This document shows positions 1 through 64,000 of a stretch of 64,000 nucleotides of DNA, piece after piece; within the stretch, counting starts at the first letter, position 1, and each line of letters begins with the position of its first letter. The translations under genes were made by a program, and so were the position numbers. The stretch lies in the IMG/VR virus record IMGVR_UViG_3300012000_000005, positions 1 to 64,000 of that record; one strand, given 5' to 3'. This stretch comes from a virus. The notes beneath the pieces were generated by a model that was given only the letters and a program-made list of their open reading frames with translations, searched no databases and was not told the DNA's origin.

Positions 1-233
1 TCAATGGTGCTCCAATCGAGTTGTGAAGCAAGGTTATTGTAGAGTCCGACCGCGTAGTCTTCCTCCATGTTACCTTCACGTACCTCTGACTTGAAGGTTG
101 TCTCTACCACATTGGATATGCGGTTAGATGTGTATTTGTTCGCTAAGTCGGTGGCGATAGTCTTAGCCTCTGCCACCTTCTCTTGAACGTCGCTATCGGT
201 GTAGATGTTCACACCGTCGGGCGTTGTAATCAC
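1..233 (-). CDS. Unknown leftward gene, 3' end outside window
   Basis: The reverse strand is open from a GTG at 233 to the window edge, giving at least 77 residues. The product begins MITTPDGVNIYTDSDVQEKV and is helical and acidic. An AGGGGG Shine-Dalgarno lies about 10 nt upstream of the GTG, and no ATG alternative exists. The gene is not recognised. It is the last visible unit of the leftward block and is preceded by the same terminator, hairpin and DnaA-box module as its neighbours, so it is probably transcribed on its own. Confidence 0.7.
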   Translation of the reverse strand, partial: MITTPDGVNIYTDSDVQEKVAEAKTIATDLANKYTSNRISNVVETTFKSEVREGNMEEDYAVGLYNNLASQLDWSTI

Positions 234-330
234 TTGGGTATGTCCCCCTTGTCTCTTGTAAGAGGCTTTCTCTTACATAGGCTAATCTAATATAAGAATG
301 CGGCAATCTCTACTCACATTGGTAAATATT

Positions 331-359
331 TGATAACAATTCCAGGGAAGTTATCCACA
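331..359 (-). promoter_or_regulatory. Control module A: DnaA box plus promoter-like segment
   Basis: A perfect TTATCCACA 9-mer (351-359, plus strand) is followed toward the leftward gene by an AATTGTTAT segment (331-341). On the minus strand this reads CTGTGG, 17 bp, GTTATC, which could be a weak -35/-10 pair. The same arrangement recurs at 973-1004, 2241-2267, 3034-3061 and 3841-3861. It could be a promoter overlapping a host DnaA site, or purely a DnaA-binding operator. Confidence 0.6.
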
Positions 360-368
360 GGCTGCCGA

Positions 369-451
369 GTTTGTGTTGGGCTGGCTGGCTATCTACTAAA
401 GCATTAGTAGATAGAGATAAGTAATAGCCAGCCAGCCAGCCCAACACAAAC
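369..451. repeat. Long inverted repeat, module A
   Basis: Arms 369-392 and 424-451 begin and end with GTTTGTGTTGGG and its complement and pair over 24 bp, the right arm carrying one extra 4-bp GCCA unit. A second 10-bp stem (389-398 with 405-414) sits inside. The element lies between the terminator of the 493-888 gene and the promoter-like segment of the next gene, so it is transcribed only by read-through. That favours a DNA-level role. Confidence 0.85.
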
Positions 452-479
452 AAAAACCCCCGTGCTTGGCACGGGGGCA
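452..479 (-). terminator. Rho-independent terminator of the 493-888 gene
   Basis: On the minus strand a GC-only stem (GCCCCCGTG and CACGGGGG with a short loop) is followed by TTTTTG, directly after the stop at 493. Confidence 0.85.
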
Positions 480-492
480 TTTGCTAGGCTTA

Positions 493-888
493 TTACAGCC
501 ATTGACTTACAGATTTATACACAGACGCTGGGACGCTCTGCTCGTTGGTCATACCCAACAACTTGATAGTCCTAGTAAGTTCTTCGTAATCACTATCGTG
601 ATACATACCTTGTGGTTTATCAGGTCGGTCAGGTGAAGCAGGAATAACAGCCTTATCAACAACGAACTCAATTTCTAGTGTGTTGTTCCACGAACGGAAG
701 CAGGTGTTCTTGACCTCTAACTTACCTTGCTTGGCTAACGCAACTACCTTCTCGGCAAACTTTGCGTTTTCCTTTTCATACTTTTCCTCTGCCTTCTTGT
801 ATTCGGCACGGAACTTGTCTTGCTCAGCAAGACGACTCTTGAGTGCGTCCAATAGGACTACTCTATCTACCTTTATGGTGGTTGCCAT
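493..888 (-). CDS. Unknown 131-aa coiled-coil protein
   Basis: The ATG at 888 is preceded by AAAGGGG with ideal spacing. The N-terminal 60 residues are highly charged and heptad-like (KSRLAEQDKFRAEYKKAEEK), predicting a coiled coil. The C-terminal half is mixed and ends in QWL. No family is recognised. The gene forms a single-gene leftward unit with its own terminator and upstream control module. An early regulatory or host-interaction role is possible from position only. Confidence 0.8.
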   Translation of the reverse strand: MATTIKVDRVVLLDALKSRLAEQDKFRAEYKKAEEKYEKENAKFAEKVVALAKQGKLEVKNTCFRSWNNTLEIEFVVDKAVIPASPDRPDKPQGMYHDSDYEELTRTIKLLGMTNEQSVPASVYKSVSQWL

Positions 889-972
889 AAAAGCCCCTTT
901 CTCTTGTATCGGTATCTCCGATAGGACTATCTAATCATTTCTTGTTATCTATCTCAAGCGTAGTAGGTATCT

Positions 973-1004
973 TTTGTATAACGATTTCTCTGGAGTTATC
1001 CACA
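973..1004 (-). promoter_or_regulatory. Control module B: DnaA box plus promoter-like segment
   Basis: A perfect TTATCCACA lies at 996-1004. On the minus strand CTGTGG is separated by 17 bp from GTTATA, the same geometry as module A. It lies upstream of the 493-888 gene. Confidence 0.6.
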
Positions 1005-1011
1005 GGCAGAT

Positions 1012-1090
1012 GTTTGTGTTGGGGCTTTATATATGGGCAGGAAAAGACAACTACCCTGCCCATAAGCTCATATAAAGCCCCAACACAAAC
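1012..1090. repeat. Long inverted repeat, module B
   Basis: Arms 1012-1032 and 1070-1090 are perfectly complementary over 21 bp and share the GTTTGTGTTGGG end with modules A and C. The inner halves differ from those modules yet still pair. An inner 8-bp stem pairs 1033-1040 (ATGGGCAG) with 1056-1063. Confidence 0.85.
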
Positions 1091-1094
1091 AAGA

Positions 1095-1121
1095 GAGCCC
1101 CCCGCTGGGTGCGGGGGGCTC
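1095..1121 (-). terminator. Terminator downstream of the DUF932 gene
   Basis: An 11-bp perfect stem (1095-1105 with 1111-1121, GAGCCCCCCGC) with a 5-nt loop lies just beyond the stop at 1136. The U-tract is poor (CTCTTGTTTG), so termination may be incomplete. Confidence 0.65.
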
Positions 1122-1135
1122 GGGGGCGTTACGCG

Positions 1136-2143
1136 TTACGCGTTAGCGAATTCGCGGACCGCGGATAGAATGCGTGCCTTTTCGGCATTTACCATGGCGT
1201 CAAACCCGCTAGCAGCAGCCTTGATTGCCTCGCCATTGGCGGTGCGTGATGGACGGAAATAGTCCAGGCGCTCAGTTAGCGCATTAAGCGCACCCCATGC
1301 GGTCCCGCGGATTCCGTCCTGCGTAGGCGCCTTGAAATATAGGTCATTCAAGACGTCGATTTTTTGCGCATGCTTAGTGACAGTGCCTTTTGGCGCATTA
1401 TCATCAAGCGGATATATAGCGGTGAGCAACTTACCCCATTGAACATTGTCAACTGGCGTTTCGAATAAAGCCTTAGCCATAGATTCGAATTCGTCCATGT
1501 GATTGAATGTTAGGCCTAGCACACGGCGGGCCTCAGCGACGCGTCCCTCAACTTTTAAAGTGTGGCGCACTTTAAAAGATTGCTTAGTGGACTTTAGCGC
1601 CATGTTCAGCGTGTTTTGGCATACGACGCGTACGGGCGTAATTGACGCCTGCACACTGGCGCTACCGTCATGTGAAGAATGCACTAGTAAATAAGTGACA
1701 GTCTTATCAGCGACACCTTGCGGGTCTAGAATGAATTCGCGAGGTACAACTAGGCTACCGAATACGATTCGGCCGTCCTTGATTGAGCCAGCGGATTCCC
1801 ATTTGGCGCCACCGTCCAAAATATTATCGCCAAAATTGAAGAGGTCCTCATTTTGGAATACGGAATAGCGGTCACCTACGACGGAAAGCACGTCAGTGCC
1901 AGCGTCGACGGGATTAGTACGCACAACATAGTTGAGCGCGGATTTAGTACGATACCCTGCAGGATAGATGACTGGCTCAAGACGTACATTCCAGTCATTA
2001 AGCAATGCGCCCTTGAGCATGTCCGCGGTAGTAATATCCGCGTCCACGTCGAAAGTTGCATTTGCTAACCCATGCCATGCAGGGGCGCCACGTAGGGCAA
2101 AAGCAACTTGCCCGTTTTCGTGAGTTTCGAGGTTATGAGCCAC
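1136..2143 (-). CDS. DUF932 family phage/plasmid-like protein
   Basis: The 335-residue product matches DUF932 (TIGR03299-type) in length and motifs: N-terminal GAPAWHGL, then VVGDRYSVFQNED, and VRVVCQNTLNMA in the middle. DUF932 proteins are common in phages and plasmids and their function is unproven; a role in DNA metabolism is often guessed. An upstream ATG at 2161 is in frame. However, an AAAGGGGAG Shine-Dalgarno lies inside that extension, 4-5 nt before a GTG at 2143, so the GTG is preferred (product starts MAHNLETHENG). The gene is a single leftward unit under control module C. Confidence 0.9.
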   Translation of the reverse strand: MAHNLETHENGQVAFALRGAPAWHGLANATFDVDADITTADMLKGALLNDWNVRLEPVIYPAGYRTKSALNYVVRTNPVDAGTDVLSVVGDRYSVFQNEDLFNFGDNILDGGAKWESAGSIKDGRIVFGSLVVPREFILDPQGVADKTVTYLLVHSSHDGSASVQASITPVRVVCQNTLNMALKSTKQSFKVRHTLKVEGRVAEARRVLGLTFNHMDEFESMAKALFETPVDNVQWGKLLTAIYPLDDNAPKGTVTKHAQKIDVLNDLYFKAPTQDGIRGTAWGALNALTERLDYFRPSRTANGEAIKAAASGFDAMVNAEKARILSAVREFANA

Positions 2144-2240
2144 GATTCTCCCCTTTCGCATAAGGATAGGCGGGTGCCTATCAATGGCCAGCCTATCATA
2201 GGACGCGCTAGTACTATCTCATTCTCTGCATAACATATTT

Positions 2241-2267
2241 ATAACAATCTCCAGATAGTTATCCACA
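2241..2267 (-). promoter_or_regulatory. Control module C: DnaA box plus promoter-like segment
   Basis: A perfect TTATCCACA lies at 2259-2267. On the minus strand CTGTGG, 17 bp, GTTATAAAT reads toward the DUF932 gene. Confidence 0.6.
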
Positions 2268-2276
2268 GCCGCGAAT

Positions 2277-2365
2277 GTTTGTGTTGGGCTGCTTATTGGG
2301 CACTAGGACTAGCTATAACGCCAGTTGCTAGTCCAGCCCAGAGCCATAAGCAGCCCAACACAAAC
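2277..2365. repeat. Long inverted repeat, module C
   Basis: Arms 2277-2296 and 2346-2365 pair perfectly over 20 bp and share the outer GTTTGTGTTGGG. An inner 8-bp stem (GGACTAGC, 2306-2313, with 2327-2334) adds a second tier. The loop and inner sequence are unrelated to modules A and B. Confidence 0.85.
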
Positions 2366-2370
2366 AAAAA

Positions 2371-2390
2371 GCCCCGCATTTCTGCGGGGC
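2371..2390 (-). terminator. Terminator of the 2409-2942 operon
   Basis: GCCCCGCA and TGCGGGGC form an 8-bp stem with a 4-nt loop, followed on the minus strand by TTTTTG. Confidence 0.85.
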
Positions 2391-2408
2391 TTCTTGGTTA
2401 GGGGGTTG

Positions 2409-2588
2409 TTACTTCACACCGCAAGCGGTGAGAAACTTATCCCTTTGAAAGTTAGCGTTATCTGCGCCGTAGATAATCGCCAACTCGTAGGCAACCTTCT
2501 TCAATACTTCTTCATTTGCGGGGTTCATCAGTTGTTTGATGATTTCCGCGTGCGCCTTGTAGGTGGCGCGGTGCCACTTAGTAGCCAT
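2409..2588 (-). CDS. Unknown 59-aa protein, last gene of small leftward operon
   Basis: The product starts MATKWHRATYKAHAEIIKQL and is helical. The frame is open further upstream, but GGAGGCAAAACATGG places the start at 2588, with a textbook Shine-Dalgarno inside the end of the upstream gene (11-bp overlap). No family is recognised. It is the third gene of a translationally coupled set ending at the strong terminator at 2371-2390. Confidence 0.75.
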   Translation of the reverse strand: MATKWHRATYKAHAEIIKQLMNPANEEVLKKVAYELAIIYGADNANFQRDKFLTACGVK

Positions 2589-2802
2589 GTTTTGCCTCCA
2601 AGTCTTCCTCAACTCGTGACTCAATCCATGAGTCATAAGCGTATTCCGCTTCTAACTTGTGCATGCGCTCGCAATCATCACAGACCGCGTCCGCTTGTCC
2701 TTCACTATAACCGCGAAACCAGCCAGCGCGGTAAGAGAAGAAGAAAACAACACCAGCAAGAATAAGGTCAATCATCAGATTGAAACCATTATAAAACATC
2801 AT
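2578..2802 (-). CDS. Small membrane-anchored protein, 74 aa
   Basis: The N-terminus carries one hydrophobic segment (residues about 10-25, LMIDLILAGVVFFFSY). A charged C-terminal region with a CDDC pair (residues about 42-45) follows, then an acidic helix. It is probably a single-pass membrane protein with a cytoplasmic tail. Its ATG overlaps the TGA of the preceding gene (ATGA at 2799-2802), indicating translational coupling. The function is unknown. Confidence 0.75.
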   Translation of the reverse strand: MMFYNGFNLMIDLILAGVVFFFSYRAGWFRGYSEGQADAVCDDCERMHKLEAEYAYDSWIESRVEEDLEAKHGY

Positions 2803-2942
2803 GCTGACACCTTCGCCTTCTGCTCATTGGCGCAATCGTAGCAAATGCGCTCGATTTGCTCCATGCACTCTAGAAGAAACGCATCTACTCCCGAGAATAC
2901 GATATTCTCAGAGGTATCACATACTCCACACTTGCCGAACAT
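2799..2942 (-). CDS. 47-aa zinc-ribbon-like miniprotein
   Basis: An ATG at 2942 gives a 47-residue product beginning MFGKCGVCDTSENIVFSG. Two CxxC pairs (CGVC near residue 5, CYDC near residue 34) separated by a helix suggest one zinc site. It is the first gene of the operon, has AGGTAGG upstream, and ends in the ATGA overlap that starts the membrane protein gene. The function is unknown. Confidence 0.7.
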   Translation of the reverse strand: MFGKCGVCDTSENIVFSGVDAFLLECMEQIERICYDCANEQKAKVSA

Positions 2943-3033
2943 AACAACCTACCTATTCTATAAGCGCCCCTTGCGCTTATGAGATAACACTACAACAACA
3001 CACCGACAACACCAAGCCGACACGATTACAGAT

Positions 3034-3061
3034 TTATAACAATTTCTAAAAGTTATCCACA
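3034..3061 (-). promoter_or_regulatory. Control module D: DnaA box plus promoter-like segment
   Basis: A perfect TTATCCACA lies at 3053-3061. On the minus strand TTGTGG, 16 bp, GTTATAAAT follows. Only a single arm of the long repeat survives nearby (CCAACACAAAC, 3100-3110), with no complete partner, so the hairpin part of the module is degenerate here. Confidence 0.55.
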
Positions 3062-3144
3062 ATCTCTTCAACAACTCCCTATAGAACGGGGTGGGTGGGC
3101 CAACACAAACTTTGGCAGGCTTCGGGTTTGGCGCCCTAAATAAT

Positions 3145-3174
3145 AAAGGCCCGAGGGGGAAGTCTCGGGCCTTT
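3145..3174 (-). terminator. Terminator of the 3178-3753 operon
   Basis: An 11-bp perfect stem pairs 3145-3155 (AAAGGCCCGAG) with 3164-3174, immediately after the stop codon at 3178-3180. The T-tract is short. Confidence 0.7.
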
Positions 3175-3177
3175 GGT

Positions 3178-3348
3178 CTAGAAACAACAACTCATTGTGC
3201 AATGAGGTTGATGTCCTCGTGTGAATGGTTCATGACTTGGGCCATGTCCTTCACATCTATCGCACCCAACTACGGCGCGGTATTCGTGAGGCTTATCGTT
3301 GCACCCATTAGCCTCCCAGGTGCAGACTCGTGTTTCATATTCAAGCAT
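3178..3348 (-). CDS. Cys/His-rich 56-aa miniprotein
   Basis: The product begins MLEYETRVCTWEANGCNDKP and contains CDRCEGHG, followed by several His and Cys residues up to CTMSCCF, so metal binding is likely. A longer in-frame reading to 3411 exists. GGAGGT lies upstream of the ATG at 3348, and that start leaves only an 8-bp overlap with the preceding gene, as is typical here. It is not a recognised family. Confidence 0.65.
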   Translation of the reverse strand: MLEYETRVCTWEANGCNDKPHEYRAVVGCDRCEGHGPSHEPFTRGHQPHCTMSCCF

Positions 3349-3568
3349 GGAGCTCAGACCTCCATTCCTTGTATAACACTTGGGCCCTGCGTGGGTGGGT
3401 GATGATTTCAATCGCCATGTCTATGGTGTAGAGAGTCTTGGTGTAGCGTATGCGTGGCTTATCCTCCATGAACCACATCAAGCGCCCCACTGGTGAGTTC
3501 AGGTCATGAGGCCCTACATAGCGAGCGCGTCGGCGCTCGCTAAGTAGGTCTAGAAATCGGGCAATCAT
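3341..3568 (-). CDS. Unknown 75-aa protein
   Basis: This is a basic N-terminal helix (MIARFLDLLSERRRARY) followed by a mixed domain. The start overlaps the stop of the preceding gene as ATGA (3565-3568), so it is translationally coupled. It is the middle gene of a three-gene leftward operon. No family is recognised. Confidence 0.75.
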   Translation of the reverse strand: MIARFLDLLSERRRARYVGPHDLNSPVGRLMWFMEDKPRIRYTKTLYTIDMAIEIITHPRRAQVLYKEWRSELHA

Positions 3569-3753
3569 GCGGAGGCCTTGATAGTGCCGACAATATCGGC
3601 GGCCTTCTGGAAACCATCAGCCATACCCTGAGAGTATGCGTTGCTTACAAGCCCTACTAGTAGAGACTCAACTGAGTTTCTAACATCAGGCGCGGTGAGT
3701 TTGAGAACAAGAGCGATAGCCTCGCTTCTAGCCTCGTTTTGACCTAGTGACAT
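3565..3753 (-). CDS. Unknown 62-aa helical protein
   Basis: This is the first gene of the leftward operon nearest the divergent control region. It starts at ATG 3753 with AGGGGAT upstream. The product is amphipathic and helical (APDVRNSVESLLVGLVSNAY) with no motif that I recognise. By position it is among the first genes expressed leftward from the 3754-4095 region. Confidence 0.75.
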   Translation of the reverse strand: MSLGQNEARSEAIALVLKLTAPDVRNSVESLLVGLVSNAYSQGMADGFQKAADIVGTIKASA

Positions 3754-4095
3754 TTTATATCCCCTAACTAGTGAGCGCCTTGCTCACTGGGATAAACATA
3801 TGCGATAGCCCTAGCATACGCAAGCGCACATGGTCTCAGATGTATAACAATTTTATCCACATATCCACACCCCCCACCCTTAAGTCTGTGGATAACTAGG
3901 GACGCCGCCAGGCTTTACGAGCACCTACATATGGGTGGGGTGGGCAGTAGCCCGACGGCGCGATTGCGGTGGAGTCCCAAAATATTTTTAAAGGGTACAT
4001 TTACCAGGCAGTAGCCCCGCAGGGGATTTCATTAGCCGAATAAGTTCTTTGCGCTTACCCTTTTTAATTTAGATTGCCCTTTTACCCTATTTGCC
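3754..4095. promoter_or_regulatory. Divergent control region with paired DnaA boxes
   Basis: This 342-bp stretch has no credible gene and separates leftward from rightward transcription. It contains TTATCCACA at 3853-3861 and its inverse TGTGGATAA at 3887-3895. A TTGTTATA element (minus strand) abuts the first box. A hairpin-forming GGGCAGTAGCCC (3942-3953) is echoed by GGCAGTAGCCC at 4007-4017. AT-rich runs (3980-3992, 4060-4072) could supply -10 regions for rightward transcription, but no convincing -35/-10 pair stands out there. Confidence 0.6.
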
Positions 4096-4323
4096 GTGGA
4101 CTTCATTAACTTTCTGAGCGATAACCTGGATTGCCCTGGGCGTGTCGCACGTTTTGCTCGTATTATCTTTTCTGATGTACATAACGGATGTGGACGACTG
4201 GAGTGGGGAGCAGTCGCGTGGAAGGGACACTTTGAGGAAAAACACCCTGAAACTAGCCCACAGTTAATACATATGCTTACAGAGACTTATGTGACATATA
4301 TCCGTACGCTCAATCAAGAATAG
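4096..4323 (+). CDS. YozE SAM-like small protein
   Basis: This 75-residue protein has the layout of the YozE SAM-like family: an N-terminal FINFLSDN helix, then PGRVARFARIIFSD, then W..HFEEKHPE and a C-terminal helix ending in YVTYIRTL. It would be a compact helical bundle of unknown role; such proteins occur in Firmicutes, Actinobacteria and their phages. Translation starts at GTG 4096 with no clear Shine-Dalgarno. It is the first rightward gene after the divergent region. Confidence 0.6.
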   Translation: MDFINFLSDNLDCPGRVARFARIIFSDVHNGCGRLEWGAVAWKGHFEEKHPETSPQLIHMLTETYVTYIRTLNQE

Positions 4324-4337
4324 GAGATACTTAAGTT

Positions 4338-4541
4338 ATGGAACCATTCGGCCCTATTGCAAAAGGCATCGTAAGCCGCTCCAATGATTCCCGTAGAGTC
4401 ATTGACCTATCCGCAACGCGGAGAGTTAAAGAACTTACGGGTAAGGTAGTCCCCATCGAGTTAGACAGGTCATCCCGCAACGCAGCTTTTGAAAAGCATG
4501 TTGATGAAGCTCTAAGGATGGGGAATCCCGATAAAAAATGA
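4338..4541 (+). CDS. Unknown 67-aa protein
   Basis: The start at ATG 4338 follows AGGAGAT. The product (MEPFGPIAKGIVSRSNDSRR) is basic in the middle and resembles no family I know. Its TGA overlaps the ATG of the next gene (4538-4541), so both are probably co-translated. A minus-strand reading across the same region is a shadow. Confidence 0.7.
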   Translation: MEPFGPIAKGIVSRSNDSRRVIDLSATRRVKELTGKVVPIELDRSSRNAAFEKHVDEALRMGNPDKK

Positions 4542-4639
4542 GCGACATCTGTAATAAGTGCGAACATAACTTAGACGCTTACGGACTTTGCACAGAGAAC
4601 GCTTGTTCATGTTTTTGTGAAAAGAGGAACTATGGCTAA
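4538..4639 (+). CDS. 33-aa Cys-rich microprotein
   Basis: This very short gene begins MSDICNKCEHNLDAYGLC and continues with a CSCFC cluster, giving seven cysteines in 33 residues. It would bind one or two metal ions. It is coupled at both ends: ATGA with the preceding gene, and an 8-bp overlap with the DUF6321-like gene whose Shine-Dalgarno (AGAGGA) lies inside it. Its coding status rests on the overlaps and Cys pattern. Confidence 0.6.
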   Translation: MSDICNKCEHNLDAYGLCTENACSCFCEKRNYG

Positions 4640-4892
4640 ATCACCAGCGTGGCAACGCAAAGAAGGTAAGAACCCTAAAGGCGGTCTTAATGCAAAAGGC
4701 CGTGCCAGTGCAAAGGCAGAGGGACATAATCTAAAGCCACCAGTAAGCGCAAAGCAGGCTAAGAAGTCACCTAAGAGTGCTGCACGTCGTAAATCATTCT
4801 GCGCACGTATGGGCGGTATGCCAGGCGCAATGAAAAAGCCTAATGGAGAACCAACACGTAAAGCTCTCGCACTACGTAAATGGGATTGCTAA
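4632..4892 (+). CDS. DUF6321-like conserved phage protein
   Basis: The 86-residue product starts MAKSPAWQRKEGKNPKGGLN and ends with RRKSFCARMGGMPG, then TRKALALRKWDC. This is the signature layout of a small basic family widespread in marine and freshwater phages (DUF6321 by my recollection). It is likely nucleic-acid binding, function unproven. An in-frame GTG 15 nt earlier is less well placed than the ATG at 4632 with AGAGGA upstream. Confidence 0.8.
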   Translation: MAKSPAWQRKEGKNPKGGLNAKGRASAKAEGHNLKPPVSAKQAKKSPKSAARRKSFCARMGGMPGAMKKPNGEPTRKALALRKWDC

Positions 4893-5062
4893 TGACTCTC
4901 TCACACTGCCGTCATGTGTATGAAGAGACAGATGAGGACATCTGTAGCGCATGTGGTCGTCCTACCCATCGCACTGATTGGGAGTTACAGAACCTAATGA
5001 TGAAGAAGTGGTTAAAGGATAACCCTGACGCATGGAAGACCGTAGGGTGGTGGAGCATATGA
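4892..5062 (+). CDS. Zinc-ribbon small protein, 56 aa
   Basis: The start overlaps the preceding stop (TAATG at 4890-4894). The sequence MTLSHCRHVYEETDEDICSA carries a C-x-H and CSAC arrangement typical of a single zinc knuckle. A Trp-rich helix ends in WWSI. It resembles small CxxC proteins found beside DUF6321-like genes in other phages. The function is unknown. Confidence 0.7.
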   Translation: MTLSHCRHVYEETDEDICSACGRPTHRTDWELQNLMMKKWLKDNPDAWKTVGWWSI

Positions 5063-5307
5063 TTAACGACCCAGCGCTAGGACGCAATAAAGCTCAGCGT
5101 GCTTTTGGCAATGATATGCCAAATAAAAAAGGTGTAAACACGAAAAAAAAGCCTCCGTTGAAGCAGAAACGCAGTCGCGTCAATGAGTTTCGAAATGACC
5201 GTAATGGTATGTTTTCGGGTCCGCGTCCAACATATGGAAGATACAATGTATCTGAACAAGCGAGTGATGTTTTAAATAACTCATTCAGAAATCGAGGAGA
5301 ACGATAA
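5059..5307 (+). CDS. Unknown basic protein, 82 aa
   Basis: The product begins MINDPALGRNKAQRAFGNDM and is rich in Lys/Arg/Asn (KKKPPLKQKRSR), so it may bind nucleic acid. ATGA at 5059-5062 couples it to the previous gene; the longer in-frame start at 5032 is less likely. The composition is shared with other basic small proteins in this block. No family is recognised. Confidence 0.65.
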   Translation: MINDPALGRNKAQRAFGNDMPNKKGVNTKKKPPLKQKRSRVNEFRNDRNGMFSGPRPTYGRYNVSEQASDVLNNSFRNRGER

Positions 5308-5519
5308 TGTTACCAGCAATCGGAGCAGCAGTAGCAAGATTAGCACCAATGGTTGCACGAGTTGGTGGGTCTAGCGTTGGAAAGGCTGCAACACGCGGAG
5401 CAGTAACTGGAGTTGAACGTGGAGTAGCTGGTAGAGTAGCAAACATGGTACAAGGTCAAAAAGACGGAAATAACCAACAACAGCCACCACAGCAACCTTC
5501 ATATCCAAATTTTGTGTAA
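5307..5519 (+). CDS. Unknown Ala/Gly-rich 70-aa protein
   Basis: The N-terminal 50 residues are small and hydrophobic-amphipathic (MLPAIGAAVARLAPMVARVG). A Gln/Pro tail (QQQPPQQPSYPNFV) follows. It may associate with membrane or a capsid surface, but this is a guess from composition. The start overlaps the preceding stop (TAATG) and GAGGAGAACG provides the ribosome site. Confidence 0.65.
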   Translation: MLPAIGAAVARLAPMVARVGGSSVGKAATRGAVTGVERGVAGRVANMVQGQKDGNNQQQPPQQPSYPNFV

Positions 5520-5674
5520 TGAAATCGAAAGACAGCCAGTTTCCTACATGCGATAATTGTGGGAGAGAAATTCGAGGAAAGGTTCTAAGTGTCAAGACTA
5601 AATCAGCTGACCAAACCTTTCATCCCGACCATCATGGATGTTCGGAAGCAAGCAGACCAAAGGATTCTAAGTAA
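5519..5674 (+). CDS. 51-aa zinc-finger-like protein
   Basis: The sequence contains TCDNCGREI near residue 10 and HPDHHGC near residue 36. This C2...H/C spacing looks like a treble-clef or LIM-type single zinc site. Both ends overlap neighbours as TAATG. The function is unknown; it lies directly upstream of the HNH gene. Confidence 0.65.
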   Translation: MKSKDSQFPTCDNCGREIRGKVLSVKTKSADQTFHPDHHGCSEASRPKDSK

Positions 5675-5964
5675 TGGCAACTACTAAGAAATTTGGACCT
5701 TACAAAGGCTCCAAAGAGAACGGAGGTCGTCCAATCTACGTCTACAAGAAAAAAGTAGGCGGTAAGTGGGTTACTACTTCGAAGAATAAGGCCCGTGCCG
5801 ATTATGAATCGAAGAATGGAAAACTACCTCGAGGGACAGATGTTGACCATAAAGATAACAACCACAGCAATGACTCTAAAGGAAACCTAAGAGCATTGAA
5901 GCACGGAAAGAACACGGCTAAGGAAAACAAGCGCCGCGCTGGTAAGAAGGAGAACGAGAAATAA
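5674..5964 (+). CDS. HNH endonuclease-like protein
   Basis: The 96-residue protein contains DVDHKDNNHSND followed by GNLRALKHGKNTAKENKRR. This matches the HNH_3 pattern (His59, Asn71 and a C-terminal Asn). An N-terminal strand-rich region (GRPIYVYKKKVGGKWVTTSK) resembles the DNA-binding part of stand-alone phage HNH proteins. It should be a metal-dependent nicking or cutting endonuclease, either a free-standing homing type or a host/phage DNA processing enzyme. It is not next to the terminase, so a packaging role is less likely. Confidence 0.85.
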   Translation: MATTKKFGPYKGSKENGGRPIYVYKKKVGGKWVTTSKNKARADYESKNGKLPRGTDVDHKDNNHSNDSKGNLRALKHGKNTAKENKRRAGKKENEK

Positions 5965-6248
5965 TGCCTATCTATCGTAAGGGCGATGACCTATCTGACC
6001 TACACAAGGCTGCTCTAGCACAGCAGATTGGTGAGGCTACTAAGCGTCGCAACATGACTGGTGCAGAGCTTACTGAATATGAATACAACACTGGTCGTAC
6101 TGGAGCTGAGCGCGTTCTAACAGCTGGTCCATCAACTGACCCACGCAGAGACATTATTGGTCCTGTAAGTGGCGACCATATGAAGCGTTTTGGTGCTCAA
6201 ATGCGTAATGCTAAAGCAACCAAAGAAAGAGAAATGAAGAGACGATAA
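5964..6248 (+). CDS. Unknown 94-aa protein
   Basis: The product begins MPIYRKGDDLSDLHKAALAQ and is charged, with a GERVL-type turn region (GRTGAERVLTAGPSTDPRRD) in the middle. No family is recognised. The start overlaps the HNH stop as TAATG; the end overlaps the next gene in the same way, so these genes form one tightly coupled operon. Confidence 0.7.
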   Translation: MPIYRKGDDLSDLHKAALAQQIGEATKRRNMTGAELTEYEYNTGRTGAERVLTAGPSTDPRRDIIGPVSGDHMKRFGAQMRNAKATKEREMKRR

Positions 6249-6604
6249 TGGATAAGCGTTCAGAGTCTCAATTTAAAGCTGTTGGCACACATGTTATTGC
6301 CCCAGCTAAAACTGGTGCAGGCGGCACTTGGGTAGAAAAATCTGGTAGCTCTAGAGTAGATGCTGGTACCCCACAAGATGTTATGAAGAACGTCGCTGCA
6401 ACTGGTCGTATGTTCCAAAAGCATAATGAAGCCCCAACAATGCGCGACCCAGAGATTCCTCGTTGGAGGGTTGAAGCTGGTGTTAGTGGAGATATCTCTC
6501 GCTCTGGGGTAGATGTAGCTACCAAAGAAGGTCGCCGTCAAGTAGCTTCTAAACTAGGTTTACCAAACAAGAAAGAATTTAGAGCAAAAAAGAAGAAAGG
6601 TTAA
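6248..6604 (+). CDS. Unknown basic 118-aa protein
   Basis: The product begins MDKRSESQFKAVGTHVIAPA and ends in a Lys-rich tail (FRAKKKKG). It has no recognisable domain. Coupling by TAATG to the previous gene and good codon coherence support it as real. Minus-strand readings over the same span are shadows. Confidence 0.7.
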   Translation: MDKRSESQFKAVGTHVIAPAKTGAGGTWVEKSGSSRVDAGTPQDVMKNVAATGRMFQKHNEAPTMRDPEIPRWRVEAGVSGDISRSGVDVATKEGRRQVASKLGLPNKKEFRAKKKKG

Positions 6605-6606
6605 TC

Positions 6607-6804
6607 ATGGAGACTGTTGTAAAATCTAGAGAACTTACGACAGCGGACAGGTGTGACCTTTGCAGCGCTGCTGCTCAAGTCGTATTTACATTTGCAAATG
6701 GTGAGTTATATTTTTGCGGTCATCACGCAAAAGATAAACGTTCAGCACTTCTTAACCAATCAATAGATGTGTTTGACCCCTTAAATTATTTAAATCGTTT
6801 ATAA
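6607..6804 (+). CDS. DUF7455-like zinc-binding protein
   Basis: The 65-residue protein contains LTTADRCDLCSAAAQVVF and LYFCGHHAKDK. This is the conserved pattern of a short family frequent in Actinobacteria and actinobacteriophages (DUF7455). C16, C19, C37 and H39/H40 are the probable zinc ligands. The function is unknown. It is the main sequence hint here that the host is an actinobacterium. Confidence 0.8.
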   Translation: METVVKSRELTTADRCDLCSAAAQVVFTFANGELYFCGHHAKDKRSALLNQSIDVFDPLNYLNRL

Positions 6805-6845
6805 TAAAATTTGTACTAACAAATTAATATTTAGGGGATAAATAA

Positions 6846-9521
6846 ATTATATTTCTGCGATTTTTCGCAGCACTATTCCTAGCAACATTTCTATTTTTAC
6901 TTGGTCAATCAACTGCGCATGCTGATGAACCTGCTACTGACCAGCAGGTCGTTTCCCCTGCCCCAAGCCCAGCTCCTGTAGATGGCGCTACCGTAACTAC
7001 TTCTTCTGGAGCCTTTCCACAACCAACGTCAACTCCTCAATCAACTGGTGAGAGTTCTTCAAGCTCTTCTTCAACTGGTTCAACTCCACAATCGTCTTCA
7101 ACTTCAGATACCTCATCGCCATCGCCCAGCCAATCGCCCATGCAATCGGCAGAGCCAGTATCCACGCCAACAAATAATCCTGAAACAATTACAGTTACCT
7201 CCGTACAGAATAAGATTGACACTGCAACTGCTACAGTCTCATCAACAAATATACCAACAACAGTCGCCTCTGACACTGCTGTTGTAACCGCTGTGGCACA
7301 AGCTACAGCGGCAATTCAAGATGCACAGACTTCTCTAAGTAACGCAACTCCTTTAGTGCAAGCAGCCGAAAGTGCTACAGCACTTATAGCACCTGCTGCA
7401 GCGGCTGTGGAAACCGCTACCACCACAGCTGCTGCCGCAGCTAATACTGTTACAACTCAAACTGCAGTTGTACAAGCTGCAACTGAAACTGTTGCTGCTA
7501 GACAAGAAGATGTAAATGTTGCAACTTCTGCAGTTACTACACAACAAGCAGTAGTAACGGAGGCCGTTATTACTAAGGCTGCGGCTGATGCTACTGTTGC
7601 TGCTAATACTCAACCAGGTCTTGATGTAAAAGTTACTCAGAACATTGGTTATAACAATGCTCCACCTGTAGAGGTAGGAACTACTACCTACACTGGAACT
7701 GCTGCTCAGATTAACTACAATTATGGTTTGGGTGGTCCCCCAAATACGTACCCAGAAGACTTTCAAATTAAATTCTCAGGACAGATTACGTCTAATACAA
7801 CTGGCAATATCCAGTTCTATGCTCCTGCAGATGACGGCGTAAAACTTTATCTAGATAATCAACTAGTTATTAATGACTGGTATGACAAAGGTGGCGGTGG
7901 TTCTATATCTGCTCCAGTAGCTTTTACAGCTAATACCCCTAAAGCTATTGTTCTTCATTTTTATGAGAACGGCGGAGGAGCAAACGTATCTTTGCGCTGG
8001 AATAGAGGTGCTGGTTGGGAAGTGGTTCCAGCTACAGCCTTGAGTCGTAGCAGCGCAACCCCTGAACAGCTAGCTGCAGCTCAAGCGGCTGCTACCGCAT
8101 TAAATACAGCTAATATAAATTTAAATAGTGCTACAGCAGCACAGTCAGTAGCAGAGACAGCACTTGCAGCAGCTCAGACCACACTAACAACAGAGACTCA
8201 AACATTGTCTAACCTCCAGGCTGAGAAAACTACTGCTGATGCTGCTGTTGTGTCAACTACTGCTGTTCTTACGCAGGTTACAAATGATGCGGCAACCGCT
8301 ACTTCCGCAGCTAATGCGGCTTTAAATACTGCTAATACTCTTGCTGATATTGCTGTTAATAAAGCAAACGCTATCGCTGTTCAGGTGTCCAGTACGAGCT
8401 CTCGTATTGAAGCGGAGGCTCAGGCTGCTGCGGCTGCTCAGGCTGCTGCGGCTGCTGCTGCGCAAGCTGCTGCTCAACAAGATGCTTCTTCTTCAACGCC
8501 AACTGTGCAACCAAATCCAAGTACTCCAACGTCTCCTTCTGACGGTGGGCCAACCACTCCTCCTCAGACAAATCCTCAAAACCCATCTACTGACCCTCTT
8601 CCTCCAACTGATACTGAACCTCAGCCCGATTCTCCATCTCAACCTGAAGGTCAGGAACAATCTCAAGAGCCTTCCGAAGATGGGGCTCAAAACCAAGAAT
8701 CCAATCAGGAATCTGACCAGAATCCTGAATCTCCTGACGAGCCAGAATCAACTGATGATACGCCTGAACAAGATGAGAATAACACATCTGATGATGGTAC
8801 TGATAGTTCCCAAGACTCATCTGAAGAACCTACAGACTCAGAAGAAGAACAGCAAACCACAGACCCAGAGTCACCAGAAACAGACCCCGAACAAAGCGGC
8901 GAAACTGACGAGTCTCAGAGCGAGAGTAATACTGAAGAATCAGAACAGCCACAGTCAGAAGAACAAGAGCAAGATAATCCGTTGGAAGAAACATCTTCTG
9001 ATAATACACCAGAAGAGGTAATAAGTGAAGCACTGGCTGATGGCAAACTTACTGAAGAGGAAAAAGCTGCCGTAGTAGAGGCTTTAGTTTCTAATTTAGA
9101 ACCTGGGGAAGCTGTTAGCGCTGAGGCTCTGAAGGAAGCTGGATTAACCTATGAGGACCTACCTCCTCAAACTCCAGTCAACGTTCGTACTGATGAGAAC
9201 GGTAATCCCGTTATAATTGAAGCAGAGGTTGCTGCGGCGCTAGTCTTATTAGAGAACCCCGCAGAACTTTTAGGCGCAATATTCGATGACCCAGGTCAGG
9301 TCCTTTTAGCACTCGGTTCTATCGGTGCTGATATGTCTCCAGAAGAACGAGAAGAAGCAACCAAAATGGTGGTTGCAACTGTCGTAGCAGCTGGAGCGGC
9401 TCTTAACGCAATCGGTGCAGCAGCTGGTGGCTCATCCGCACCAAGTGGTGGTGGAAGCAGTAACTCTGGAGGGGGAGGCCCTTCTGGAGAGAGTAAGGCC
9501 GTTAGGAGACGTAAGCCATGA
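6846..9521 (+). CDS. Secreted PA14-domain protein with non-ATG start
   Basis: The frame opens after a TAA at 6843 and has no ATG, GTG or TTG before 7140. Codons from 6846 nevertheless encode a clear signal peptide (FLRFFAALFLATFLFLLG then AHA cleavage). GGGG at 6834-6837 sits 8 nt before an ATT at 6846, so ATT is the likely start (891 aa). Residues about 256-402 form a PA14 domain (FSGQITSNTTGNIQFYAPAD, DDGVKLYLDNQLVINDW), normally a carbohydrate-binding beta-barrel. Ala-rich heptad segments flank it. A Ser/Glu/Asp/Pro linker (about 545-720) and an Ala/Gly-rich tail follow. It is probably exported or displayed on the infected cell, or is a virion adhesin. The next membrane gene overlaps its stop. 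Confidence 0.75.
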   Translation: MIFLRFFAALFLATFLFLLGQSTAHADEPATDQQVVSPAPSPAPVDGATVTTSSGAFPQPTSTPQSTGESSSSSSSTGSTPQSSSTSDTSSPSPSQSPMQSAEPVSTPTNNPETITVTSVQNKIDTATATVSSTNIPTTVASDTAVVTAVAQATAAIQDAQTSLSNATPLVQAAESATALIAPAAAAVETATTTAAAAANTVTTQTAVVQAATETVAARQEDVNVATSAVTTQQAVVTEAVITKAAADATVAANTQPGLDVKVTQNIGYNNAPPVEVGTTTYTGTAAQINYNYGLGGPPNTYPEDFQIKFSGQITSNTTGNIQFYAPADDGVKLYLDNQLVINDWYDKGGGGSISAPVAFTANTPKAIVLHFYENGGGANVSLRWNRGAGWEVVPATALSRSSATPEQLAAAQAAATALNTANINLNSATAAQSVAETALAAAQTTLTTETQTLSNLQAEKTTADAAVVSTTAVLTQVTNDAATATSAANAALNTANTLADIAVNKANAIAVQVSSTSSRIEAEAQAAAAAQAAAAAAAQAAAQQDASSSTPTVQPNPSTPTSPSDGGPTTPPQTNPQNPSTDPLPPTDTEPQPDSPSQPEGQEQSQEPSEDGAQNQESNQESDQNPESPDEPESTDDTPEQDENNTSDDGTDSSQDSSEEPTDSEEEQQTTDPESPETDPEQSGETDESQSESNTEESEQPQSEEQEQDNPLEETSSDNTPEEVISEALADGKLTEEEKAAVVEALVSNLEPGEAVSAEALKEAGLTYEDLPPQTPVNVRTDENGNPVIIEAEVAAALVLLENPAELLGAIFDDPGQVLLALGSIGADMSPEEREEATKMVVATVVAAGAALNAIGAAAGGSSAPSGGGSSNSGGGGPSGESKAVRRRKP

Positions 9522-9700
9522 ACCTAATTAAAAAGTTAGCAAAAGACTTTATTGAACAAACCTGGACACTTCTTGGAATGTTCATTGCATGGGTCGTCTT
9601 AGACGGTAGCGCTAAGACAGTAGTTGGGTATGCAATTTTGTTCAGCCTTGGTGCTTGGGCAATTACTTACCCTATTCGTAACCCAAAGGAAGAAGATTAA
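9518..9700 (+). CDS. Small membrane protein, 60 aa
   Basis: A charged N-terminus (MNLIKKLAKDF) precedes two hydrophobic stretches (LLGMFIAWVVLDG and VVGYAILFSLGAWAITY). The result is a short two-pass membrane protein of holin-like size. ATGA couples it to the PA14 gene, suggesting that the two products act together at the envelope. The exact role is unknown. Confidence 0.7.
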   Translation: MNLIKKLAKDFIEQTWTLLGMFIAWVVLDGSAKTVVGYAILFSLGAWAITYPIRNPKEED

Positions 9701-10110
9701 TGAAATCAATAGGTAATATTTTACTAAGAATTGTCGCTACTTTTGCGGCTAGCGGCCTTTCAGTTATTGGTGCTGGAGCAATTGCAGGCGTAGACACTTT
9801 AACAGCTGTTGCTGTTGCTGGTCTTACCGCTGTTGCCGCAGTCGTAGAGAAGCTAGCACGTGGCTTTATGAATGATGGCAAGCTTGACCTAGATGAGATT
9901 AACGCGGCATTTGCTGCAGTTGATACAAAGGCTAAGAGCGCGGCTGACCTTCAGGTAGAAGCTAAGCAAAACGGACACAACATCACAATTGCTGCTGGAA
10001 CAGGTGCAGTTAGTTATGCAGCCGCAGAAGCGGTATCCGCTGCCCCAGCTAAGGTTGGAAATCATCAACCAGACGCACATGACCCAGACGACGAGTGGGA
10101 TAAGGACTAG
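9700..10110 (+). CDS. Holin-like membrane protein, 136 aa
   Basis: The N-terminal 60 residues hold two transmembrane stretches (LLRIVATFAASGLSVIGAGA; LTAVAVAGLTAVAAVV) followed by EKLARGF. This layout resembles actinophage holins. An Asp/Glu-rich soluble region (DGKLDLDEINAAF) and an acidic tail follow. It is separate from the endolysin gene at 18909, so it may be a holin, an antiholin or a partner of the PA14 protein. It ends at a strong terminator. Confidence 0.5.
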   Translation: MKSIGNILLRIVATFAASGLSVIGAGAIAGVDTLTAVAVAGLTAVAAVVEKLARGFMNDGKLDLDEINAAFAAVDTKAKSAADLQVEAKQNGHNITIAAGTGAVSYAAAEAVSAAPAKVGNHQPDAHDPDDEWDKD

Positions 10111-10126
10111 TTCCTTAAAAACTAAG

Positions 10127-10165
10127 CCGCATAAGGCACCCTAACGGGTGCTTTATGCGGTTTTA
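10127..10165 (+). terminator. Strong terminator ending the 4-10 kb operon
   Basis: A 14-bp stem (10127-10140, CCGCATAAGGCACC, with 10147-10160, one mismatch) with a short loop is followed by TTTT. Confidence 0.85.
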
Positions 10166-10198
10166 CTATTAGAAAGCACCTACAATCGGAGTATGACA

Positions 10199-10558
10199 AT
10201 GCTGAGTAAGGGATATAAGCGCTCTGGTGGGCAAGGTGGCGGCAGCAAAGGCGTAGCCGCAAGCGGAATTGAGGCTCTTAGCTCTAGAGCTAGCACTGGT
10301 TCTCGCAAGTCTATGCCAAAAATGGCATCAACCCAATCAGCAACTAAAGCAATTTACAAAAATAGAGCTAAAGAACAACAAAAAGCTAATAAATATGTAA
10401 AACCTAAGCCTGCTCCAGCTAAAAAAGCTCCTACAAAAAAGGCTACAAAGCCAAAAACAGAAAAACAGCTGTCTTCAGAGTACAAAAATGTAGGTTCCGA
10501 TACGTCAAACCTTCCACCAGTCGATTTAACAGGTAGACAGTTCAATGGCAAAGCGTAA
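10199..10558 (+). CDS. Unknown basic 119-aa protein
   Basis: The product begins MLSKGYKRSGGQGGGSKGVA and contains a Lys/Pro/Ala low-complexity tract (KPKPAPAKKAPTKKATKPKT) like histone H1 tails. The open frame extends to 10148 inside the terminator, so that start is rejected. Of the ATGs at 10193 and 10199, the second has proper spacing to GGAG at 10188. DNA or capsid binding is possible from composition only. Confidence 0.65.
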   Translation: MLSKGYKRSGGQGGGSKGVAASGIEALSSRASTGSRKSMPKMASTQSATKAIYKNRAKEQQKANKYVKPKPAPAKKAPTKKATKPKTEKQLSSEYKNVGSDTSNLPPVDLTGRQFNGKA

Positions 10559-10721
10559 AAGAAGCAAGGCTTCTATAAAATCAGAAATTACCGCCTCAAC
10601 TACCTCTCCAGTTAAGGCAGATAAGGCATCTCGCCAGTTTAGGGACCGTAAAACCTTTGTTATGTCACCTATTAAGCCTAAAGACACTCATGCGCTACAA
10701 TGGAGCCGTTGGTCTCCATGA
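10545..10721 (+). CDS. Unknown basic 58-aa protein
   Basis: An ATG at 10545 inside the end of the preceding gene opens a 58-codon frame (MAKRKRSKASIKSEITASTT ending WSRWSP). It is strongly basic at the N-terminus. Its TGA overlaps the next ATG (10718-10721). The chained overlaps support it despite its size. Confidence 0.6.
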   Translation: MAKRKRSKASIKSEITASTTSPVKADKASRQFRDRKTFVMSPIKPKDTHALQWSRWSP

Positions 10722-10876
10722 GATATAAGGAGTTTTTACAAGCAGAGCCTAAACCAATACAGGTTCAAGACTCTAGATTTGGTTTACGTAAGTTCTTTAC
10801 AACAGATAAAGAAAAACCTAGTATTGTCGTCTGGAACCAGCCAGGCAAAGGACCAAATGGCGAAAGCCAGAATTAG
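10718..10876 (+). CDS. Unknown 52-aa protein
   Basis: The frame begins MRYKEFLQAEPKPIQVQDSR and ends NQPGKGPNGESQN. It is coupled by ATGA to the previous gene and is followed 17 nt later by the tail-type gene at 10894. No motif is recognised. Confidence 0.6.
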   Translation: MRYKEFLQAEPKPIQVQDSRFGLRKFFTTDKEKPSIVVWNQPGKGPNGESQN

Positions 10877-10893
10877 TATTTGAAAGGACTACA

Positions 10894-11682
10894 ATGGCAG
10901 CATCATATCCAGGTTCGGTACGAGTATTTGATACAAAGTTTAATATCACCGACACTGTAGACGCTTCGCACCCTAACTCTTTACAAGAAGAAGTAGTTGC
11001 TATGCAGTCTATTATTGGTACAAACCCTCATGTTTCTACTGCTGCTAACCCTACAACCGCTTTTGTCGCTAGTTCCTTTACATACGGAAGCCTTTCTGCA
11101 CGTATTGCTAACATTGAAAACGGTGTTGTAGCCGATTCACACACTCAATATCTACGTAAAACTGCAGATGGTTTTACTAGTAATAGAGTTGACACTGGCA
11201 ACCAATCAAATGTTGGAGTTGTTGTACGAGGAACTCTAAATCAGTCTGCAAACCTCCAAGAATGGCAAAATAACATTGGAGTTGTTCAAGCAGCCGTTAC
11301 TCCAACTGGTTTATTTACTGGAACGGTAAATGCAGCCAATATTGTTGGTAGCGTAACCGCAATTCCTCAAGATGCAACAATTGAACAAAAATCTTCTAAT
11401 TTTTCATTAGTATTATCTGACAAAAACAAAGTATTTTGGTGTGTTAACACTGGAGCAACTTTAACTGTAACTATTCCCCTAAATGCTAGCCAAGCTTTTC
11501 CAACTGGCTCTCAAATGACGTTTATTCGTGGACAAAACCAAAATGTAACGTTTGTTGGAGAATCTGGCACGGTTGTATTAGGTGCAACTCCTGGTCCAAA
11601 CCTAAGAACGCAGTGGTCAGCAGCCACTCTTCTAAAGCTTGCTGAGAATACCTGGACTCTACTTGGCGATTTGAGCGCCTAA
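10894..11682 (+). CDS. Tail/fibre-type virion protein, 262 aa
   Basis: The N-terminus (FNITDTVDASHPNSLQEEVV followed by AMQSIIGTNPH) is a motif seen at the head of many minor tail and fibre proteins of actinophages. A central coiled region (LRKTADGFTSN) leads to a C-terminal beta-rich domain (TLTVTIPLNASQAFPTGSQM) similar to end domains of fibre proteins. It is most likely a virion appendage protein. Its stop overlaps the start of the Hint protein (TAATG), so the two are co-expressed and may assemble together. Confidence 0.65.
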   Translation: MAASYPGSVRVFDTKFNITDTVDASHPNSLQEEVVAMQSIIGTNPHVSTAANPTTAFVASSFTYGSLSARIANIENGVVADSHTQYLRKTADGFTSNRVDTGNQSNVGVVVRGTLNQSANLQEWQNNIGVVQAAVTPTGLFTGTVNAANIVGSVTAIPQDATIEQKSSNFSLVLSDKNKVFWCVNTGATLTVTIPLNASQAFPTGSQMTFIRGQNQNVTFVGESGTVVLGATPGPNLRTQWSAATLLKLAENTWTLLGDLSA

Positions 11683-13481
11683 TGTTAGTTAGAGTCGGTC
11701 CAGTTGACTCCCAGAAAAAGGTACCGCCTGGTTTAGCAACGCTAACCTCAGCAACTGATACTGGGTCTAATAGAAACTTTGATGATGGTTCATGTAACTT
11801 AACATGGACTGCGCCTACATTTGACGGAAAAACACCGCTTGTAGGCTATGACATTGTTGCTACTCCAGCTGACGGCGGCGCAGATGTTGTTACACAGGTT
11901 GGGCTAACAACAACTGGAAATATTACTGGTCTTCGTTCTGGTATTGAATATACTTACAAAGTTAGGGCTAGAAACCAAAGCAGTACTGGTTCTAACTCTT
12001 CTGGCAGAGGACCAATTAGAGCTACTACAAAGCCTAATATTCCTACAAACGTTTCAGCTGCTAATTTAAATACTGGAAGCACCGCATCAGTTTCATGGTC
12101 CGCCCCAGCTAACGGCGGTTCAACAATTACTCAATATACTGTAAAGATTGTTGGAACTAATACAACCCTAACAACTTCTAGCACTTCTCTTACTTTTACT
12201 GGATTAACTAACGGCAATAGTTATAGCTTTGTTGTTACTGCTACAAACGCAAACGGAACTAGTGCTGAATCAAACCCATCTGGTGTTATTGGTATCACTC
12301 AACCTGCTCCAGCACCAGCACCAGCTCCACCTTCTGGTGGTGGTGGGTGCACAAGTTGTCCACAAGACAGCGGAACTAGCTATTGTTCTGGAGCAAATTT
12401 AGTAATTAACCGAATAGACCCTTGTTGTGGAACAACACTATCGCCAAGAGTTGTTACAGTTAACGGCTGCGCTGCTCCAACTCCAACTGCTCCACCAGTA
12501 ACATGTTGCCAAGATGACGACGCAGGATTTTGCAGTGGCGGTACTTGGTTTCAAAATAGATTTGACCCTTGTGGTGGAGCTTATTGTGCCCCAAGAAATA
12601 CTGGAAGTCCTTGCGTCTCAACTGGGCCATCTGACGCAAACACTACTTATTGTGCATCAACTGCTTCGTTTGTTCCAACTTCGGGATATCCTGGAAACTG
12701 CCCAGGAGCTAGTACAGTAGTCGTAACACCAACTGCTCCTCCAGTAGTCATAACACCAACTGCTGCTCCAGTAACGCCAACTGCTGCTCCTGGACCTGAT
12801 GCTTTTGGTTGCCCACCTGGCACTGGTTTTGCTGGCGTTGGTCGAGGATGTATCCCTACTGGTCCTGTGACAGTAACACCAACTGCTGCTCCAGTAGTTG
12901 TAACCCCAACTCCACCATCTCAACCATTTGCACCTTGGCCAGAGTATTTCTACACGGGCGTTGGCGGTCCACCAGCAGCACCAGTACCAAGATACCCCTA
13001 CTACTGCTTATCTATTGACAGCATGATTCCTACTCCAAATGGAGATAAGAGATTAGCTGACTTAGTAATTGGTGACCAGATTATTTCTGCACGTTTTGAG
13101 GAAATTGACCCAGATGACCCAAATGCAGACTTAATTGTGGATACTTGGTCCTCAGACAGCTTTACCTATCGTGAGCTAGATATAACAACAATTGTTAATA
13201 TCAGAGAGTGGGAAGAGACTGGTCGTTATACTATTAACAATAGAATCCACGTAACAGGCACTCACCCATTTATTGCAAAAGAAGCCGCGGATGGGCGCTA
13301 TTACTATACTAGAGCTGCTCAGCTTGTAGAGGGTGATTTTTTATTTGATGGGGATTTAGAGACTTGGGTTCCCGTTACAAGTATTTCATATGCTCCAAAC
13401 ATTAGATTTAAAGTTCGTACTCTTAGCACTGAGCCCTATGATATGTTCTTCGCAGAGGGTATACTAGTTCACAACAAGTAA
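11682..13481 (+). CDS. FN3, Cys-rich, Pro/Thr-rich protein with C-terminal Hint domain
   Basis: The domains in order are two fibronectin type III repeats (about 17-116 and 117-207), a Pro-Ala hinge, and about three Cys-rich repeats (about 222-335). A Pro/Thr-rich linker repeats TPTAAPVV (about 345-412). A Hint (hedgehog/intein) domain runs from Cys442 to the end. The Hint domain shows CLSIDSMIPTPNGDKRLADL at its start, THPF (block B) and a terminal GILVHNK (blocks F/G). There is no homing endonuclease insert and no C-extein beyond one Lys. It therefore looks like a hedgehog/BIL-type autoprocessing domain that could release or attach the N-terminal part through a thioester at Cys442, not a splicing intein. 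A surface fibre or adhesin role is inferred from FN3 and context. Confidence 0.8.
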   Translation: MLVRVGPVDSQKKVPPGLATLTSATDTGSNRNFDDGSCNLTWTAPTFDGKTPLVGYDIVATPADGGADVVTQVGLTTTGNITGLRSGIEYTYKVRARNQSSTGSNSSGRGPIRATTKPNIPTNVSAANLNTGSTASVSWSAPANGGSTITQYTVKIVGTNTTLTTSSTSLTFTGLTNGNSYSFVVTATNANGTSAESNPSGVIGITQPAPAPAPAPPSGGGGCTSCPQDSGTSYCSGANLVINRIDPCCGTTLSPRVVTVNGCAAPTPTAPPVTCCQDDDAGFCSGGTWFQNRFDPCGGAYCAPRNTGSPCVSTGPSDANTTYCASTASFVPTSGYPGNCPGASTVVVTPTAPPVVITPTAAPVTPTAAPGPDAFGCPPGTGFAGVGRGCIPTGPVTVTPTAAPVVVTPTPPSQPFAPWPEYFYTGVGGPPAAPVPRYPYYCLSIDSMIPTPNGDKRLADLVIGDQIISARFEEIDPDDPNADLIVDTWSSDSFTYRELDITTIVNIREWEETGRYTINNRIHVTGTHPFIAKEAADGRYYYTRAAQLVEGDFLFDGDLETWVPVTSISYAPNIRFKVRTLSTEPYDMFFAEGILVHNK

Positions 13482-13491
13482 AGGACCTAAT

Positions 13492-14109
13492 ATGGAATCA
13501 AAAATCGTTGCACCAGGGATAGTCTTATTTGAGAACATAGTCCCTGACTATAAAGAGCTAGTACAGGAAATAGAAAAAGTAGGAAATTCACCATCTAAAG
13601 TAATTAGGTGGAAACGAGCTACTGTGGGTTCTCCTACCGCTGGAACTCAAATACACGAGGCTAGAACCAACTCCTCTATTCATCTTCAAGCTGAGTGGGC
13701 TACGGTTGAAAACCCAGATTTAAATGCTGGAGGACAGCTAGCGGTAAAGTTAATTAATAACATTCAAGATGCCTACAACAAATATAAAGAATATTATCCA
13801 TCAGTAAACTCTGGAGACCTTCCAGTAAGCCCTATTATTTTAAGGTATCAAACTGGTCAAAAATACGATATGCATGCAGATGCTGGCGGAGGAAATAACC
13901 GAGTATTATCTTTAGTTTGGTATGTAAATAACGAGTATGAAGGTGGAGAAATTGACTTCCCATACTTTGGATATAAGTTAAAGCCACCAGCTAATTCTAT
14001 GATTTTCTTTCCTTCTAACTACATTTATGCGCATATAGCTCACCCAGTAACTGACGGAACAAAGTATGCCGTGGTTATGTGGATATTGGAAGACACAACT
14101 CATTTATGA
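13492..14109 (+). CDS. 2OG-Fe(II) oxygenase, prolyl-hydroxylase-like
   Basis: The 205-residue protein has the P4H-type double-stranded beta-helix motifs: MHAD (His128, Asp130), LVWYVNNEYEGGEIDFP, and FPSNYIYAHIAHPVTDGTKY giving a distal His (H181 or H184) and Lys191 for 2-oxoglutarate. The family hydroxylates peptidyl proline or similar residues using Fe(II), O2 and 2OG. It sits 11 nt after the Hint/Pro-Thr-rich gene and is coupled to a second oxygenase, so a virion protein may be its substrate. DNA or small-molecule hydroxylation cannot be excluded. Confidence 0.8.
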   Translation: MESKIVAPGIVLFENIVPDYKELVQEIEKVGNSPSKVIRWKRATVGSPTAGTQIHEARTNSSIHLQAEWATVENPDLNAGGQLAVKLINNIQDAYNKYKEYYPSVNSGDLPVSPIILRYQTGQKYDMHADAGGGNNRVLSLVWYVNNEYEGGEIDFPYFGYKLKPPANSMIFFPSNYIYAHIAHPVTDGTKYAVVMWILEDTTHL

Positions 14110-14699
14110 AATATTTTTCTGATGACGCAGATATGGGTACCCGCCCAATTGTAAAAGACCCAATTATAGTAAGTGACGTTCTAGAGCCAACTAGATTTGC
14201 AGAGGTTGTAGAAACGGTTACTAATTACCCATTGGATGAGCTTACTTACGATAGAAGTTTTGGCCGTTTTATGTTAAAGCCTGGGTCAAGCACCTTGCCA
14301 GACGACCTATTAAAGGAATGTCAGCAAAAAGCAAGAGATATATTTGACAGCCAAACTCTTCTACCTACATATGCCTGCTACGTAAAATACAAGGGTGCTA
14401 GAGCTAACTTATTGCGCCACAAAGACAGCAATGCTTGCACATATACAATTGACCTTTGTTTAACACAGATGGTTGAGTGGCCGCTATACGTTGAGGATAA
14501 AGAGTACATATTGCAGCCAAATCAAGCTCTATGTTTTTATGGAGAGGACCAAACTCATTGGCGCGGCCCATATCCAGAAAAAGACACAAATATAATAGAC
14601 ATGATATTTCTACATTATGCGGAGCCAGACCACTGGTATCACACCAAAGGAGCGGAGTACTACAAAACAATCATGGCTAGACAAAACGCTGTGATGTAA
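14106..14699 (+). CDS. Second 2OG-Fe(II) oxygenase-like protein
   Basis: The 197-residue product (start ATG 14106, ATGA overlap with the first oxygenase; an earlier in-frame start is unlikely) has RHKDSNA (His105-x-Asp107), a strand EYILQPNQALCFYG and a distal THWRGPYP (His151, Arg153). This is the expected iron-facial triad and 2OG-binding Arg. It differs from the first oxygenase and is not a recent duplicate. It could act on a different residue of the same target. Confidence 0.7.
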   Translation: MKYFSDDADMGTRPIVKDPIIVSDVLEPTRFAEVVETVTNYPLDELTYDRSFGRFMLKPGSSTLPDDLLKECQQKARDIFDSQTLLPTYACYVKYKGARANLLRHKDSNACTYTIDLCLTQMVEWPLYVEDKEYILQPNQALCFYGEDQTHWRGPYPEKDTNIIDMIFLHYAEPDHWYHTKGAEYYKTIMARQNAVM

Positions 14700-15427
14700 T
14701 GCCAGTAATTAAGTTCTATCCTACTGACGAGGAAGTAGGGGGTTTTGCCCCTCCACCAGTCCCCGTTCGCACAATGATGCCAGAATGGTTTAGAAAGCTT
14801 CCGCCTTACCTAACTCAAAAGCCAGAAGTTGTAAAGGCAATTGATGATTCCCCAAACGGTGGTCATTTTCTAAATGTAACTGGTAAAAAGTGCATGTCTA
14901 TGATTGATACGTTTACCACTGGGTATTACTTCTTATGTCCCGTAGATATATTTATAGACACGACAAATCCGAAAGACATTCAATTAAAATGGAGAAATCC
15001 TCGTTACGAGTTTATATTAACTCACAACCCAGAGCAGGTTGGAGATTACCCTGTAGATGATACCCTTTGTGAAGATATCTTAAGGTGGGTTCCATTTTGG
15101 TGTGCGGTAACTCCAGAAGGTTACAGTACGCTTATTATTACGCCCGCACATAGACCAGACCTGCCTTTTATAACAATGACTGGAATTATAGACACAGATA
15201 GCATGCCTTCTGCTGGCGCTTTACCTTTTCACATAAAGAAAAACTATAAAGGAATTATTAAGCGAGGAACCCCTATTGCTCAGGCTATACCCTTTAAAAG
15301 AGAAGAGTGGAGCTCTGAAATCATAGAGGAAAGAAGTCAAGAAGTTCGTGATAGGCTAAATCTGATAAATTCCTCCTTTTCAGGGATGTATCAAGAAAAT
15401 ATGTGGGAGAAGAAGACATTTAAATGA
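14699..15427 (+). CDS. DUF6065-like protein
   Basis: The 242-residue protein shows MPEWFRKLPPY, KKCMSMIDTFTTGYYFLCP, LIITPAHRPDLPF and GTPIAQAIPFKREEW. I recognise this layout as the DUF6065 family, which occurs in phages and bacteria near 2OG oxygenases and sugar enzymes. The function is unproven and a cupin-like beta-fold is plausible. It starts in a TAATG overlap with the second oxygenase and is part of the same operon. Confidence 0.65.
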   Translation: MPVIKFYPTDEEVGGFAPPPVPVRTMMPEWFRKLPPYLTQKPEVVKAIDDSPNGGHFLNVTGKKCMSMIDTFTTGYYFLCPVDIFIDTTNPKDIQLKWRNPRYEFILTHNPEQVGDYPVDDTLCEDILRWVPFWCAVTPEGYSTLIITPAHRPDLPFITMTGIIDTDSMPSAGALPFHIKKNYKGIIKRGTPIAQAIPFKREEWSSEIIEERSQEVRDRLNLINSSFSGMYQENMWEKKTFK

Positions 15428-15693
15428 GCAAAATTTCAGATAGATTTAGAAACAGTGATAAGGGTAAAAACCTTCCCAAACCAGTTAGGCCGTGGGATTT
15501 ACTAAAAACCTCTGAGCCTAGAGCAACTGATGACGTTGCTTCAGACAGGTTGTCTATCTGCAGGGCTTGTCCAGAGTTAATACCCCTTACTGGTCAATGT
15601 AAAAAATGTGGCTGCGTTATGCATTTAAAAGTAAAACTAGCAAAAGCCTACTGTCCACTTCATAAATGGGCCCCAACCCACGATACGGAATAA
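15424..15693 (+). CDS. DUF6171-like zinc protein
   Basis: The 89-residue protein has RLSICRACPELIPLTGQCKK, CGCVMHLKVKLAKAYCPLHKW. These six Cys and a His in a compact C-terminal half look like the small zinc-binding family (DUF6171) found beside glycosyltransferases in phages. ATGA couples it to the DUF6065 gene, and the transferase gene begins 2 nt after its stop. It may be an accessory or substrate-docking protein; this is inference. Confidence 0.65.
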   Translation: MSKISDRFRNSDKGKNLPKPVRPWDLLKTSEPRATDDVASDRLSICRACPELIPLTGQCKKCGCVMHLKVKLAKAYCPLHKWAPTHDTE

Positions 15694-15695
15694 AA

Positions 15696-16718
15696 ATGAC
15701 CCCAAAACTGCTGGTAAGCATCGTAAACTACAAAGACCCAGAGTTTTTTGAAACTGTGAGGAGTCTTTGGGACACGTGCGACTTTAAAGACTCTATTGTG
15801 TTTTCTTTGGTAGATGAAGACGAGGCGCCTAAGGATTTTTCCTTTATTCCAGAAAAAAATTTAATTTACAGATATTTTCCTTCTGATAAGTACTACGGCG
15901 GCCTGTGCTGGGCAAGGAACTTAGCTACGCAAGTAGATTTTGATTACGAATACTTTGTTCAGTTTGACTCCCACAGTAGGGCTCGTAATGGGTGGGATAG
16001 AAAAGGGTACGAAAACTATAAATATATAGAAGCGGCATTTCCAGAAGAAAAAGTATTAATTTGCTATGCCCCTCCTTCCTATTTTATAGATAAAGAGGGG
16101 AACGTAAATTTAGAATTAGAAACCAACAAGTTTGGACAAAGAGCTACTTGGTATAAAGACTTAGTTCCAGGATATGAATTTCCTGGGTATAGAGAATTAA
16201 CTGGAACAGAGGTTGCGAAAACATATTGGACCACTTGTATGTACATATTTGCTCCATATGCGTGGATAGATGAAGTTGGAGTAGATGGGGTTGGAGCTTT
16301 TAGTACTGAAGAGTTCAATCAATCTATAAGAACATTTTCAAAAGGTTGGTCCATATATGCAATTGGGGCCAGAGACGTTTTTCATCAACACCACGACTCT
16401 TGGGGACGAAACTATACAAAGGCAGCTTTACGGCCTTGGGGTGATGAAAGAGAAAACGCTTATTGGGACCATGTACTAAGTGCTACTAACCACCTTGGCA
16501 GACTTCTAGCTGGGTTAGAAGACGTGCCCATAGAAAAAGTAAAAGAGTTTTTTAAAGTGACTGAAATAGATGAGCGTTTCTTAGGTATGTCAGATGCTTA
16601 CTACGACATGGTTAATGCACGAGGTAAGGCTCTGGGAATGCCACCAAGACCAAACAGAAACGGTATGCCCCCTCTACCCTCTCCAGACGCACCAGTATTT
16701 AAGCCTGACAGACCGTAA
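15696..16718 (+). CDS. GT60-type GlcNAc-transferase-like glycosyltransferase
   Basis: The 340-residue protein begins KLLVSIVNYKDPEF, then GGLCWARN, EYFVQFDSHSRARNGWD and ICYAPPSYF, and later EEFNQSIRTFSKGWSIYAIG and FHQHHDSWGR. These are the successive motifs of the PF11397/GT60 family, with DSH (91-93) in the place of the DxD metal motif. Characterised members in Dictyostelium transfer GlcNAc from UDP-GlcNAc to hydroxyproline or Ser/Thr of proteins. Placement two genes after two 2OG oxygenases suggests sequential hydroxylation and glycosylation. Other GT-A activities are possible. The start at ATG 15696 avoids overlap with the zinc protein. Confidence 0.75.
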   Translation: MTPKLLVSIVNYKDPEFFETVRSLWDTCDFKDSIVFSLVDEDEAPKDFSFIPEKNLIYRYFPSDKYYGGLCWARNLATQVDFDYEYFVQFDSHSRARNGWDRKGYENYKYIEAAFPEEKVLICYAPPSYFIDKEGNVNLELETNKFGQRATWYKDLVPGYEFPGYRELTGTEVAKTYWTTCMYIFAPYAWIDEVGVDGVGAFSTEEFNQSIRTFSKGWSIYAIGARDVFHQHHDSWGRNYTKAALRPWGDERENAYWDHVLSATNHLGRLLAGLEDVPIEKVKEFFKVTEIDERFLGMSDAYYDMVNARGKALGMPPRPNRNGMPPLPSPDAPVFKPDRP

Positions 16719-16733
16719 ATACTCTTAGACAAT
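16705..16733 (+). promoter_or_regulatory. Late-type promoter candidate P1
   Basis: CTGACA, a 17-bp spacer and GACAAT lie inside the end of the transferase gene, about 57 bp upstream of the PASTA-like virion gene. The upstream TTTAAG resembles the TTTAGC seen before the other members of this promoter set. Confidence 0.5.
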
Positions 16734-16789
16734 AGGTAAGGCGCCCCCGATATCAGGCGTTCACTACCACTCTAGAGAATAGGTACAAA

Positions 16790-17761
16790 ATGGCAACAGA
16801 TTCTTCAGGTCAGCAGGCCGTTGATTTTGTATGGGGTAACTTCCCTATGCAACCCAACGATGACCGTGCAGCGACCGTAACTAACACAGGTGGGTCTACT
16901 GGCGACTATGGCTGGGCACAGACCACTTTGGTTGCAAGTGCTCGCCTTGATGCAGCATTAGACAACCACGCAAATGCAGAAGCGGGTTGGTCAGGTTATC
17001 CAACATTTATCGCAGGAGCAGGTAACTATATGGTTACTGAAGCTTCAGGTAACGGAACAACCGTAACCTACAAGTCCCAAAACAATCTTGCTGCAGGAGA
17101 TACAGTAAACATTACTGGTCTTACAGCATCTGGTTACAACCTTTCAAACGCAACTGTAGCTAGCGCAAACGCTCTTCAGTTCACAGTAACAAACGCAGCA
17201 AACGGTGGCCTTATTACAGGTCAGCGCGGTAAGGTTGAGTCAACAACTGCTCTAACAGCAGCTGATGGCGTAGGTCTTGGAAACATTATCGTTCCAAATG
17301 TTCTTGGTACAACCACAGCATTTGCTGTTGATGCTCTTCGTGATGCAGGCTACGAATTGGCTAATATCACCACAGCATCGGCTGCTGCTAACGCACGCAC
17401 CAACATCACTCGCTTCAATGCCACAAGCGCTACAGTTGCAGTTATTTACGCTACAAGCGCAAACACCAACTACCCAACAGGCACCAAGGTCACACTTGTT
17501 GCAGGAACTCCAGCTGGCGTAAGCCCAGTCAACCTTCCAGCATACGCACTTGGTACTTGGACAGTTACAGGTTCTGCAGGCGCAGGTCAGATTACTGTTT
17601 CAGGTTCTGGCTTTACAGTTGCAGACACAACTGGCATCAATGCAACTGGAACACTCGGCGGAGCAAATGGCACCATCAGAACCCAGAGCACTGCAGCAAA
17701 CGCAGCAGGCATTGCTACAACCGCAACAATTACCATCACCCCTTGGGCAAACGCTTCTTAA
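16790..17761 (+). CDS. Beta-rich virion protein with PASTA-like segment
   Basis: The 323-residue protein begins DSSGQQAVDFVWGNFPMQPN, has a beta module (about 78-155; TVTYKSQNNLAAGDTVNITG) and then a PASTA-like stretch IVPNVLGTTTAFAVDALRDA (about 164-200). Thr/Ala-rich strands follow. PASTA domains bind peptidoglycan or beta-lactams in bacterial kinases and PBPs, so cell-wall contact is plausible. Codon choice (AAC, ATC, GCA, ACC) resembles the capsid gene and suggests high expression. It is a single-gene unit between promoter P1 and a strong terminator. Confidence 0.6.
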   Translation: MATDSSGQQAVDFVWGNFPMQPNDDRAATVTNTGGSTGDYGWAQTTLVASARLDAALDNHANAEAGWSGYPTFIAGAGNYMVTEASGNGTTVTYKSQNNLAAGDTVNITGLTASGYNLSNATVASANALQFTVTNAANGGLITGQRGKVESTTALTAADGVGLGNIIVPNVLGTTTAFAVDALRDAGYELANITTASAAANARTNITRFNATSATVAVIYATSANTNYPTGTKVTLVAGTPAGVSPVNLPAYALGTWTVTGSAGAGQITVSGSGFTVADTTGINATGTLGGANGTIRTQSTAANAAGIATTATITITPWANAS

Positions 17762-17776
17762 TAGCGGCCCAAATAG

Positions 17777-17807
17777 AAAGGCCCCCCGCGTTCTGCAGGG
17801 GGCCTTT
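17777..17807. terminator. Bidirectional terminator between convergent genes
   Basis: A 10-bp stem (AAAGGCCCCC, 17777-17786, with 17798-17807) lies between the rightward PASTA gene and the leftward transglycosylase gene and has A/T flanks on both sides. Confidence 0.85.
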
Positions 17808-17818
17808 CCTCTTTCAAG

Positions 17819-18367
17819 CTAGTTTATTGTCGGAAACTCCTTATAGAAGTCTTCAAATCTTTCTCCATTTTTCTGTCCTGGATACACCTTCCACGATGTC
17901 CAGTCTGCGCCTCCGTTTGACATGTGGTACGCAATTTGTGCGTTAGTCACGGGGTCAAGCAGTTCTTTATTAGATTGTAGGTTGAATTTTTCTCGCCTAT
18001 CCGCTCCTAGGTCACCAAGCATATTGATTTGGAAGATGCCATATGAGTTATCTCCCGTATTCGTATTGTCGTTGTGGGCAATAGGTCGGCCGTTGGATTC
18101 TTTCATCGCAACAGCCCAAGCAGTCCTGAGGGCCTTTCCCTCAAACCCGACTGCTTGAAGCAGGTCTTTAAGTTCCGCCTTGTCTAATGACTTGGCATTC
18201 CTAAAGTCAGCTAACGGGTCTTCGACTACGACTATAGGTCGCACCGCTTCTTGTGTACCCACATCTGCTCTTGCTGCTGCAATTACAAATGGGCTACCAA
18301 TCAGTACCATGACATAAGCCATGATAACCGCCAGTTGGCTGGTTTGCTCTTTGCTGATATTAAGCAT
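17819..18367 (-). CDS. Leftward secreted lytic transglycosylase/lysozyme-like protein
   Basis: A hydrophobic N-terminal segment (LAVIMAYVMVLIGSPFVIAA, about 12-31) and an A-R-A-D site look like a signal peptide or anchor. The C-terminal domain reads AWAVAMKESNGRPIAHND, NSYGIFQINM and ends with NAQIAYHMSNGGADW. This is the SLT/goose-lysozyme-like pattern with catalytic Glu90. It should cleave peptidoglycan glycan strands. It is the only leftward gene in the rightward two-thirds of the window and has its own leader, so it may be expressed at another time, perhaps as a moron or in superinfection or wall remodelling. Confidence 0.85.
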   Translation of the reverse strand: MLNISKEQTSQLAVIMAYVMVLIGSPFVIAAARADVGTQEAVRPIVVVEDPLADFRNAKSLDKAELKDLLQAVGFEGKALRTAWAVAMKESNGRPIAHNDNTNTGDNSYGIFQINMLGDLGADRREKFNLQSNKELLDPVTNAQIAYHMSNGGADWTSWKVYPGQKNGERFEDFYKEFPTIN

Positions 18368-18392
18368 TTAATTGCTCCTCTCAGTAGTGGCA

Positions 18393-18416
18393 AAAGGCTC
18401 CATTGCTGGAGCCTTT
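18393..18416 (-). terminator. Leader hairpin upstream of the transglycosylase gene
   Basis: A perfect 10-bp stem (AAAGGCTCCA, 18393-18402, with 18407-18416) with a 4-nt loop is followed on the minus strand by TTTTGCC. The leftward gene's Shine-Dalgarno and ATG come about 25 nt later. It could be an attenuator in the gene's leader or end a separate short leftward transcript. Confidence 0.6.
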
Positions 18417-18489
18417 CAGGTTCTAGACTGCCACAGAGTTACAGCAATGGTCAAGTTAAGCCACGCATAGAAAAAATAATTTTTTTACG

Positions 18490-18518
18490 CTGACATAATC
18501 AAAATCTCAGTATTTAAT
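18490..18518 (+). promoter_or_regulatory. Late-type promoter candidate P2
   Basis: TTTACG precedes CTGACA, a 17-bp spacer and TTTAAT, 83 bp upstream of the 18602 gene in an AT-rich gap. Confidence 0.6.
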
Positions 18519-18601
18519 ATAAATACGGTATTTCTGCATTTTATTGCTGCACGGACGACATACACGCGTATTCTAATTTAAACTACCATGGGGAGCAGTA
18601 A

Positions 18602-18847
18602 ATGTCTTTTGCAGAATGGGCCGCTACGCTAGCTAGCTTGTCAGCTTTTGGAGCCGCAATCATCGCGGCCACATCTTGGATACTAAAGAATTACCTAAAG
18701 AACTTTGTTCACGAGTTGAAGCCCAATGGAGGCTCCTCAATAAAAGACACCGTCAATAAGATTCACTTGGAGCTCACTGACCTCCGCATCTCGGTAGCCC
18801 GTCTAGAGGGTCGCTTTTCTCAACACCTAGAAGACGGAAAAGAGTAA
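18602..18847 (+). CDS. Membrane-anchored coiled-coil protein (DUF2746-like)
   Basis: The 81-residue protein has one N-terminal transmembrane helix (ATLASLSAFGAAIIAATSWI) followed by a coiled coil (IHLELTDLRISVARLEGRFS). This size and layout match DUF2746-type proteins found in actinophage lysis cassettes, sometimes proposed as holin partners. It is the first gene of the rightward lysis cluster, after promoter P2 and before the endolysin. Confidence 0.6.
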   Translation: MSFAEWAATLASLSAFGAAIIAATSWILKNYLKNFVHELKPNGGSSIKDTVNKIHLELTDLRISVARLEGRFSQHLEDGKE

Positions 18848-18853
18848 TTTAGC

Positions 18854-18882
18854 CTGACATTACATTTCTCCTGGGGCACACT
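18854..18882 (+). promoter_or_regulatory. Late-type promoter candidate P3
   Basis: TTTAGC precedes CTGACA, a 17-bp spacer and CACACT. The predicted start point is about 20 nt before the endolysin ATG, leaving room only for the AAAAGGAG ribosome site. Confidence 0.55.
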
Positions 18883-18908
18883 AGTAGGTGACCTAAAAGG
18901 AGATTTTG

Positions 18909-19466
18909 ATGGCAGAACAAGGTACCGCCGCCCGACTCGTAGAAGTCGCGCTTGGCGAAGTTGGCTATGTTGAAGGTCCTAAAGACAATGAGACCAAATA
19001 TGGCAAATTTACAAAAGCAAACTATCAGCCATGGTGTGGCAGCTTTGTAATGTGGTGCGCCAATGAGGCTGGCGTTAAAGTTCCTAATACTGTTTATACC
19101 CCAGCAGGCGCAGAAGCTTTTAAGAAAACTGGTCGCTGGCATGAAGATAATCCACAGCCTGGAGATGTCGTTTATTTTGATTTCCCTGCAGACGGCGTAG
19201 ACCGCATTTCTCACGTAGGTATTGTTGTTAAAGATAACGGTGATGGAACCGTAACCTGCATAGAAGGAAACACAGCAGGAGACCCTAAAGGTAATCAGCG
19301 CAACGGCGGCGAATGCTGCAAGAAAGTTCGCGCTTATAAGAAAAACAATGCTAAGAAACTTCAGGTCGGAATCGTTGGTTTCGGTCGCCCTAAATTTGCT
19401 GGAGGCGCTGCTGCGCCAGCATCAGAAGAAAAACTCTGTCCAACCTGCAAGCAGCCAGTTAAATAA
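18909..19466 (+). CDS. CHAP-domain endolysin with C-terminal zinc knuckle
   Basis: The 185-residue product has the CHAP pattern: YQPWCGSFVMWC (catalytic Cys43), PGDVVYF, and RISHVGIVVKDN (His102) followed by CIEGNTAG. CHAP enzymes act as amidases or endopeptidases on peptidoglycan. No signal peptide is present, so release needs a holin, and candidates flank it on both sides. A short C-terminal tail EEKLCPTCKQPVK adds a CxxC pair whose partner ligands are not evident. AAAAGGAG precedes the ATG at 18909. Confidence 0.9.
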   Translation: MAEQGTAARLVEVALGEVGYVEGPKDNETKYGKFTKANYQPWCGSFVMWCANEAGVKVPNTVYTPAGAEAFKKTGRWHEDNPQPGDVVYFDFPADGVDRISHVGIVVKDNGDGTVTCIEGNTAGDPKGNQRNGGECCKKVRAYKKNNAKKLQVGIVGFGRPKFAGGAAAPASEEKLCPTCKQPVK

Positions 19467-19476
19467 GGAGCTATAT

Positions 19477-19758
19477 ATGAACAAAGCGGTAATTGAATCC
19501 TACGCACGCAACTTGTTAGGTCAAGTTATTGGTGCGGTAATGATTGTTATGCAGACAAGTGGAGCAGCGACCCCTCTAGCGTTTGGCTCATCAGAGTGGC
19601 TTTTAGTTGCAAACGCACTATGGGCATCGTTAGTACCTGTTGCACTTCGTTGGGTTAATAAGAAAGACCCAGCATTTGGCCGAGTTGCAGACGCAGCGGC
19701 AAAAGAAATTACAAAAAAGATTGCAGCTGAAGTTAAAAAATCAGCTAAGAAGAAGTAA
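19477..19758 (+). CDS. Holin candidate
   Basis: The 93-residue product begins MNKAVIESYARNLLGQVIGA. It has two hydrophobic segments (GQVIGAVMIVMQTSGAATPL; WLLVANALWASLVPVALRWV) and a Lys-rich C-terminal tail (KKSAKKK). These are standard class II holin features. It lies 10 nt after the endolysin gene with AAGGAG upstream. A longer reading from 19348 inside the endolysin gene is not supported. Confidence 0.75.
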   Translation: MNKAVIESYARNLLGQVIGAVMIVMQTSGAATPLAFGSSEWLLVANALWASLVPVALRWVNKKDPAFGRVADAAAKEITKKIAAEVKKSAKKK

Positions 19759-19769
19759 GGAAAAGACAC

Positions 19770-19997
19770 ATGGCAAGCAAAATTCAATGCGATAACTGCG
19801 ATAACTCCGCATCCTATACATGTGCAGACCCAGGTGTAAACCCTGTTAACTACTGCACAGACTGTCTTCCAACCTGGCTGCTGCAAAGAGCCGAGGCTGG
19901 TCACTTCCCATTAGTTGAACAGCTTCCAGACTCTGATAAACCAAAGAAGAAGGCTGAAGCAAAGGCAGAAGCGTCTTCGGCAGATGAAGGTAATTAG
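19770..19997 (+). CDS. Zinc-ribbon protein, 75 aa
   Basis: The sequence starts IQCDNCDNSASYTCADPG and continues NYCTDCLPTWLLQRAEAG, four Cys pairs or near-pairs consistent with a two-site zinc fold. A Lys/Glu/Ala tail follows. It resembles small CxxC proteins often found near phage lysis genes; its function is unknown. Confidence 0.7.
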   Translation: MASKIQCDNCDNSASYTCADPGVNPVNYCTDCLPTWLLQRAEAGHFPLVEQLPDSDKPKKKAEAKAEASSADEGN

Positions 19998-20265
19998 AAA
20001 ACAGGCTGTACAGGTACACCCAGTACCAGACCGTATAACTGAGCCTCAGGGCCCTTTTCCTAGAGAACTATTTAGGGAACAGAGGATAGTCACTGACTAT
20101 CAATCTGCCTATGATGAAGATGGGTCAGACGTACCTATCGGCGGCACTGTTCAAAATAACTTTGAACGCGTAATGCGTTGTGCCCGTTGTTTTGAAAAAG
20201 TGCTACAGTCTGAGACTAAAGACCATGTTTGCGAGGACGTAGCCGAAGATGCCGAAGAAGAATAG
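19984..20265 (+). CDS. Unknown 93-aa protein with zinc-like C-terminus
   Basis: The start is taken at ATG 19984 (MKVIRKQAVQVHPVPDRITE), overlapping the previous gene by 14 nt; the frame is open earlier but without a better start. The C-terminus has MRCARCFEKVL and KDHVCED, a C2HC-like set. An acidic tail ends in EDAEEE. No family is recognised. Confidence 0.6.
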   Translation: MKVIRKQAVQVHPVPDRITEPQGPFPRELFREQRIVTDYQSAYDEDGSDVPIGGTVQNNFERVMRCARCFEKVLQSETKDHVCEDVAEDAEEE

Positions 20266-20734
20266 CGGTTATTACAAACGCTCCGCCGATAACGCAAATC
20301 GAGTACTAAACCTATCTCAGGCATTTGCTGAAAAACTTGGCGTTCAATCTCCAATTGATAAGGCGTTCTCTGCCGCTATCCCCATGGAAGTTTCTCAGGG
20401 GTTTAGACAAAGGTCTGCTAACACTACTAACCCTTCACGCCCAAGAGCGCAAGCAATTGCTTATCATTCAGAAACTAAAGTTTTGTATGTGGTATTTAGA
20501 GACGGTACTTGGTGGGAGTATAGAAATTGCCCACCTATACATTGGCAAAACTTACAGACAACAGAATCAACTGGTAAATATCTAAGAGAAAGCGGCTTGG
20601 ACAAATGGCCAGATATGGGACCAGCAAACGTCTCGGACTTACCAGAGGATGGTGGACTTTCCGCATCTTCTAAAGAGATGTTAAGTTATGCAGCTGAAGT
20701 ATCAAAAAGAATGCAGGCAGATACGGAGTTCTAA
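20249..20734 (+). CDS. KTSC-domain protein
   Basis: Residues about 62-112 read AQAIAYHSETKVLYVVFRDG then WWEYRNCPPIHW and STGKYLRES. This is the KTSC domain pattern (short beta domain found next to lysyl-tRNA synthetase in some bacteria and in many phages). The N-terminal 60 and C-terminal 45 residues are unassigned. It overlaps the previous gene by 17 nt. The role in phage is unknown. Confidence 0.75.
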   Translation: MPKKNSGYYKRSADNANRVLNLSQAFAEKLGVQSPIDKAFSAAIPMEVSQGFRQRSANTTNPSRPRAQAIAYHSETKVLYVVFRDGTWWEYRNCPPIHWQNLQTTESTGKYLRESGLDKWPDMGPANVSDLPEDGGLSASSKEMLSYAAEVSKRMQADTEF

Positions 20735-20737
20735 TAT

Positions 20738-21028
20738 ATGAAGTCAATCGGACCACTATACGTTGGCAAACTTAGATATTGGCATAAAAAAGCCCTACCC
20801 ATTCTAGAAATAGGTTCTACCCAAGAAACAGACTTCCCATACAGGAAAGGGAAGTGTTTAGTATTTAGAGCCCCGTTTACTGAGCCTGGTTATTACTGTG
20901 GGGTGTTTTATAAAACCCCAAACGTGGCGCCTGATGACGACGACACTATTGATAGGCTATTCTTAGATGCCATGAAAGGCAGAAAAGCCTGGGTACCTGA
21001 GGACGGAGCATATGATGAGTTTTTTTAA
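20738..21028 (+). CDS. Unknown 96-aa protein
   Basis: The product begins MKSIGPLYVGKLRYWHKKAL and has a beta-rich first half and an acidic second half (PDDDDTIDRLFLDAM). No family is recognised. It is coupled to neighbours with a 3-nt gap before and a 14-nt overlap after. Confidence 0.7.
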   Translation: MKSIGPLYVGKLRYWHKKALPILEIGSTQETDFPYRKGKCLVFRAPFTEPGYYCGVFYKTPNVAPDDDDTIDRLFLDAMKGRKAWVPEDGAYDEFF

Positions 21029-21257
21029 AAAAGAACCGTGGGTAAAACCTTTCCCTGAAAAAGTGGCTAAAAGAGTATCTAGGATTCCAACAGCTGAGTT
21101 AGAAATGTGGGCTGAGCAGGCTCTGATTGAGATATCCAAGTGTTTATCTGGATATTCAAAGAAAAGGGACCAGGTTTACATTGATGAGGCCCTAAAGGGC
21201 TCTGAGGCCCTCCACGCAGTAGTTGACGAGTTGCATCGCCGAGTGACTATCAAATAG
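21015..21257 (+). CDS. Unknown 80-aa helical protein
   Basis: Two adjacent ATGs (21012, 21015) are possible; the second has better spacing to GGAG at 21005. The product (MSFFKKEPWVKPFPEKVAKR) is helical and ends in a coiled stretch. It lies just upstream of the terminase gene behind a terminator. A terminase small subunit cannot be claimed from the sequence. Confidence 0.65.
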   Translation: MSFFKKEPWVKPFPEKVAKRVSRIPTAELEMWAEQALIEISKCLSGYSKKRDQVYIDEALKGSEALHAVVDELHRRVTIK

Positions 21258-21312
21258 GATTATGATAGAATTGGCTCTGCCTCTCTCTTCCTCTCCCGTG
21301 TGATGGCCAAAG

Positions 21313-21341
21313 AACCTGGGTTTCAACATCCAGGTTTTTTG
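21313..21341 (+). terminator. Terminator between small-gene block and packaging genes
   Basis: AACCTGG (21313-21319) pairs with CCAGGTT (21330-21336) and is followed by TTTTTTGTTTT. Confidence 0.8.
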
Positions 21342-21361
21342 TTTTCCTCTAAACTTTCCAT

Positions 21362-22963
21362 ATGGAGAATTACAACGTGCTAGAAGATGAAGAAGACGAC
21401 CAATTTTTTCCAGACGATGAGCTGGAAGATGAAGACAGTGTTCCCGAAGAGGTTGAAGAAGAAGAGCTTGATGAACTCTCTAAAGAGTTTGTAAAAAAGC
21501 TTGTAGATAAAACAATTACTTTTATGAACGCCCTTGTTGGGCATGAGTTACACCCATATCAAATGCCTCTTGCGCGTCGCATCATTGAGTCTGTAATTAT
21601 TAACGACGGTGAAGAAATTACTGCGTTAGCAGCCCGTCAGTCAGGTAAATCAGAAACTATTGCTAACACCGTAGCAACATTGATGGTTCTTTTGCCACGT
21701 CTTGCAAAAATGTACCCAGACTTACTAGGTCAGTTTAAAGACGGTATTTGGGTAGGCATGTTTGCTCCCGTTGAAGGTCAGGTAGAAACACTATTTGGTA
21801 GAACTGTTAATAGGCTTACTAGTGAGCGTGCACAAGAGATTTTAGGCGACCCAGAGATTGATGATTCTCTTGGCAAGGTCCCTGGAGTTACACGACAGAT
21901 TAAACTTAAAAACTCAAGCAGTAGCCTTATGATGATGACTGCTAACCCGCGTGCAAAGATTGAGTCTAAATCCTTCCACCTTATTGTTATTGACGAGTGT
22001 CAAGAAGCAGACGACTTTGTAGTATCTAAATCTATCTCTCCTATGTTGGCGTACTACTCAGGAACTATGGTTAAGACTGGTACACCAACAACTTCTAAGA
22101 ATAACTTTTACCGCTCTATTCAGTTAAACAAGCGCAGACAAACAGCAAGGTCTGTACGTATGAATCATTTTGAGTGGGACTATAAAGACGTTTCTAAGTT
22201 CAACGCTAACTACGCAAAGTTCATCAAGAAAGAGATGTTGCGTATCGGTGAGGACTCTGACGAGTTCCAGATGTCGTATAACTGCAAGTGGTTACTAGAA
22301 CGAGGTATGTTTGTAACCTCAGCTATTATGGATGAGCTTGGTGACACTTCTCAGGAAACCGTTAAGGCTTGGCACCGTTCTCCAGTGGTAGTTGGTATTG
22401 ACCCAGCCCGTAAGTTAGACTCTACAGTTGTAACAGTTGTCTGGGTAGATTGGGACCGCCCAGATGAGTTTGGATATTTTGACCACAGGGTCCTTAATTG
22501 GCTGGAGCTACAAGGTGATGACTGGGAAGACCAATATTTTCAAATTACTAACTTCTTGGGTAATTATGACGTACTTGCTGTTGGCGTTGACGCTAACGGC
22601 GTGGGTGATGCGGTTGCACAAAGACTCAAGCTCCTCCTCCCACGAGCAGAGGTTCATGCCTTAACTAGTAGCCAACCTGAACAATCTAAACGTTGGAAAC
22701 ACTTAAAAGCACTAATTGACAGGCGAATGATTGGATGGCCTGCACACGCCAAAACTAGAAGACTGCGCACATGGAAGCGTTTTTACCAACAAATGACAGA
22801 TTTGGAAACTAAATTTACAGGACCAAACTTTCTTGCCCATGCCCCTGACGAAGCCCATGCCCACGATGATTATGCCGATAGTTTGGCCATAGCCGTATCC
22901 CTAACCTTGGATATGACCATGCCTTCTGTAGAGGTCTCTACGTCCCCGTTCTTTTCTAGGTAG
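21362..22963 (+). CDS. terL: Terminase large subunit
   Basis: The 533-residue protein has an acidic N-terminal leader and then the packaging ATPase with Walker A ARQSGKSE (91-98) and Walker B HLIVIDECQEAD (206-217). An RNase H-like nuclease follows, with VGIDPARKLDSTVVTVVWVD, AVGVDANGVGDA and HAHDDYADSLA providing the acidic residues. It pumps DNA into proheads and cuts the concatemer. No clear small subunit was identified nearby. The upstream terminator suggests that a promoter or read-through sets its level. Confidence 0.95.
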   Translation: MENYNVLEDEEDDQFFPDDELEDEDSVPEEVEEEELDELSKEFVKKLVDKTITFMNALVGHELHPYQMPLARRIIESVIINDGEEITALAARQSGKSETIANTVATLMVLLPRLAKMYPDLLGQFKDGIWVGMFAPVEGQVETLFGRTVNRLTSERAQEILGDPEIDDSLGKVPGVTRQIKLKNSSSSLMMMTANPRAKIESKSFHLIVIDECQEADDFVVSKSISPMLAYYSGTMVKTGTPTTSKNNFYRSIQLNKRRQTARSVRMNHFEWDYKDVSKFNANYAKFIKKEMLRIGEDSDEFQMSYNCKWLLERGMFVTSAIMDELGDTSQETVKAWHRSPVVVGIDPARKLDSTVVTVVWVDWDRPDEFGYFDHRVLNWLELQGDDWEDQYFQITNFLGNYDVLAVGVDANGVGDAVAQRLKLLLPRAEVHALTSSQPEQSKRWKHLKALIDRRMIGWPAHAKTRRLRTWKRFYQQMTDLETKFTGPNFLAHAPDEAHAHDDYADSLAIAVSLTLDMTMPSVEVSTSPFFSR

Positions 22964-22976
22964 TTACCACTTTAGC

Positions 22977-23005
22977 CTGACTTTACGGCCAATACGTAGG
23001 ACACT
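22977..23005 (+). promoter_or_regulatory. Late-type promoter candidate P4
   Basis: TTTAGC precedes CTGACT, a 17-bp spacer and GACACT in the gap between terL and the 23046 gene. The 16-nt element at 22971-22986 differs by one base from that at 18848-18863. Confidence 0.6.
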
Positions 23006-23045
23006 TTTATACGAGGTCCTCAACCCTTTAATAAGGAGTATAAAA

Positions 23046-23444
23046 ATGGCAATTGCCCCAACACCTAAGTTCCCTGAGCGTCCAGGAAATATTTACGACC
23101 GTAAAGTTTCCGCAGCGACTCCTGGACAGCGCGGCCCACTTCGTTTTGAAGAAGGCCTAGCAACAGATACAGATATCCCAACACAGTTTACTAACGGCGC
23201 TATGCAAGGCTACGAGCCAGCTGCAGGACGCCCTAATCGTAACAAGCCAGTGCACACAAAGACCGCAGAAGAAACAATGCGCGAACGTGCACATGTTGGT
23301 TCAGCTGCATGGGTAGAAGCACCACAGAATCTCTCAGAGTTTTCTTCAGGCGCTTTTGCAGACCACGGCGACAACCGCTTCGAACAAGAAGTTCGCAACG
23401 GCGCTCGCCAGTACAAGTCTAACCCAGCAGTAGTCGAAGACTAA
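23046..23444 (+). CDS. Probable virion-associated protein, 132 aa
   Basis: The product begins MAIAPTPKFPERPGNIYDRK. It is Pro/Arg/Gly-rich with little predicted secondary structure and uses the favoured codons of the capsid gene. It lies between TerL and portal with its own promoter candidate and terminator, which suggests abundant expression, such as a head accessory or decoration protein. No family is recognised. Confidence 0.6.
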   Translation: MAIAPTPKFPERPGNIYDRKVSAATPGQRGPLRFEEGLATDTDIPTQFTNGAMQGYEPAAGRPNRNKPVHTKTAEETMRERAHVGSAAWVEAPQNLSEFSSGAFADHGDNRFEQEVRNGARQYKSNPAVVED

Positions 23445-23461
23445 AAAAGAGTCCGCGCCAC

Positions 23462-23486
23462 CCCTGCACCGTATCTAAGTGCAGGG
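23462..23486 (+). terminator. Hairpin after the 23046 gene
   Basis: CCCTGCAC and GTGCAGGG form an 8-bp stem with a 9-nt loop. The U-tract is weak (TTGGCTCTCTTT), so it may only attenuate transcription. Confidence 0.6.
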
Positions 23487-23509
23487 TTGGCTCTCTTTAA
23501 GGATTAACT

Positions 23510-23818
23510 ATGGCACTGATTCAAGGTAAAGAAGTAAAGAAGACGGAAAAGCAGGAACCTGCTAATCCAAAACTTTACAACATGGTTGTTGCGCAGGCTC
23601 GCGCCAAATTCACCACTTATCCTTCCCCTGCCGCTGCTCACTGGGTTCGTTCTCGTTACAATCAACTTGGTGGTCAATATGTTAAATCCAAGAGGGAAGT
23701 AGACCCTCGTTTTCGCGACTACGCCGCTGAAGAAAAGAAAAAGAAGGAAGACCAGCAAAAAAAGAAGGTCACCAAGAAAGTGGGTAAGGGTAATATCAGA
23801 GGCGAACGCTTCCGCTAA
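23510..23818 (+). CDS. Unknown basic 102-aa protein
   Basis: This Lys-rich protein (MALIQGKEVKKTEKQEPANP, then KKKKEDQQKKKVTKK) has a central helix AAAHWVRSRYNQLGGQYVKS. It lies just before the portal gene. DNA binding inside the head is possible by composition, with no recognised family. Confidence 0.65.
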   Translation: MALIQGKEVKKTEKQEPANPKLYNMVVAQARAKFTTYPSPAAAHWVRSRYNQLGGQYVKSKREVDPRFRDYAAEEKKKKEDQQKKKVTKKVGKGNIRGERFR

Positions 23819-23869
23819 TATAAATAGCGTGGTACCCTTTCCTGGTTGTTTTTAGAAAAAGGTGGATAG

Positions 23870-25576
23870 TTGAGCGGCATTGATTTTTCTCCCCCAAGTT
23901 ATAGGGCAGCGTCCTCTGACTTAACTATTTCCATTTCCCCGCTAGGATTGGTGGAACTTGCAGATGAAGAATTTGAAGTTCATGGTCCGCGTCTTAATCG
24001 TTATTCTCTTAACTGGGCTATGTATTTGGGCCACCATTACTCCTATCGCCGCCAGGTTGGCGATGCACAGTTAGTACTTAATTACTACAGAGCATTTACA
24101 GACTTTATTATTAACTTTACGTTTGGTAAAGGGGTTAACTTCCGTTCACCAAAAGAAACAGAAGCTATTGTTCCAGACATTCTAGAACGTGTTTGGGAAG
24201 TAGATAACAACAAGGCAACAGTCCTATGGGAAATGGGACAGCAGGGCACCGTGTCAGGAGACTGCTTTGTAAAGGTTGCATACGAAGAACCTTGGACAGA
24301 TACTTCAGGATTTCAGCATCCAGGTCGTGTTCGTATCCTCCCACTCAACGCGTCGTTCTGTTTTCCAGAGTTTCACCCACATGACCGTGAACGCCTTATT
24401 CGCTTTAAATTAAAGTATCGTTTTTGGGGTACTTCTCTTGAAGGCACACGTCAAGTGTTTACCTATACTGAAATCCTCACTGATGACATTATTGAGGAGT
24501 ATATAAATGATGAACTCATTGACTCGCGCCCTAACCCGCTTGGTGTTATTCCCATTGTTCATATTCCAAATGTTCGCGTTAGCGGTTCTCCTTGGGGCCT
24601 TGCTGATTGCCATGACGTTATTAATATTAACCGCACTTATAACGAAACTGCTACTGATATTGCTGACATCGTTAATTATCACGCTGCGCCCGTTACCGTC
24701 ATCATCGGTGCAAAAGCTTCTCAGCTTGAGAAGGGTGCTAATAAAGTCTGGGGCGGATTACCAAAAGACGCAAAGGTAGAAAACCTAGAAGGCGGAGCAC
24801 AAGGACTTAAGGGTGCTATGGAATTCCTAGCAATGCTTAAGAAGTCTATGCACGAAATGATTGGTGTACCTGAAACAGCACTTGGTCAGGCTCAGCCTAT
24901 TTCTAACACATCAGGCGTTGCGCTATCTATTCAGTTCCAGCCTTTGATGAACCGCTACCACCAAAAGATTATTCAATATGCTCGCGGTCTAGAAAGAATT
25001 AATGACCTAATTCTTCGCAGTATTGCTATTAAAGAACCAGAGATGATGGTTTGGGACCCAACCCGCAACGTTAAATTAAAGAAGGGCCAGGTAGACAGGC
25101 TTGACCCACATGACCCTCTAACTTACTTAACCTACGTTCATTTCCCACAGCCATTGCCGTTAGATAAGCTTATTGCTCTTAACGAAGTTCAATCCATGCT
25201 TTCCCTTGGTCTTGAGTCCAAGGAAGGCGCCCTTCGTACTTTGGGAGAAGAGTTCCCAACAGAGAAACTTAACGAAATTCGTCAAGAGCTTCTTGATGAC
25301 GCTACAGCCGATGGCGCCCTTAAGTTGTTACAGACTCAAATTGAGCAGGAAATTGCAGAGCTTACAGGCACTATGCCTAACCCAGAAACTGGCGGTAAGC
25401 CTGGTCAACCTCTACAGCCAGGGGCCGCTGGTGCTCCTGCCGTCCTACCACCAACTATAGACGAAGCCCTAACCGCAGCAGATATGGGTGAGGCTGACTT
25501 ACGCAACAAGTTGGTAACCGAAGCTTATGGAACCGTCCTCCCACAGAGGCGAGTACCAGAAGAGTACGAAAAGTAA
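23870..25576 (+). CDS. Portal protein
   Basis: The 568-residue protein starts at TTG with AAAAAGGTGG upstream. Its N-terminal part (WAMYLGHHYSYRRQVGDAQL, ADFIINFTFGKGVNFR-like) and middle (SGDCFVKVAYEEPW, LGVIPIVHIPNVR, MIGVPETALGQAQPISNTSG) match SPP1/HK97-class portals. The stretch around ETALG is a typical portal loop. It forms the dodecameric DNA entry vertex. It sits in order terL, portal, scaffold, capsid. Confidence 0.9.
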   Translation: MSGIDFSPPSYRAASSDLTISISPLGLVELADEEFEVHGPRLNRYSLNWAMYLGHHYSYRRQVGDAQLVLNYYRAFTDFIINFTFGKGVNFRSPKETEAIVPDILERVWEVDNNKATVLWEMGQQGTVSGDCFVKVAYEEPWTDTSGFQHPGRVRILPLNASFCFPEFHPHDRERLIRFKLKYRFWGTSLEGTRQVFTYTEILTDDIIEEYINDELIDSRPNPLGVIPIVHIPNVRVSGSPWGLADCHDVININRTYNETATDIADIVNYHAAPVTVIIGAKASQLEKGANKVWGGLPKDAKVENLEGGAQGLKGAMEFLAMLKKSMHEMIGVPETALGQAQPISNTSGVALSIQFQPLMNRYHQKIIQYARGLERINDLILRSIAIKEPEMMVWDPTRNVKLKKGQVDRLDPHDPLTYLTYVHFPQPLPLDKLIALNEVQSMLSLGLESKEGALRTLGEEFPTEKLNEIRQELLDDATADGALKLLQTQIEQEIAELTGTMPNPETGGKPGQPLQPGAAGAPAVLPPTIDEALTAADMGEADLRNKLVTEAYGTVLPQRRVPEEYEK

Positions 25577-25586
25577 AGCGTTTACG

Positions 25587-25615
25587 CAGACATTTTCGTA
25601 TTAAAACGCAAAAAT
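25587..25615 (+). promoter_or_regulatory. Late-type promoter candidate P5
   Basis: TTTACG precedes CAGACA, a 17-bp spacer and AAAAAT, about 66 bp upstream of the scaffold/capsid pair. It is the weakest match of the five-member set. Confidence 0.45.
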
Positions 25616-25681
25616 AGAAACAACGTTAGGTCATACGTGCTCTCACATCGGATAACGACCCCTAGAATGTAAAGGATACAT

Positions 25682-26461
25682 ATGGAAACAGCACAAGCTA
25701 ATGCTGAGGCCTTTGCGGCTGAAGCAGGGACAGTTCCAGTCGTAGCTGAGTCGTCAGGCAACTCTGTTGTCGCTGACGCACCTACTACTAAGGCAACTTC
25801 CAAGTTTTATACGGAAGATGATTTGGCTAGAGTTCGTAGCCAAGAAAAGGAAAAACTCTATCCTCAGATTGACAAGCTGAAGGAAGAACTAGACACTCTT
25901 AAGAAAGAACGTGAAGCAGAACTTGCAGCACGTGCAGCTGAAGCAGAAGCAAAAGCTAAAGCACAGCAAGAAGCTCTTGAGAATGACATGGATGTTCGTT
26001 CTTTACTTAAAACTAAGGAACAAGAGTGGCAGGAGCAGTTGGAGCGTGAGCGCCAAGAGCGTGAACGTGCCTTTGCTCTTCTGGAACGCGAAAAGTCTTT
26101 TGCTGACCTCCAGAACTACCGCACACAGCGTGTAGACAGCGAACGCGAAAACATTATTCCTGAACTCATTGACCTCATTAGCGGAAATACTCGCGAAGAG
26201 ATTGATGCATCAGTTGAAGGATTAAAAGAGCGTTCAGCAAGAATTCTTGAATCTGCGCAAAGTGCGATGCAGAACGCAAGGAGAGAAATGACGGGGACAA
26301 GGGTAACCACCCCGCCAGCTGGACCACTGGACACACAATCGGACCAAAGAAACTTCACGGCTGAAGATATTCAGTCAATGTCGATGAACGAATACGCAAA
26401 ATACAGAGAACGAATCATGAGCGACGCCGCTCGTGGTAAGTCTCGCGGCTTGTTCGGTTAA
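25682..26461 (+). CDS. Capsid scaffolding protein
   Basis: The 259-residue protein has a low-complexity N-terminus and a long Glu/Lys/Ala coiled coil (about 60-150, LKEELDTLKKEREAELAARA). A C-terminal helix-turn (FTAEDIQSMSMNEYAKYRER) ends in GKSRGLFG. This is the usual build of scaffolds placed immediately before major capsid genes; the C-terminal basic helix normally binds the capsid protein. No protease is seen, so it is probably released intact or cleaved by a host or unrecognised enzyme. Confidence 0.8.
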   Translation: METAQANAEAFAAEAGTVPVVAESSGNSVVADAPTTKATSKFYTEDDLARVRSQEKEKLYPQIDKLKEELDTLKKEREAELAARAAEAEAKAKAQQEALENDMDVRSLLKTKEQEWQEQLERERQERERAFALLEREKSFADLQNYRTQRVDSERENIIPELIDLISGNTREEIDASVEGLKERSARILESAQSAMQNARREMTGTRVTTPPAGPLDTQSDQRNFTAEDIQSMSMNEYAKYRERIMSDAARGKSRGLFG

Positions 26462-26504
26462 ACCCAACAAATCCAAAACCAACCTAATAAGGAGTCACAA
26501 GTAA

Positions 26505-27575
26505 ATGGCATCTGGTATTACGGGTACTGGCAACCTTGCCGCAGCCCCAACAGCATACTCAGGTACTAACACCCAGCTGACTCAGGCGATTCAGACAATC
26601 TGGTCCAAGGAAATCTTGTTCCAGGCTATGCCTATCCTTCGCTTTGAGCAGTTCGCAGTCAAGAAGACTGAACTTGGTGTTGCACCTGGTCTACAGATTA
26701 ATTTCCTACGCTACAACAACCTCGGCTTCGCTAACAGCCTTGTTGAAGGTGTTCGTATGCAGACAAACGCATTGACTGCACAGCAGTTCTCAATCACAGT
26801 AACCGAGCATGGTTATGCTCTTGCTGTTTCTGAACTTCTTCTCAATGCATCATTCGATGACGTAATGGCTTCAGCCTCACGTCTTCTCGGTCGTAACATG
26901 GCTATCTACCTAGACCAGCTATCACGCGACACACTATATGCAGCAACTTCTACCATTTATGGTGAAGACCGCAGCAACCTCTCAGCAGTCAACAACTGGT
27001 ATGCATACGGTACAACCGCTGCTAACCGTGCTGCAATGACTGGCGCTAGCTATTTGACACCACACACTGTCAAGGACGCAGTTGAGAGCCTATCAACCAA
27101 GAACATCCCACGCCTCGGCGAAACATACGTTGCGTTTGTTCACCCACACCAGAGCCGTAGCCTACGCGATAACCCAGAGTTCATCGAAGTTACCAAGTAC
27201 GCTGCTCCAGGCAACTTCATGCTTGGCGAAATCGGCCGTCTATATGACTGCGTATTCATTGAGACCACACAGGTCCTCAAGGTCGCAGGCGGTGCTGGTA
27301 CTAACTACACCACAGATACAACTGTTGCTAACCCAACAGTAACTCCTGGTGGCGGTTACATCACACCTGCAACAAAGACAGGTAACGGACAGTCTGACCG
27401 TTATGCAGCTATCTTCATTGGAGATAACGCATTCGGACACGCAATCTCTCTTCCAGTCGAACTCCGCGATGGCGGTATTCTTGACTTCGGTCGTGAGCAT
27501 GCTCTTGCTTGGTACTCAATCTTCGGTCTTGGTCTAATCACTGACCAGTCTGTAATTATTGCAGAAACCAACTAA
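26505..27575 (+). CDS. Major capsid protein, N4-gp56 family
   Basis: The 356-residue protein begins TGTGNLAAAPTAYSGTNTQL and shows IWSKEILFQAMPILRFEQFA, NALTAQQFSITVTEHGYALA and YVAFVHPHQSRSLRDN. These are hallmarks of the N4-gp56/P22-type HK97-fold capsid family. The length is normal. Codon use is strongly biased, consistent with a very abundant protein. GGAGTCAC precedes the ATG, and a GC-rich terminator follows the stop. Confidence 0.92.
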   Translation: MASGITGTGNLAAAPTAYSGTNTQLTQAIQTIWSKEILFQAMPILRFEQFAVKKTELGVAPGLQINFLRYNNLGFANSLVEGVRMQTNALTAQQFSITVTEHGYALAVSELLLNASFDDVMASASRLLGRNMAIYLDQLSRDTLYAATSTIYGEDRSNLSAVNNWYAYGTTAANRAAMTGASYLTPHTVKDAVESLSTKNIPRLGETYVAFVHPHQSRSLRDNPEFIEVTKYAAPGNFMLGEIGRLYDCVFIETTQVLKVAGGAGTNYTTDTTVANPTVTPGGGYITPATKTGNGQSDRYAAIFIGDNAFGHAISLPVELRDGGILDFGREHALAWYSIFGLGLITDQSVIIAETN

Positions 27576-27583
27576 TTCAAGCG

Positions 27584-27608
27584 GGGGGCGGTCTTAAAAA
27601 CCGCCCCC
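27584..27608 (+). terminator. Terminator after the capsid gene
   Basis: A 9-bp stem (GGGGGCGGT with ACCGCCCCC) encloses a short A-rich loop. The T-tract is poor. Confidence 0.7.
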
Positions 27609-27647
27609 TACTTACCCCCCATCGAGTTATTAATTAGGAGAACACAA

Positions 27648-28013
27648 ATGGCAAGTAAAGTAAAACCAACTGATGTTACTGGACGTAGTCGCGAAAAGCT
27701 TGCAGCTGATAATGCTGAAGCGCTGGCAGCTCGTGCACAGGAAATGTCCATGGCTACTGCCGAAGCACAAATTAAACTGGAAACAGAAGTAGTTGACGCT
27801 ACTGTTCCAAACAGACCAACTGTTATTGTTGATGACCCAACAGTTATTGACAAGAGTGATGAGTCAGTCGTTATTCGTGTCGTAGAAGACATTGAGTCAA
27901 TGACTCTTGGAGCAGGAAACTACTACAGCTTTAAAGCTGGACAAAAATATAAAGTGTCTCGTCAAGTTGCTCAGCACCTTGAGGAAAAAGGCTATCTAGC
28001 TGGAGTTATCTAA
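27648..28013 (+). CDS. Head-associated protein, 121 aa
   Basis: The product has a helical N-terminal half (DVTGRSREKLAADNAEALAA) and a C-terminal beta domain (MTLGAGNYYSFKAGQKYKVS, then RQVAQHLEEKGYL). The C-terminal part resembles short domains of head-completion proteins adjacent to capsid genes. The function is inferred from position: head decoration or connector. Confidence 0.55.
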   Translation: MASKVKPTDVTGRSREKLAADNAEALAARAQEMSMATAEAQIKLETEVVDATVPNRPTVIVDDPTVIDKSDESVVIRVVEDIESMTLGAGNYYSFKAGQKYKVSRQVAQHLEEKGYLAGVI

Positions 28014-28099
28014 GCTAGGGACTTACACTTAATTCGGCGGAGCGGCGGACAGAAATGTCCGCTGTTTCGTTAGTCAATGTAGTAAAGGAGATGAATTAA

Positions 28100-29158
28100 G
28101 TGGCTTTAATGTCCGACCTAGTGTCGAGAGTACGTCTTGAACTAGGAGACCTACCTAAAGAATTTAATTTTGTCACCACCGCTGATGGTGCTACGAAAGA
28201 TTTTTATTTAAATACCAAGCCAGTAGAACCGTACACTCTTTATGTTACCGTTCTTGACGCGGCTGTTCCTGCCCCTTCTGGTTATAAATTAGAAAAAGAC
28301 CAGGGCATAATTCATTTTAGAGAACCACTAGACGCTGGAAACATTCTTAGTGTTCACGGAGTTAGCTACAGATACTTTACGGACTCCGATATTGAACGCT
28401 TTATTAACACTGCTATAGACCAGCACACTCACGAGCGTACCGATAAATACGGAACTCGTGTAACAATTAAAAGTATTGAACCTGTAGAAGAATATCCAAT
28501 TGCTATCCTTGCAGTTATTGAAGCTCTATGGGCACTATCAACCGATGCTGCTTTTGATATTAACATCATGGCTCCAGATGGCGTGATGATTCCTCGTTCT
28601 CAAAGATATGAACAGTTAACTAATATGGTTAACCAACGTTGGGAACAATACAAGCAACTATGCGCCGCTCTTAATATTGGCCTATGGCGTATTCAAATTG
28701 GAACTCTACGTCGTACTAGCCGACGTACTAATAAGCTTGTTCCTATCTATATTGGTCAGGAGATTGACGACAGTAGAAAGCCAGAGAGAGTTTGGCTTCC
28801 TAACGATGTCCTTGGCTATACACCTCCTCCAACTACCGCAGAGGTTTTTGACATTGTTATGTACCAGGGCGACTATTACGAGCAAATTATTGATTTTGCC
28901 TTTGATGTTACTGGTATTGATTGGAAGGCGGAAATCCGTACTTATCCAAATTCACCAGCTAGATATGCCACCTTTGATGTTACAATTCTAAATGCGGCAC
29001 AGGGAAGAATTAAGATATCGTTAAATAGCGATAAAACTAAATATCTGCCTGTTCGTGCGTTTTGGGATTTACAAGCAACCAGGGCAAATGACCCTACCTG
29101 GGAGCACACATATTTAAAGGGTCAGGTATTTGTAACCCAACAGGTAACGGTGGATTAG
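28100..29158 (+). CDS. Head-tail connector-like protein with C-terminal beta domain
   Basis: The 352-residue product starts at GTG 28100 after AAAGGAG. The N-terminal 200 residues ([49 protein letters not shown]) look like a helical adaptor. The C-terminal 110 residues ([18 protein letters not shown] and [11 protein letters not shown]) resemble a beta domain in neck or fibre-attachment proteins. It directly precedes the collagen-like fibre gene, so it may be the neck or fibre anchor. Confidence 0.55.
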
Positions 29159-29159
29159 A

Positions 29160-31637
29160 GTGGCTCCAGAAGAACTTTATGTAGTAGGTCCAGATAACAG
29201 CGCTTGGTACCCAACCGCTACTGGTCCGACTTCTCCTGCTCCTACAGGCGGTACTGGTCCTACTGGACCAACTGGCCCTACTGGTAGAACAGGTGCAACA
29301 GGACCAGCAGGTGCAACGGGTGCTGCTGGCGTTTCTGTAACAGGTCCTCAAGGTCCAACTGGCGCGCCAGGACCAACTGGTCCACAAGGTATCCAAGGTA
29401 ACGCTGGTCCAACTGGTGCAACTGGTCCTTCTGGTATTTCTGGTCTTCAAGGACCTACTGGTCCCACTGGACCATCTGGACAAGTAATCACTATTCGTGG
29501 TGAGTACCCAACACTTAATGATTTACAAACAGCACATCCAACTGGTAATCCAGGCGATGCTTATCTTCTTGCTAATGGCAATTTAATTATTTGGAACCCT
29601 ACGTTAAACGGGCCATCCACTGGTGGTTGGCAAAACGTAGGTAATCTAGAAGGACCAACTGGTCCTGCTGGAGTAACAGGTCCTACTGGTCCACGCGGAC
29701 AGCAAGGTGTACAAGGTCCTGTTGGTAATACTGGTACAACAGGTGATACTGGTCCTACTGGTCCGCAAGGCCCAACAGGTCCACAAGGTGCACGTGGTGA
29801 GACTGGTCCTATCGGTCCTACTGGTGTTGCTGGTCTTGTTGGACCAACAGGTGCTACTGGTGCACAAGGTCTTTCTATTACTGGCCCTACTGGTCCTCAA
29901 GGTAAGTCATTAACACTTCTCGGAAGTTTTGCTGATTTACAAGCACTAAACCTTGCGTATCCTCCAATAACACTTAAAGCTGGCGACACAGCTTTTATTG
30001 GAACTACATTCTATTACTGGAATCCATCCCCTGGTATTTGGGTTGCTACTTCCAATTTGATTGGACCTACAGGTCCTACAGGTGCCGTCGGTCCTACAGG
30101 TGCCGCATCAAACGTAACTGGTCCTACTGGTTTAACTGGAGCTACTGGTGCACAGGGTCCTATTGGTCCAACAGGTCCTCAAGGAAATATTGGTGCCACT
30201 GGTCCAACTGGAGCAGCATCAACGGTTCCTGGTCCTACTGGTCCTACTGGAACTACGCGCCCAGTAACAAGCGTTACATTTACAAGTCGAGGTGTTTGGA
30301 GTTCCTTAGGAACTTACGTATTAAATGATGGAGTTACTTACAACTCTGAAACATGGGTATTAACAAACGTTTCACAATTTACTGTTGGTACCGCACCTAA
30401 CGCTGATGGAAGCGGATGGGCACTTTATGTAAAAGGTGCTACAGGTGCTACGGGTCCTCAAGGTTCTGCTGGTCTTCCAGGTGCAATTGGTCCTACAGGT
30501 GCTCAAGGTCCACAAGGTATTCAAGGCCCTACTGGTCCACAGGGTACAGCAGGTACTCCAGGTTCTGTTGGTACCGCGGGTGCTACAGGTCCTACTGGTC
30601 CTCAAGGTGCTGGAATCTTTATTCTTGGTTCCTACAACTCATTAAGCGATTTACAAACAGCGCATCCAATTGGTGCAACTGGCGACGGTTATCTTGTTAA
30701 CGGTGTTCTATTTGTATGGGCTGGTTCTAACTGGGCAAGTGCTGGTGCAATTCAAGGACCAACAGGTGCTCAAGGTATTCAAGGTATCCAAGGTGCAACT
30801 GGTCCTAAAGGAGATACTGGTCCACAAGGACCTCAAGGTATTCAAGGAATTCAAGGACCAGTTGGTCCTACTGGCTTAACTGGTGCGACTGGTGCGCAAG
30901 GAACTCAAGGTCTTCAAGGTCTTCAAGGTGTAACAGGTCCTACAGGTCCGCAAGGTCCTCAAGGTGTTACTGGTCCAACAGGTATTCAGGGACGCGGTCT
31001 TGCAATTCTTGGTTCGTTTGATACGTTCCAACAATTAACTGCAACCATAACCAATCCTGCAACTGGTGACGGTTATTTAATTCAAGGTCAGTTATATATT
31101 TGGCAAGGTACTGCGTGGATTAACGCAGGCTTTGTTCAAGGCCCAACAGGTCCTACTGGACAAACAGGTATTCAAGGTCCTACAGGTGCAACTGGTGCGG
31201 CTTCAACTGTTCCAGGTCCTACTGGTGCTACAGGCCCAACTCCATTTACCGTTATTGGTACTTGGCAAAGTGGAATTTCATATCAACCTGGTCAAGCCGT
31301 TTTCTATGACACCCCAACATTAAAAGGAACGTACCTACGCAGAAACAACAATTCTACTGCTGGCATTACTCCTTTAGAAGACCCAGCTGGTTGGCAAGTA
31401 ATTGTTGCTGCAACTATTGGACCAACTGGAGCTACAGGTCCACAAGGTTTAACTGGTCTACAAGGTCCAACTGGTTCTCAAGGTATTCAGGGTGTAACAG
31501 GACCAACAGGAAGTCAGGGTTTACTAGGTCCAACAGGCCCTACAGGCACTACACTACTTAATGTAGATGGTGGCGGCCCTGCAACAAATTATGGCGGAGT
31601 TATAACCATCAACGGAGGAGACGTGAGCGGTAACTAA
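29160..31637 (+). CDS. Collagen-like fibre protein
   Basis: The 825-residue protein (GTG start) consists of long Gly-X-Y runs dominated by GPT, GAT, GPQ and GIQ triplets, interrupted by globular modules. Four copies of a roughly 50-residue module share GxGDxYLxxGxLxxW (near 29490-29650, 29908-30065, 30613-30755 and 30998-31145). Two CBM5/12-like stretches (near 30257-30440 and 31240-31400; [17 protein letters not shown]) also occur. It should form trimeric rods with carbohydrate-binding knobs. Most Pro are in X and many Thr in Y positions, making Thr glycosylation or Pro hydroxylation plausible. A fibre or adhesin on the head or tail is the likely role. Confidence 0.85.
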
Positions 31638-32050
31638 TGGCAATTAAATTACAATTACGTCGTGGTACGGCGTCAGAATGGTCAACAACTAACCCTCTTC
31701 TTTCCGAAGGTGAACTAGGTCTTGAGCTTGACACTGGAAAGTTTAAAGTTGGCAATGGAACTCAAAACTGGAATGCGTTAGTATATGCATCTGGTATACA
31801 GGGACCTACAGGACCACAAGGACCAGCAGGCTCAAACGGCGCTGCAGGTGCAAACGGTTCTGCGGGACCACAAGGACCAACAGGCTTGCGTGGACCAACA
31901 GGTGCACAAGGCCCCGCTGGAGACGGTGGAGTTGGTCAACTACTTGCTATGGATGCGCAGTTAGAACTTGGAATATTCTTTCCGCGTTATTCACAGACAC
32001 GTACTACTACTGTTGTACAAACCGTTATTCCACCAATTTCGCTTATCTAG
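31637..32050 (+). CDS. Mtd_N-like fibre adaptor with collagen-like stalk
   Basis: Residues 1-50 ([38 protein letters not shown]) match the N-terminal domain of phage tropism and fibre proteins (Mtd_N type). About 14 Gly-X-Y triplets ([19 protein letters not shown]) and a short C-terminal tail follow. It probably attaches to the larger collagen-like fibre gene upstream, whose stop it overlaps. No variable repeat or reverse transcriptase is present. Confidence 0.75.
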
Positions 32051-32064
32051 GAAGGTAACAATTA

Positions 32065-35000
32065 ATGGCACGTAATATTGCGCCCGAGGATTATGTATTT
32101 AATCCGACTCTTAAGACTATTACTATTGAGCGCTACATCAAGAAAATTCACATCTTCCTTATTGTTAACGCAACAACTAATCAGATTCTTTTTAACTTTT
32201 CTGACCCAGATAAAAAAGCTACGGTCAGCTATATATATCCAGACACAAGCGTATCTAATCCTTACGGAGAAACTAACTATAAAACTGTAATTCAGTTAGA
32301 CGCAGCTATTAGCACAGCGGGTATGACCGCTAATGACACACTTCAAATTGTTGTTGATGATGAGCACCAGAAGGTCACATTTGATGACACCTTTATTGAC
32401 GGAGCGCAGAAGCTTCGTACATCTAGCCCTCAGTCACTTATGGATACTGACTTTGAATACTCAGTACAGCCATCTAAATGGGAGGCGCTATTCCTTCACA
32501 ACAACTACCCATCATTCTTCCCTAAAGGAACTGGTGGTAACTCCCTTGACATCGTGTCTATGACTGGTAATGGAGTTAGACCACGTTCTACTATGACAGT
32601 TACAACTGCGCTTCCTCACGGTCTAACCCCAGGACAGGTAGTATCTGTTCAAGAAACTCTTAACTATCTTGCAGAGGGTACCTCTCTTGTAACTTCAGCG
32701 CCTACCCCTGAAACTTTTACATACACAGCTCGTGGAGTTGTTTCGGGAGACGTTCTTTCTGGAACGCTTACTAGCGTATACGGTGGAGACATTTTTGACG
32801 GCGCTCACATTCCTGGAGGTAACTTCCCAATTGGTGGAGTTAGCACTCTAAAAGATTGGAGAGCTACTACAGACGGTGCGGCACCAGTTTCAAAAGTAAC
32901 AGTTCAATTTGAACAGCCACACGGTGTTTATCCAGGAGCACTTATTGTTGTTACTGGTACAAACAGCTTTGATGGTAACTGGTCAGTAAGCGAAGTTCCA
33001 ACAACAAGAACATTATCCTTTCAATTAGACCGTCAGCAGTCTGCTGTGTCAGTTCCTAATACAGCATTAATTCTTACAAAAGGCGACGGATATATCGTAC
33101 ACAGGCCATTTGATGGCGGAGTTTCTTTGACAACTGGTACTAATACAATGGGTAACCAAGTTATTCGTCAAACCCGCCGTTACTTCCGCTACCAGTCTGG
33201 TAAGGGCATTCAGTTCTCAACTGGTGCTCAATTAACTCCAGTATTTGACGTAGAGCAAATGTACTTAAATGGCGGAGCAATTGGACCAGCTATTGTTACA
33301 GTTAAGACTGTACAAGACCATGGTCTACAAGCTGGTGTAGGTATTCAGGTTGAAGGCGTTATTACCCGTGGAGCTTATAATCCTTTTAATGGTGATAACT
33401 TTGTTGTTACTGAAATTATTGATGTTAACACATTTACCTATGCAGTAAATCTAACTCAAACAGTTTCTTTAACTGACCAGAACCCAGCGGGTGTTAACGT
33501 ATACGTACACGCTCGTACTTGGTACGGAGCTGTTACTCGCGCTGGTATGTTTGATGACCAAAATGGTTTCTTCTTTGAATATGACGGAACAAAAATGTAT
33601 GCTTGCCGTCGTCACTCTGAAAAAGAAGCTATTGGACGTATTAACGTAACTAAAGACTCAAGTTTTGTTACTGGTTTATCTACTCAGTTCCGCAAACAGC
33701 TTGTAGTTGGTCAATCAATTGTTATTAAGGGCGCTACATATAGAGTTGTTCAAATTAACTCTGCAACATCCATGAATATTGCCCCTGCTTACAAAGGAAC
33801 GTCTGGTCTTCGTACAAGATTTATGATTACACAGAACGAAAGAATTCCTCAAGAAGAGTGGAACATTGACCGTTTTGACGGTACAGGACCATCTGGTTAC
33901 AAGATGGATATTGGCCGCATGCAGATGATTTATATCGACTATACCTGGTACGGTGCTGGAACTATTCGTTGGGGTATGCGTGGCGTAAATGGAAAGATTG
34001 TTTGGTGCCATAGACTACCTATGAACAACGTCAATAACGCCGCCTATCAGCGTTCAGGTAACTTGCCTGCACGTTATGAAGTATCTAACGACCCTGGTTA
34101 TTTTTCACGTATGTTAGCTGGTGGCTCCGCTGGAGTTATTGGAACACAACTTGGGCCTGATGACAATGTTCTGTGGGTAGAAAACACGGCAGATTGGCCA
34201 GCCGCTGGTTATGTTTGGGTTAGAGATGATACCAACTGCGAAATTATGCGCTACTCTTCAGTAGGAGCGTACGACCCAGTAAAGAAATGCGCACCTATCT
34301 TTATCGCAGAACGTAGAGCATCTGTTACACAAATTTATCCAGATATTCCATTTACTTTTTCTGGAACAAAGTCACGTGTAACATTTACCCCAGATTCCTC
34401 ATTTACTGGTGTTGGAGGAAATCCTCAGGTAGCAGTTCAGTCAATTACTCAAAATTGCGCACCTATCATTAGCCACTGGGGTTCCTCAGTTATTATGGAC
34501 GGTAGGTTTGACGATGACTCAAGCTTTATCTTTACTGGTGGTATGACAAAGCTTCTTAGCGTAGCAGCAGGTGTTCAAAGACCTCTTATTGCTATTCGTT
34601 TGGCACCGACCGTAGATAACGCTATTGCACGTAACTATGGTATTAGAGAGTTAACTAACCGAATGCAATTAAAGTTAAACTCTATTGGTGTTACTACTAA
34701 CGGACAGTTCCGTATAGATGGCTTACTAAACCCAAACAAACTCGAATACACTAGATGGACCGCGGCCCAGATGACTACAACTCGTTCGTCTGTAACTGGA
34801 GCATCTGGCGTTAACACTATTACTATTGCTGATACCTCAGGTACTAACGGTATTGTTCCTGGAATGTTGGTAACAGGAACTGGTATTGGTTCAGGAGCTA
34901 CTATTGCTTCTGTAGCCGCAAACAGAGTAACTTTGTCGGTTGCAAACTCGGGAACTGTTTCTGGAACTATTACCTTTACGCCTCGTTCTGGTTTAGCTGG

Positions 35001-35361
35001 AATTCCAGATGATTGGGGTCGTGACCTCGTTGGTTCTGGTTCTTTGGCTCAGATTATCTACTTTGATAACACTGGTCCTGGAGCTGGTAACGCCCAAACT
35101 GCCTCAGGCCTTGTCACGGGTGGAGACTCTGTAGCGTCTTTCTACTCAGAAAATGGCGCTGGTGGCACCAACTACAACATCTCTAACTATGACCTAAGTA
35201 AAATTAGGGACCTTGGTAACTCAATTCTTAGCGGAAATGGCAATGTATCTAGCCCATCATACCCAAATGGCCCAGACCTACTTGTTATTGCCGCGACAAA
35301 TATCGGTACCGCATCAGCCAATATTGCCGCTCGTATCTCATGGACTGAGGCTCAGGCATAA
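32065..35361 (+). CDS. Large virion structural/appendage protein, 1098 aa
   Basis: The N-terminus (APEDYVFNPTLKTITIERYI, LLIVNATT-like) resembles large structural proteins of cyanophage-type myoviruses. Several beta modules recur (TMTVTTALPHGLTPGQVVSV; VQFEQPHGVYPGALIVVTG; IVTVKTVQDHGLQAGVGIQV), and a central conserved region (MQMIYIDYTWYGAGTIRWGM) is probably the globular core. Near the C-terminus lies GVNTITIADTSGTNGIVPGM, a module also found in the 36106 protein. It is probably a fibre or baseplate-associated protein. Confidence 0.65.
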   Translation: MARNIAPEDYVFNPTLKTITIERYIKKIHIFLIVNATTNQILFNFSDPDKKATVSYIYPDTSVSNPYGETNYKTVIQLDAAISTAGMTANDTLQIVVDDEHQKVTFDDTFIDGAQKLRTSSPQSLMDTDFEYSVQPSKWEALFLHNNYPSFFPKGTGGNSLDIVSMTGNGVRPRSTMTVTTALPHGLTPGQVVSVQETLNYLAEGTSLVTSAPTPETFTYTARGVVSGDVLSGTLTSVYGGDIFDGAHIPGGNFPIGGVSTLKDWRATTDGAAPVSKVTVQFEQPHGVYPGALIVVTGTNSFDGNWSVSEVPTTRTLSFQLDRQQSAVSVPNTALILTKGDGYIVHRPFDGGVSLTTGTNTMGNQVIRQTRRYFRYQSGKGIQFSTGAQLTPVFDVEQMYLNGGAIGPAIVTVKTVQDHGLQAGVGIQVEGVITRGAYNPFNGDNFVVTEIIDVNTFTYAVNLTQTVSLTDQNPAGVNVYVHARTWYGAVTRAGMFDDQNGFFFEYDGTKMYACRRHSEKEAIGRINVTKDSSFVTGLSTQFRKQLVVGQSIVIKGATYRVVQINSATSMNIAPAYKGTSGLRTRFMITQNERIPQEEWNIDRFDGTGPSGYKMDIGRMQMIYIDYTWYGAGTIRWGMRGVNGKIVWCHRLPMNNVNNAAYQRSGNLPARYEVSNDPGYFSRMLAGGSAGVIGTQLGPDDNVLWVENTADWPAAGYVWVRDDTNCEIMRYSSVGAYDPVKKCAPIFIAERRASVTQIYPDIPFTFSGTKSRVTFTPDSSFTGVGGNPQVAVQSITQNCAPIISHWGSSVIMDGRFDDDSSFIFTGGMTKLLSVAAGVQRPLIAIRLAPTVDNAIARNYGIRELTNRMQLKLNSIGVTTNGQFRIDGLLNPNKLEYTRWTAAQMTTTRSSVTGASGVNTITIADTSGTNGIVPGMLVTGTGIGSGATIASVAANRVTLSVANSGTVSGTITFTPRSGLAGIPDDWGRDLVGSGSLAQIIYFDNTGPGAGNAQTASGLVTGGDSVASFYSENGAGGTNYNISNYDLSKIRDLGNSILSGNGNVSSPSYPNGPDLLVIAATNIGTASANIAARISWTEAQA

Positions 35362-35429
35362 TGTCCACGGTTTACTATGGCAAGACATTTAAAAATGCTA
35401 CACTTTTAATAACCTCGGAAGGTAGGTAA
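35361..35429 (+). CDS. Possible 22-aa microORF
   Basis: An ATG overlapping the preceding TAA opens a 22-codon frame (MSTVYYGKTFKNATLLITSE) that ends in the ribosome site of the next gene. It may be a genuine coupling peptide or chance. There is no other support. Confidence 0.25.
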   Translation: MSTVYYGKTFKNATLLITSEGR

Positions 35430-35435
35430 TAACAC

Positions 35436-35774
35436 ATGCCCGATTACTCATCGCTGTCTACGCAGATTACTGCTGTTAAGACAGAGATTACAGATAGTCT
35501 TGCAGCGAGCACATATACCGCACAGGACCTTGTGTTCGTCGCCAAGGCATTAGAAACCCTTGGCAGCCTGCTAGGGGTAAACGACATTGTTGCTGCAACC
35601 GCAGACCGCGTCACAGCAATTACAACTGCTGGTACCTCACAAGTTGCTGCTGTTAACTCAGCTGGCACTACACAGGTTTCTGCAGTTAACACTGCAGGAA
35701 ATACAAAGATAGCTGCTATCCAAGCGGAGTCAGCTAACTTAACCAATCTAGCTTATATAGGAGTACTAGCATAA
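35436..35774 (+). CDS. Small fibre/coiled protein, 112 aa
   Basis: The product begins MPDYSSLSTQITAVKTEITD and has three near-repeats of TTAGTSQVAAVNSAG in its second half, suggesting a trimeric coiled or beta-helical stalk. Similar short proteins accompany tail-fibre genes in other phages. The stop overlaps the next start (TAATG). Confidence 0.65.
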   Translation: MPDYSSLSTQITAVKTEITDSLAASTYTAQDLVFVAKALETLGSLLGVNDIVAATADRVTAITTAGTSQVAAVNSAGTTQVSAVNTAGNTKIAAIQAESANLTNLAYIGVLA

Positions 35775-36079
35775 TGCCAACTACAGTTACACGTTTTAGA
35801 GCAGGTACTGCTGGAACTACAGATGGCTCTGCCTACTCTGTTCCTGCAAGTAATACTGCAATTATTACTAATGTAAATCTTTCAAACAAGACAGGTGCTA
35901 CACGCACAGTCACCGTTACTGTTGGTGGCTTTTCGTACTGCACAGGTCTACAGGTACCGCCAAACGGTACTGTAAACTTCGATACTCGCACAGTGTTGAA
36001 TGCCACAGAAACCATTACAGTTACGGCAGATGTTGCATCTGCAGTTGACTTTTTGATTTCTGGCGTTTTAATTTCTTAA
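35774..36079 (+). CDS. Small beta-sandwich virion protein, 101 aa
   Basis: The strand-rich sequence (TAIITNVNLSNKTGATRTVT, VGGFSYCTGLQVPPNGT) resembles decoration-type proteins that occur beside fibre genes in cyanophages. No enzyme motif is present. It is likely exposed on the virion; this is inferred from family resemblance and position. Confidence 0.6.
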   Translation: MPTTVTRFRAGTAGTTDGSAYSVPASNTAIITNVNLSNKTGATRTVTVTVGGFSYCTGLQVPPNGTVNFDTRTVLNATETITVTADVASAVDFLISGVLIS

Positions 36080-36105
36080 CAACCAGGTAAAGGACAGGTA
36101 TATAA

Positions 36106-39100
36106 ATGGCTATTAGTTCAAGCAAAGAATTTATCGTATTTCCTAACGATAATTCTGGTCGCGTTTACGTTAAAGAGCAGGCCTTTACAGCCAGTGGTAC
36201 CTGGACAGTTCCTGCTGGTGTAACAAGCGCTCAAATCATCCTCGTTGGTGGAGGTGGCGGCGGTGGAGGCGGAAGCCAAAACGTCGCGGGCGGCGGTGGC
36301 GGTGGCGGACAGGTAATTGTTCGTAACCTCGACGTTAATCCACTACAGACCTACACTGTAACAATTGGTGCAGGTGGTCAGGGCGGTCTTGGCGCTCAGA
36401 CTGGTGCAGCTGATGAAACAAGCACACTTCCAGGCGGTAACGGTACTCCTACCTCATTTGGAAACATTACAGTTGCAAACCTTTTGACAAATACAGACTT
36501 TGATTACAACATTCTTGGCTGGGAACCAGACATTACTTTCCGTTCTGCCACTGGTATTTCTGGTCAGTCTGGTATCACCGTATATCCTAATGCTGCTGGT
36601 ATTTCAGTAGGTCAGATTGTATCTGGTGGTAACATTGCTGGTGGTGCGGTTGTTCAGTCTATTACTGGAAACGTAGTAGCGCTATCTCTTGCTAACACAG
36701 GTACAGTGAGCGGTATTATTCGTTTTGACAACGATACTGTTCGTCTACGTCCATCTAACGTATTCTTTAATAACATCTCAGGTGGCGGTGACACAACTAA
36801 CCCACAGACATCAAATACCCCAGGTTCACCATATTTCCAGAACCTATCTAACAACATTTTGATGCCTGAACTATCACAGCTTGAAGAAGCAGCCCTTATC
36901 ACGAACAATAACATTCGTCAGTATGGAACTGCGCTTTCTACCTTTACCATTACCAACGCTGGTGTTCCTACCAAGTTGGCAGAAATGGCTGGCGGATACG
37001 CTAAGTTAGCAACGGGTGTATTAACTGCAACATCAATTACTTTGGATAGCACACTAAATGTTTATCCAGGTATGTCTATTTCAGGAAATGGTTTCCAAGC
37101 TGGAACTACTGTTCTTAGCGTAGATAGCAGCACAGCGATTACAATTTCTGCTGCACTTACATCGCCATTAACTGCCAGTGCTTGTACTGTTTCTTACACA
37201 GGCGCTACTGGTGCTAACGCCCTTATTTGCGGTACTAGCTCCTCAACAGCGTCGGGTAACCCAACATGGGTTCAGTTCTCTAACATGAACTCAACCAGCA
37301 CTTCAAACGGTCTTCAGACATCTGCAGGTTTCCAGGGAGTTCCATATATCCCAGGCACTACCTACACAATGTCTGCTTATGTTTCTACAAACGTAAATAT
37401 CAGCACCTCAACACCAATCCTATTCCAGATTCGTTCAGCGGGAGCTTCTCGTAACGCTATCTCCAGCACTTCATATCAGGGCGGCTCTAACTCAGCAACC
37501 ACTGACTCTATTGATGCTGGTACCGCTAACGGTTTCTTTGTGCGTCAAGCAACTCCAGCAGCCTTGAGTGGGTACGGTGGTTCCTTCTCAACTACAGCTA
37601 ACGCAGGCAACAACTCCACAACAATTACTGTTGCTGATGCAAGCGGTATTTTGCAGAGCATGACCATCACAGGTTCAGGTATTCAGTCAAACACTACAGT
37701 ATCTTCTATTGTGGGAAACACTGTTACTATAAGCCTTCCAACAAACGCTGTTATTACTAACGGTGCTGTTTCATTCAACTCTGGAAACTCTCAGGTACTT
37801 GGTTCAAACGTTACTCCTAGCCAAACACCATGGCGCCGTATCTCAGCAACCTTTACCACACCAACAATTGCAACCACACTTGCTAACAGCATTTATGCGT
37901 TTGGTTCAACACCTCAGTTTATTCACCCAGTAATCATGCTTCAGCAGGGTTCTGTAAACTACTGGTTTGATAACATCCAGCTTGAAGTTGGTAATACAAC
38001 TACAACTTGGCGTCCACCTGTATACCGTGAGGCACAAGCACTTGTTGCTATGTCTAACAACGCACAGGGCGGAAACCTTGAGGCTTCACACCGATTTGTA
38101 AGGTCAGTAGCTGGTACTCAGTACTCAGGTTCTGCATTCGTTGTTGATATGGGTACAGCTAACCAGTACCGTCCAGTGCGTGGATTTATCGAGTTTTTTG
38201 ATAGAGACTACAACTCACTGCTTCGTACAGAAGGCAGCAACGTATTCTTGCCAATCTCTGGTGTTTCAGCGCTAACTCAGCAAATGCCTAACGTTACTTA
38301 TCCAGTACGTGTAGGTGTGACAGCTACAGCTCCTGTTAACACTGCTTGGATGAAGTTTGGTGTCTTTAAGCTTAACGGCACTCAATCAGCTTCAGCTAAC
38401 GCAATTGAACTTGCAATCATGGCTCCACAGCTTGAGGCTGCAGCAGTCCCAACTATTTACAAAGAAGCTGACGGCGTTAACTTTGTATACGCTGGACAAG
38501 CTGGTGTCACACCAATTGTTACAGCAGCAACCATCTCTGCAGAAGGTGGCGGAGGCGGCGGAACATATAACGCTAACTCACTAGTTTGGCAGTACGGTCT
38601 AGAAGGCGGCAACAACGGCGGTCACGCTGCACGTAACGCCCACACTTCTATGACTCTTGCTGGCGGTGGCGCTGGTTCAGGTTCTGCAGGTGGCAACGCG
38701 CTTTCATACATGCCTGGATTCTCAGGCGGTAACACCACTGGTGGTTCTAACATCACTACAGGTACAGCTCAGCAAACATGGCCACTTCGTGGAAACTACG
38801 GTGGTGGCGCATTCTGGCAGACTGGTACAGGCTCAGCTAACATCCCAGGTTGGGGTGGAGACGGTGGTCTTGGACAGTTAATTAACAGTATTAACAGCGG
38901 TTCGCCTATTGGCCTCGCACTTGGTGGCGGTGGCGGTGGCGCTGGCTGGAGCTCTAACTCACAATTCCAAACTTCTCCAGGTCGCGGAAACGGTGGCGGT
39001 GGTAAGGGTGCAGGTACTTGGATTCTTAACCAGTCTGCTGCAACTGCTGATTACTACGCACGTGGCCTTGATGGTATTGCTAACACTGGCGGCGGAGGCG

Positions 39101-39756
39101 GCGGTGGAGGTTCAAACTGGTCCAACGACCCAGCTACCTTCATTAACCACGCAGCTGCAAACGTTGCTGTTAACTATGAAGCGCTATCTGCTGAATACTT
39201 CAAGTGGACACCTATTTACAACGCAACAATCGTTATCTCAGGACAGGCTGGTTTCTACGGTTCAAACGTTCTACGTGTGACTATTCAAGATGTTGGTAAT
39301 GCAAAAATTACTACCACATGGCAGTCATTCCCAATTCTTCCACGCATCCCACTATTCTTCTCAGGTGTGGCTGCACGTCTAACAACTGCTCCTGGTGGTG
39401 TGACATCTTCACAGTTCCCAGGTCTTGCTAAGCGCGTACGTCCAACAGTTCGTTGGAAGAATGACCGTAACATTGTTCTTCGTGAAGACCGTCCAGATTT
39501 CAACATTGTATTTGCTGGTACTAACGCCATCACTTACCTTGGCGCAGCAGGTGCTACATCTGGTTCATGGTTAACTCTTCAGGCTCCAGCTGACGCATCA
39601 TTCTTTGATGTATGCTGGGAATTCCTATACTTTGATGCTGGCGACATCGTTGATGTTGACCTTGGTGGATGCCAGTATCAGGGCTATAAGTCAGACGGCG
39701 GTAACGGTGCTGACGGTTATGCTCTAATCCGCTGGTTTGACAAAGCAGTTCTATAA
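36106..39756 (+). CDS. Giant glycine-rich tail fibre/adhesin, 1216 aa
   Basis: An N-terminal glycine-rich domain (about 30-110, GGGGGGGGGSQNVAGG) is followed by three copies of a beta module with the pattern G-M/Q-x-[IV]-S-G-x-[GN] (near 36560-36724, 37033-37200 and 37611-37785). CBM-like jelly-roll segments ending in QLEVGNTTTTWRPPVYREAQ follow, then further Gly-rich blocks in the C-terminal 450 residues. This build is that of receptor-binding fibres with polyglycine II cores. Codon use is strongly biased, suggesting high expression. A small chaperone-like gene follows. Confidence 0.75.
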   Translation: MAISSSKEFIVFPNDNSGRVYVKEQAFTASGTWTVPAGVTSAQIILVGGGGGGGGGSQNVAGGGGGGGQVIVRNLDVNPLQTYTVTIGAGGQGGLGAQTGAADETSTLPGGNGTPTSFGNITVANLLTNTDFDYNILGWEPDITFRSATGISGQSGITVYPNAAGISVGQIVSGGNIAGGAVVQSITGNVVALSLANTGTVSGIIRFDNDTVRLRPSNVFFNNISGGGDTTNPQTSNTPGSPYFQNLSNNILMPELSQLEEAALITNNNIRQYGTALSTFTITNAGVPTKLAEMAGGYAKLATGVLTATSITLDSTLNVYPGMSISGNGFQAGTTVLSVDSSTAITISAALTSPLTASACTVSYTGATGANALICGTSSSTASGNPTWVQFSNMNSTSTSNGLQTSAGFQGVPYIPGTTYTMSAYVSTNVNISTSTPILFQIRSAGASRNAISSTSYQGGSNSATTDSIDAGTANGFFVRQATPAALSGYGGSFSTTANAGNNSTTITVADASGILQSMTITGSGIQSNTTVSSIVGNTVTISLPTNAVITNGAVSFNSGNSQVLGSNVTPSQTPWRRISATFTTPTIATTLANSIYAFGSTPQFIHPVIMLQQGSVNYWFDNIQLEVGNTTTTWRPPVYREAQALVAMSNNAQGGNLEASHRFVRSVAGTQYSGSAFVVDMGTANQYRPVRGFIEFFDRDYNSLLRTEGSNVFLPISGVSALTQQMPNVTYPVRVGVTATAPVNTAWMKFGVFKLNGTQSASANAIELAIMAPQLEAAAVPTIYKEADGVNFVYAGQAGVTPIVTAATISAEGGGGGGTYNANSLVWQYGLEGGNNGGHAARNAHTSMTLAGGGAGSGSAGGNALSYMPGFSGGNTTGGSNITTGTAQQTWPLRGNYGGGAFWQTGTGSANIPGWGGDGGLGQLINSINSGSPIGLALGGGGGGAGWSSNSQFQTSPGRGNGGGGKGAGTWILNQSAATADYYARGLDGIANTGGGGGGGGSNWSNDPATFINHAAANVAVNYEALSAEYFKWTPIYNATIVISGQAGFYGSNVLRVTIQDVGNAKITTTWQSFPILPRIPLFFSGVAARLTTAPGGVTSSQFPGLAKRVRPTVRWKNDRNIVLREDRPDFNIVFAGTNAITYLGAAGATSGSWLTLQAPADASFFDVCWEFLYFDAGDIVDVDLGGCQYQGYKSDGGNGADGYALIRWFDKAVL

Positions 39757-39766
39757 GGAGTAACTA

Positions 39767-40072
39767 ATGGCTAAATATGCACTGATTGACGGAACACTTG
39801 TAAACTCTGTAGTTGTAGCCGACTCCGAGGAAGGTCTCGGAGTTATGGCTTCACTATTTGAGGTTATAGATGTTACGGCATTAGTTCCACAGCCTTCAAA
39901 GGGCTGGGCATACGAAGGTGGGATTTTTTATCCTCCTAAGTTGACAGACGCCGCTAAAGCACTGTGGGATGGAAAAACATTCACAGACCCTAATATTATC
40001 GATGCAGAGGTTGTAGAAGAAACCCCTGCTATCGAAGAAACACCTGCAACTTCTAGTAGAAAGAGAAAGTAA
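39767..40072 (+). CDS. Small fibre-associated protein, 101 aa
   Basis: MAKYALIDGTLVNSVVVADS with KGWAYEGGIFYPPK resembles short proteins that accompany large glycine-rich fibres, sometimes as assembly factors. The C-terminus is acidic with a basic end (SSRKRK). It lies 10 nt after the fibre gene. Confidence 0.6.
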   Translation: MAKYALIDGTLVNSVVVADSEEGLGVMASLFEVIDVTALVPQPSKGWAYEGGIFYPPKLTDAAKALWDGKTFTDPNIIDAEVVEETPAIEETPATSSRKRK

Positions 40073-40456
40073 ATGGCAATATCATCATCGCCTACGGTGT
40101 TGACCCAGTCTAACGACGCCTACATCAACGCTGGACATACTGGACGTTTGCAGACCTTTTCTGCATCAACTGGTGCAGTAAGTATCAACGTAACTAACGG
40201 ACCTTTTGTCCGTATTGCAAACCCTGTCGGTGCGGTTACCGTAACCTTTGTTGGTATTCCAACTGGTTATGGAAACCTGTGGCAGGTAGAAGTTGCTAGC
40301 CGTGGAGCTAATGCTGTTGCATTTAACAACATCATTTGGGACGGTGGCTCAGCCCCAACTTTAGCTTCAGGTACTAATAAGACTGTTCTTGAGTTCTACT
40401 CATGGGACGGCGGTACCCAAATCTTCGGTCGCGTTAAGTTTGCAACCCTAGCTTAA
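40073..40456 (+). CDS. Virion beta-protein, 127 aa
   Basis: The sequence (TVLTQSNDAYINAGHTGRLQ, NPVGAVTVTFVGIPTGYGNL, WDGGSAPTLASGTNKTVLEF) has the repeated strand pattern of fibre-tip or decoration domains. It begins directly after the preceding stop and ends before a strong terminator, closing the fibre operon. Confidence 0.6.
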   Translation: MAISSSPTVLTQSNDAYINAGHTGRLQTFSASTGAVSINVTNGPFVRIANPVGAVTVTFVGIPTGYGNLWQVEVASRGANAVAFNNIIWDGGSAPTLASGTNKTVLEFYSWDGGTQIFGRVKFATLA

Positions 40457-40471
40457 TTTATAGAAATAGCT

Positions 40472-40506
40472 CCCCGCCGTCCCCAGGGACTGGCGGGGCT
40501 TTTCTA
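40472..40506 (+). terminator. Terminator closing the fibre operon
   Basis: CCCCGCC/GGCGGGG (7 bp) encloses an inner GTCCC/GGGAC stem and is followed by CTTTTC. Confidence 0.85.
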
Positions 40507-40526
40507 TTTAAAGGTACAATTAATTT

Positions 40527-41585
40527 ATGAAAATAGCCGTATACACCATCGCATTAAATGAAGAACAGTTTGTAGAACGCTGGTATAAATCAGCTAAGGA
40601 TGCTGACTATCTCATGATTGCTGACACAGGCTCTGTTGATGAGACTGTAAGTAAGGCTGAAGCCCTAGGAATTGTGTGCCACAAAATTAGCATACGTCCG
40701 TGGCGCTTTGATGACGCCCGCAATGCTGCCCTTGCTTTATTACCTGACAACATTGACTATTGCATATCTTTAGATATGGACGAGTTGCTGGCACCAGGTT
40801 GGAGAAAGGAAATGGAAAAAGTTCCAAAAGGCTCTACACGTATACGCTACGACTACACCTGGAACTTTAACGACGACGGCACCCCAGGCTTAACATTTGG
40901 CGGAGATAAGATTCATGCACGTCACGGTTATCGTTGGGTTCATCCTGTTCATGAGTGCTTGTATACAGACCGTATAGAAGAAAAAGAATACTGGTCTAAG
41001 TTAGGACTGTGGCACAAAGCTGATAACTCTAAATCCCGTGGGCAGTACCTACCTCTTCTTAAACTGTCAATAGAAGAAGACCCAGATAATGACCGTAACG
41101 CCTACTACTACGCTCGAGAGTTATTCTTTCACGGACAGTACGAAGAAGCTAAGGTTCAGTTTGAACGTCACCTTTCCCTGCCAAAAGCTATATGGAAAGC
41201 TGAACGCGCATCGTCTATGCGCTACATAGCCAAGTGTTCTACAGACGAGGCAGAAAAAATTAAATGGTGGAAATTAGCAACTCAAGAAGCACCTGGTAGA
41301 AGAGAGGGGTATGTTGAGTGGGCTAACTACCACTACGACAAAGGTAACTTTACAGAGTGTCTACATCTGTGCAAAAAAGCACTTAATATTAAAGAACGAG
41401 ATATGGACTATTTAAATGAAGCATTTGCTTGGGGCCCTTTGCCTTACGACTTAGCCGCTGTATGTTCCTTTTGGCTTGGTGAAAAAGAAAAAGCGGTTGA
41501 ATATGCGGAGAAGGCGGTAGAGCTAGACCCGACAAATGAGAGATTAAAGAGTAACCTAGAACTTTGTAGGAAGGAGATTGCCTAA
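40527..41585 (+). CDS. GT2-family glycosyltransferase with TPR tail
   Basis: The 352-residue protein starts MKIAVYTIALNEEQFVERWY and has ADTGSVDET and LDMDELLAPGW (DxD at 83-85), the GT-A fold signature of family 2. The C-terminal half carries TPR-like helical pairs (YYYARELFFHGQYEEAKVQF; EKAVEYAEKAVELDPTNERL). Such GT2-TPR proteins glycosylate proteins or surface polymers. It follows the fibre genes, so a fibre is a candidate acceptor. It is a second glycosyltransferase, unrelated to the one at 15696. Confidence 0.85.
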   Translation: MKIAVYTIALNEEQFVERWYKSAKDADYLMIADTGSVDETVSKAEALGIVCHKISIRPWRFDDARNAALALLPDNIDYCISLDMDELLAPGWRKEMEKVPKGSTRIRYDYTWNFNDDGTPGLTFGGDKIHARHGYRWVHPVHECLYTDRIEEKEYWSKLGLWHKADNSKSRGQYLPLLKLSIEEDPDNDRNAYYYARELFFHGQYEEAKVQFERHLSLPKAIWKAERASSMRYIAKCSTDEAEKIKWWKLATQEAPGRREGYVEWANYHYDKGNFTECLHLCKKALNIKERDMDYLNEAFAWGPLPYDLAAVCSFWLGEKEKAVEYAEKAVELDPTNERLKSNLELCRKEIA

Positions 41586-42106
41586 TGAGAGGTCACACCC
41601 CAGGCGGTCGTTTTGACGCTGACTTTGAAACCACCGACCTATTAAAAGGTGTAGACCACGACCTCAAGTACCCAGTGGGTACAAAGGCTCTCTGGTATGT
41701 GTGGAACCCTGCGGCAACTGTAGTTGACCCTATCTACGACACTGGTCAAGATATAACCAATAACCTTGGTGGCAAAAGGTGGCTTGGTCCTTATGAACTT
41801 CCTGTAGTTAGAGCAGTTATCACTCAAGGTCAAGCTAAGACTTCGGCGGTCGGTTACTACAACGCGGATGAGCTTCACCTTACTCTTAACATTGAAGACG
41901 TTGAAAGAATTGCTCCTGGTGTTATTGCAAACCCAGATAGGCAAAACCGCGGTCGTCTAATCTGGAAGAACCAGGTATATCGTCCATATGCTGTTCAAGA
42001 ACGCGGCATTGTTGCTGAAAGATTCACCCTACTGGTAGTAGACTGTATACAGGTCATGCCAGAAGAAATGGTTAATGACCCACAATTTTTAGCGTACGCT
42101 AACTAG
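41585..42106 (+). CDS. Head-tail connector/neck candidate, 173 aa
   Basis: The protein (MRGHTPGGRFDADFETTDLL; GRLIWKNQVYRPYAVQERGI; FTLLVVDCIQVMPEEMVNDP) resembles small head-closure proteins in size and strand pattern, but the match is not decisive. It overlaps the transferase stop (TAATG) and precedes small virion genes. Confidence 0.5.
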   Translation: MRGHTPGGRFDADFETTDLLKGVDHDLKYPVGTKALWYVWNPAATVVDPIYDTGQDITNNLGGKRWLGPYELPVVRAVITQGQAKTSAVGYYNADELHLTLNIEDVERIAPGVIANPDRQNRGRLIWKNQVYRPYAVQERGIVAERFTLLVVDCIQVMPEEMVNDPQFLAYAN

Positions 42107-42114
42107 GAGGCAAC

Positions 42115-42396
42115 ATGCTAAATCATTCAGCGTTTACAGTAGGTACTAGTCCAGTTTTACTTGTAACTATTGGACCAAAAGAACCCACCACTACAGTCAC
42201 AATTGTTAACGACGATAACAACTCTATCTATGTTGGCGATGCTCAGGTTGCCACATCTGGAGCAGATAAAGGCCTTACTATAAAGAAGGACTCTGCTTAT
42301 AGATTTGACCTTAACGCTGGGGACAAGCTGTATGCAATAACGGCTACACCTACAGCTGCCAACGCCGTATCTATTGTCTATTCATCATTGTTCTAG
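42115..42396 (+). CDS. Small beta-rich virion protein, 93 aa
   Basis: The strand pattern (GTSPVLLVTIGPKEPTTTVT; TIKKDSAYRFDLNAGDKLYA) is like that of the 35774 gene and of short decoration or fibre-base proteins. GGAGGCAAC precedes the ATG. The function is inferred only. Confidence 0.55.
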   Translation: MLNHSAFTVGTSPVLLVTIGPKEPTTTVTIVNDDNNSIYVGDAQVATSGADKGLTIKKDSAYRFDLNAGDKLYAITATPTAANAVSIVYSSLF

Positions 42397-42405
42397 GAGT
42401 AATAT

Positions 42406-42570
42406 ATGAAAGGCAAATCTAAAGTAGAAAAGGTTATGCACGAGTACAAAGCTGGTACTTTAAAGTCTGGTAAAAAAGGTCCTGGTAAAGGACCTAAAGT
42501 AAAGTCCAAAAAACAGGCTATAGCAATTGCTATGTCTGAAGCTGGTATGTCAAAGAAGAAGAAAAAATAA
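42406..42570 (+). CDS. DUF6496-like basic protein, 54 aa
   Basis: VEKVMHEYKAGTLKSGKKGP and KSKKQAIAIAMSEAGMSKKK match the small DUF6496 family (KVMxEFKxGxLxSG ... KQAIAIALSEA) common in phages and bacteria. It is likely DNA-associated, but the function is unproven. It opens a run of five basic miniproteins joined mostly by TAATG overlaps. Confidence 0.75.
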   Translation: MKGKSKVEKVMHEYKAGTLKSGKKGPGKGPKVKSKKQAIAIAMSEAGMSKKKKK

Positions 42571-42791
42571 TGGCACAAAAAGAAAAACCAGCCAAGCTTC
42601 TTGCTGGTGGAGCACCGCACGTTGTCTATAAAAAAGACAAAAAAGTGATTGTTGACCACCTTGGTAAGAAGGGTGGCAAAAACGACAAAATAAATCTAAC
42701 CCAAAAAGGCGGAGCTAAGACAGTGAAGCAAGGGGTTAAGGCGGTAAAAAACTGGCATTCAAAGAATGCCCATCGTAGTCAGGGACGCTAA
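42570..42791 (+). CDS. Basic 73-aa protein
   Basis: The product begins MAQKEKPAKLLAGGAPHVVY and is nearly one quarter Lys, with a WHSKNAHRSQGR end. It belongs to the lysine-rich run and overlaps both neighbours by the TAATG arrangement. No family is recognised. Confidence 0.65.
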   Translation: MAQKEKPAKLLAGGAPHVVYKKDKKVIVDHLGKKGGKNDKINLTQKGGAKTVKQGVKAVKNWHSKNAHRSQGR

Positions 42792-42961
42792 TGGCTAAAA
42801 AAGAAAAACCAGTTTGGGAGAAGAAGGACCCAACCCCAGGCAAATCTAGTAAACTATCTAAGAAGCAGAAATCCTCTGCTAAGGCTAGGGCGAAGGCAGC
42901 AGGCCGTCCCTATCCCAACCTCGTCGACAACATGGCTGCTGCAAGAAAGAAGAAAAAATAA
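42791..42961 (+). CDS. Basic 56-aa protein
   Basis: MAKKEKPVWEKKDPTPGKSS then SKKQKSSAKARAKAAGRPYP and NLVDNMAAARKKKK. The segment AKAAGRPYPNLVDNMAA recalls short conserved phage proteins. It is probably nucleic-acid binding because of charge. TAATG coupling exists on both sides. Confidence 0.65.
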   Translation: MAKKEKPVWEKKDPTPGKSSKLSKKQKSSAKARAKAAGRPYPNLVDNMAAARKKKK

Positions 42962-43092
42962 TGTGCGCAACATGTGGATGCATGGGCAGCAAGAAGTCTG
43001 CTAAGAAGGCTCCAGCAAAGAAGGCAGCAGCTAAGAAGGCTGCAGCTAAGAAAATGCCAGCTTTCCTAAAGAAGGCTGCAAAGAAGAAGTAA
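42961..43092 (+). CDS. 43-aa Cys-cluster and AAKK-repeat protein
   Basis: An N-terminal MCATCGCMGSKK metal-binding-like cluster is followed by KKAAAKKAAAKK repeats typical of histone H1-like tails. The chained TAATG start supports translation. It may compact DNA or bind RNA. Confidence 0.6.
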   Translation: MCATCGCMGSKKSAKKAPAKKAAAKKAAAKKMPAFLKKAAKKK

Positions 43093-43093
43093 C

Positions 43094-43363
43094 ATGGCTA
43101 AAACTCCGTCCTTCATGAAGGGCAAATACACTAAGTCCAAAGATGAAAAGATGGACGCCCGTCTTATGAGAAAGGGCGGCATCACTGATAAAGATGATAA
43201 GGCTGAGTTCCATAAGATGGACAAAGCCCACGGCAAAAAGAAGAAGCCAAAGACTATTGCCGAAGATAAGAAGATTGACCTAGGCATTATTAAAAAGGTC
43301 AAGAAGAAAGAAAAGGCTGAGGAAAAAGCCGAAGCCAAGGCAGAAAAAAAGAAAAAGAAGTAA
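43094..43363 (+). CDS. Lysine-rich 89-aa protein
   Basis: The protein begins MAKTPSFMKGKYTKSKDEKM and ends in a Lys/Glu/Ala tract (KKKEKAEEKAEAKAEKKKKK). It is the last of the five basic miniproteins and lies just before a terminator. MAKTPSFMKGK resembles the PAFLKKA stretch of the previous protein, suggesting related origin. Confidence 0.65.
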   Translation: MAKTPSFMKGKYTKSKDEKMDARLMRKGGITDKDDKAEFHKMDKAHGKKKKPKTIAEDKKIDLGIIKKVKKKEKAEEKAEAKAEKKKKK

Positions 43364-43369
43364 CCGCTT

Positions 43370-43427
43370 AGGGGTCCCAAAAGGGCCCCTTTGCTTTATC
43401 CTAGTTAGTGAGCCCATGCGGGGCTCA
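43370..43427 (+). terminator. Terminator and second hairpin after the lysine-rich run
   Basis: AGGGGTCCC pairs with GGGCCCCT (43370-43390, one bulge) followed by TTTGCTTT. A second perfect 7-bp hairpin, TGAGCCC and GGGCTCA, lies at 43409-43427. Confidence 0.65.
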
Positions 43428-43471
43428 AAGCACCACCCCTGCGTTTACCCTGCTACTCCTACAGGAGCACC

Positions 43472-43633
43472 ATGCCTGAAGATAACAAGATAAGTAAAGC
43501 TTCCGATGTGGAATTCATCGAGGCTTTAGCCGAAGCCAATAAAGGCTCGGGCGCTGGCGTGTGGAAAGCACTTGTAATAGGAGCAGTAACGCGAGGGATT
43601 ATTAACGGTGTTACCAACAAGCGTCGTAAATAA
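43472..43633 (+). CDS. Unknown 53-aa protein
   Basis: ACAGGAGCACC precedes the ATG at 43472. The product MPEDNKISKASDVEFIEALA ends with a hydrophobic, basic helix (WKALVIGAVTRGIINGVTNK). It opens the tail operon after a terminator. No family is recognised. Confidence 0.65.
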   Translation: MPEDNKISKASDVEFIEALAEANKGSGAGVWKALVIGAVTRGIINGVTNKRRK

Positions 43634-43931
43634 TTTTAATTCTAAGCTGTCGTCATCATCAATCTCGTTGACAGCCGAGCTTCGTCGTCACGCTCTCAAT
43701 CGAGGCTGGCCTAGTGAGATAGTCAATTCCTTAGCGGTCGTTAAAAACGGCGGCTTACTTGACATTACTTACCCAGAACAGTTTCGTACACAGATAGAGA
43801 ACTTAGAGTATGGCGATGGTCCTAACCCACCCTCACCTGTTCTTCGTTCTTTTAACTACAGGGCAGACCAACTAGCTGAAGACATCTACGAGGAAACTCA
43901 CGAGTCACTAATAGAAGCGAGCAGGATATAA
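43608..43931 (+). CDS. Small tail-operon protein, 107 aa
   Basis: The start is GTG 43608, overlapping the preceding gene by 26 nt, with GAGGG upstream; a TTG further in (at LTAELRRH) is an alternative. The product has LTAELRRHALNRGWPSEIVN and YRADQLAEDIYEETHESLIE. Small proteins of this type precede tail completion genes in myoviruses. The function is unassigned. Confidence 0.6.
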   Translation: MLPTSVVNNFNSKLSSSSISLTAELRRHALNRGWPSEIVNSLAVVKNGGLLDITYPEQFRTQIENLEYGDGPNPPSPVLRSFNYRADQLAEDIYEETHESLIEASRI

Positions 43932-43932
43932 C

Positions 43933-44574
43933 ATGGGTAACCCATTTATTATTGCTGAGGACTTAGCCTTAAAAACCCTGTTACAAGGAATGACTGTGTC
44001 AGATGAGAAGAACGCATCTCGTCAAGTTAAGGTGTGGTTTGGGTACCCAGACGTTGAAGTCAGAGCCCAAGAATTCCCATTTGTAACTATTGACTTAATT
44101 GACATGTTACCCGCAAACGATAGGCAAACCTCAGGAATGCTTACCGACAATGATTACAGAGGAACAATATCCCCTGTAAACAATAGGACCTACTCCTATG
44201 AAATACCAGTAGCTTTTGATTTGGTCTATCAGATTACGACCTACGCGAGAAATCCGCGACATGATAGGGCCATCATTCATCAGCTCACAACTAAGTTTCC
44301 ATCAAAGTACGGCGGCTTGTTAGTGCCTAATGAACTAGGTACTGAAACCTCAAGACGACACATGTTCCTTGATGGGTTTGCAAAGAGAGACGCAGTTGAC
44401 GGTGAGACTGGCAACCGCAGACTTCTTCGCAATGTCTACACAGTAAGAGTTGTTAGCGAACTTACCCCGCTTGCTGCAAAGATTGCTACCAAGCGTGTTG
44501 AGGAAGTTAACATCAACACTAACCCAGTGTCCGTACCACAAGCCGTAATCCCTGCAGGACTAACAAAACTCTAA
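43933..44574 (+). CDS. Tail completion/terminator candidate, 213 aa
   Basis: Located immediately before the sheath gene, the protein has VKVWFGYPDVEVRAQEFPFV, YSYEIPVAFDLVYQITTYAR and NPRHDRAIIHQLTTKFPSKY. The layout is that of a compact alpha/beta tail-terminator protein (T4 gp15-like position and size). Family membership is not proven by motif. Confidence 0.55.
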   Translation: MGNPFIIAEDLALKTLLQGMTVSDEKNASRQVKVWFGYPDVEVRAQEFPFVTIDLIDMLPANDRQTSGMLTDNDYRGTISPVNNRTYSYEIPVAFDLVYQITTYARNPRHDRAIIHQLTTKFPSKYGGLLVPNELGTETSRRHMFLDGFAKRDAVDGETGNRRLLRNVYTVRVVSELTPLAAKIATKRVEEVNINTNPVSVPQAVIPAGLTKL

Positions 44575-44613
44575 TACACGGTCACCAAAGTTTAAACAAA
44601 GGAGATATAACAA

Positions 44614-46116
44614 ATGGCAGTACTACGACCAGGGGTCTACGTCGAAGAGACGCTTAACCCTGTTGCACCTGTAGTTGGCCCGAACTCAGATTCTATTGGT
44701 GCTTTTATTGGCGCCAACGATAGAGGACCAGTTCTTACACCAACACTTGTAACTTCTTGGAGCCAGTATGTAACCCTATTTGGTTCTTGGAATACCAGTG
44801 CAACTAACAATTTACCTTTAGCTGTATACATGTTCTTTTCAAACGGCGGAAGCCAGTGCTACGTTGTTCGTATAACAAACAACGCTACAACCGCAACCCG
44901 TTCTTTGGCAGACCGTGCAGCAACACCATCTACAACCCTTCAAATTCAAGCAAAGAACGCTGGCGCTTGGGGTAACAACATTAACATTTCAGTAGTTAAC
45001 TCTGTTACATCAGGTCTCTTTGATTTGCTTGTTTACTACAACGGCAACACAGATGCTAACTTGGTAGAGCGTCACAATGACCTTTCCATGACAGCCTCTA
45101 ATGCTCGTTACGCACCAACAGCAGTAAACGCAGCATCAAATTACGTAGTTCTTACAGACCTAAACTCTGGAAACACTGGAGCTACTCGTAACCCAGCTGT
45201 TGTAACTAACCAAACTCTTGCTACTGGAAGCGCTGGAAGCGCCCTAGGAAACAATGATTATGGAACTGGTTTGCTAGCTCTTGACACTGTTAAGCAATCT
45301 TTGATTCTTAACGTTCCAGGAGTATCAAACGTTCCTGTCATTAATGCAGCAATTGGTTATGCAAACTTTAGACAAGATGTTTTTGTTGTTATTGATGGAG
45401 TATACGATGTAGTTTCTACACAGCTTGCTCTTGCTTCTCAATATACATCTAGCTCATTAGCTGCAGTTTACTATCCAAACCTATTGATATCTGACCCAAC
45501 AACCGCTGTTGGTTCTGGTTCTGGACGTACTGTTGCAGTAGGTTCTGGAGCTGCAGTTGTAGGTTTGATTAGCTCAACAGATGCATCACGCGGAGTGTTT
45601 AAAGCACCAGCGGGCTTGCAGGCACGTCTTGCAGGAGTTGTATCAGTTGTTACTCTAACTAATGCTGAACTTGATAACCTTAACTCAGCAGCGGCACCAG
45701 TAAATGCAATTAAGTTTGTACCTGGTTCTGGATTTGTTGTTATGGGTTCAAGAACACTTAAGCCTGGATACGTAGACAAGTACGTACCAGTACGCCGCAC
45801 ACTTATTTATCTACGTAAGGCTCTTACAGACCTTACTGAGTTTGCCATCTTTGAACCAAACGACGAAGCTTTATGGCGTCGTCTTGAAGCCAGCGTTAGT
45901 ACATTCCTAACAGACTTCTGGAGCAAGGGCGGTCTACGAGGCACAACACCTCAAGCAGCATTCTTTGTTAAGGTTGATGCAGAAAACAACCCACAAAGCT
46001 CAATTGATAATGGATATGTAAACATCGAAGTCGGTGTTGCATTACAGCGTCCAGCTGAGTTCATCATCATTAAAATCGGTCAGTTTGACGGTGGAACCAC
46101 CGTTACTGTGGCGTAA
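44614..46116 (+). CDS. Tail sheath protein
   Basis: The 500-residue protein begins LRPGVYVEETLNPVAPVVGP, the hallmark N-terminus of contractile sheath proteins. It has IGAFIGANDRGPVLTPTLVT and a conserved C-terminal handshake region (PVRRTLIYLRKALTDLTEFA; ASVSTFLTDFWSKGGLRG). It defines a contractile tail. Codon bias is high. AAAGGAGATA precedes the ATG. Confidence 0.95.
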   Translation: MAVLRPGVYVEETLNPVAPVVGPNSDSIGAFIGANDRGPVLTPTLVTSWSQYVTLFGSWNTSATNNLPLAVYMFFSNGGSQCYVVRITNNATTATRSLADRAATPSTTLQIQAKNAGAWGNNINISVVNSVTSGLFDLLVYYNGNTDANLVERHNDLSMTASNARYAPTAVNAASNYVVLTDLNSGNTGATRNPAVVTNQTLATGSAGSALGNNDYGTGLLALDTVKQSLILNVPGVSNVPVINAAIGYANFRQDVFVVIDGVYDVVSTQLALASQYTSSSLAAVYYPNLLISDPTTAVGSGSGRTVAVGSGAAVVGLISSTDASRGVFKAPAGLQARLAGVVSVVTLTNAELDNLNSAAAPVNAIKFVPGSGFVVMGSRTLKPGYVDKYVPVRRTLIYLRKALTDLTEFAIFEPNDEALWRRLEASVSTFLTDFWSKGGLRGTTPQAAFFVKVDAENNPQSSIDNGYVNIEVGVALQRPAEFIIIKIGQFDGGTTVTVA

Positions 46117-46131
46117 AGGAGATAACCACAA

Positions 46132-46722
46132 ATGGCTAGCAGCATAATCAACCGCCACTCAACCTTGGCAACAGACCCGTTACGTTCGTTTCGGTTCTTT
46201 GCTCAGTTTGAGGCAGCTAAAGAAGGCGGCGTGTTTAATAACAAACTCGTCACTTGGTCAGGCGGCTTTAGCAACATCAGTGGTTTGAGCGTTAATACTC
46301 AGGCCATCCAATACCGTGAAGGCGGTTACAACACCACAGTACACCAGGTACCAGGTATGACTACCTTTACACCAATTACATTCCAGCGTGGAGTTCTTGA
46401 CGGAAATGACCAGGCAATCACATGGATGCGCGGACTTTTTGCTGCTGCAGCTGGTGAGGGTCTTAAGGTTGAAGCTGGCAAAGGCTTCCGCGTAAACATT
46501 AAGGTGTTTGTAGCAGACCATCCAAACTCAGGTCCTACAGACGTTCAGCGCTACAAGATGGGCTTCAAGATTCATAACGCCTGGATTACTGCGCTAAACT
46601 ATACAGACCTTAATGCAGCAGACGGAGCAATCTTGTTTGAGTCAATGACACTCGTTCATGAAGGACTATCAGTGTTCTTTACAGACGATGATGGCAAAGA
46701 CCCAGCAGGTCTCATTTCTTAA
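46132..46722 (+). CDS. Tail tube protein (T4 gp19-type)
   Basis: The 196-residue protein has PLRSFRFFAQFE, SGGFSNISGLSVNTQAIQYR, EGGYNTTVHQVPG and FTPITFQRGVLDGNDQAITW. These are the standard motifs of the gp19/Hcp-like tube family. It stacks as hexamers inside the sheath encoded just upstream. Confidence 0.92.
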   Translation: MASSIINRHSTLATDPLRSFRFFAQFEAAKEGGVFNNKLVTWSGGFSNISGLSVNTQAIQYREGGYNTTVHQVPGMTTFTPITFQRGVLDGNDQAITWMRGLFAAAAGEGLKVEAGKGFRVNIKVFVADHPNSGPTDVQRYKMGFKIHNAWITALNYTDLNAADGAILFESMTLVHEGLSVFFTDDDGKDPAGLIS

Positions 46723-46749
46723 TTAACAACAACTTTAGGAGTATAAATC

Positions 46750-47544
46750 GTGCCAGATATTATTACTGATGCAGAACTTGTAAATAAATTCGCAGCAAAG
46801 GCGATGGAGGAGCCCGCACAAGTCATTAAGACGCGGGCCCCTTCAGAGTCAGAAGTATCTTTGCCAGGCGGCTTCTTAGAAGCTAATGGTGAAGTTATCA
46901 AGACAGTCGAGGTGAGGGAACTTACTGGAGCTGATGAAGAAGCAGTTGCTAAAGCTGGTTCTTCAGGCAAAGCACTTGACGTGCTATTGCAGAGGGGTCT
47001 AGCAAAAATTGGGTCTAGGACTGTAGAAAAAGAAGACCTAAACTCACTTCTTGCTGGAGATAGAGACGCAATTCTTTTAGGTATTAGAAGAGTTACGTTT
47101 GGTGACGATATGGAAATCGGTTACCGTTGCCGCACTTGCGGTGAGGAACAGAGAGACTCATTGTTACTAAGTAAAGATGTACCTGTTGTTTCTCTAGAAG
47201 ACCGTGCTCAAGAGGGCACTTTTGAAGTAGAGACTAAGAAGGGTACAGCAGTTGTTGCTTTACCAAATGGTATTACACAGCGCAAGCTGATGGAAAACAT
47301 TGATAAGACAACAGCAGAAATTAATACCTTGTTACTATCTGGATGCATTGTTTCACTAAACGGCTCACCATCTTCTGGAGCTTCTACTGCCCTATCACTA
47401 GGTATGGCGGATAGAACAAAAATCGTTGATGAGATTATCAAACGTAACCCAGGCCCACGCCTAGGGGAGGTGAAGAAGGCTTGTCAGGCATGCGGTGAAG
47501 ACGTACTTCTACCGCTTAGCTTGCTAGATTTGTTTCGCCTTTAG
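46750..47544 (+). CDS. Tail assembly chaperone, zero-frame product
   Basis: The 264-residue product (GTG start, AGGAGTATAA upstream) has TVEVRELTGADEEAVAKAG and two CxxC pairs (YRCRTCGEEQ; KACQACGEDV) that could make a zinc site. The position between tube and tape measure is that of tail assembly chaperones. The frame ends FRL-stop at CTT TAG T, and an open reading frame without any start codon continues in the +1 frame, so a longer frameshift product is expected. Confidence 0.75.
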   Translation: MPDIITDAELVNKFAAKAMEEPAQVIKTRAPSESEVSLPGGFLEANGEVIKTVEVRELTGADEEAVAKAGSSGKALDVLLQRGLAKIGSRTVEKEDLNSLLAGDRDAILLGIRRVTFGDDMEIGYRCRTCGEEQRDSLLLSKDVPVVSLEDRAQEGTFEVETKKGTAVVALPNGITQRKLMENIDKTTAEINTLLLSGCIVSLNGSPSSGASTALSLGMADRTKIVDEIIKRNPGPRLGEVKKACQACGEDVLLPLSLLDLFRL

Positions 47545-47683
47545 TGAAGCAGATTACGAAAGCCTACTAGACCAATACGAGATTCTTACTAGAACTTTTG
47601 TTGGTTGGACACTTACAGAGATTCGTGGGCTCTCACCTAGAGAGCGCATGAACTGGTTAGAGCGGTCGAAAAGGACAAGATAG
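47540..47683 (+). CDS. Tail assembly chaperone, +1 frameshift extension
   Basis: From TTT at 47540 the +1 frame reads FSEADYESLLDQYEILTRTF and WTLTEIRGLSPRERMNWLER to TAG at 47681. It contains no ATG, GTG or TTG until codon 37, and the content is typical of the second half of tail chaperones. Slipping from CTT to TTT at the CTT-TAG site (like prfB CTT-TGA) would give a fused protein of about 310 residues. It ends 3 nt before the tape measure ATG. Confidence 0.7.
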   Translation, partial: FSEADYESLLDQYEILTRTFVGWTLTEIRGLSPRERMNWLERSKRTR

Positions 47684-47686
47684 TAA

Positions 47687-49963
47687 ATGGATTCTAAGCA
47701 AGGCCTAAACTTAGGCGGCTCCCATAGCGGCGCTGCTGCAAGTAACATGCAACGGTTTGAGTCTTCTGCTCGAGGCGCAAATAATAACTTGCTGCAAATG
47801 GCAAGTACGCTTCAGAGCAGAATTTTGCCTACCCTCTCATCTGCTGAGCAGATGCTTGCTCGTTTAGGTTCTCGCGCTAAAAATGTTTTCTCTGGTATGG
47901 GTGGCGGCGGTAGTTCTAATACCGTCATGGCACAACCTACCTTCTCTAATACTGGTAACAATACAACTCCTGGCGGACCTACTCCACCATCTGGTGGTGG
48001 GGGTGGTGGCGGTGGTGGCACTGCACAACCTGCGGGTAACCAGCCTAGAGGCAACACAGTATTTCAACAGCCAGCTAATACTGCTGGAACAATTGCAGCC
48101 GCAGCGGTTACCGCTGGTGGTATTGCTATGCCTTCAGTTGATGAAGCATTCAGAATGCAGTTATACACTGCACGTGGCGGACTTGTTCTTGGCGGAGCCT
48201 ATGGAAGAGCAGGCGGAACATATAACGGTGTAGGACAAGCAATCAGCGGTAGTGGCGCCAGTTCTTACAACGACACTAGAGATTTATTAAATAGAATGGC
48301 CAAGTCAGGCACAGTAAAAGATGAGTTTGACGCTGCTCGTTCTTTGCAGGTAATGCGACAAAGCGGATTATATGGAGGCTCTTCAGCAAATGCTGCACAG
48401 CTTGCCATGGGCGCTGCACAGATGTCTAACCTAACTCCTGGTATTGGAGTTGAAGGTGCTATGCAAGCACAGGGCGCTGTACAACGTGGACGTTCCGTAA
48501 ACATGTTGAGAGCAGTTGGTATTCGTATTCGTGATGACCAAGGCAACATGAAACCACTACCTCAAATTATTGATGAGTTGTGGATGAAGCTTGAAAGAGA
48601 AAAGCGTAAGAACGGCGGTAGTGGCAGCACGCTACGAGACGTACAGATATCTTTGCAACCAGGTAATGCTCTTGCAACCATGCTTGATAACCTATTTGGA
48701 AATGACCCATACCTAAGAGCTCAAGTAGAAGACGGTCTTTTGTTTAAAGCTCAAAGCGGCGGCATGAGTATGTCTGACCCAAGAGTCTCAAAGAAAATGG
48801 AACAATTAGGATTTACAACTTTTGCTGCCAAGATGCAGAGCCAAAGAACAGCACAAGCAGCAGAGTTTATCTCTCAAACTGCTCCAGCTATGGCTGATGC
48901 TAAAGGTAGAGCTGACCAAATTGTTTCATACATTAGCGGTTTCTTTACTGAAGTAGAAAAGTTTACAGGTTTAATTAGTGCATTGGGCGCTACTAAAGGG
49001 TTCTTTGAAACTCTTGGCGGTGCTGGTAAGGGAGGCCTTGGAGGCTTCTTTGCTTCGTTAATTCCAAATCCAATTGCCTCTGCTATTTCTAATATATTTA
49101 AAGCTGACGGCGGTCCTGTAGAAGAACAGCGTCCGTATATTGTCGGCGAGCGCGGTCCAGAACTATTTATGCCTAAGACAGATGGCGTAATTATTCCTAA
49201 CGATGAACTAAAGAACTACCCATTCCGACATGCTGGTGGCGCCGTAAAAGGAAAAAAGGGACACATAGAGTTAAACGATAAGTCTTCTAATGAAGACTTT
49301 GCTAAAGCTATGTTGTTACATTTAAATGCGCCTATGACTAAAGATGCTATTGAAGCTTTGAAGATATGGCAAAACTTTGAAGGCGGACACTTCCAAAACT
49401 CTGCTAAGTACAATCCTCTTAACACTACATATGATAAGTACTCTAACAAATCTATGAATAGTGTTGGGGTAAAGATTTACAATAGTTGGGATGATGGACT
49501 ACACGCAACTATTGAAACTCTTACTGGAGCTAAAGCTGGAGCACGAGGTTACTCAGATATTGTTAAAGCTTTACAAAGCGGAGCTAATAAAGAAGAGATT
49601 CTTGCTGCAATTAATAATTCAGCTTGGGTAACAGGTAAGACTGGTCAGAACCCATATAAGTTTAGTAAAAACCAAAGTGCGTCTGATTTCTCTGGTTTCT
49701 CTGGAATGTCTCCAAAAGATGGTGGGTTTACTGGTAGCGATAGATACGCTGGTTTTTGGGATGACTTTACAAAAGGATTTTGGGAAAGCTCAAAGAAGAT
49801 GCAGCAACAAGCCGCAGCTCAAGGAGCTCAAACAACTAATAACTACAATATGGGCGGAGTTGCAATTAAGGTAGATGGCTCAAGTGGTGCACTAGGTATT
49901 GCAGAGGCACTTAAAAAAGCTTTATCAGACAAAGACCTATTTAAACAAGTGATGGGGTCATAA
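47687..49963 (+). CDS. Tape measure protein with lysozyme-like segment
   Basis: The 758-residue protein lies directly after the chaperone. It has an N-terminal helical region, a Gly/Pro-rich linker (about 110-130), and a long Ala-rich helical part with YIVGERGPELFMPKTDG, a motif recurrent in tape measures. Residues about 559-650 (LKIWQNFEGGHFQNSAKYNP, then GVKIYNSWDDGLHATIETL) look like a muralytic or lysozyme-like fold with Glu in FEGG. It sets tail length and may open the wall on DNA entry. Confidence 0.85.
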   Translation: MDSKQGLNLGGSHSGAAASNMQRFESSARGANNNLLQMASTLQSRILPTLSSAEQMLARLGSRAKNVFSGMGGGGSSNTVMAQPTFSNTGNNTTPGGPTPPSGGGGGGGGGTAQPAGNQPRGNTVFQQPANTAGTIAAAAVTAGGIAMPSVDEAFRMQLYTARGGLVLGGAYGRAGGTYNGVGQAISGSGASSYNDTRDLLNRMAKSGTVKDEFDAARSLQVMRQSGLYGGSSANAAQLAMGAAQMSNLTPGIGVEGAMQAQGAVQRGRSVNMLRAVGIRIRDDQGNMKPLPQIIDELWMKLEREKRKNGGSGSTLRDVQISLQPGNALATMLDNLFGNDPYLRAQVEDGLLFKAQSGGMSMSDPRVSKKMEQLGFTTFAAKMQSQRTAQAAEFISQTAPAMADAKGRADQIVSYISGFFTEVEKFTGLISALGATKGFFETLGGAGKGGLGGFFASLIPNPIASAISNIFKADGGPVEEQRPYIVGERGPELFMPKTDGVIIPNDELKNYPFRHAGGAVKGKKGHIELNDKSSNEDFAKAMLLHLNAPMTKDAIEALKIWQNFEGGHFQNSAKYNPLNTTYDKYSNKSMNSVGVKIYNSWDDGLHATIETLTGAKAGARGYSDIVKALQSGANKEEILAAINNSAWVTGKTGQNPYKFSKNQSASDFSGFSGMSPKDGGFTGSDRYAGFWDDFTKGFWESSKKMQQQAAAQGAQTTNNYNMGGVAIKVDGSSGALGIAEALKKALSDKDLFKQVMGS

Positions 49964-51318
49964 TGCCAGTTCCATTAGCTGTTCCGTTAGCATTAGGTGC
50001 TATTAGAGTAGGCGCTGCAGTACTTGCTCGTTCTCGTGCGGTAAGCGCTGCAAAAATTGCAGTTAACGTTGCTACTAAAAGTAAAGCTGGTGGCACAGTA
50101 AAAACTGTTCTTAATAAGACTGTTAAGAATCCAACTGTTAAGACAGTTAGTGTTAGCGCTAAAGCGGCTAAAGGAACTGGTAAAGCAGCTACAGCCGTGG
50201 TAGCGCCGTCAATAGTAACTCGTGTTCTAGGATTTGCAAGAGCGGCTGGTCCTACCGCTGGTCCAGTGGGAACTGGTCTATCTGCATTAGCTGGTAGTGC
50301 TGCTTGGTATTTAACAAATAAAAAGAAAAAGAGCGGAACTAATTTAGGTAATAGACCGCTTGGTCAAGGAAGTAAAAAGGGCGGTAAGGGCGGAGACAGT
50401 GCATCTGGAACCCAACCAACTCCCGTAATACCTACACCTAACGGATTTAAATTTAACTTACCACCTCACAGTTGGAGTTTACCTACAAGACCTCAACTAG
50501 TAGTTCCTGGAATATCCAACAGCTTAGCTGAAAACGTAGTGCAACACGGACTTAGAAGAGGAAGACTTTGGTATTTTGATAATGCTGGAATTATATCTAG
50601 CTATGATTACGACACTGGCGAGCTAACTAGCGCAGCAAAAAAAGCAGAAGAAAGACGTAAAGATGGAACGTACCAGGGTGACAAAAGTACAATTACATAC
50701 AGCAAAGATATGTATAACTATGGATTCCAATTTCTTTGGAACCCAGAGTCAATCTCCCTTAGTGTTAACAGAAACATGGACGTAACTCCAACTGCAGCTG
50801 ACGTCTATACTTCTGTGTCTGGAGCATTCCCTGGGCAAGAAAGTATTTCTTTTACTGTTATCTTAGACAGAACAAATGACATGGCATGTATACGCGGTCA
50901 GTCTGGAACTTGGAAAGAATTTGCACCTTTTTATAGCAGTGGAAAACATCCATTAGCTGGCAATACCCCAACAATTGAGGAACAGATAGAAGAGCTTTCT
51001 CGTATTGGTACCATGCACGACATTGAGTATCTTTTAAAAGCTATTAACGGAGATGGTGTTTCAACCAAAGACCAACCTGGTGGTTGGACAAACTTATTAG
51101 GTAAGAAGACCGCAGACATTGGATACCTACAACCCTCTCTTCTTGCTTTTGAATTTGGTGGGGACCCCCTAGACCCTACTAACCAAAGCGCACTGTCCTA
51201 TGTAGGTTGGATTAGTTCTTTATCAGTAAATCACACGGCGTTCACTGAAGGCATGGTGCCAATTAGAAGCACCGTATCAATTGCCTTTGATTGCTTCGCT
51301 GGTTCGGCAATGGTATAG
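49963..51318 (+). CDS. Tube/baseplate connector protein (CIS-tube-like)
   Basis: The 451-residue protein has a basic, Ala-rich N-terminal 130 residues with one hydrophobic stretch, and a C-terminal domain with YNYGFQFLWNPESISLSVNR, SISFTVILDRTND and YVGWISSLSVNHTAF. This latter pattern matches contractile-injection tube/hub connector proteins. It overlaps the tape measure stop (TAATG) and precedes the gp53-like gene, consistent with a hub-side role. Confidence 0.65.
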   Translation: MPVPLAVPLALGAIRVGAAVLARSRAVSAAKIAVNVATKSKAGGTVKTVLNKTVKNPTVKTVSVSAKAAKGTGKAATAVVAPSIVTRVLGFARAAGPTAGPVGTGLSALAGSAAWYLTNKKKKSGTNLGNRPLGQGSKKGGKGGDSASGTQPTPVIPTPNGFKFNLPPHSWSLPTRPQLVVPGISNSLAENVVQHGLRRGRLWYFDNAGIISSYDYDTGELTSAAKKAEERRKDGTYQGDKSTITYSKDMYNYGFQFLWNPESISLSVNRNMDVTPTAADVYTSVSGAFPGQESISFTVILDRTNDMACIRGQSGTWKEFAPFYSSGKHPLAGNTPTIEEQIEELSRIGTMHDIEYLLKAINGDGVSTKDQPGGWTNLLGKKTADIGYLQPSLLAFEFGGDPLDPTNQSALSYVGWISSLSVNHTAFTEGMVPIRSTVSIAFDCFAGSAMV

Positions 51319-51326
51319 GAGTAGAC

Positions 51327-51608
51327 ATGTCTATATTTTCAGGTTCTCGATATGAGTATTCAACTGTTGACTTTTTTTCAGTGGTTGCAGGTGAATCAGA
51401 AAACCCTACAGTGTTCTATGAGTTTGATGACCTAGGCCTTACCTCGTATCAAAACCACAGATACCTATCTGGTGAACGTCTAGACCAACTTGCATATCGT
51501 TATTACAGCCGTCCTGAAATGTGGTGGATAATTGCTGAGTACAATCCGCAAATTGACGACCATGAAAATATTCCTAATGGAACAATATTAAGGATACCTA
51601 GTGTCTAA
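51327..51608 (+). CDS. LysM/gp53-like baseplate protein
   Basis: The 93-residue protein has YLSGERLDQLAYRYYSRPEM, WWIIAEYNPQIDDHENIP and NGTILRIPSV. This is the characteristic LysM-type wedge protein (T4 gp53-like). It helps join wedge to tube. The start at ATG 51327 is preceded by AGGAG; an earlier in-frame start inside the previous gene is rejected. Confidence 0.8.
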   Translation: MSIFSGSRYEYSTVDFFSVVAGESENPTVFYEFDDLGLTSYQNHRYLSGERLDQLAYRYYSRPEMWWIIAEYNPQIDDHENIPNGTILRIPSV

Positions 51609-52947
51609 TTTTATATCTATTAGATTTCCTAATGCGTCTGTAAATCCAACATACGTTTATTCATTAACCCTGCATCAAAAGTTTTATGAACATGAAATGA
51701 TTTCTATGACTTTTAAAGACTGGGCATACTCTTTTGATAATGTTAAACCTGGTACACCAGTTGAGATTGTGTTAAGGTCAGCAAAAGATAGCAGAGATTT
51801 TTATGGGTACGTTCACCACGTTGAAGCAGATAAAACTCCAGGAAAAGACTTTGCTACTGTCCACTGTATTGGTGGCTCCTTCCCTTTAAAACAATCAAGT
51901 CAATTGTCATACAAAAATGTAACAGCAAACATGGTTGTAGAAGAGCTAGCAAATAAACATGGACTTGTTGCTATTGCAGAACCTCATCCACGCATATTCC
52001 AACAAATATCTCACCCAGGATTAACAGATTGGCAAATGCTTGTAAAACTTGCAAAGCAAGTTGGGTGGGGATTACGTTCAGAAAATACAGAAATTTACTT
52101 TCAACCACTACTAGAAGACTATAAGACGTACCGAGCTCAGGCCCCTAGATTTTTTCAAAAGCCTGTTGGTCATGGGTTTGGTGGTATCTATAGTTTTACT
52201 CCAATTATTGGAGACTCTATAAATTACGATGGCGACGTTAAAGCTGCAGTTGCTGTAGGCGGTGTGGACAAAACTACTAAGTCCGCATTAAAAACCACTA
52301 GACAAAAAAGACGCAAGGTAACCAGACGCAGGACTCAAGATGAGTTCTTTGATAGATACAACACTGATGCAGTTGCTCCTAGCCTTGAGATTATGGATTA
52401 CGAAGCTGAAGCAGCAGAGTTAAGAAACGCATTTCCATACAGAGCCACGGTTAAGGTTATTGGACAAACACGTTTAAGACCAGGAATGCCAGTGTACCTA
52501 GGAAACCTTGGTAAAGATTATTCTGGTTTTTGGACCGTGCTTGGTGCAGAACACCACTACGAGGAAACTCAAACAAAAGTCTATACATATACAACCACAC
52601 TAACTGTTGGAACCGACTCTCTTGGTGGGGCAGTTCGTTGGGATGACGGAGAAACAATTGAATCCCCAGATGCAGAAACAAAGAGAGTTATTGTTCCTGG
52701 TAAAAGACAGACTAGACAAAGACCAAAAACAAAACTAGTTAGAACTGGTATAAAAATCGGTCCTCAAACTAAAGGCAGTTTTGGAAAAATACAAAATAGG
52801 CCTAAAATAGTTAGTGCCAAAAATAGTACTGCTGTTTGGAAGACTGGTTCTAAAAACCTATCTAAATCTAAATTAGCTAACCCAGAAAAGAAACGCTCAC
52901 CCGTAATAGCAGCTAGAGTACAAAAAGCAGCAGCGAGGACCAGATGA
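51601..52947 (+). CDS. Baseplate hub protein (gp27/gpD-like)
   Basis: The 448-residue protein (GTG start overlapping the LysM gene by 8 nt) has FYGYVHHVEADKTPGKDFAT, VVEELANKHGLVAIAEPHPR and WQMLVKLAKQVGWGLRSENT. These are the late-control-D/gp27-type hub motifs. The C-terminal 100 residues are highly basic and Lys/Arg-rich, unusual for a hub and possibly a flexible tail. ATGA couples it to the spike gene. Confidence 0.8.
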   Translation: MSNFISIRFPNASVNPTYVYSLTLHQKFYEHEMISMTFKDWAYSFDNVKPGTPVEIVLRSAKDSRDFYGYVHHVEADKTPGKDFATVHCIGGSFPLKQSSQLSYKNVTANMVVEELANKHGLVAIAEPHPRIFQQISHPGLTDWQMLVKLAKQVGWGLRSENTEIYFQPLLEDYKTYRAQAPRFFQKPVGHGFGGIYSFTPIIGDSINYDGDVKAAVAVGGVDKTTKSALKTTRQKRRKVTRRRTQDEFFDRYNTDAVAPSLEIMDYEAEAAELRNAFPYRATVKVIGQTRLRPGMPVYLGNLGKDYSGFWTVLGAEHHYEETQTKVYTYTTTLTVGTDSLGGAVRWDDGETIESPDAETKRVIVPGKRQTRQRPKTKLVRTGIKIGPQTKGSFGKIQNRPKIVSAKNSTAVWKTGSKNLSKSKLANPEKKRSPVIAARVQKAAARTR

Positions 52948-53489
52948 AAAACTATAACGAAAAGTTTTACGGTCTATATGAGGGCATTTGCTCAGACGTA
53001 GATGACCCAGATAAAGAAAACCGTATTAAGTTACAGGTTCCGCAGGTGCTTGGTGAAGACATTACTGAATGGGCTAGACCCTGCCTTCCTGTAACCTCTA
53101 ATAGCAACCACCCAGACCATAAAAAACATTTAGCATCTGAGGTTGCGGCTTTGTTACAGGCTCACGCTAATCACTCTGAGACTATTGGGACTACCAGCAA
53201 CGGTGTTCCTGGCGTTACTGGAGGAGGTTCTCATAGCCACTCTATTACTATTAACCTTGCTCACACCAATAACCACACTGGTAAGAGCCCAGACACTACA
53301 TACTTTTTAGACCACCCACACAAGACAGACCCTAACGAAGACAATAAACACAACGATGACCAAGAAATAACAACGGACCAACCACACCACACCCCACACA
53401 GACTGGTACCAAAGCTTGGTCAAAAAGTGTGGGTTATGTTTATTGGTGGGGACCCTAACTTTCCAGTATGGATGGGAGTAGAACTCTAA
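52944..53489 (+). CDS. Baseplate spike (gpV/gp5 OB-fold) with His-rich insert
   Basis: The 181-residue protein starts with an OB-fold (YEGICSDVDDPDKENRIKLQ, ITEWARPCLP) and ends LVPKLGQKVWVMFIGGDPNF. This is the gp5/gpV-type spike pattern split by a His-rich insert (GGGSHSHSITINLAHTNNH; DHPHKTDPNEDNKHNDD; PHHTPHR). His residues at spike tips bind Fe or Zn in P2-like spikes, so metal binding is plausible here. It follows the hub gene directly. Confidence 0.75.
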   Translation: MKNYNEKFYGLYEGICSDVDDPDKENRIKLQVPQVLGEDITEWARPCLPVTSNSNHPDHKKHLASEVAALLQAHANHSETIGTTSNGVPGVTGGGSHSHSITINLAHTNNHTGKSPDTTYFLDHPHKTDPNEDNKHNDDQEITTDQPHHTPHRLVPKLGQKVWVMFIGGDPNFPVWMGVEL

Positions 53490-53893
53490 TGGAAACACCA
53501 GCAGCAATATCTTTGCCCTTTTCATTTAACTCTAACGGCTCATTGACCGTTAGCACAGACCCTAAAAAGATATGGCAAGACCGAGTAACTATTGCGGTCA
53601 TGACTTACTTTGGAGAAAGGGTGATGCGCCCTAACTACGGAAGCGGTGCAAAAGGCGCGGTGTTTGAAAACGCCGATACCGCTAAGTCTGTTATTAACGA
53701 GGCTGTAAGCAAGGCATTCTCAGTATGGCTATCTCCGCTAAAGCTTACAAACATTCAATACAAGTACGAGAACAATCAGGTTGATAGCTTTGAAGTGTTT
53801 TATACATACGGCGGTGGCGGTATAGCAGAGAGTGTAACTATCAATACTGCTATCCTAAGCAGGGCTGCAGAACAGGTACTGGAGGTTAGATAA
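53489..53893 (+). CDS. Baseplate wedge gp25-like protein
   Basis: The 134-residue protein has IWQDRVTIAVMTYFGERVMR, PNYGSGAKGAVFENADT and a C-terminal beta strand pair. It is the GPW/gp25 family, lysozyme-like in fold but structural. It is adjacent to the J-type gene as in T4-like, P2-like and CIS systems. The start at ATG 53489 overlaps the previous stop. Confidence 0.88.
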   Translation: METPAAISLPFSFNSNGSLTVSTDPKKIWQDRVTIAVMTYFGERVMRPNYGSGAKGAVFENADTAKSVINEAVSKAFSVWLSPLKLTNIQYKYENNQVDSFEVFYTYGGGGIAESVTINTAILSRAAEQVLEVR

Positions 53894-55605
53894 TGGCAGA
53901 ACAAAACTATATCCCGCAGGTTGACTATACCTCTAGGGACTACGCAGCTCTTAGGGAAGATTTAACTGAGTTAATACCTTTCTTTGCTCCGCAATGGACA
54001 AACAGAGACCCATCTGACTTTGGCATGGCCATCTTAGAGTTGTTCTCTTATGTAGCTGATGGTTTACATTTCTATATAGACAGAACAGTGAACGAGTCTT
54101 TTATTGATACCGCTAGCCAAAGAGAAAGCGTGCTTCAGATTGCTCAGCTGTTGGGATATACACCAACAAAGACTACCCCGTCTACAGTACTGCTTACTTT
54201 TCAAAATTCAACAGCCAGCATTATTACTGTTCCAGCTAAAACAAAAGTTGCTGCTAACGTAACTAACAACGGAGTTGTGACACAGGTAATCTTTGAAACA
54301 GATTCTGCAGTTCAGGTTCCAGCTAAATCTTTAGGTAATAACGGCTCAGCTACAGTAATAGCTACACAAGGTGAGACTGTATACGATGAGGTTATTGGAA
54401 CATCTGACGGAACAGCAAACCAAGAGTTTGAGTTGTCAGAAAGCCCAGTAATTAATGGAAGCATAACTGTAAATGTTAACGGCGTTATTTATACCGAGGT
54501 TCCATATTTGGTTGACTACAGTGGATATGACCCTGTGTTTTCTACTTACACTAACTCAGAAAAAACAACCTTTATCAAATTTGGAGACAGCATTAGTGGA
54601 CGCATTCCGTTAAACGGAGTGCAAATGACTGCTACCTACAGAGTAGGTGGTGGTCTTCTTGGAAATATTCCAGCTAACACAATTAAGTTTATTAAAACAA
54701 ATGCTGTAGCAGGTTTATCAGTTAACAACCAAGATGTTGGATTAGTATCTGGAGCTGCTGCTGGAGGAGCTGACGAAGAATCAACCGACTCTATTAGAGT
54801 CAACGCTCCAAAATCTATTAGAGCACTAAACAGAGCGGTATCTCTTTCAGACTACGCCTCTCTTGTAATTCAAGTAGCTGGCGTTGCTAAAGCTGTATCA
54901 ACAGCCGACGTGTATAGCAGCGTTACTGTTTATTTTGCCCCATACGGTGACAGCGGTCTACAAAGCGACGGTGTTACTTCTTCCCTAGTCTTTAATAATT
55001 TAAAGACAGAGATTGAAGAGTATTTAGTAGATAAAATTCCTGCTGGAACAACTATTACATTGCAGCCGCCATCATACGTAAACTGTACAGTTGTAGGAAG
55101 TATTATTGTTCTTCCAACATATAGACAAGACCAGGTTAAAGCTGCTGTTGAAGAAGCAGTACGAGACCTATTTGCTTTTGATAACGTTGTATTTAATGAC
55201 TACATTGGTTATACAGATGTACTAAAAACTATTGACTCTGTGGAAGGCGTAAGCCGAGCTAACCTACAAAAGCTTGTAAGAACTGCAAATGACCAAACAT
55301 TTACTATTAGTAATAAAGCGCTTAACAACAGCGTTGCGACTCTTACTACCTCTGTAAACCACAACATTACTGTAGGTCAGGTTGTTAGCGTTACAGGAGT
55401 TGATAGCACGTTTAACGGAATCTTTAGAGTTACTGCTAAGACTAACAACACATTTTCATTTGAGTGTGTTGCTACAAATGTTAGCTCTACCGCAGCTGTT
55501 GGTTCGGTAACTGTATACGAAGTTAACGACATTGAGTGCGCTAAGAGCGAGCTACCTCAACTATCTAGTCTAACCATTGCGGCCTCTGGAGGTATTGTTA
55601 TCTAA
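53893..55605 (+). CDS. Baseplate J-like wedge protein (gp6/gpJ)
   Basis: The 570-residue protein begins YIPQVDYTSRDYAALREDLT, and AILELFSYVADGLHFYIDRT with SQRESVLQIAQLLGYTPTKT is typical of baseplate_J. Residues about 480-550 form a beta module (VATLTTSVNHNITVGQVVSV, STFNGIFRVTAKT) also seen in other virion proteins here. It bridges wedge components and triggers sheath contraction. Confidence 0.9.
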   Translation: MAEQNYIPQVDYTSRDYAALREDLTELIPFFAPQWTNRDPSDFGMAILELFSYVADGLHFYIDRTVNESFIDTASQRESVLQIAQLLGYTPTKTTPSTVLLTFQNSTASIITVPAKTKVAANVTNNGVVTQVIFETDSAVQVPAKSLGNNGSATVIATQGETVYDEVIGTSDGTANQEFELSESPVINGSITVNVNGVIYTEVPYLVDYSGYDPVFSTYTNSEKTTFIKFGDSISGRIPLNGVQMTATYRVGGGLLGNIPANTIKFIKTNAVAGLSVNNQDVGLVSGAAAGGADEESTDSIRVNAPKSIRALNRAVSLSDYASLVIQVAGVAKAVSTADVYSSVTVYFAPYGDSGLQSDGVTSSLVFNNLKTEIEEYLVDKIPAGTTITLQPPSYVNCTVVGSIIVLPTYRQDQVKAAVEEAVRDLFAFDNVVFNDYIGYTDVLKTIDSVEGVSRANLQKLVRTANDQTFTISNKALNNSVATLTTSVNHNITVGQVVSVTGVDSTFNGIFRVTAKTNNTFSFECVATNVSSTAAVGSVTVYEVNDIECAKSELPQLSSLTIAASGGIVI

Positions 55606-58391
55606 TGGCACGTTACGGTCTTGATTACTATAGCGCTAAAAGTTTTCCTTTAAGCTATTACGGTCCTGACTCCCCAATCAGCTTTGTTGCTGAAGACTTT
55701 TTTGGTCAATCTGTGGGGTATGGTCAGGTAAACCTTACTTGGATTACCCCTACTGGAGCCTGGGCTAAACTTCGTATTGTAAAAAACAAGTACGGTTACC
55801 CAATTAACATAAACGATGGTCAAACAATATTTGAAACTACTAGGGGAAATGACCCTCAGTTTTACGTAGATGTAAATAGACCAAACGAACCTAAAGTATT
55901 TTACTATTCAGTTTTTGTTTTTGAAACTACTCAACTCTCTTGGGTACTAGCTGGAAGAACAACTGGTCTATCTGTCTATAACTATGGAACACAGACTCGT
56001 TTATACGACTATTTACCAGATGTAATGAAACTTGTATCACCGTATTCTGCTGGTTCTAGCACAGACAACAAAGACCTAAAAGACTTTTTATCTGTGTTTG
56101 GGTTTAAGTTTGACTATATTAAATCATTGGCTCAACTATCTAAAGAAAAGTACAATACCGAAAAAACAGTTGGCGTCCTTATCCCGCCATTACTAAATCA
56201 ATTTGGCATTACCTATGAGCCTGAGATTGGGTTTGAACGCTCAAGAGTTCTTCTAAGAGATGTTCTGCTTATTGAAAAAACTAAAGGCAGCCGTGACGGA
56301 TTAAAGAGTTACATAAAGGGGTTCACTGGTTGGGGAGTTCCACAACCACTTGCAACTACTCCAAACCCACCTGTAGAAGGAATAACCGTAAGTCACAACA
56401 TAATGTTGGACTATAACGATTCTTCTTTTGAGGAAGGTATTGGACACTGGACCTCTCCAAACTCATCAGCTTTGCTTTCTCAAGTTGGAAGAAAAGACAT
56501 CTCAGCAGTTGCTATTTCTAGTAATCAAGCTCGTTTAAAAATTGGTGCCCACGGGTTTGGAGTTGGACAAGAAATATTTATATTTAACTGTCCGTTCCCT
56601 ATCTTTAATAGTCCCGTAACCACTAAGACTATTACATCAGTAGATACAGATTCTATTTATTTTGCACTTACCGCAGCAGACTTTCCATTAAGAAACGCTT
56701 ATAACTTTGCAATTGATGAGTATCCATATGTTCTTCCTAATCCAAATCCTTGGGTAGAGAACACAACTCCAGCTCTTTTTCCAAATAAACGAAAAGGAAT
56801 ACTTGCTGTTAAGAATGCTAATGCAACACAGTCTGCAGAAATTTATATCTCCTGTGGAGACGCAAAACCTGTCACATTAGGTATACCAGTAAAAACAGGT
56901 ATTCAATATACATTTAGCGGGTACACAGCCTCTAGTGGAGCGGGTCGCTCTATACAGGCATCTATTAAATGGTATGACAGATTTGGCGCGTTGATGTCTA
57001 CCACTACAGGCACTGGCGTAACCAACACTACAAACGCATTTAGTGCTAGACCGTTTGTAACAGACCGTGCGCCTACTCGTTTATTCTTAAACGCTATTAC
57101 TAAGCCAGGAAGCGGGTATGTAAACGGTTCTTATACCAATGTGCCTTTAGTGTACGTATCTGGTAAGCAACCAACCATTGCTCCATTAGCAAATATATTT
57201 GTTGACAACGGAGCTGTGGCATCTATCTCTATCCCTAATGGTGGAGCTGGTGCCGATACAACCACAGTCTTTACTGTAAGCAATACTAACCTTGGAGGAA
57301 CTGGCTCTGGTTTTGAAATCACTGTACAAAGATGTCAAGAGTGTTATTACGCAGTTCCTCAATTTGTTTTATCTTCTGTAGGTGCTGGAAACAGCAACGA
57401 GTATCACTACTTTGATGCCTGCCAGTTTGAACAGGCAACTTCAGTGACCTCGTACGATGACGCTAGAACAGTTCACCTTACGCTAAAAGCCAACCGTATT
57501 AACGAATTATTAAATCCTAGGTTTGAGTCGCCCTATACCCCCTGGTCTGTAACCAACGCTACGGCTACAGTTGTTAGCGGAAGTGCTGAGCCTAACTTAG
57601 ACTCGTATCAGATTACCTCCAAGGTAGTAACTGGTGGGGTTGCAACATTGACTACGGATGTAGTTCATACATTTAAATCAAACGACTCTGTTGTTATTGA
57701 GAATATGGGTGCGCCTTTTGACGGAGTAAAGGTTTTAAACTCTGCTGGAGATAACGTTATTTCTTTCCCTGTCACAGGCGGTAATGTAACTAAAACGGTC
57801 ACTACAGGACAGGTTTATAAATCTGGAAATGCTCTACGAGTTACCTCTTCTGGAACTACTCAAGTACTTGTTAAGTCAACTACAACTAGCGCTGACTTAA
57901 CTAACATTCACTATCCAGACACAGCATATAGCTTTAGTTCTTATGTAAAAGCTGGCCAGGCTGGTGTTTCGGTTTCCGCGGCAATTGTTTGGTACAACAG
58001 CAATAAGACTGTTATATCTACTTCTCAGGGAACTTCTAGAGCCGCTTCAACAACTGGGTGGGTGAGACCTTCTGTAACCGCCATAGCTCCGTCTAATGCA
58101 GCTTATGCACACGTACAGCTGGTGTGGGAGCCTGCGGCACCTGGAAACATTATCTATACAGACGCTGCTCTATTTGAAAATAGCTTCTTTGTATTAGATT
58201 ACTTTGACGGTAGCACTGGCTTTAGCTCAACAGCTGAGCTCTTCTGGGAAGGCAGCACCCCTAACGCTGGGCGCAGCCATTACTACAAGAACCGAGTCTC
58301 TATTGAAAAGCGCCTTAACGCGGGTGCCCTTGATGAGTATGTTGGACTGGGGGCATCGTACGCCGTTTACCTGGCACAGCCAAAGACGTAG
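55605..58391 (+). CDS. Tail protein I-like wedge with carbohydrate-binding modules
   Basis: The 928-residue protein has an N-terminal region with YDYLPDVMKLVSPYSAGSST, LLRDVLLIEKTKGSRDGLKS and YIKGFTGWGVPQ, as in tail-protein-I/gp7-like wedge proteins. Residues about 265-720 contain at least two CBM-like jelly rolls (QYTFSGYTASSGAGRSIQAS; AYSFSSYVKAGQAGVSVSAA) with QARLKIGAHGFGVGQEIFIF and GGVATLTTDVVHTFKSNDSV modules between. It probably anchors or acts as a receptor-binding part of the baseplate. Confidence 0.75.
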   Translation: MARYGLDYYSAKSFPLSYYGPDSPISFVAEDFFGQSVGYGQVNLTWITPTGAWAKLRIVKNKYGYPININDGQTIFETTRGNDPQFYVDVNRPNEPKVFYYSVFVFETTQLSWVLAGRTTGLSVYNYGTQTRLYDYLPDVMKLVSPYSAGSSTDNKDLKDFLSVFGFKFDYIKSLAQLSKEKYNTEKTVGVLIPPLLNQFGITYEPEIGFERSRVLLRDVLLIEKTKGSRDGLKSYIKGFTGWGVPQPLATTPNPPVEGITVSHNIMLDYNDSSFEEGIGHWTSPNSSALLSQVGRKDISAVAISSNQARLKIGAHGFGVGQEIFIFNCPFPIFNSPVTTKTITSVDTDSIYFALTAADFPLRNAYNFAIDEYPYVLPNPNPWVENTTPALFPNKRKGILAVKNANATQSAEIYISCGDAKPVTLGIPVKTGIQYTFSGYTASSGAGRSIQASIKWYDRFGALMSTTTGTGVTNTTNAFSARPFVTDRAPTRLFLNAITKPGSGYVNGSYTNVPLVYVSGKQPTIAPLANIFVDNGAVASISIPNGGAGADTTTVFTVSNTNLGGTGSGFEITVQRCQECYYAVPQFVLSSVGAGNSNEYHYFDACQFEQATSVTSYDDARTVHLTLKANRINELLNPRFESPYTPWSVTNATATVVSGSAEPNLDSYQITSKVVTGGVATLTTDVVHTFKSNDSVVIENMGAPFDGVKVLNSAGDNVISFPVTGGNVTKTVTTGQVYKSGNALRVTSSGTTQVLVKSTTTSADLTNIHYPDTAYSFSSYVKAGQAGVSVSAAIVWYNSNKTVISTSQGTSRAASTTGWVRPSVTAIAPSNAAYAHVQLVWEPAAPGNIIYTDAALFENSFFVLDYFDGSTGFSSTAELFWEGSTPNAGRSHYYKNRVSIEKRLNAGALDEYVGLGASYAVYLAQPKT

Positions 58392-58403
58392 TAGGATAGC
58401 GGC

Positions 58404-58685
58404 ATGCTAGACCTGATATTGATTGGTTGTTTTACGGGATTTCTATTGGCGACGATAGAGCCGTTAATTTCTATTCTGAGTATATTTATCAGTAATAGGG
58501 TTATGAACGCTATTTCCTCAATTCTTTTTTCAAGCATTGCAACATGGTTAGTTGAAGTTTCAACTATCAAAGGTTTTATTCTGTATGCGGTAGCAGGAGC
58601 TTTCCTAGGCTCTGCCCTATTGGCAGCAGTTGAACGTGTGGCAACTTATCGCCCAGCCGTTGTGCAATCCCTAAGAGAACAGTAG
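58404..58685 (+). CDS. Small three-pass membrane protein, 93 aa
   Basis: Three hydrophobic segments are visible (LDLILIGCFTGFLLATIEPL; AISSILFSSIATWLVEV; FILYAVAGAFLGSALLAAVE). It lies at the junction between baseplate and replication genes. The function is unknown. Confidence 0.65.
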   Translation: MLDLILIGCFTGFLLATIEPLISILSIFISNRVMNAISSILFSSIATWLVEVSTIKGFILYAVAGAFLGSALLAAVERVATYRPAVVQSLREQ

Positions 58686-58712
58686 TATCGGGTCTCCATA
58701 CAAGGAGGACCT

Positions 58713-59372
58713 ATGTCTAAATATTTTGTAATCGTTGCTGGTAACGGCACAACTAGCAGAGCAAACATAGAAGCTCTGATGGAAGACTATTACTATGCAA
58801 ACGGTGAGGGTGGAACTCTTCTTCTTCCCTACACTGATAAACCATCTCAAGGCCAAGTCTTTGCTGCACAGTATGCAAAAGACAATGGCAAAGATATTGT
58901 TGTCTTTGCTCCAGAGGGGGCGTCTCACGACAGCATCCCATCATCTAGTGCTGTACTAACTACTGAACCTTTTGCTTCTGCTGCCGATGAGGCAAAGGGA
59001 AATAACCCATCCGCCTTTATTCTGTGGGCAGATGAAGACGGCGACTCACAAGTAATACTTACTCACTGTAGAGATGCAAACATCCCGTGTTTTGATTTAA
59101 CTAATGGTCTTGGACCTTTGACCGCAACTAAAGACGCGGTACCTGTTGTTACCCCTGTTGTACCTAAACAAGAACAACTTCCTATTGCTGAGGTAGAAAC
59201 CGAAGAAGAGGAAGAGGAGGATGAAGAGGAAGACGACGAGGAGTATGAAGAGGACGAAGAGGAGCTGGAAGACCTAGACGGCCTCTATGAGGGCGTTGAG
59301 GCGGTAGCTCGAATCTTTGCTAAGGTACTGATTGAGGAGTGGAATAAGGCGAATGAAAAACCTAAGCCCTAA
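58713..59372 (+). CDS. Rossmann-like protein with acidic tail
   Basis: The 219-residue protein has an N-terminal alpha/beta domain (YFVIVAGNGTTSRANIEALM, DIVVFAPEGASHDS, FILWADEDGDSQVI, DANIPCFDLTNGLGPL). This reads like a SLOG/Rossmann nucleotide-binding fold, though I cannot name the family. A Glu/Asp run (EEEEEEDEEEDDEEYEED) and a C-terminal helix follow. It precedes the initiator gene by overlap. The function is unknown. Confidence 0.55.
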   Translation: MSKYFVIVAGNGTTSRANIEALMEDYYYANGEGGTLLLPYTDKPSQGQVFAAQYAKDNGKDIVVFAPEGASHDSIPSSSAVLTTEPFASAADEAKGNNPSAFILWADEDGDSQVILTHCRDANIPCFDLTNGLGPLTATKDAVPVVTPVVPKQEQLPIAEVETEEEEEEDEEEDDEEYEEDEEELEDLDGLYEGVEAVARIFAKVLIEEWNKANEKPKP

Positions 59373-60261
59373 GGCCCTAGGCCTGCTGGTACATATAAAC
59401 CGATACGGGGCTATAAACGGCGCTGAGGGCCTTGCAGAGGCCTTTGGTACTGGGGTTAAGTCCGTCCGTACAGGCCTTACGGAACTCCGCTCTAATGGCC
59501 TTATAAGCCTTTCTAAGGGGCGTACAGGCAACGGTCATTACTGGTCTGAGGTCCTGATTACGGAGGCTGGTCAGGCTGTGGTAGAACGGTATGCCGAAAT
59601 GGCACACGGACGGAGTGCCAAAAAGGCACCCCGACGGAGTGCCAAAACAGGCAACTACATATCACCGAATAGCCACTCAGCTAATACTCCGTATAGTAAG
59701 AGAGCTAATTCAATATTAAAAGAGGGTCGGACGGAGTCCGACGAGAAAGAAGAATTTGATAAAGTCCCAATGCCGATAGGAGAGCAAATGCAAAGAGACC
59801 CAGACGACGAAGCCGAGGCCAAGAAAAAGTGGGAAGAAGAAACTCGGATAAAGCGTCGCGAAGCCAAAGAGTCTCGTCGTGTAGAAAAGATTAAACACAT
59901 TGCTTCCCGTCCCGTTGAAGACTGGACCCCGACTCAGTTAGCAGAATACTTTGCTGACCACATGAAGCAGATGAACTGGAAGATTGCTGAGTGGACTAGT
60001 CGTAGTGGGTTTAAGGGTGGCATTGAAAACCTGCGCATGAATCACAACACTAATGGGGTTATCGAAAAAGAATTGATTGATAGGTTCTTTTCAACTATTA
60101 AACATGACAAGGGACTTGACAACCCAGACCTCATATGGCGTATGTTTATCAAACGGGCACCGCAGATGTTAAATGATGCTAAGGCTTCTTTGAGAACTGA
60201 TAAAGACGTTGTAGCATTAAGAGAACAGGCTTCTAAATCATGGGAAGGTCTTGATGTATAA
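59353..60261 (+). CDS. Replication initiator-like winged-helix protein
   Basis: The 302-residue protein (ATG 59353; an earlier TTG is unlikely) has an N-terminal winged helix (LSPKALGLLVHINRYGAING; FGTGVKSVRTGLTELRSNGL). A basic linker (GRSAKKAPRRSAK) and a C-terminal domain (EDWTPTQLAEYFADHMKQMN; DKGLDNPDLIWRMFIKRAPQ) resemble loader-interaction domains. Its linker-coding DNA carries three 24-bp-spaced palindromes. The arrangement before a DnaC-like loader mirrors lambda O/P and DnaD-type systems. It probably binds the origin. Confidence 0.7.
   Translation: MKNLSPKALGLLVHINRYGAINGAEGLAEAFGTGVKSVRTGLTELRSNGLISLSKGRTGNGHYWSEVLITEAGQAVVERYAEMAHGRSAKKAPRRSAKTGNYISPNSHSANTPYSKRANSILKEGRTESDEKEEFDKVPMPIGEQMQRDPDDEAEAKKKWEEETRIKRREAKESRRVEKIKHIASRPVEDWTPTQLAEYFADHMKQMNWKIAEWTSRSGFKGGIENLRMNHNTNGVIEKELIDRFFSTIKHDKGLDNPDLIWRMFIKRAPQMLNDAKASLRTDKDVVALREQASKSWEGLDV
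59592..59720. other. Candidate replication origin inside the initiator gene
   Basis: Three palindromes TGCC-N5/6-GGCA start at 59592, 59616 and 59640, an exact 24-bp period. Two tandem 24-bp units (59601-59624, 59625-59648) differ at three positions. AT-rich DNA follows (about 59654-59720). A further palindrome, TCGGAC and GTCCGA, lies near 59727-59741. This matches a lambda-type origin in an O-like gene. Function is inferred. Confidence 0.6.
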
Positions 60262-60943
60262 GTTAGAAGAGCAAAAGATTCGCCGTCGTACTTGGATACA
60301 GGCAGCAAACATTCCACCCGCTATGCAAGGCTGGAGATTAGAAGATTGCGTAGAGTCTGACCCAGAGGATAAAACAAAAATCATTCGTTGGATTAAGGCT
60401 GTAGAAAAGGGTTTGGTTATTAGGGCTGTTGGTAACAAGGCATGTGGCAAAGGGTTGTTGTTAGATGGAAACCCAGGCCGAGGCAAGACCACGTTGGCTT
60501 TAGCCACTTTACAGGAGATGATGCTCACTCTTCCTATAGAAGCTTTTAGTGTAAAAGATGGCGATACTCTTACAAAACCTTGCTATTTCATGACTTTCAA
60601 CGACTTTTTGGAACTTAAAGGTTCCATGATGGATGACCCGACAGATGCACAGGACACGCTCTATCATGGTGTCTTAGGAGAATGCTTGGCTGACGCCTAC
60701 AACATTCGTATACTTGTACTAGACGATGTTGGTAAGGAACACGCTGGGCTCTCTGGGTGGCAGAAGAATATGCTTCATCATCTTCTTCGCACTCGTTTTA
60801 ACAACGGACTACCTACTATCGTTACAACAAACGTAAAACTAGAAGATTGGGCAGGCCTCTACGGTGATGCTACAGAAAGTTTCGCACGTGGAGCTTTTGC
60901 CTATTTACCAATCGTGGCAGAAAAAGGAGACCTACGTCGATGA
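60254..60943 (+). CDS. DnaC-like helicase loader ATPase
   Basis: The 229-residue protein has Walker A GNPGRGKTT, Walker B RILVLDDVGKE, and NGLPTIVTTN sensor I. It is a AAA+ ATPase of the DnaC/IstB type that loads the replicative helicase. The start at ATG 60254 follows GGAAGG. It lies between the initiator and the helicase genes, an O-P-DnaB-like order. Confidence 0.85.
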   Translation: MYKLEEQKIRRRTWIQAANIPPAMQGWRLEDCVESDPEDKTKIIRWIKAVEKGLVIRAVGNKACGKGLLLDGNPGRGKTTLALATLQEMMLTLPIEAFSVKDGDTLTKPCYFMTFNDFLELKGSMMDDPTDAQDTLYHGVLGECLADAYNIRILVLDDVGKEHAGLSGWQKNMLHHLLRTRFNNGLPTIVTTNVKLEDWAGLYGDATESFARGAFAYLPIVAEKGDLRR

Positions 60944-61254
60944 GGAATGCGGTGAATGAAGAACTAAGACTAGTGCAGGTGTTCCTGAGTCAGTCTCAGA
61001 CGCCTGGACCAGGTATCTTTGAAGTGTCGGTTCAAGAAGGAACCGATAAATTGTTCTGCACATGCCCAGGATTCAGTGGACGAGGTTCTTGTAAACATAC
61101 AAAGTTTGTCAAAGCCCGTATTGAAAATAACAACGGCAACTATCCTCTAGAAATATCTAATCGTGCATCGAAAGAAGATGCAGACAAAGCGCGGTCTTCT
61201 AATTCACGGTTCCGCGAGTTCATTATAAAGTTCGGTAAGATAGAGGTATTCTAA
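60940..61254 (+). CDS. SWIM zinc-finger protein, 104 aa
   Basis: LFCTCPGFSGRGSCKHTKFV is a clear SWIM motif (CxC...CxH). SWIM fingers bind DNA or partner proteins. It is coupled by ATGA to the loader gene and is likely an accessory of replication or recombination. No catalytic domain is visible. Confidence 0.75.
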   Translation: MRNAVNEELRLVQVFLSQSQTPGPGIFEVSVQEGTDKLFCTCPGFSGRGSCKHTKFVKARIENNNGNYPLEISNRASKEDADKARSSNSRFREFIIKFGKIEVF

Positions 61255-61258
61255 CCCC

Positions 61259-61666
61259 GTGAAGCACGGGGACATAAGTAACGAACTGCCAAAAAGAATA
61301 CTCGTTACTACAGACATATTTTTACGAATTGAACTTACGAAGCAGCGCAAGTTTAAAATTATTCCTACCATAAAGGTAGACAAAAAAGTTGACCGAGCTG
61401 TCCTTAGTTGGCTATACCTGTACACATCTAGGACAGGAACAACACTAGAGCTTATTTCTTATGAGCTTAATGAAAATGATTTACAAGATTTTGTAGATGG
61501 ACTTGACAGACTAGGCACTAATCCATTTAGATACTTTACAGCATACCAATCGGTACAACACTTGGTTCAAGAGTTACCACTCAGACCTGAGGTTGTTGGT
61601 GTCGTTGATATACAATCAAGGATGCTAATGTACGGGCACTGGGGACGTAACATAAACGAACTATGA
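61259..61666 (+). CDS. Unknown 135-aa replication-block protein
   Basis: The product begins MKHGDISNELPKRILVTTDI and has no recognised motif. The GTG start lies inside a perfect 7-bp hairpin (CCCCGTG-AAG-CACGGGG, 61255-61271), which could restrict translation or position the ribosome site. The stop overlaps the helicase start (61663-61666). Confidence 0.65.
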   Translation: MKHGDISNELPKRILVTTDIFLRIELTKQRKFKIIPTIKVDKKVDRAVLSWLYLYTSRTGTTLELISYELNENDLQDFVDGLDRLGTNPFRYFTAYQSVQHLVQELPLRPEVVGVVDIQSRMLMYGHWGRNINEL

Positions 61667-62886
61667 ATAATGAAACTAGATTACTAAGCAAAGTCCTAGA
61701 GGACAGGTCCATAACCCTATTGTTTGATAGGGGTGCAAGCGACCAGTGGTTTGTAGACCCAGAAAATAAAAACATATGGAAGTTAGTTCGTGAGCATTAC
61801 TTTGCTTATGGAGAGGTTCCAAGCCTTGATGTTATTACCGCTAGTTATCCAAACTATAAATTAACTCAGGCACAAGACAGCCTTGAGTATCTCGTAGATG
61901 CTGTTATTGATGAGAGACGCAGAGCATCAACTATTAAGATGGTTGATACTGCTATCAAGCACATAGAAAAACAAGACCATGAAACAGCGCTTCTTGCAAT
62001 TCAATCAAGCCTTAGCCAACTTGAGGCTGACGGTCTTAGTGGCACTAGCGATTTAGATTTAACAGTCGATGCACAAAAACGCTATGACGAATACGAATAC
62101 CGAAAGAACAACCCAGGTCTATTAGGTGTTGCAACTGGTTTTAATACTATGGACCAGGCAACAGGCGGATTACAGAACGGTCAGTTGATTGTTATCGTGG
62201 CTCCTCCAAAGACTGGTAAGTCAACTCTTGCGTTGCAGATTGCACAGAACGTTCATATGAAAGACAAGAGAGTTATGTTCCAGTCATTTGAGATGAGCAA
62301 CCACGAGCAGCTGACTCGTTACGATGCAATGAGAGCAAGGGTTTCACACAGTCGTCTTATTAACGGTTTACTTACACCAGAAGAAGAAGGACGTTACAAA
62401 GCAAAGCTTGCAAGCATTGAGAAGATGAGAGAAAAGTTTTGGTTAGTTGACTCAGCAGCGGGCATGACTGTCACTGGCATCTCCAGCAAGATACAGGTGT
62501 TGCATCCAGACGTTGTATTTATTGACGGTACATACTTGATGATTGACGAGCAGACTGGAGAGGCAAATACTCCGCAGGCTATTACCAACATTACTCGTAG
62601 CTTGAAACGCATGGCACAAAGGTTTAAGGTACCCATTGTTATTTCCACTCAGGCATTGAAGTGGAAGATGAAAAAGGGACAAGTAACTGCAGACTCAATT
62701 GGTTACTCCTCTTCTTTTCATCAAGATGCAGACGTAATATTTGGACTACAAAGAGAGGATGAAGCAGTGGACGACACTCGCGTACTAAAGATTCTAGACA
62801 GCCGTAACTCTGGCCGTGGCGAAGTAACACTTATGTGGGACTGGAACAACGGTCAATTCCGCGAACTAGAAAATGATGACCTATGA
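61663..62886 (+). CDS. Replicative DNA helicase, DnaB-like
   Basis: The 407-residue protein has an N-terminal all-helical domain and the RecA core with Walker A APPKTGKST (180-188), FQSFEMSNHEQL, Walker B VVFIDGTYLM and a C-terminal FGLQREDEAVDDTRVLKILD. This is the DnaB/gp41 family ring helicase that unwinds at the fork. It is shorter in the N-domain than host DnaB. The adjacent genes are the loader side and the primase. Confidence 0.9.
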   Translation: MNNETRLLSKVLEDRSITLLFDRGASDQWFVDPENKNIWKLVREHYFAYGEVPSLDVITASYPNYKLTQAQDSLEYLVDAVIDERRRASTIKMVDTAIKHIEKQDHETALLAIQSSLSQLEADGLSGTSDLDLTVDAQKRYDEYEYRKNNPGLLGVATGFNTMDQATGGLQNGQLIVIVAPPKTGKSTLALQIAQNVHMKDKRVMFQSFEMSNHEQLTRYDAMRARVSHSRLINGLLTPEEEGRYKAKLASIEKMREKFWLVDSAAGMTVTGISSKIQVLHPDVVFIDGTYLMIDEQTGEANTPQAITNITRSLKRMAQRFKVPIVISTQALKWKMKKGQVTADSIGYSSSFHQDADVIFGLQREDEAVDDTRVLKILDSRNSGRGEVTLMWDWNNGQFRELENDDL

Positions 62887-63830
62887 CATTAAACGAGATG
62901 CAGGAAACGTTAGAGAGGTTAGGCCTTGAAGTCGTATCCACTAGAGGCTCAGAAATCCAAAGCTATTGTCCAGCACATGTTGAAAGAACAGGTCACGAGG
63001 ACAGAAACCCATCGTGGTGGATTAACGCTGATACAGGTGCACATATCTGTTTCTCATGCCACTACAAAGGTGGACTGCTGTCATTGGTTTCCTATATTCA
63101 AAAGTGGGACTTCGACAAATCTAAAGAGTGGCTTAATGACGGGTCATCTAACCTTGCGGCTTCTTTACAAAAAGCAATCAAACCAAAAAAAGTATTTGAA
63201 GACATTACTTACATAACCGAGTCAATGCTTGCGGCTTTTATTGACCCGCCAGCAGATGCACTTGCCTCACGCGGTCTTACATTGGCTGCAGCGCAAGAGT
63301 ATGAAGTTCTATGGAGTGAAAGACACAGCAATTGGATTACTGTTATTCGTGACCCACACACCCATAAGTTATTGGGGTGGCAAGAAAAAGGTCACAAGTC
63401 TAGATTCTTTAGAAACCAGCCTGTTGGGGTACCAAAGAGCGCAACGTTATTTGGTTACAAGCAATACAAAGGTGGGGACATGATTATTGTTGAGTCTCCG
63501 CTAGATGTAGTAAGAATGGCATCTGTTGGTATCAAAGGTGGGGTCAGCACTTACGGCTCTATGGTATCTATGCAACAGTTCAACCTAATGCGTGGAGCCG
63601 ATAGGGTTATTTTTGCTATGGACAACGATAAGGCTGGTCAAGACTCGTCAGTAAACTTGTTGATTCTTGCACAGGAATATGGCACAGACGCTTGGTTCTT
63701 TAATTACAGCAACACGGACATGAAGGATGTTGGCGCTATGAGCAAGTCTGAGATAGTCTATGGATTAGAGAACGCACGCCATATGGTAAATGGAAAGAAA
63801 GCACTAAGAGGAGAACATGCCGTTACGTAG
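62883..63830 (+). CDS. DNA primase (CHC2 zinc and TOPRIM)
   Basis: The 315-residue protein has a CHC2-type zinc motif (C29, H32, C56, C59; SYCPAHVERTG and HICFSCHYKGG) and TOPRIM residues (IIVESPLDVVRM; VIFAMDNDKAGQDS). It is smaller than bacterial DnaG and lacks a helicase-binding C-terminal domain, as in many phages. ATGA couples it to the helicase. Confidence 0.9.
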   Translation: MTLNEMQETLERLGLEVVSTRGSEIQSYCPAHVERTGHEDRNPSWWINADTGAHICFSCHYKGGLLSLVSYIQKWDFDKSKEWLNDGSSNLAASLQKAIKPKKVFEDITYITESMLAAFIDPPADALASRGLTLAAAQEYEVLWSERHSNWITVIRDPHTHKLLGWQEKGHKSRFFRNQPVGVPKSATLFGYKQYKGGDMIIVESPLDVVRMASVGIKGGVSTYGSMVSMQQFNLMRGADRVIFAMDNDKAGQDSSVNLLILAQEYGTDAWFFNYSNTDMKDVGAMSKSEIVYGLENARHMVNGKKALRGEHAVT

Positions 63831-64000
63831 GATAAAGAAAAGACCAGCTTGGATATTTGATGTAGATGGAACATTGGCTAACGTAGATTCAATATTAAAG
63901 TACATAGTTAACAAAGATGACACTGATGATTTTAAGAAAGATTTTGATAAGTTCCACAGAGAATCCGTCCATGTTCCACCCCATCCTCATGTGGTGGACA
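63817..64000 (+). CDS. HAD-family phosphatase (T4 PNK-like), start only
   Basis: The frame starts at ATG 63817 within the end of the primase gene after AGAGGAG and reads to the window edge. WIFDVDGTLANVDSIL carries the DxDGT HAD motif. The spacing and HPHVVD resemble the 3'-phosphatase part of phage polynucleotide kinases. The kinase domain, if present, lies outside the window. Confidence 0.75.
   Translation, partial: MPLRRIKKRPAWIFDVDGTLANVDSILKYIVNKDDTDDFKKDFDKFHRESVHVPPHPHVVD

Follow-up and report, generated by a model that had tools for sequence, protein, structure and literature searches.

The window analysed here is a stretch of 64,000 nucleotides from a virus (positions 1 to 64,000 of IMG/VR record IMGVR_UViG_3300012000_000005). 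On its plus strand a tail gene is followed by five overlapping open reading frames encoding, in order, a prolyl-4-hydroxylase (P4H)-like oxygenase, a second oxygenase (OX2), a DUF6065-like protein, a DUF6171 protein and a PF11397 glycosyltransferase. The features are:

10894-11682, + strand: tail protein 'tail262' (phrog_8780 minor tail protein), upstream border of the island and a conserved neighbor in relatives
11682-13481, + strand: tail protein with two FN3 domains, a Cys-containing middle, a Pro/Thr-rich linker and a Hint-like C-terminal domain (PF00041, 3e-26; phrog_6977 minor tail protein)
~12672-12930, + strand: Pro/Thr-rich repeat linker (VTPTAPPVVITPTAAPVTPTAAP...VTVTPTAAPVVVTPTPPSQPFAP), proposed hydroxylation/glycosylation site based on covariation with enzymes in relatives
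13005-13478, + strand: Hint/intein-like domain (Cys442 start, TxxH, His-Asn-Lys end; PF14890 only 0.037, weak intein match 6rpp 0.014)
13492-14109, + strand: P4H-like 2OG-Fe(II) oxygenase (PF13640, 1e-15; H128xD130...H181...K191)
14079-14699, likely start 14106, + strand: second 2OG-Fe(II) oxygenase, OX2 (phrog_2954, alignment, predicted structure)
14699-15427, + strand: DUF6065-like protein with a dUTPase-like fold (phrog_7084, 2e-40; model pLDDT 82.5)
15424-15693, + strand: DUF6171 Cys4-type small protein, island marker (PF19668, 28.4 bits against a cut-off of 27; invariant Cys in alignment)
15666-16718, likely start 15696, + strand: glycosyltransferase of PF11397, the GT60-type polypeptide GlcNAc-transferase family (55.4 bits, cut-off 21)
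16790-17761, + strand: PASTA-like tail-associated protein, variable downstream border of the island
29160-31637, + strand: collagen-like tail fiber (136 GXY triplets, 35 of them GPT, 64 with Thr in Y)

The original prediction had placed a single overlapping operon directly behind a protein with a repetitive linker, and the coordinates bear this out: all five reading frames are present on one strand, an 11-bp gap separates the tail gene from the first oxygenase gene at 13492, and the successive overlaps within the island are 31, 1, 4, and 28 nt. Within a large group of freshwater myophages, four lineages share this gene order, and their transferases are 63-100% identical to that of the window, so the arrangement is not due to chance and the operon is confirmed as real. 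Among isolates, Streptomyces phages come closest to the group (terminase 55%).

The P4H-like protein has an HxD...H triad (H128, D130, H181) and a basic 2OG ligand (K191). Its profile matched the bacterial P4Hs 3itq/5hv0 best in the PDB (47.8 bits) and also matched the viral P4H 5c5t, PHD2, and the algal P4H 2jig; P4Hs ranked at the top, followed by PKHD-type hydroxylases and PHD2. By sequence the protein is therefore closest to prolyl hydroxylases, as had been anticipated, and is a putative peptidyl-proline hydroxylase. For OX2, a start at 14106 suits the homologs better than that of the ORF list (14079), and H114xD116...H160 is invariant in an alignment of 22 relatives. No Pfam family scored above threshold and no solved structure was found by sequence for OX2, and its PHROG annotation is 'ferrochelatase' only. 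The structure model (pLDDT 90.8) matched PHD2/P4H in a Foldseek search of the PDB (E ~1e-6, TM 0.47-0.57), and we rejected the ferrochelatase label because the model folds as a 2OG oxygenase. The predicted structure thus confirms, at the level of fold only, a PHD/P4H prolyl-hydroxylase-like 2OG oxygenase, making OX2 a putative hydroxylase. The predicted presence of two 2OG-Fe(II) oxygenases, one of them P4H-like, is accordingly upheld, by PF13640 for the first and by the structure model for OX2. A fusion of an OX2-like with a P4H-like domain occurs in one cyanophage protein (L047, 5371-6531). Profile searches of genome contigs with OX2 and with DUF6171 returned no cellular relatives.

The transferase start used in the original prediction (15696) suits homologs better than that of the ORF list (15666), and its membership in PF11397 holds: the window protein scores well above the cut-off, although it aligns only to positions 111-273 of the 352-position model, and all 22 island relatives match the family (best 4e-52). 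Residues D101, H103, W110, D111, E215, and E216 are invariant in the 22 relatives, and D101, H103, E215, and E216 also occur in the transferase of phage XacN1 (261 bits). D101-S-H103 forms a DxH motif, which we take to be a metal motif. No solved structure was found by sequence for this protein; family membership supports a GT60-type enzyme, with alpha-GlcNAc as the predicted sugar. The DUF6171 assignment was correct by its PF19668 score, while that of DUF6065 held in part: the window protein lies under the Pfam cut-off (13.8 vs 26.6 bits), but it matches phrog_7084 and 11 of 22 diverse relatives match PF19541 (DUF6065). Its model resembles dUTPases in Foldseek (E 2e-4 to 1e-3).

The linker of the upstream tail protein consists of TPTAAP/TPTAPP repeats and is modest in the window, with six TP dipeptides out of 10 in the whole protein. 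When tail proteins of four lineages are aligned the linker is hypervariable and the Hint part almost invariant. A crude Hint-signature scan of all tails matched only 3 of 71, being so strict that it missed the window's own family.

In related phages, the same spot behind the linker protein holds swapped oxygenases, several glycosyltransferases, sugar epimerases, and a carbamoyltransferase; judged by this gene content, it is a modular island of putative modification enzymes. The repeats in the upstream tail protein vary together with those enzymes. Linkers upstream of islands with either oxygenase are mostly (TP)n, (VTP)n, or (APV)n, whereas those upstream of islands without oxygenases are mostly TTTTT, poly-Pro, YYAAP, or FFPP. 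Among non-redundant tails, TP-rich linkers were found in 27/45 with an oxygenase vs 3/26 without (p = 6e-5), and [ASTV]P-rich linkers in 29/45 vs 3/26 (p = 2e-5). OX2 showed this association (TP-rich linkers in 20/26 with OX2 vs 10/45 without, p = 1e-5), whereas the P4H-like enzyme alone had no significant association with TP repeats (p = 0.33) and was rejected as the enzyme tracking them. Among hold-out islands, those fetched once the idea had been noted, linkers were TP-rich in 20/32 with an oxygenase vs 1/12 without (p = 0.002). A further contrast comes from islands sharing a GT49 and epimerase set, which have TTTTT linkers in the absence of an oxygenase (L111, L112, L123) and (TP)n linkers in its presence (L213, L235, L260, L275), that is, (TP)n in 4/4 vs 0/3 (p = 0.03).

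Nearest-relative pairs compared for repeat type and oxygenase split 18:5 in favor of covariation (p = 0.01). The DUF6171 tree provided only 4-6 independent pairs on supported branches, which for OX2 were 4 same, 0 opposite, and 2 without difference (p ~0.13); the direction of this phylogenetic-pairs test is consistent with covariation, but the test lacks power. The linker adjoins the enzyme genes, so hitch-hiking of both as a block is possible.

We consider it fairly probable that the operon is a late virion-protein cassette by which prolines of the linker are hydroxylated and the linker is then sugared by the PF11397 transferase, with the islands of related phages refilled. The tail protein at 11682-13481 is the most likely substrate, given its position and the covarying repeats. 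OX2 and the P4H-like enzyme would hydroxylate prolines, and possibly threonines, in its linker, and the transferase would place a sugar, alpha-GlcNAc to judge by its family, on hydroxyproline and/or threonine. The product would be a tail stalk with a sugar coat, resembling mucins or arabinogalactan proteins, and refilling of the island with other transferases and sugar-making enzymes would vary the coat. Since the fold of OX2 is PHD/P4H-like, hydroxylation plus glycosylation of the tail linker is the best reading. The bolder proposal, that phages make hydroxyproline-linked glycoproteins, with arabinogalactan-like or Skp1-like Hyp-O-glycans on tail repeats and with repeats and enzymes coevolving as matched cartridges, is tentative and would, if true, carry hydroxyproline-linked glycosylation over to bacteriophages; a Hyp-GlcNAc step in the window phage is possible. 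Of the original prediction, the enzyme families stand, as does the linker as candidate substrate, now backed by covariation; its fixed P4H-then-GT60 pathway does not, as both oxygenases are absent from 7/15 non-redundant GT60 islands and OX2, rather than the P4H-like enzyme, tracks Thr-Pro repeats.

With about half of the GT60 islands lacking both oxygenases, threonine may be the acceptor. The transferase might then sugar linker Thr (or Ser) directly, as in trypanosome mucins, while the oxygenases hydroxylate neighboring Pro independently, affecting conformation, protease resistance, or another target, with no Hyp-sugar bond. GT60 enzymes act on hydroxyproline in Dictyostelium and Toxoplasma and also start mucin-type O-glycans (PMC8724618, PMC6939170), so such initiation has precedent in the family (PMC8724618); Thr is abundant in almost every linker, and some GT60 islands without oxygenase follow Thr-only linkers (TTTTTT; L233, L266). 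On the other hand, some islands with GT60 and DUF6065 follow Thr-poor linkers (SPPAAPPASPP in L181, YYAAP in L107), so Thr is not the only acceptor either, and (TP)n linkers dominate oxygenase-bearing GT60 islands (7/8 vs 3/7 without, p = 0.12, too few for significance). We hold direct Thr glycosylation to be a serious but somewhat improbable alternative.

That the enzymes modify the GPT-rich collagen-like tail fibers instead, a target the original prediction had also entertained, is unlikely. Such a large fiber is encoded in the same genome, collagen-like peptides are targets of bacterial P4H (PMC8968730), and cyanophage ACG-2014f encodes a P4H-like oxygenase, together with a transferase of another kind, between a collagen-like gene and a tail-fiber gene. 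Within the phage group, however, long fibers occur in 3/3 phages with oxygenases and 6/10 without, so the fibers are not a dedicated substrate and were rejected as the main reading; they also lie 7 kb past the terminase rather than adjoining the island, and Thr in Y is ordinary for bacterial collagens (PMC8968730). Slightly less plausible still is modification of host surface polysaccharide for receptor masking or superinfection exclusion, the link to linker type reflecting block inheritance. The epimerases and transferases are of a kind used for surface glycans and the tree test is underpowered, but this leaves no evident part for protein prolyl-hydroxylase-like enzymes, the island is late and structural in location, and repeat type and oxygenase each switch ~15 times on the DUF6171 tree, a turnover too frequent to stem from a handful of founder events. 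Hypermodification of DNA or nucleotides, by 2OG hydroxylation, then glycosylation, with the dUTPase-like DUF6065 protein, was rejected as very improbable, despite that fold, known DNA-sugaring phage transferases, and an XacN1 PF11397 transferase adjoining a carbamoyltransferase near DNA polymerase, because the oxygenases are closest to prolyl hydroxylases rather than TET/JBP or AlkB, the island is surrounded by tail genes and changes along with the repeats of the tail protein, and PF00303 (dCMP/dUMP hydroxymethylase, thymidylate-synthase family) was not found on the 95-kb contig, which may be incomplete, though controls were positive (a search with PF12851, TET/JBP, gave no match, its controls being silent too).

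If the virion-protein cassette is real, flexible tail stalks would be hydroxylated and sugar-coated, giving the phages a way to diversify their surface against host and environment, and the collected islands would offer a natural store of hydroxylases and glycosyltransferases specific for particular repeats. In many phages from aquatic habitats, several 2OG-Fe(II) oxygenases have no assigned purpose and are often mislabelled as ferrochelatase or endonuclease, and the matched change of tail repeats and enzymes offers a concrete candidate substrate for them. The cassette had been thought undescribed, and a search of the open literature turned up no paper on it, but glycosylation of phage virions and P4H-like proteins in phages are each already known.

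The Skp1 pathway of Dictyostelium and Toxoplasma (PhyA with Gnt1/GT60) likewise pairs a prolyl-hydroxylase-like oxygenase with a PF11397/GT60-type transferase, both soluble enzymes of cytoplasmic type, and genes for these two enzyme types are joined in a single unit in the window and three further lineages. In the phages, however, the enzymes come from an operon with two oxygenases, the candidate target is a repeat linker where Skp1 has a single proline, the GT60 enzyme often occurs in relatives without oxygenases (the 7/15 islands above) and so, by co-occurrence, does not depend on the hydroxylase, and no downstream Skp1 glycosyltransferases were identified in the phage. Plant arabinogalactan glycomodules are Ala/Ser/Thr-Hyp dipeptide repeats (PMC7769824), and plant and algal hydroxyproline-rich glycoproteins share with the phages non-contiguous Pro in AP, SP, TP, and VP repeats tied to prolyl hydroxylases, the phage P4H profile also matching algal 2jig. 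In contrast, the phage protein is a tail protein with no secretory pathway, and its transferases are not plant Hyp-galactosyltransferases; the island transferases scanned matched PF11397, PF11051, or no family, not GT31/GT95-type Hyp glycosyltransferases. In actinobacteriophages, phage-encoded transferases sugar virion proteins (Freeman et al., 2023, as cited in PMC12619734), and the isolates nearest to this group are Streptomyces phages; the sites given in that account are capsid and tail-tube C-termini, unlike the repeat linker with 2OG oxygenases here. Bacillus BclA, a glycosylated Pro/Thr-rich filament, is paired with BaP4H, the bacterial P4H nearest in sequence, but involves collagen triplets on spores and other transferases; a bacterial P4H hydroxylates Pro in both X- and Y-position (PMC8968730). 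Cyanophage 2OG-Fe(II) oxygenase clusters (phrog_61 and phrog_2954/3531 'ferrochelatase') have other transferase families and, in the three loci examined, no TP-repeat linker, but they carry the same two oxygenase types beside tail-fiber genes, a phage 2OG protein is similar to EGLN3 (PMC12774648), and in cyanophage S-T4 both types are present in fused form.

The window belongs to a phage record of 95,461 bases (IMG/VR) whose terminase shares 55% identity with its counterparts in Streptomyces phages BRock and GiJojo and which carries contractile tail genes (sheath, tube, baseplate wedge). All five ORFs of the original prediction are present, overlapping and directly behind a tail gene, the first starting 11 bp after it:

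11682-13481, tail protein: two FN3 domains, then a Pro/Thr-rich linker (about 12672-12930) and a Hint-like end
13492-14109, P4H, prolyl-4-hydroxylase-like 2OG-Fe(II) oxygenase (PF13640)
14079-14699, OX2, second predicted 2OG-Fe(II) oxygenase (phrog_2954, no Pfam)
14699-15427, DUF6065-like protein (phrog_7084)
15424-15693, DUF6171 protein
15666-16718, PF11397 (GT60-type) transferase
16790-17761, PASTA-like protein

Viral contig scans recovered the five genes in unchanged order in three more lineages, each time following the same tail protein, with transferases 63-67% identical. The Hint part of the tail protein is nearly invariant across lineages, while the linker is rebuilt in each and is always Pro/Thr-rich (TPTAAP, TPTATVTPTAT, PTPPQPTPP, TPTAPVTPTAP).

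The proposed enzyme families were upheld by searches. The transferase scored 55 bits against PF11397 (cut-off 21), a family matched by 22/22 diverse island transferases, which share D101-S-H103 and E215-E216. P4H matched PF13640 and has the catalytic set H128xD130...H181...K191. A P4H profile built from 22 relatives ranked prolyl hydroxylases first in the PDB, led by Bacillus P4H (47.8 bits), followed by 5c5t (the chlorella-virus P4H) and PHD2, with 2jig (the algal cell-wall P4H) lower and PKHD-type hydroxylases interspersed. OX2 is, on modeling, a prolyl-hydroxylase-like 2OG oxygenase, because HxD...H is invariant among 22 aligned relatives and its predicted model (pLDDT 90.8) matches PHD2, a Dictyostelium prolyl hydroxylase and Pseudomonas P4H (E ~1e-6, TM ~0.5-0.57). 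The same motif and structural matches rule out a ferrochelatase identity; cyanophage proteins so labelled (phrog_2954, phrog_3531) are OX2-like 2OG oxygenases, and in Synechococcus phage S-T4 OX2-like and P4H-like domains are fused in a single protein (L047:5371-6531). Synechococcus phage ACG-2014f, which belongs to a different family from the window phage, has genes for a group-1 glycosyltransferase and for a P4H-like oxygenase, flanked by a collagen-repeat gene on one side and a tail fibre gene on the other (L049:2112-7588). DUF6065 has a predicted dUTPase-like fold (alignment A9), and also occurs in haloviruses such as HF2.

Related phages exchange genes in the interval bounded by the tail and PASTA-like genes, which was surveyed with terminase, the PASTA-like gene and DUF6171 as anchors (best 80 of several hundred relatives read per scan). 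These islands hold varying combinations of P4H, OX2, DUF6065, DUF6171, PF11397 transferases, other transferases and NAD-dependent sugar epimerases, and in a few cases carbamoyltransferases. Among the non-PF11397 transferases, one belongs to PF11051 and two match no Pfam family; these two are putative transferases, so assigned only from their place beside epimerases, and their names GT16 and GT49 come from local cluster numbers, not CAZy families. One island (L103:2560-5015) encodes a GDP-mannose-dehydratase-like enzyme, an APS kinase and a sulfotransferase-looking ORF with no Pfam match, making a sulfated virion glycan possible.

Linker type covaries with the oxygenases. Upstream tail proteins were picked automatically for 151 islands and reduced to 71 non-redundant tails, TP-rich meaning at least five TP dipeptides within low-complexity sequence; this threshold was chosen post hoc, and ten TP or eight [ASTV]P gave the same result. 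Of the tails, 27/45 with P4H or OX2 were TP-rich vs 3/26 with neither (p=6e-5). OX2 alone was strongly associated (20/26 with, 10/45 without; p=1e-5), and P4H alone was not significantly so across the 71 tails (p=0.33), nor among tails lacking OX2 (7/19 vs 3/26; p=0.07). Some zero scores arise solely from a true tail located beyond the contig end or farther upstream, which would weaken the association rather than inflate it. The idea was on record before the DUF6171 scan, and in the islands first seen afterwards, serving as hold-out, it persisted (20/32 with oxygenase vs 1/12 without; p=0.002). Among nearest DUF6171 relatives unlike in oxygenase, 18/23 informative pairs went in the expected direction (p=0.01). 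The DUF6171 tree implies at least 15 changes of repeat type and at least 15 of oxygenase; supported branches gave only 4-6 independent pairs, which agree in direction without reaching significance. In islands with GT49 plus epimerase, linkers were (TP)n with an oxygenase (4/4) and TTTTT without (0/3 TP; p=0.03). Further repeats were (VTP)n and (APVPAPIP)(VAPSP)n with oxygenase, and SPPAAPPASPP, YYAAP and FFPP in oxygenase-free islands.

We propose that the tail-protein linker would be the substrate of the island oxygenases and transferase, which would account for where the island sits, for the relatedness of both oxygenases to prolyl hydroxylases and for the covariation. Oxygenase-linked repeats, in which Pro residues are non-contiguous and follow Ala, Ser, Thr or Val, are similar to plant arabinogalactan glycomodules (PMC7769824). 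The central idea of the original prediction, that a Pro/Thr-rich part of the tail is hydroxylated and glycosylated, stands, but its chemistry was over-specific. GT60 enzymes are known both for Hyp-GlcNAc of Skp1 (PMC6939170) and for initiating mucin-type glycans in Dictyostelium and T. cruzi (PMC8724618); the acceptor could thus be Hyp or Thr. The genes do not imply a Hyp-sugar step, since 7/15 PF11397 islands are oxygenase-free and some precede Thr-only linkers (L233, L266). Collagen-like fibres, the other substrate suggested, carry 35 GPT triplets in the window phage but do not track the oxygenases across the related phages compared, and this part was not borne out. Actinobacteriophages are known to glycosylate their virions (Freeman et al., as cited in PMC12619734), and prolyl-hydroxylase-like 2OG oxygenases have been described in phages (PMC12774648); a search of open-access literature turned up no account of hydroxyproline glycosylation in a phage, making the islands a strong lead towards something newer.

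The PASTA-like protein is 62-74% identical to those of two relatives (L006, L007) that are otherwise ~95% identical, and is thus fast-evolving or recombining. A PA14-domain protein (7140-9521) has a Pro/Ser/Glu-rich low-complexity region that differs among relatives. Hint/intein-like domains form the extreme C-terminus of several tail proteins (window 13005-13478, L110, L160, L198, L091, L063, L059), often ending in His-Asn plus a few residues, with weak Pfam support; self-cleavage could leave a reactive linker end. A second glycosyltransferase (40527-41585; GT2-like with TPR, phrog_13126) follows shortly after a Gly-rich tail-fibre gene region (36106-39756) and is perhaps a second virion-modifying enzyme.
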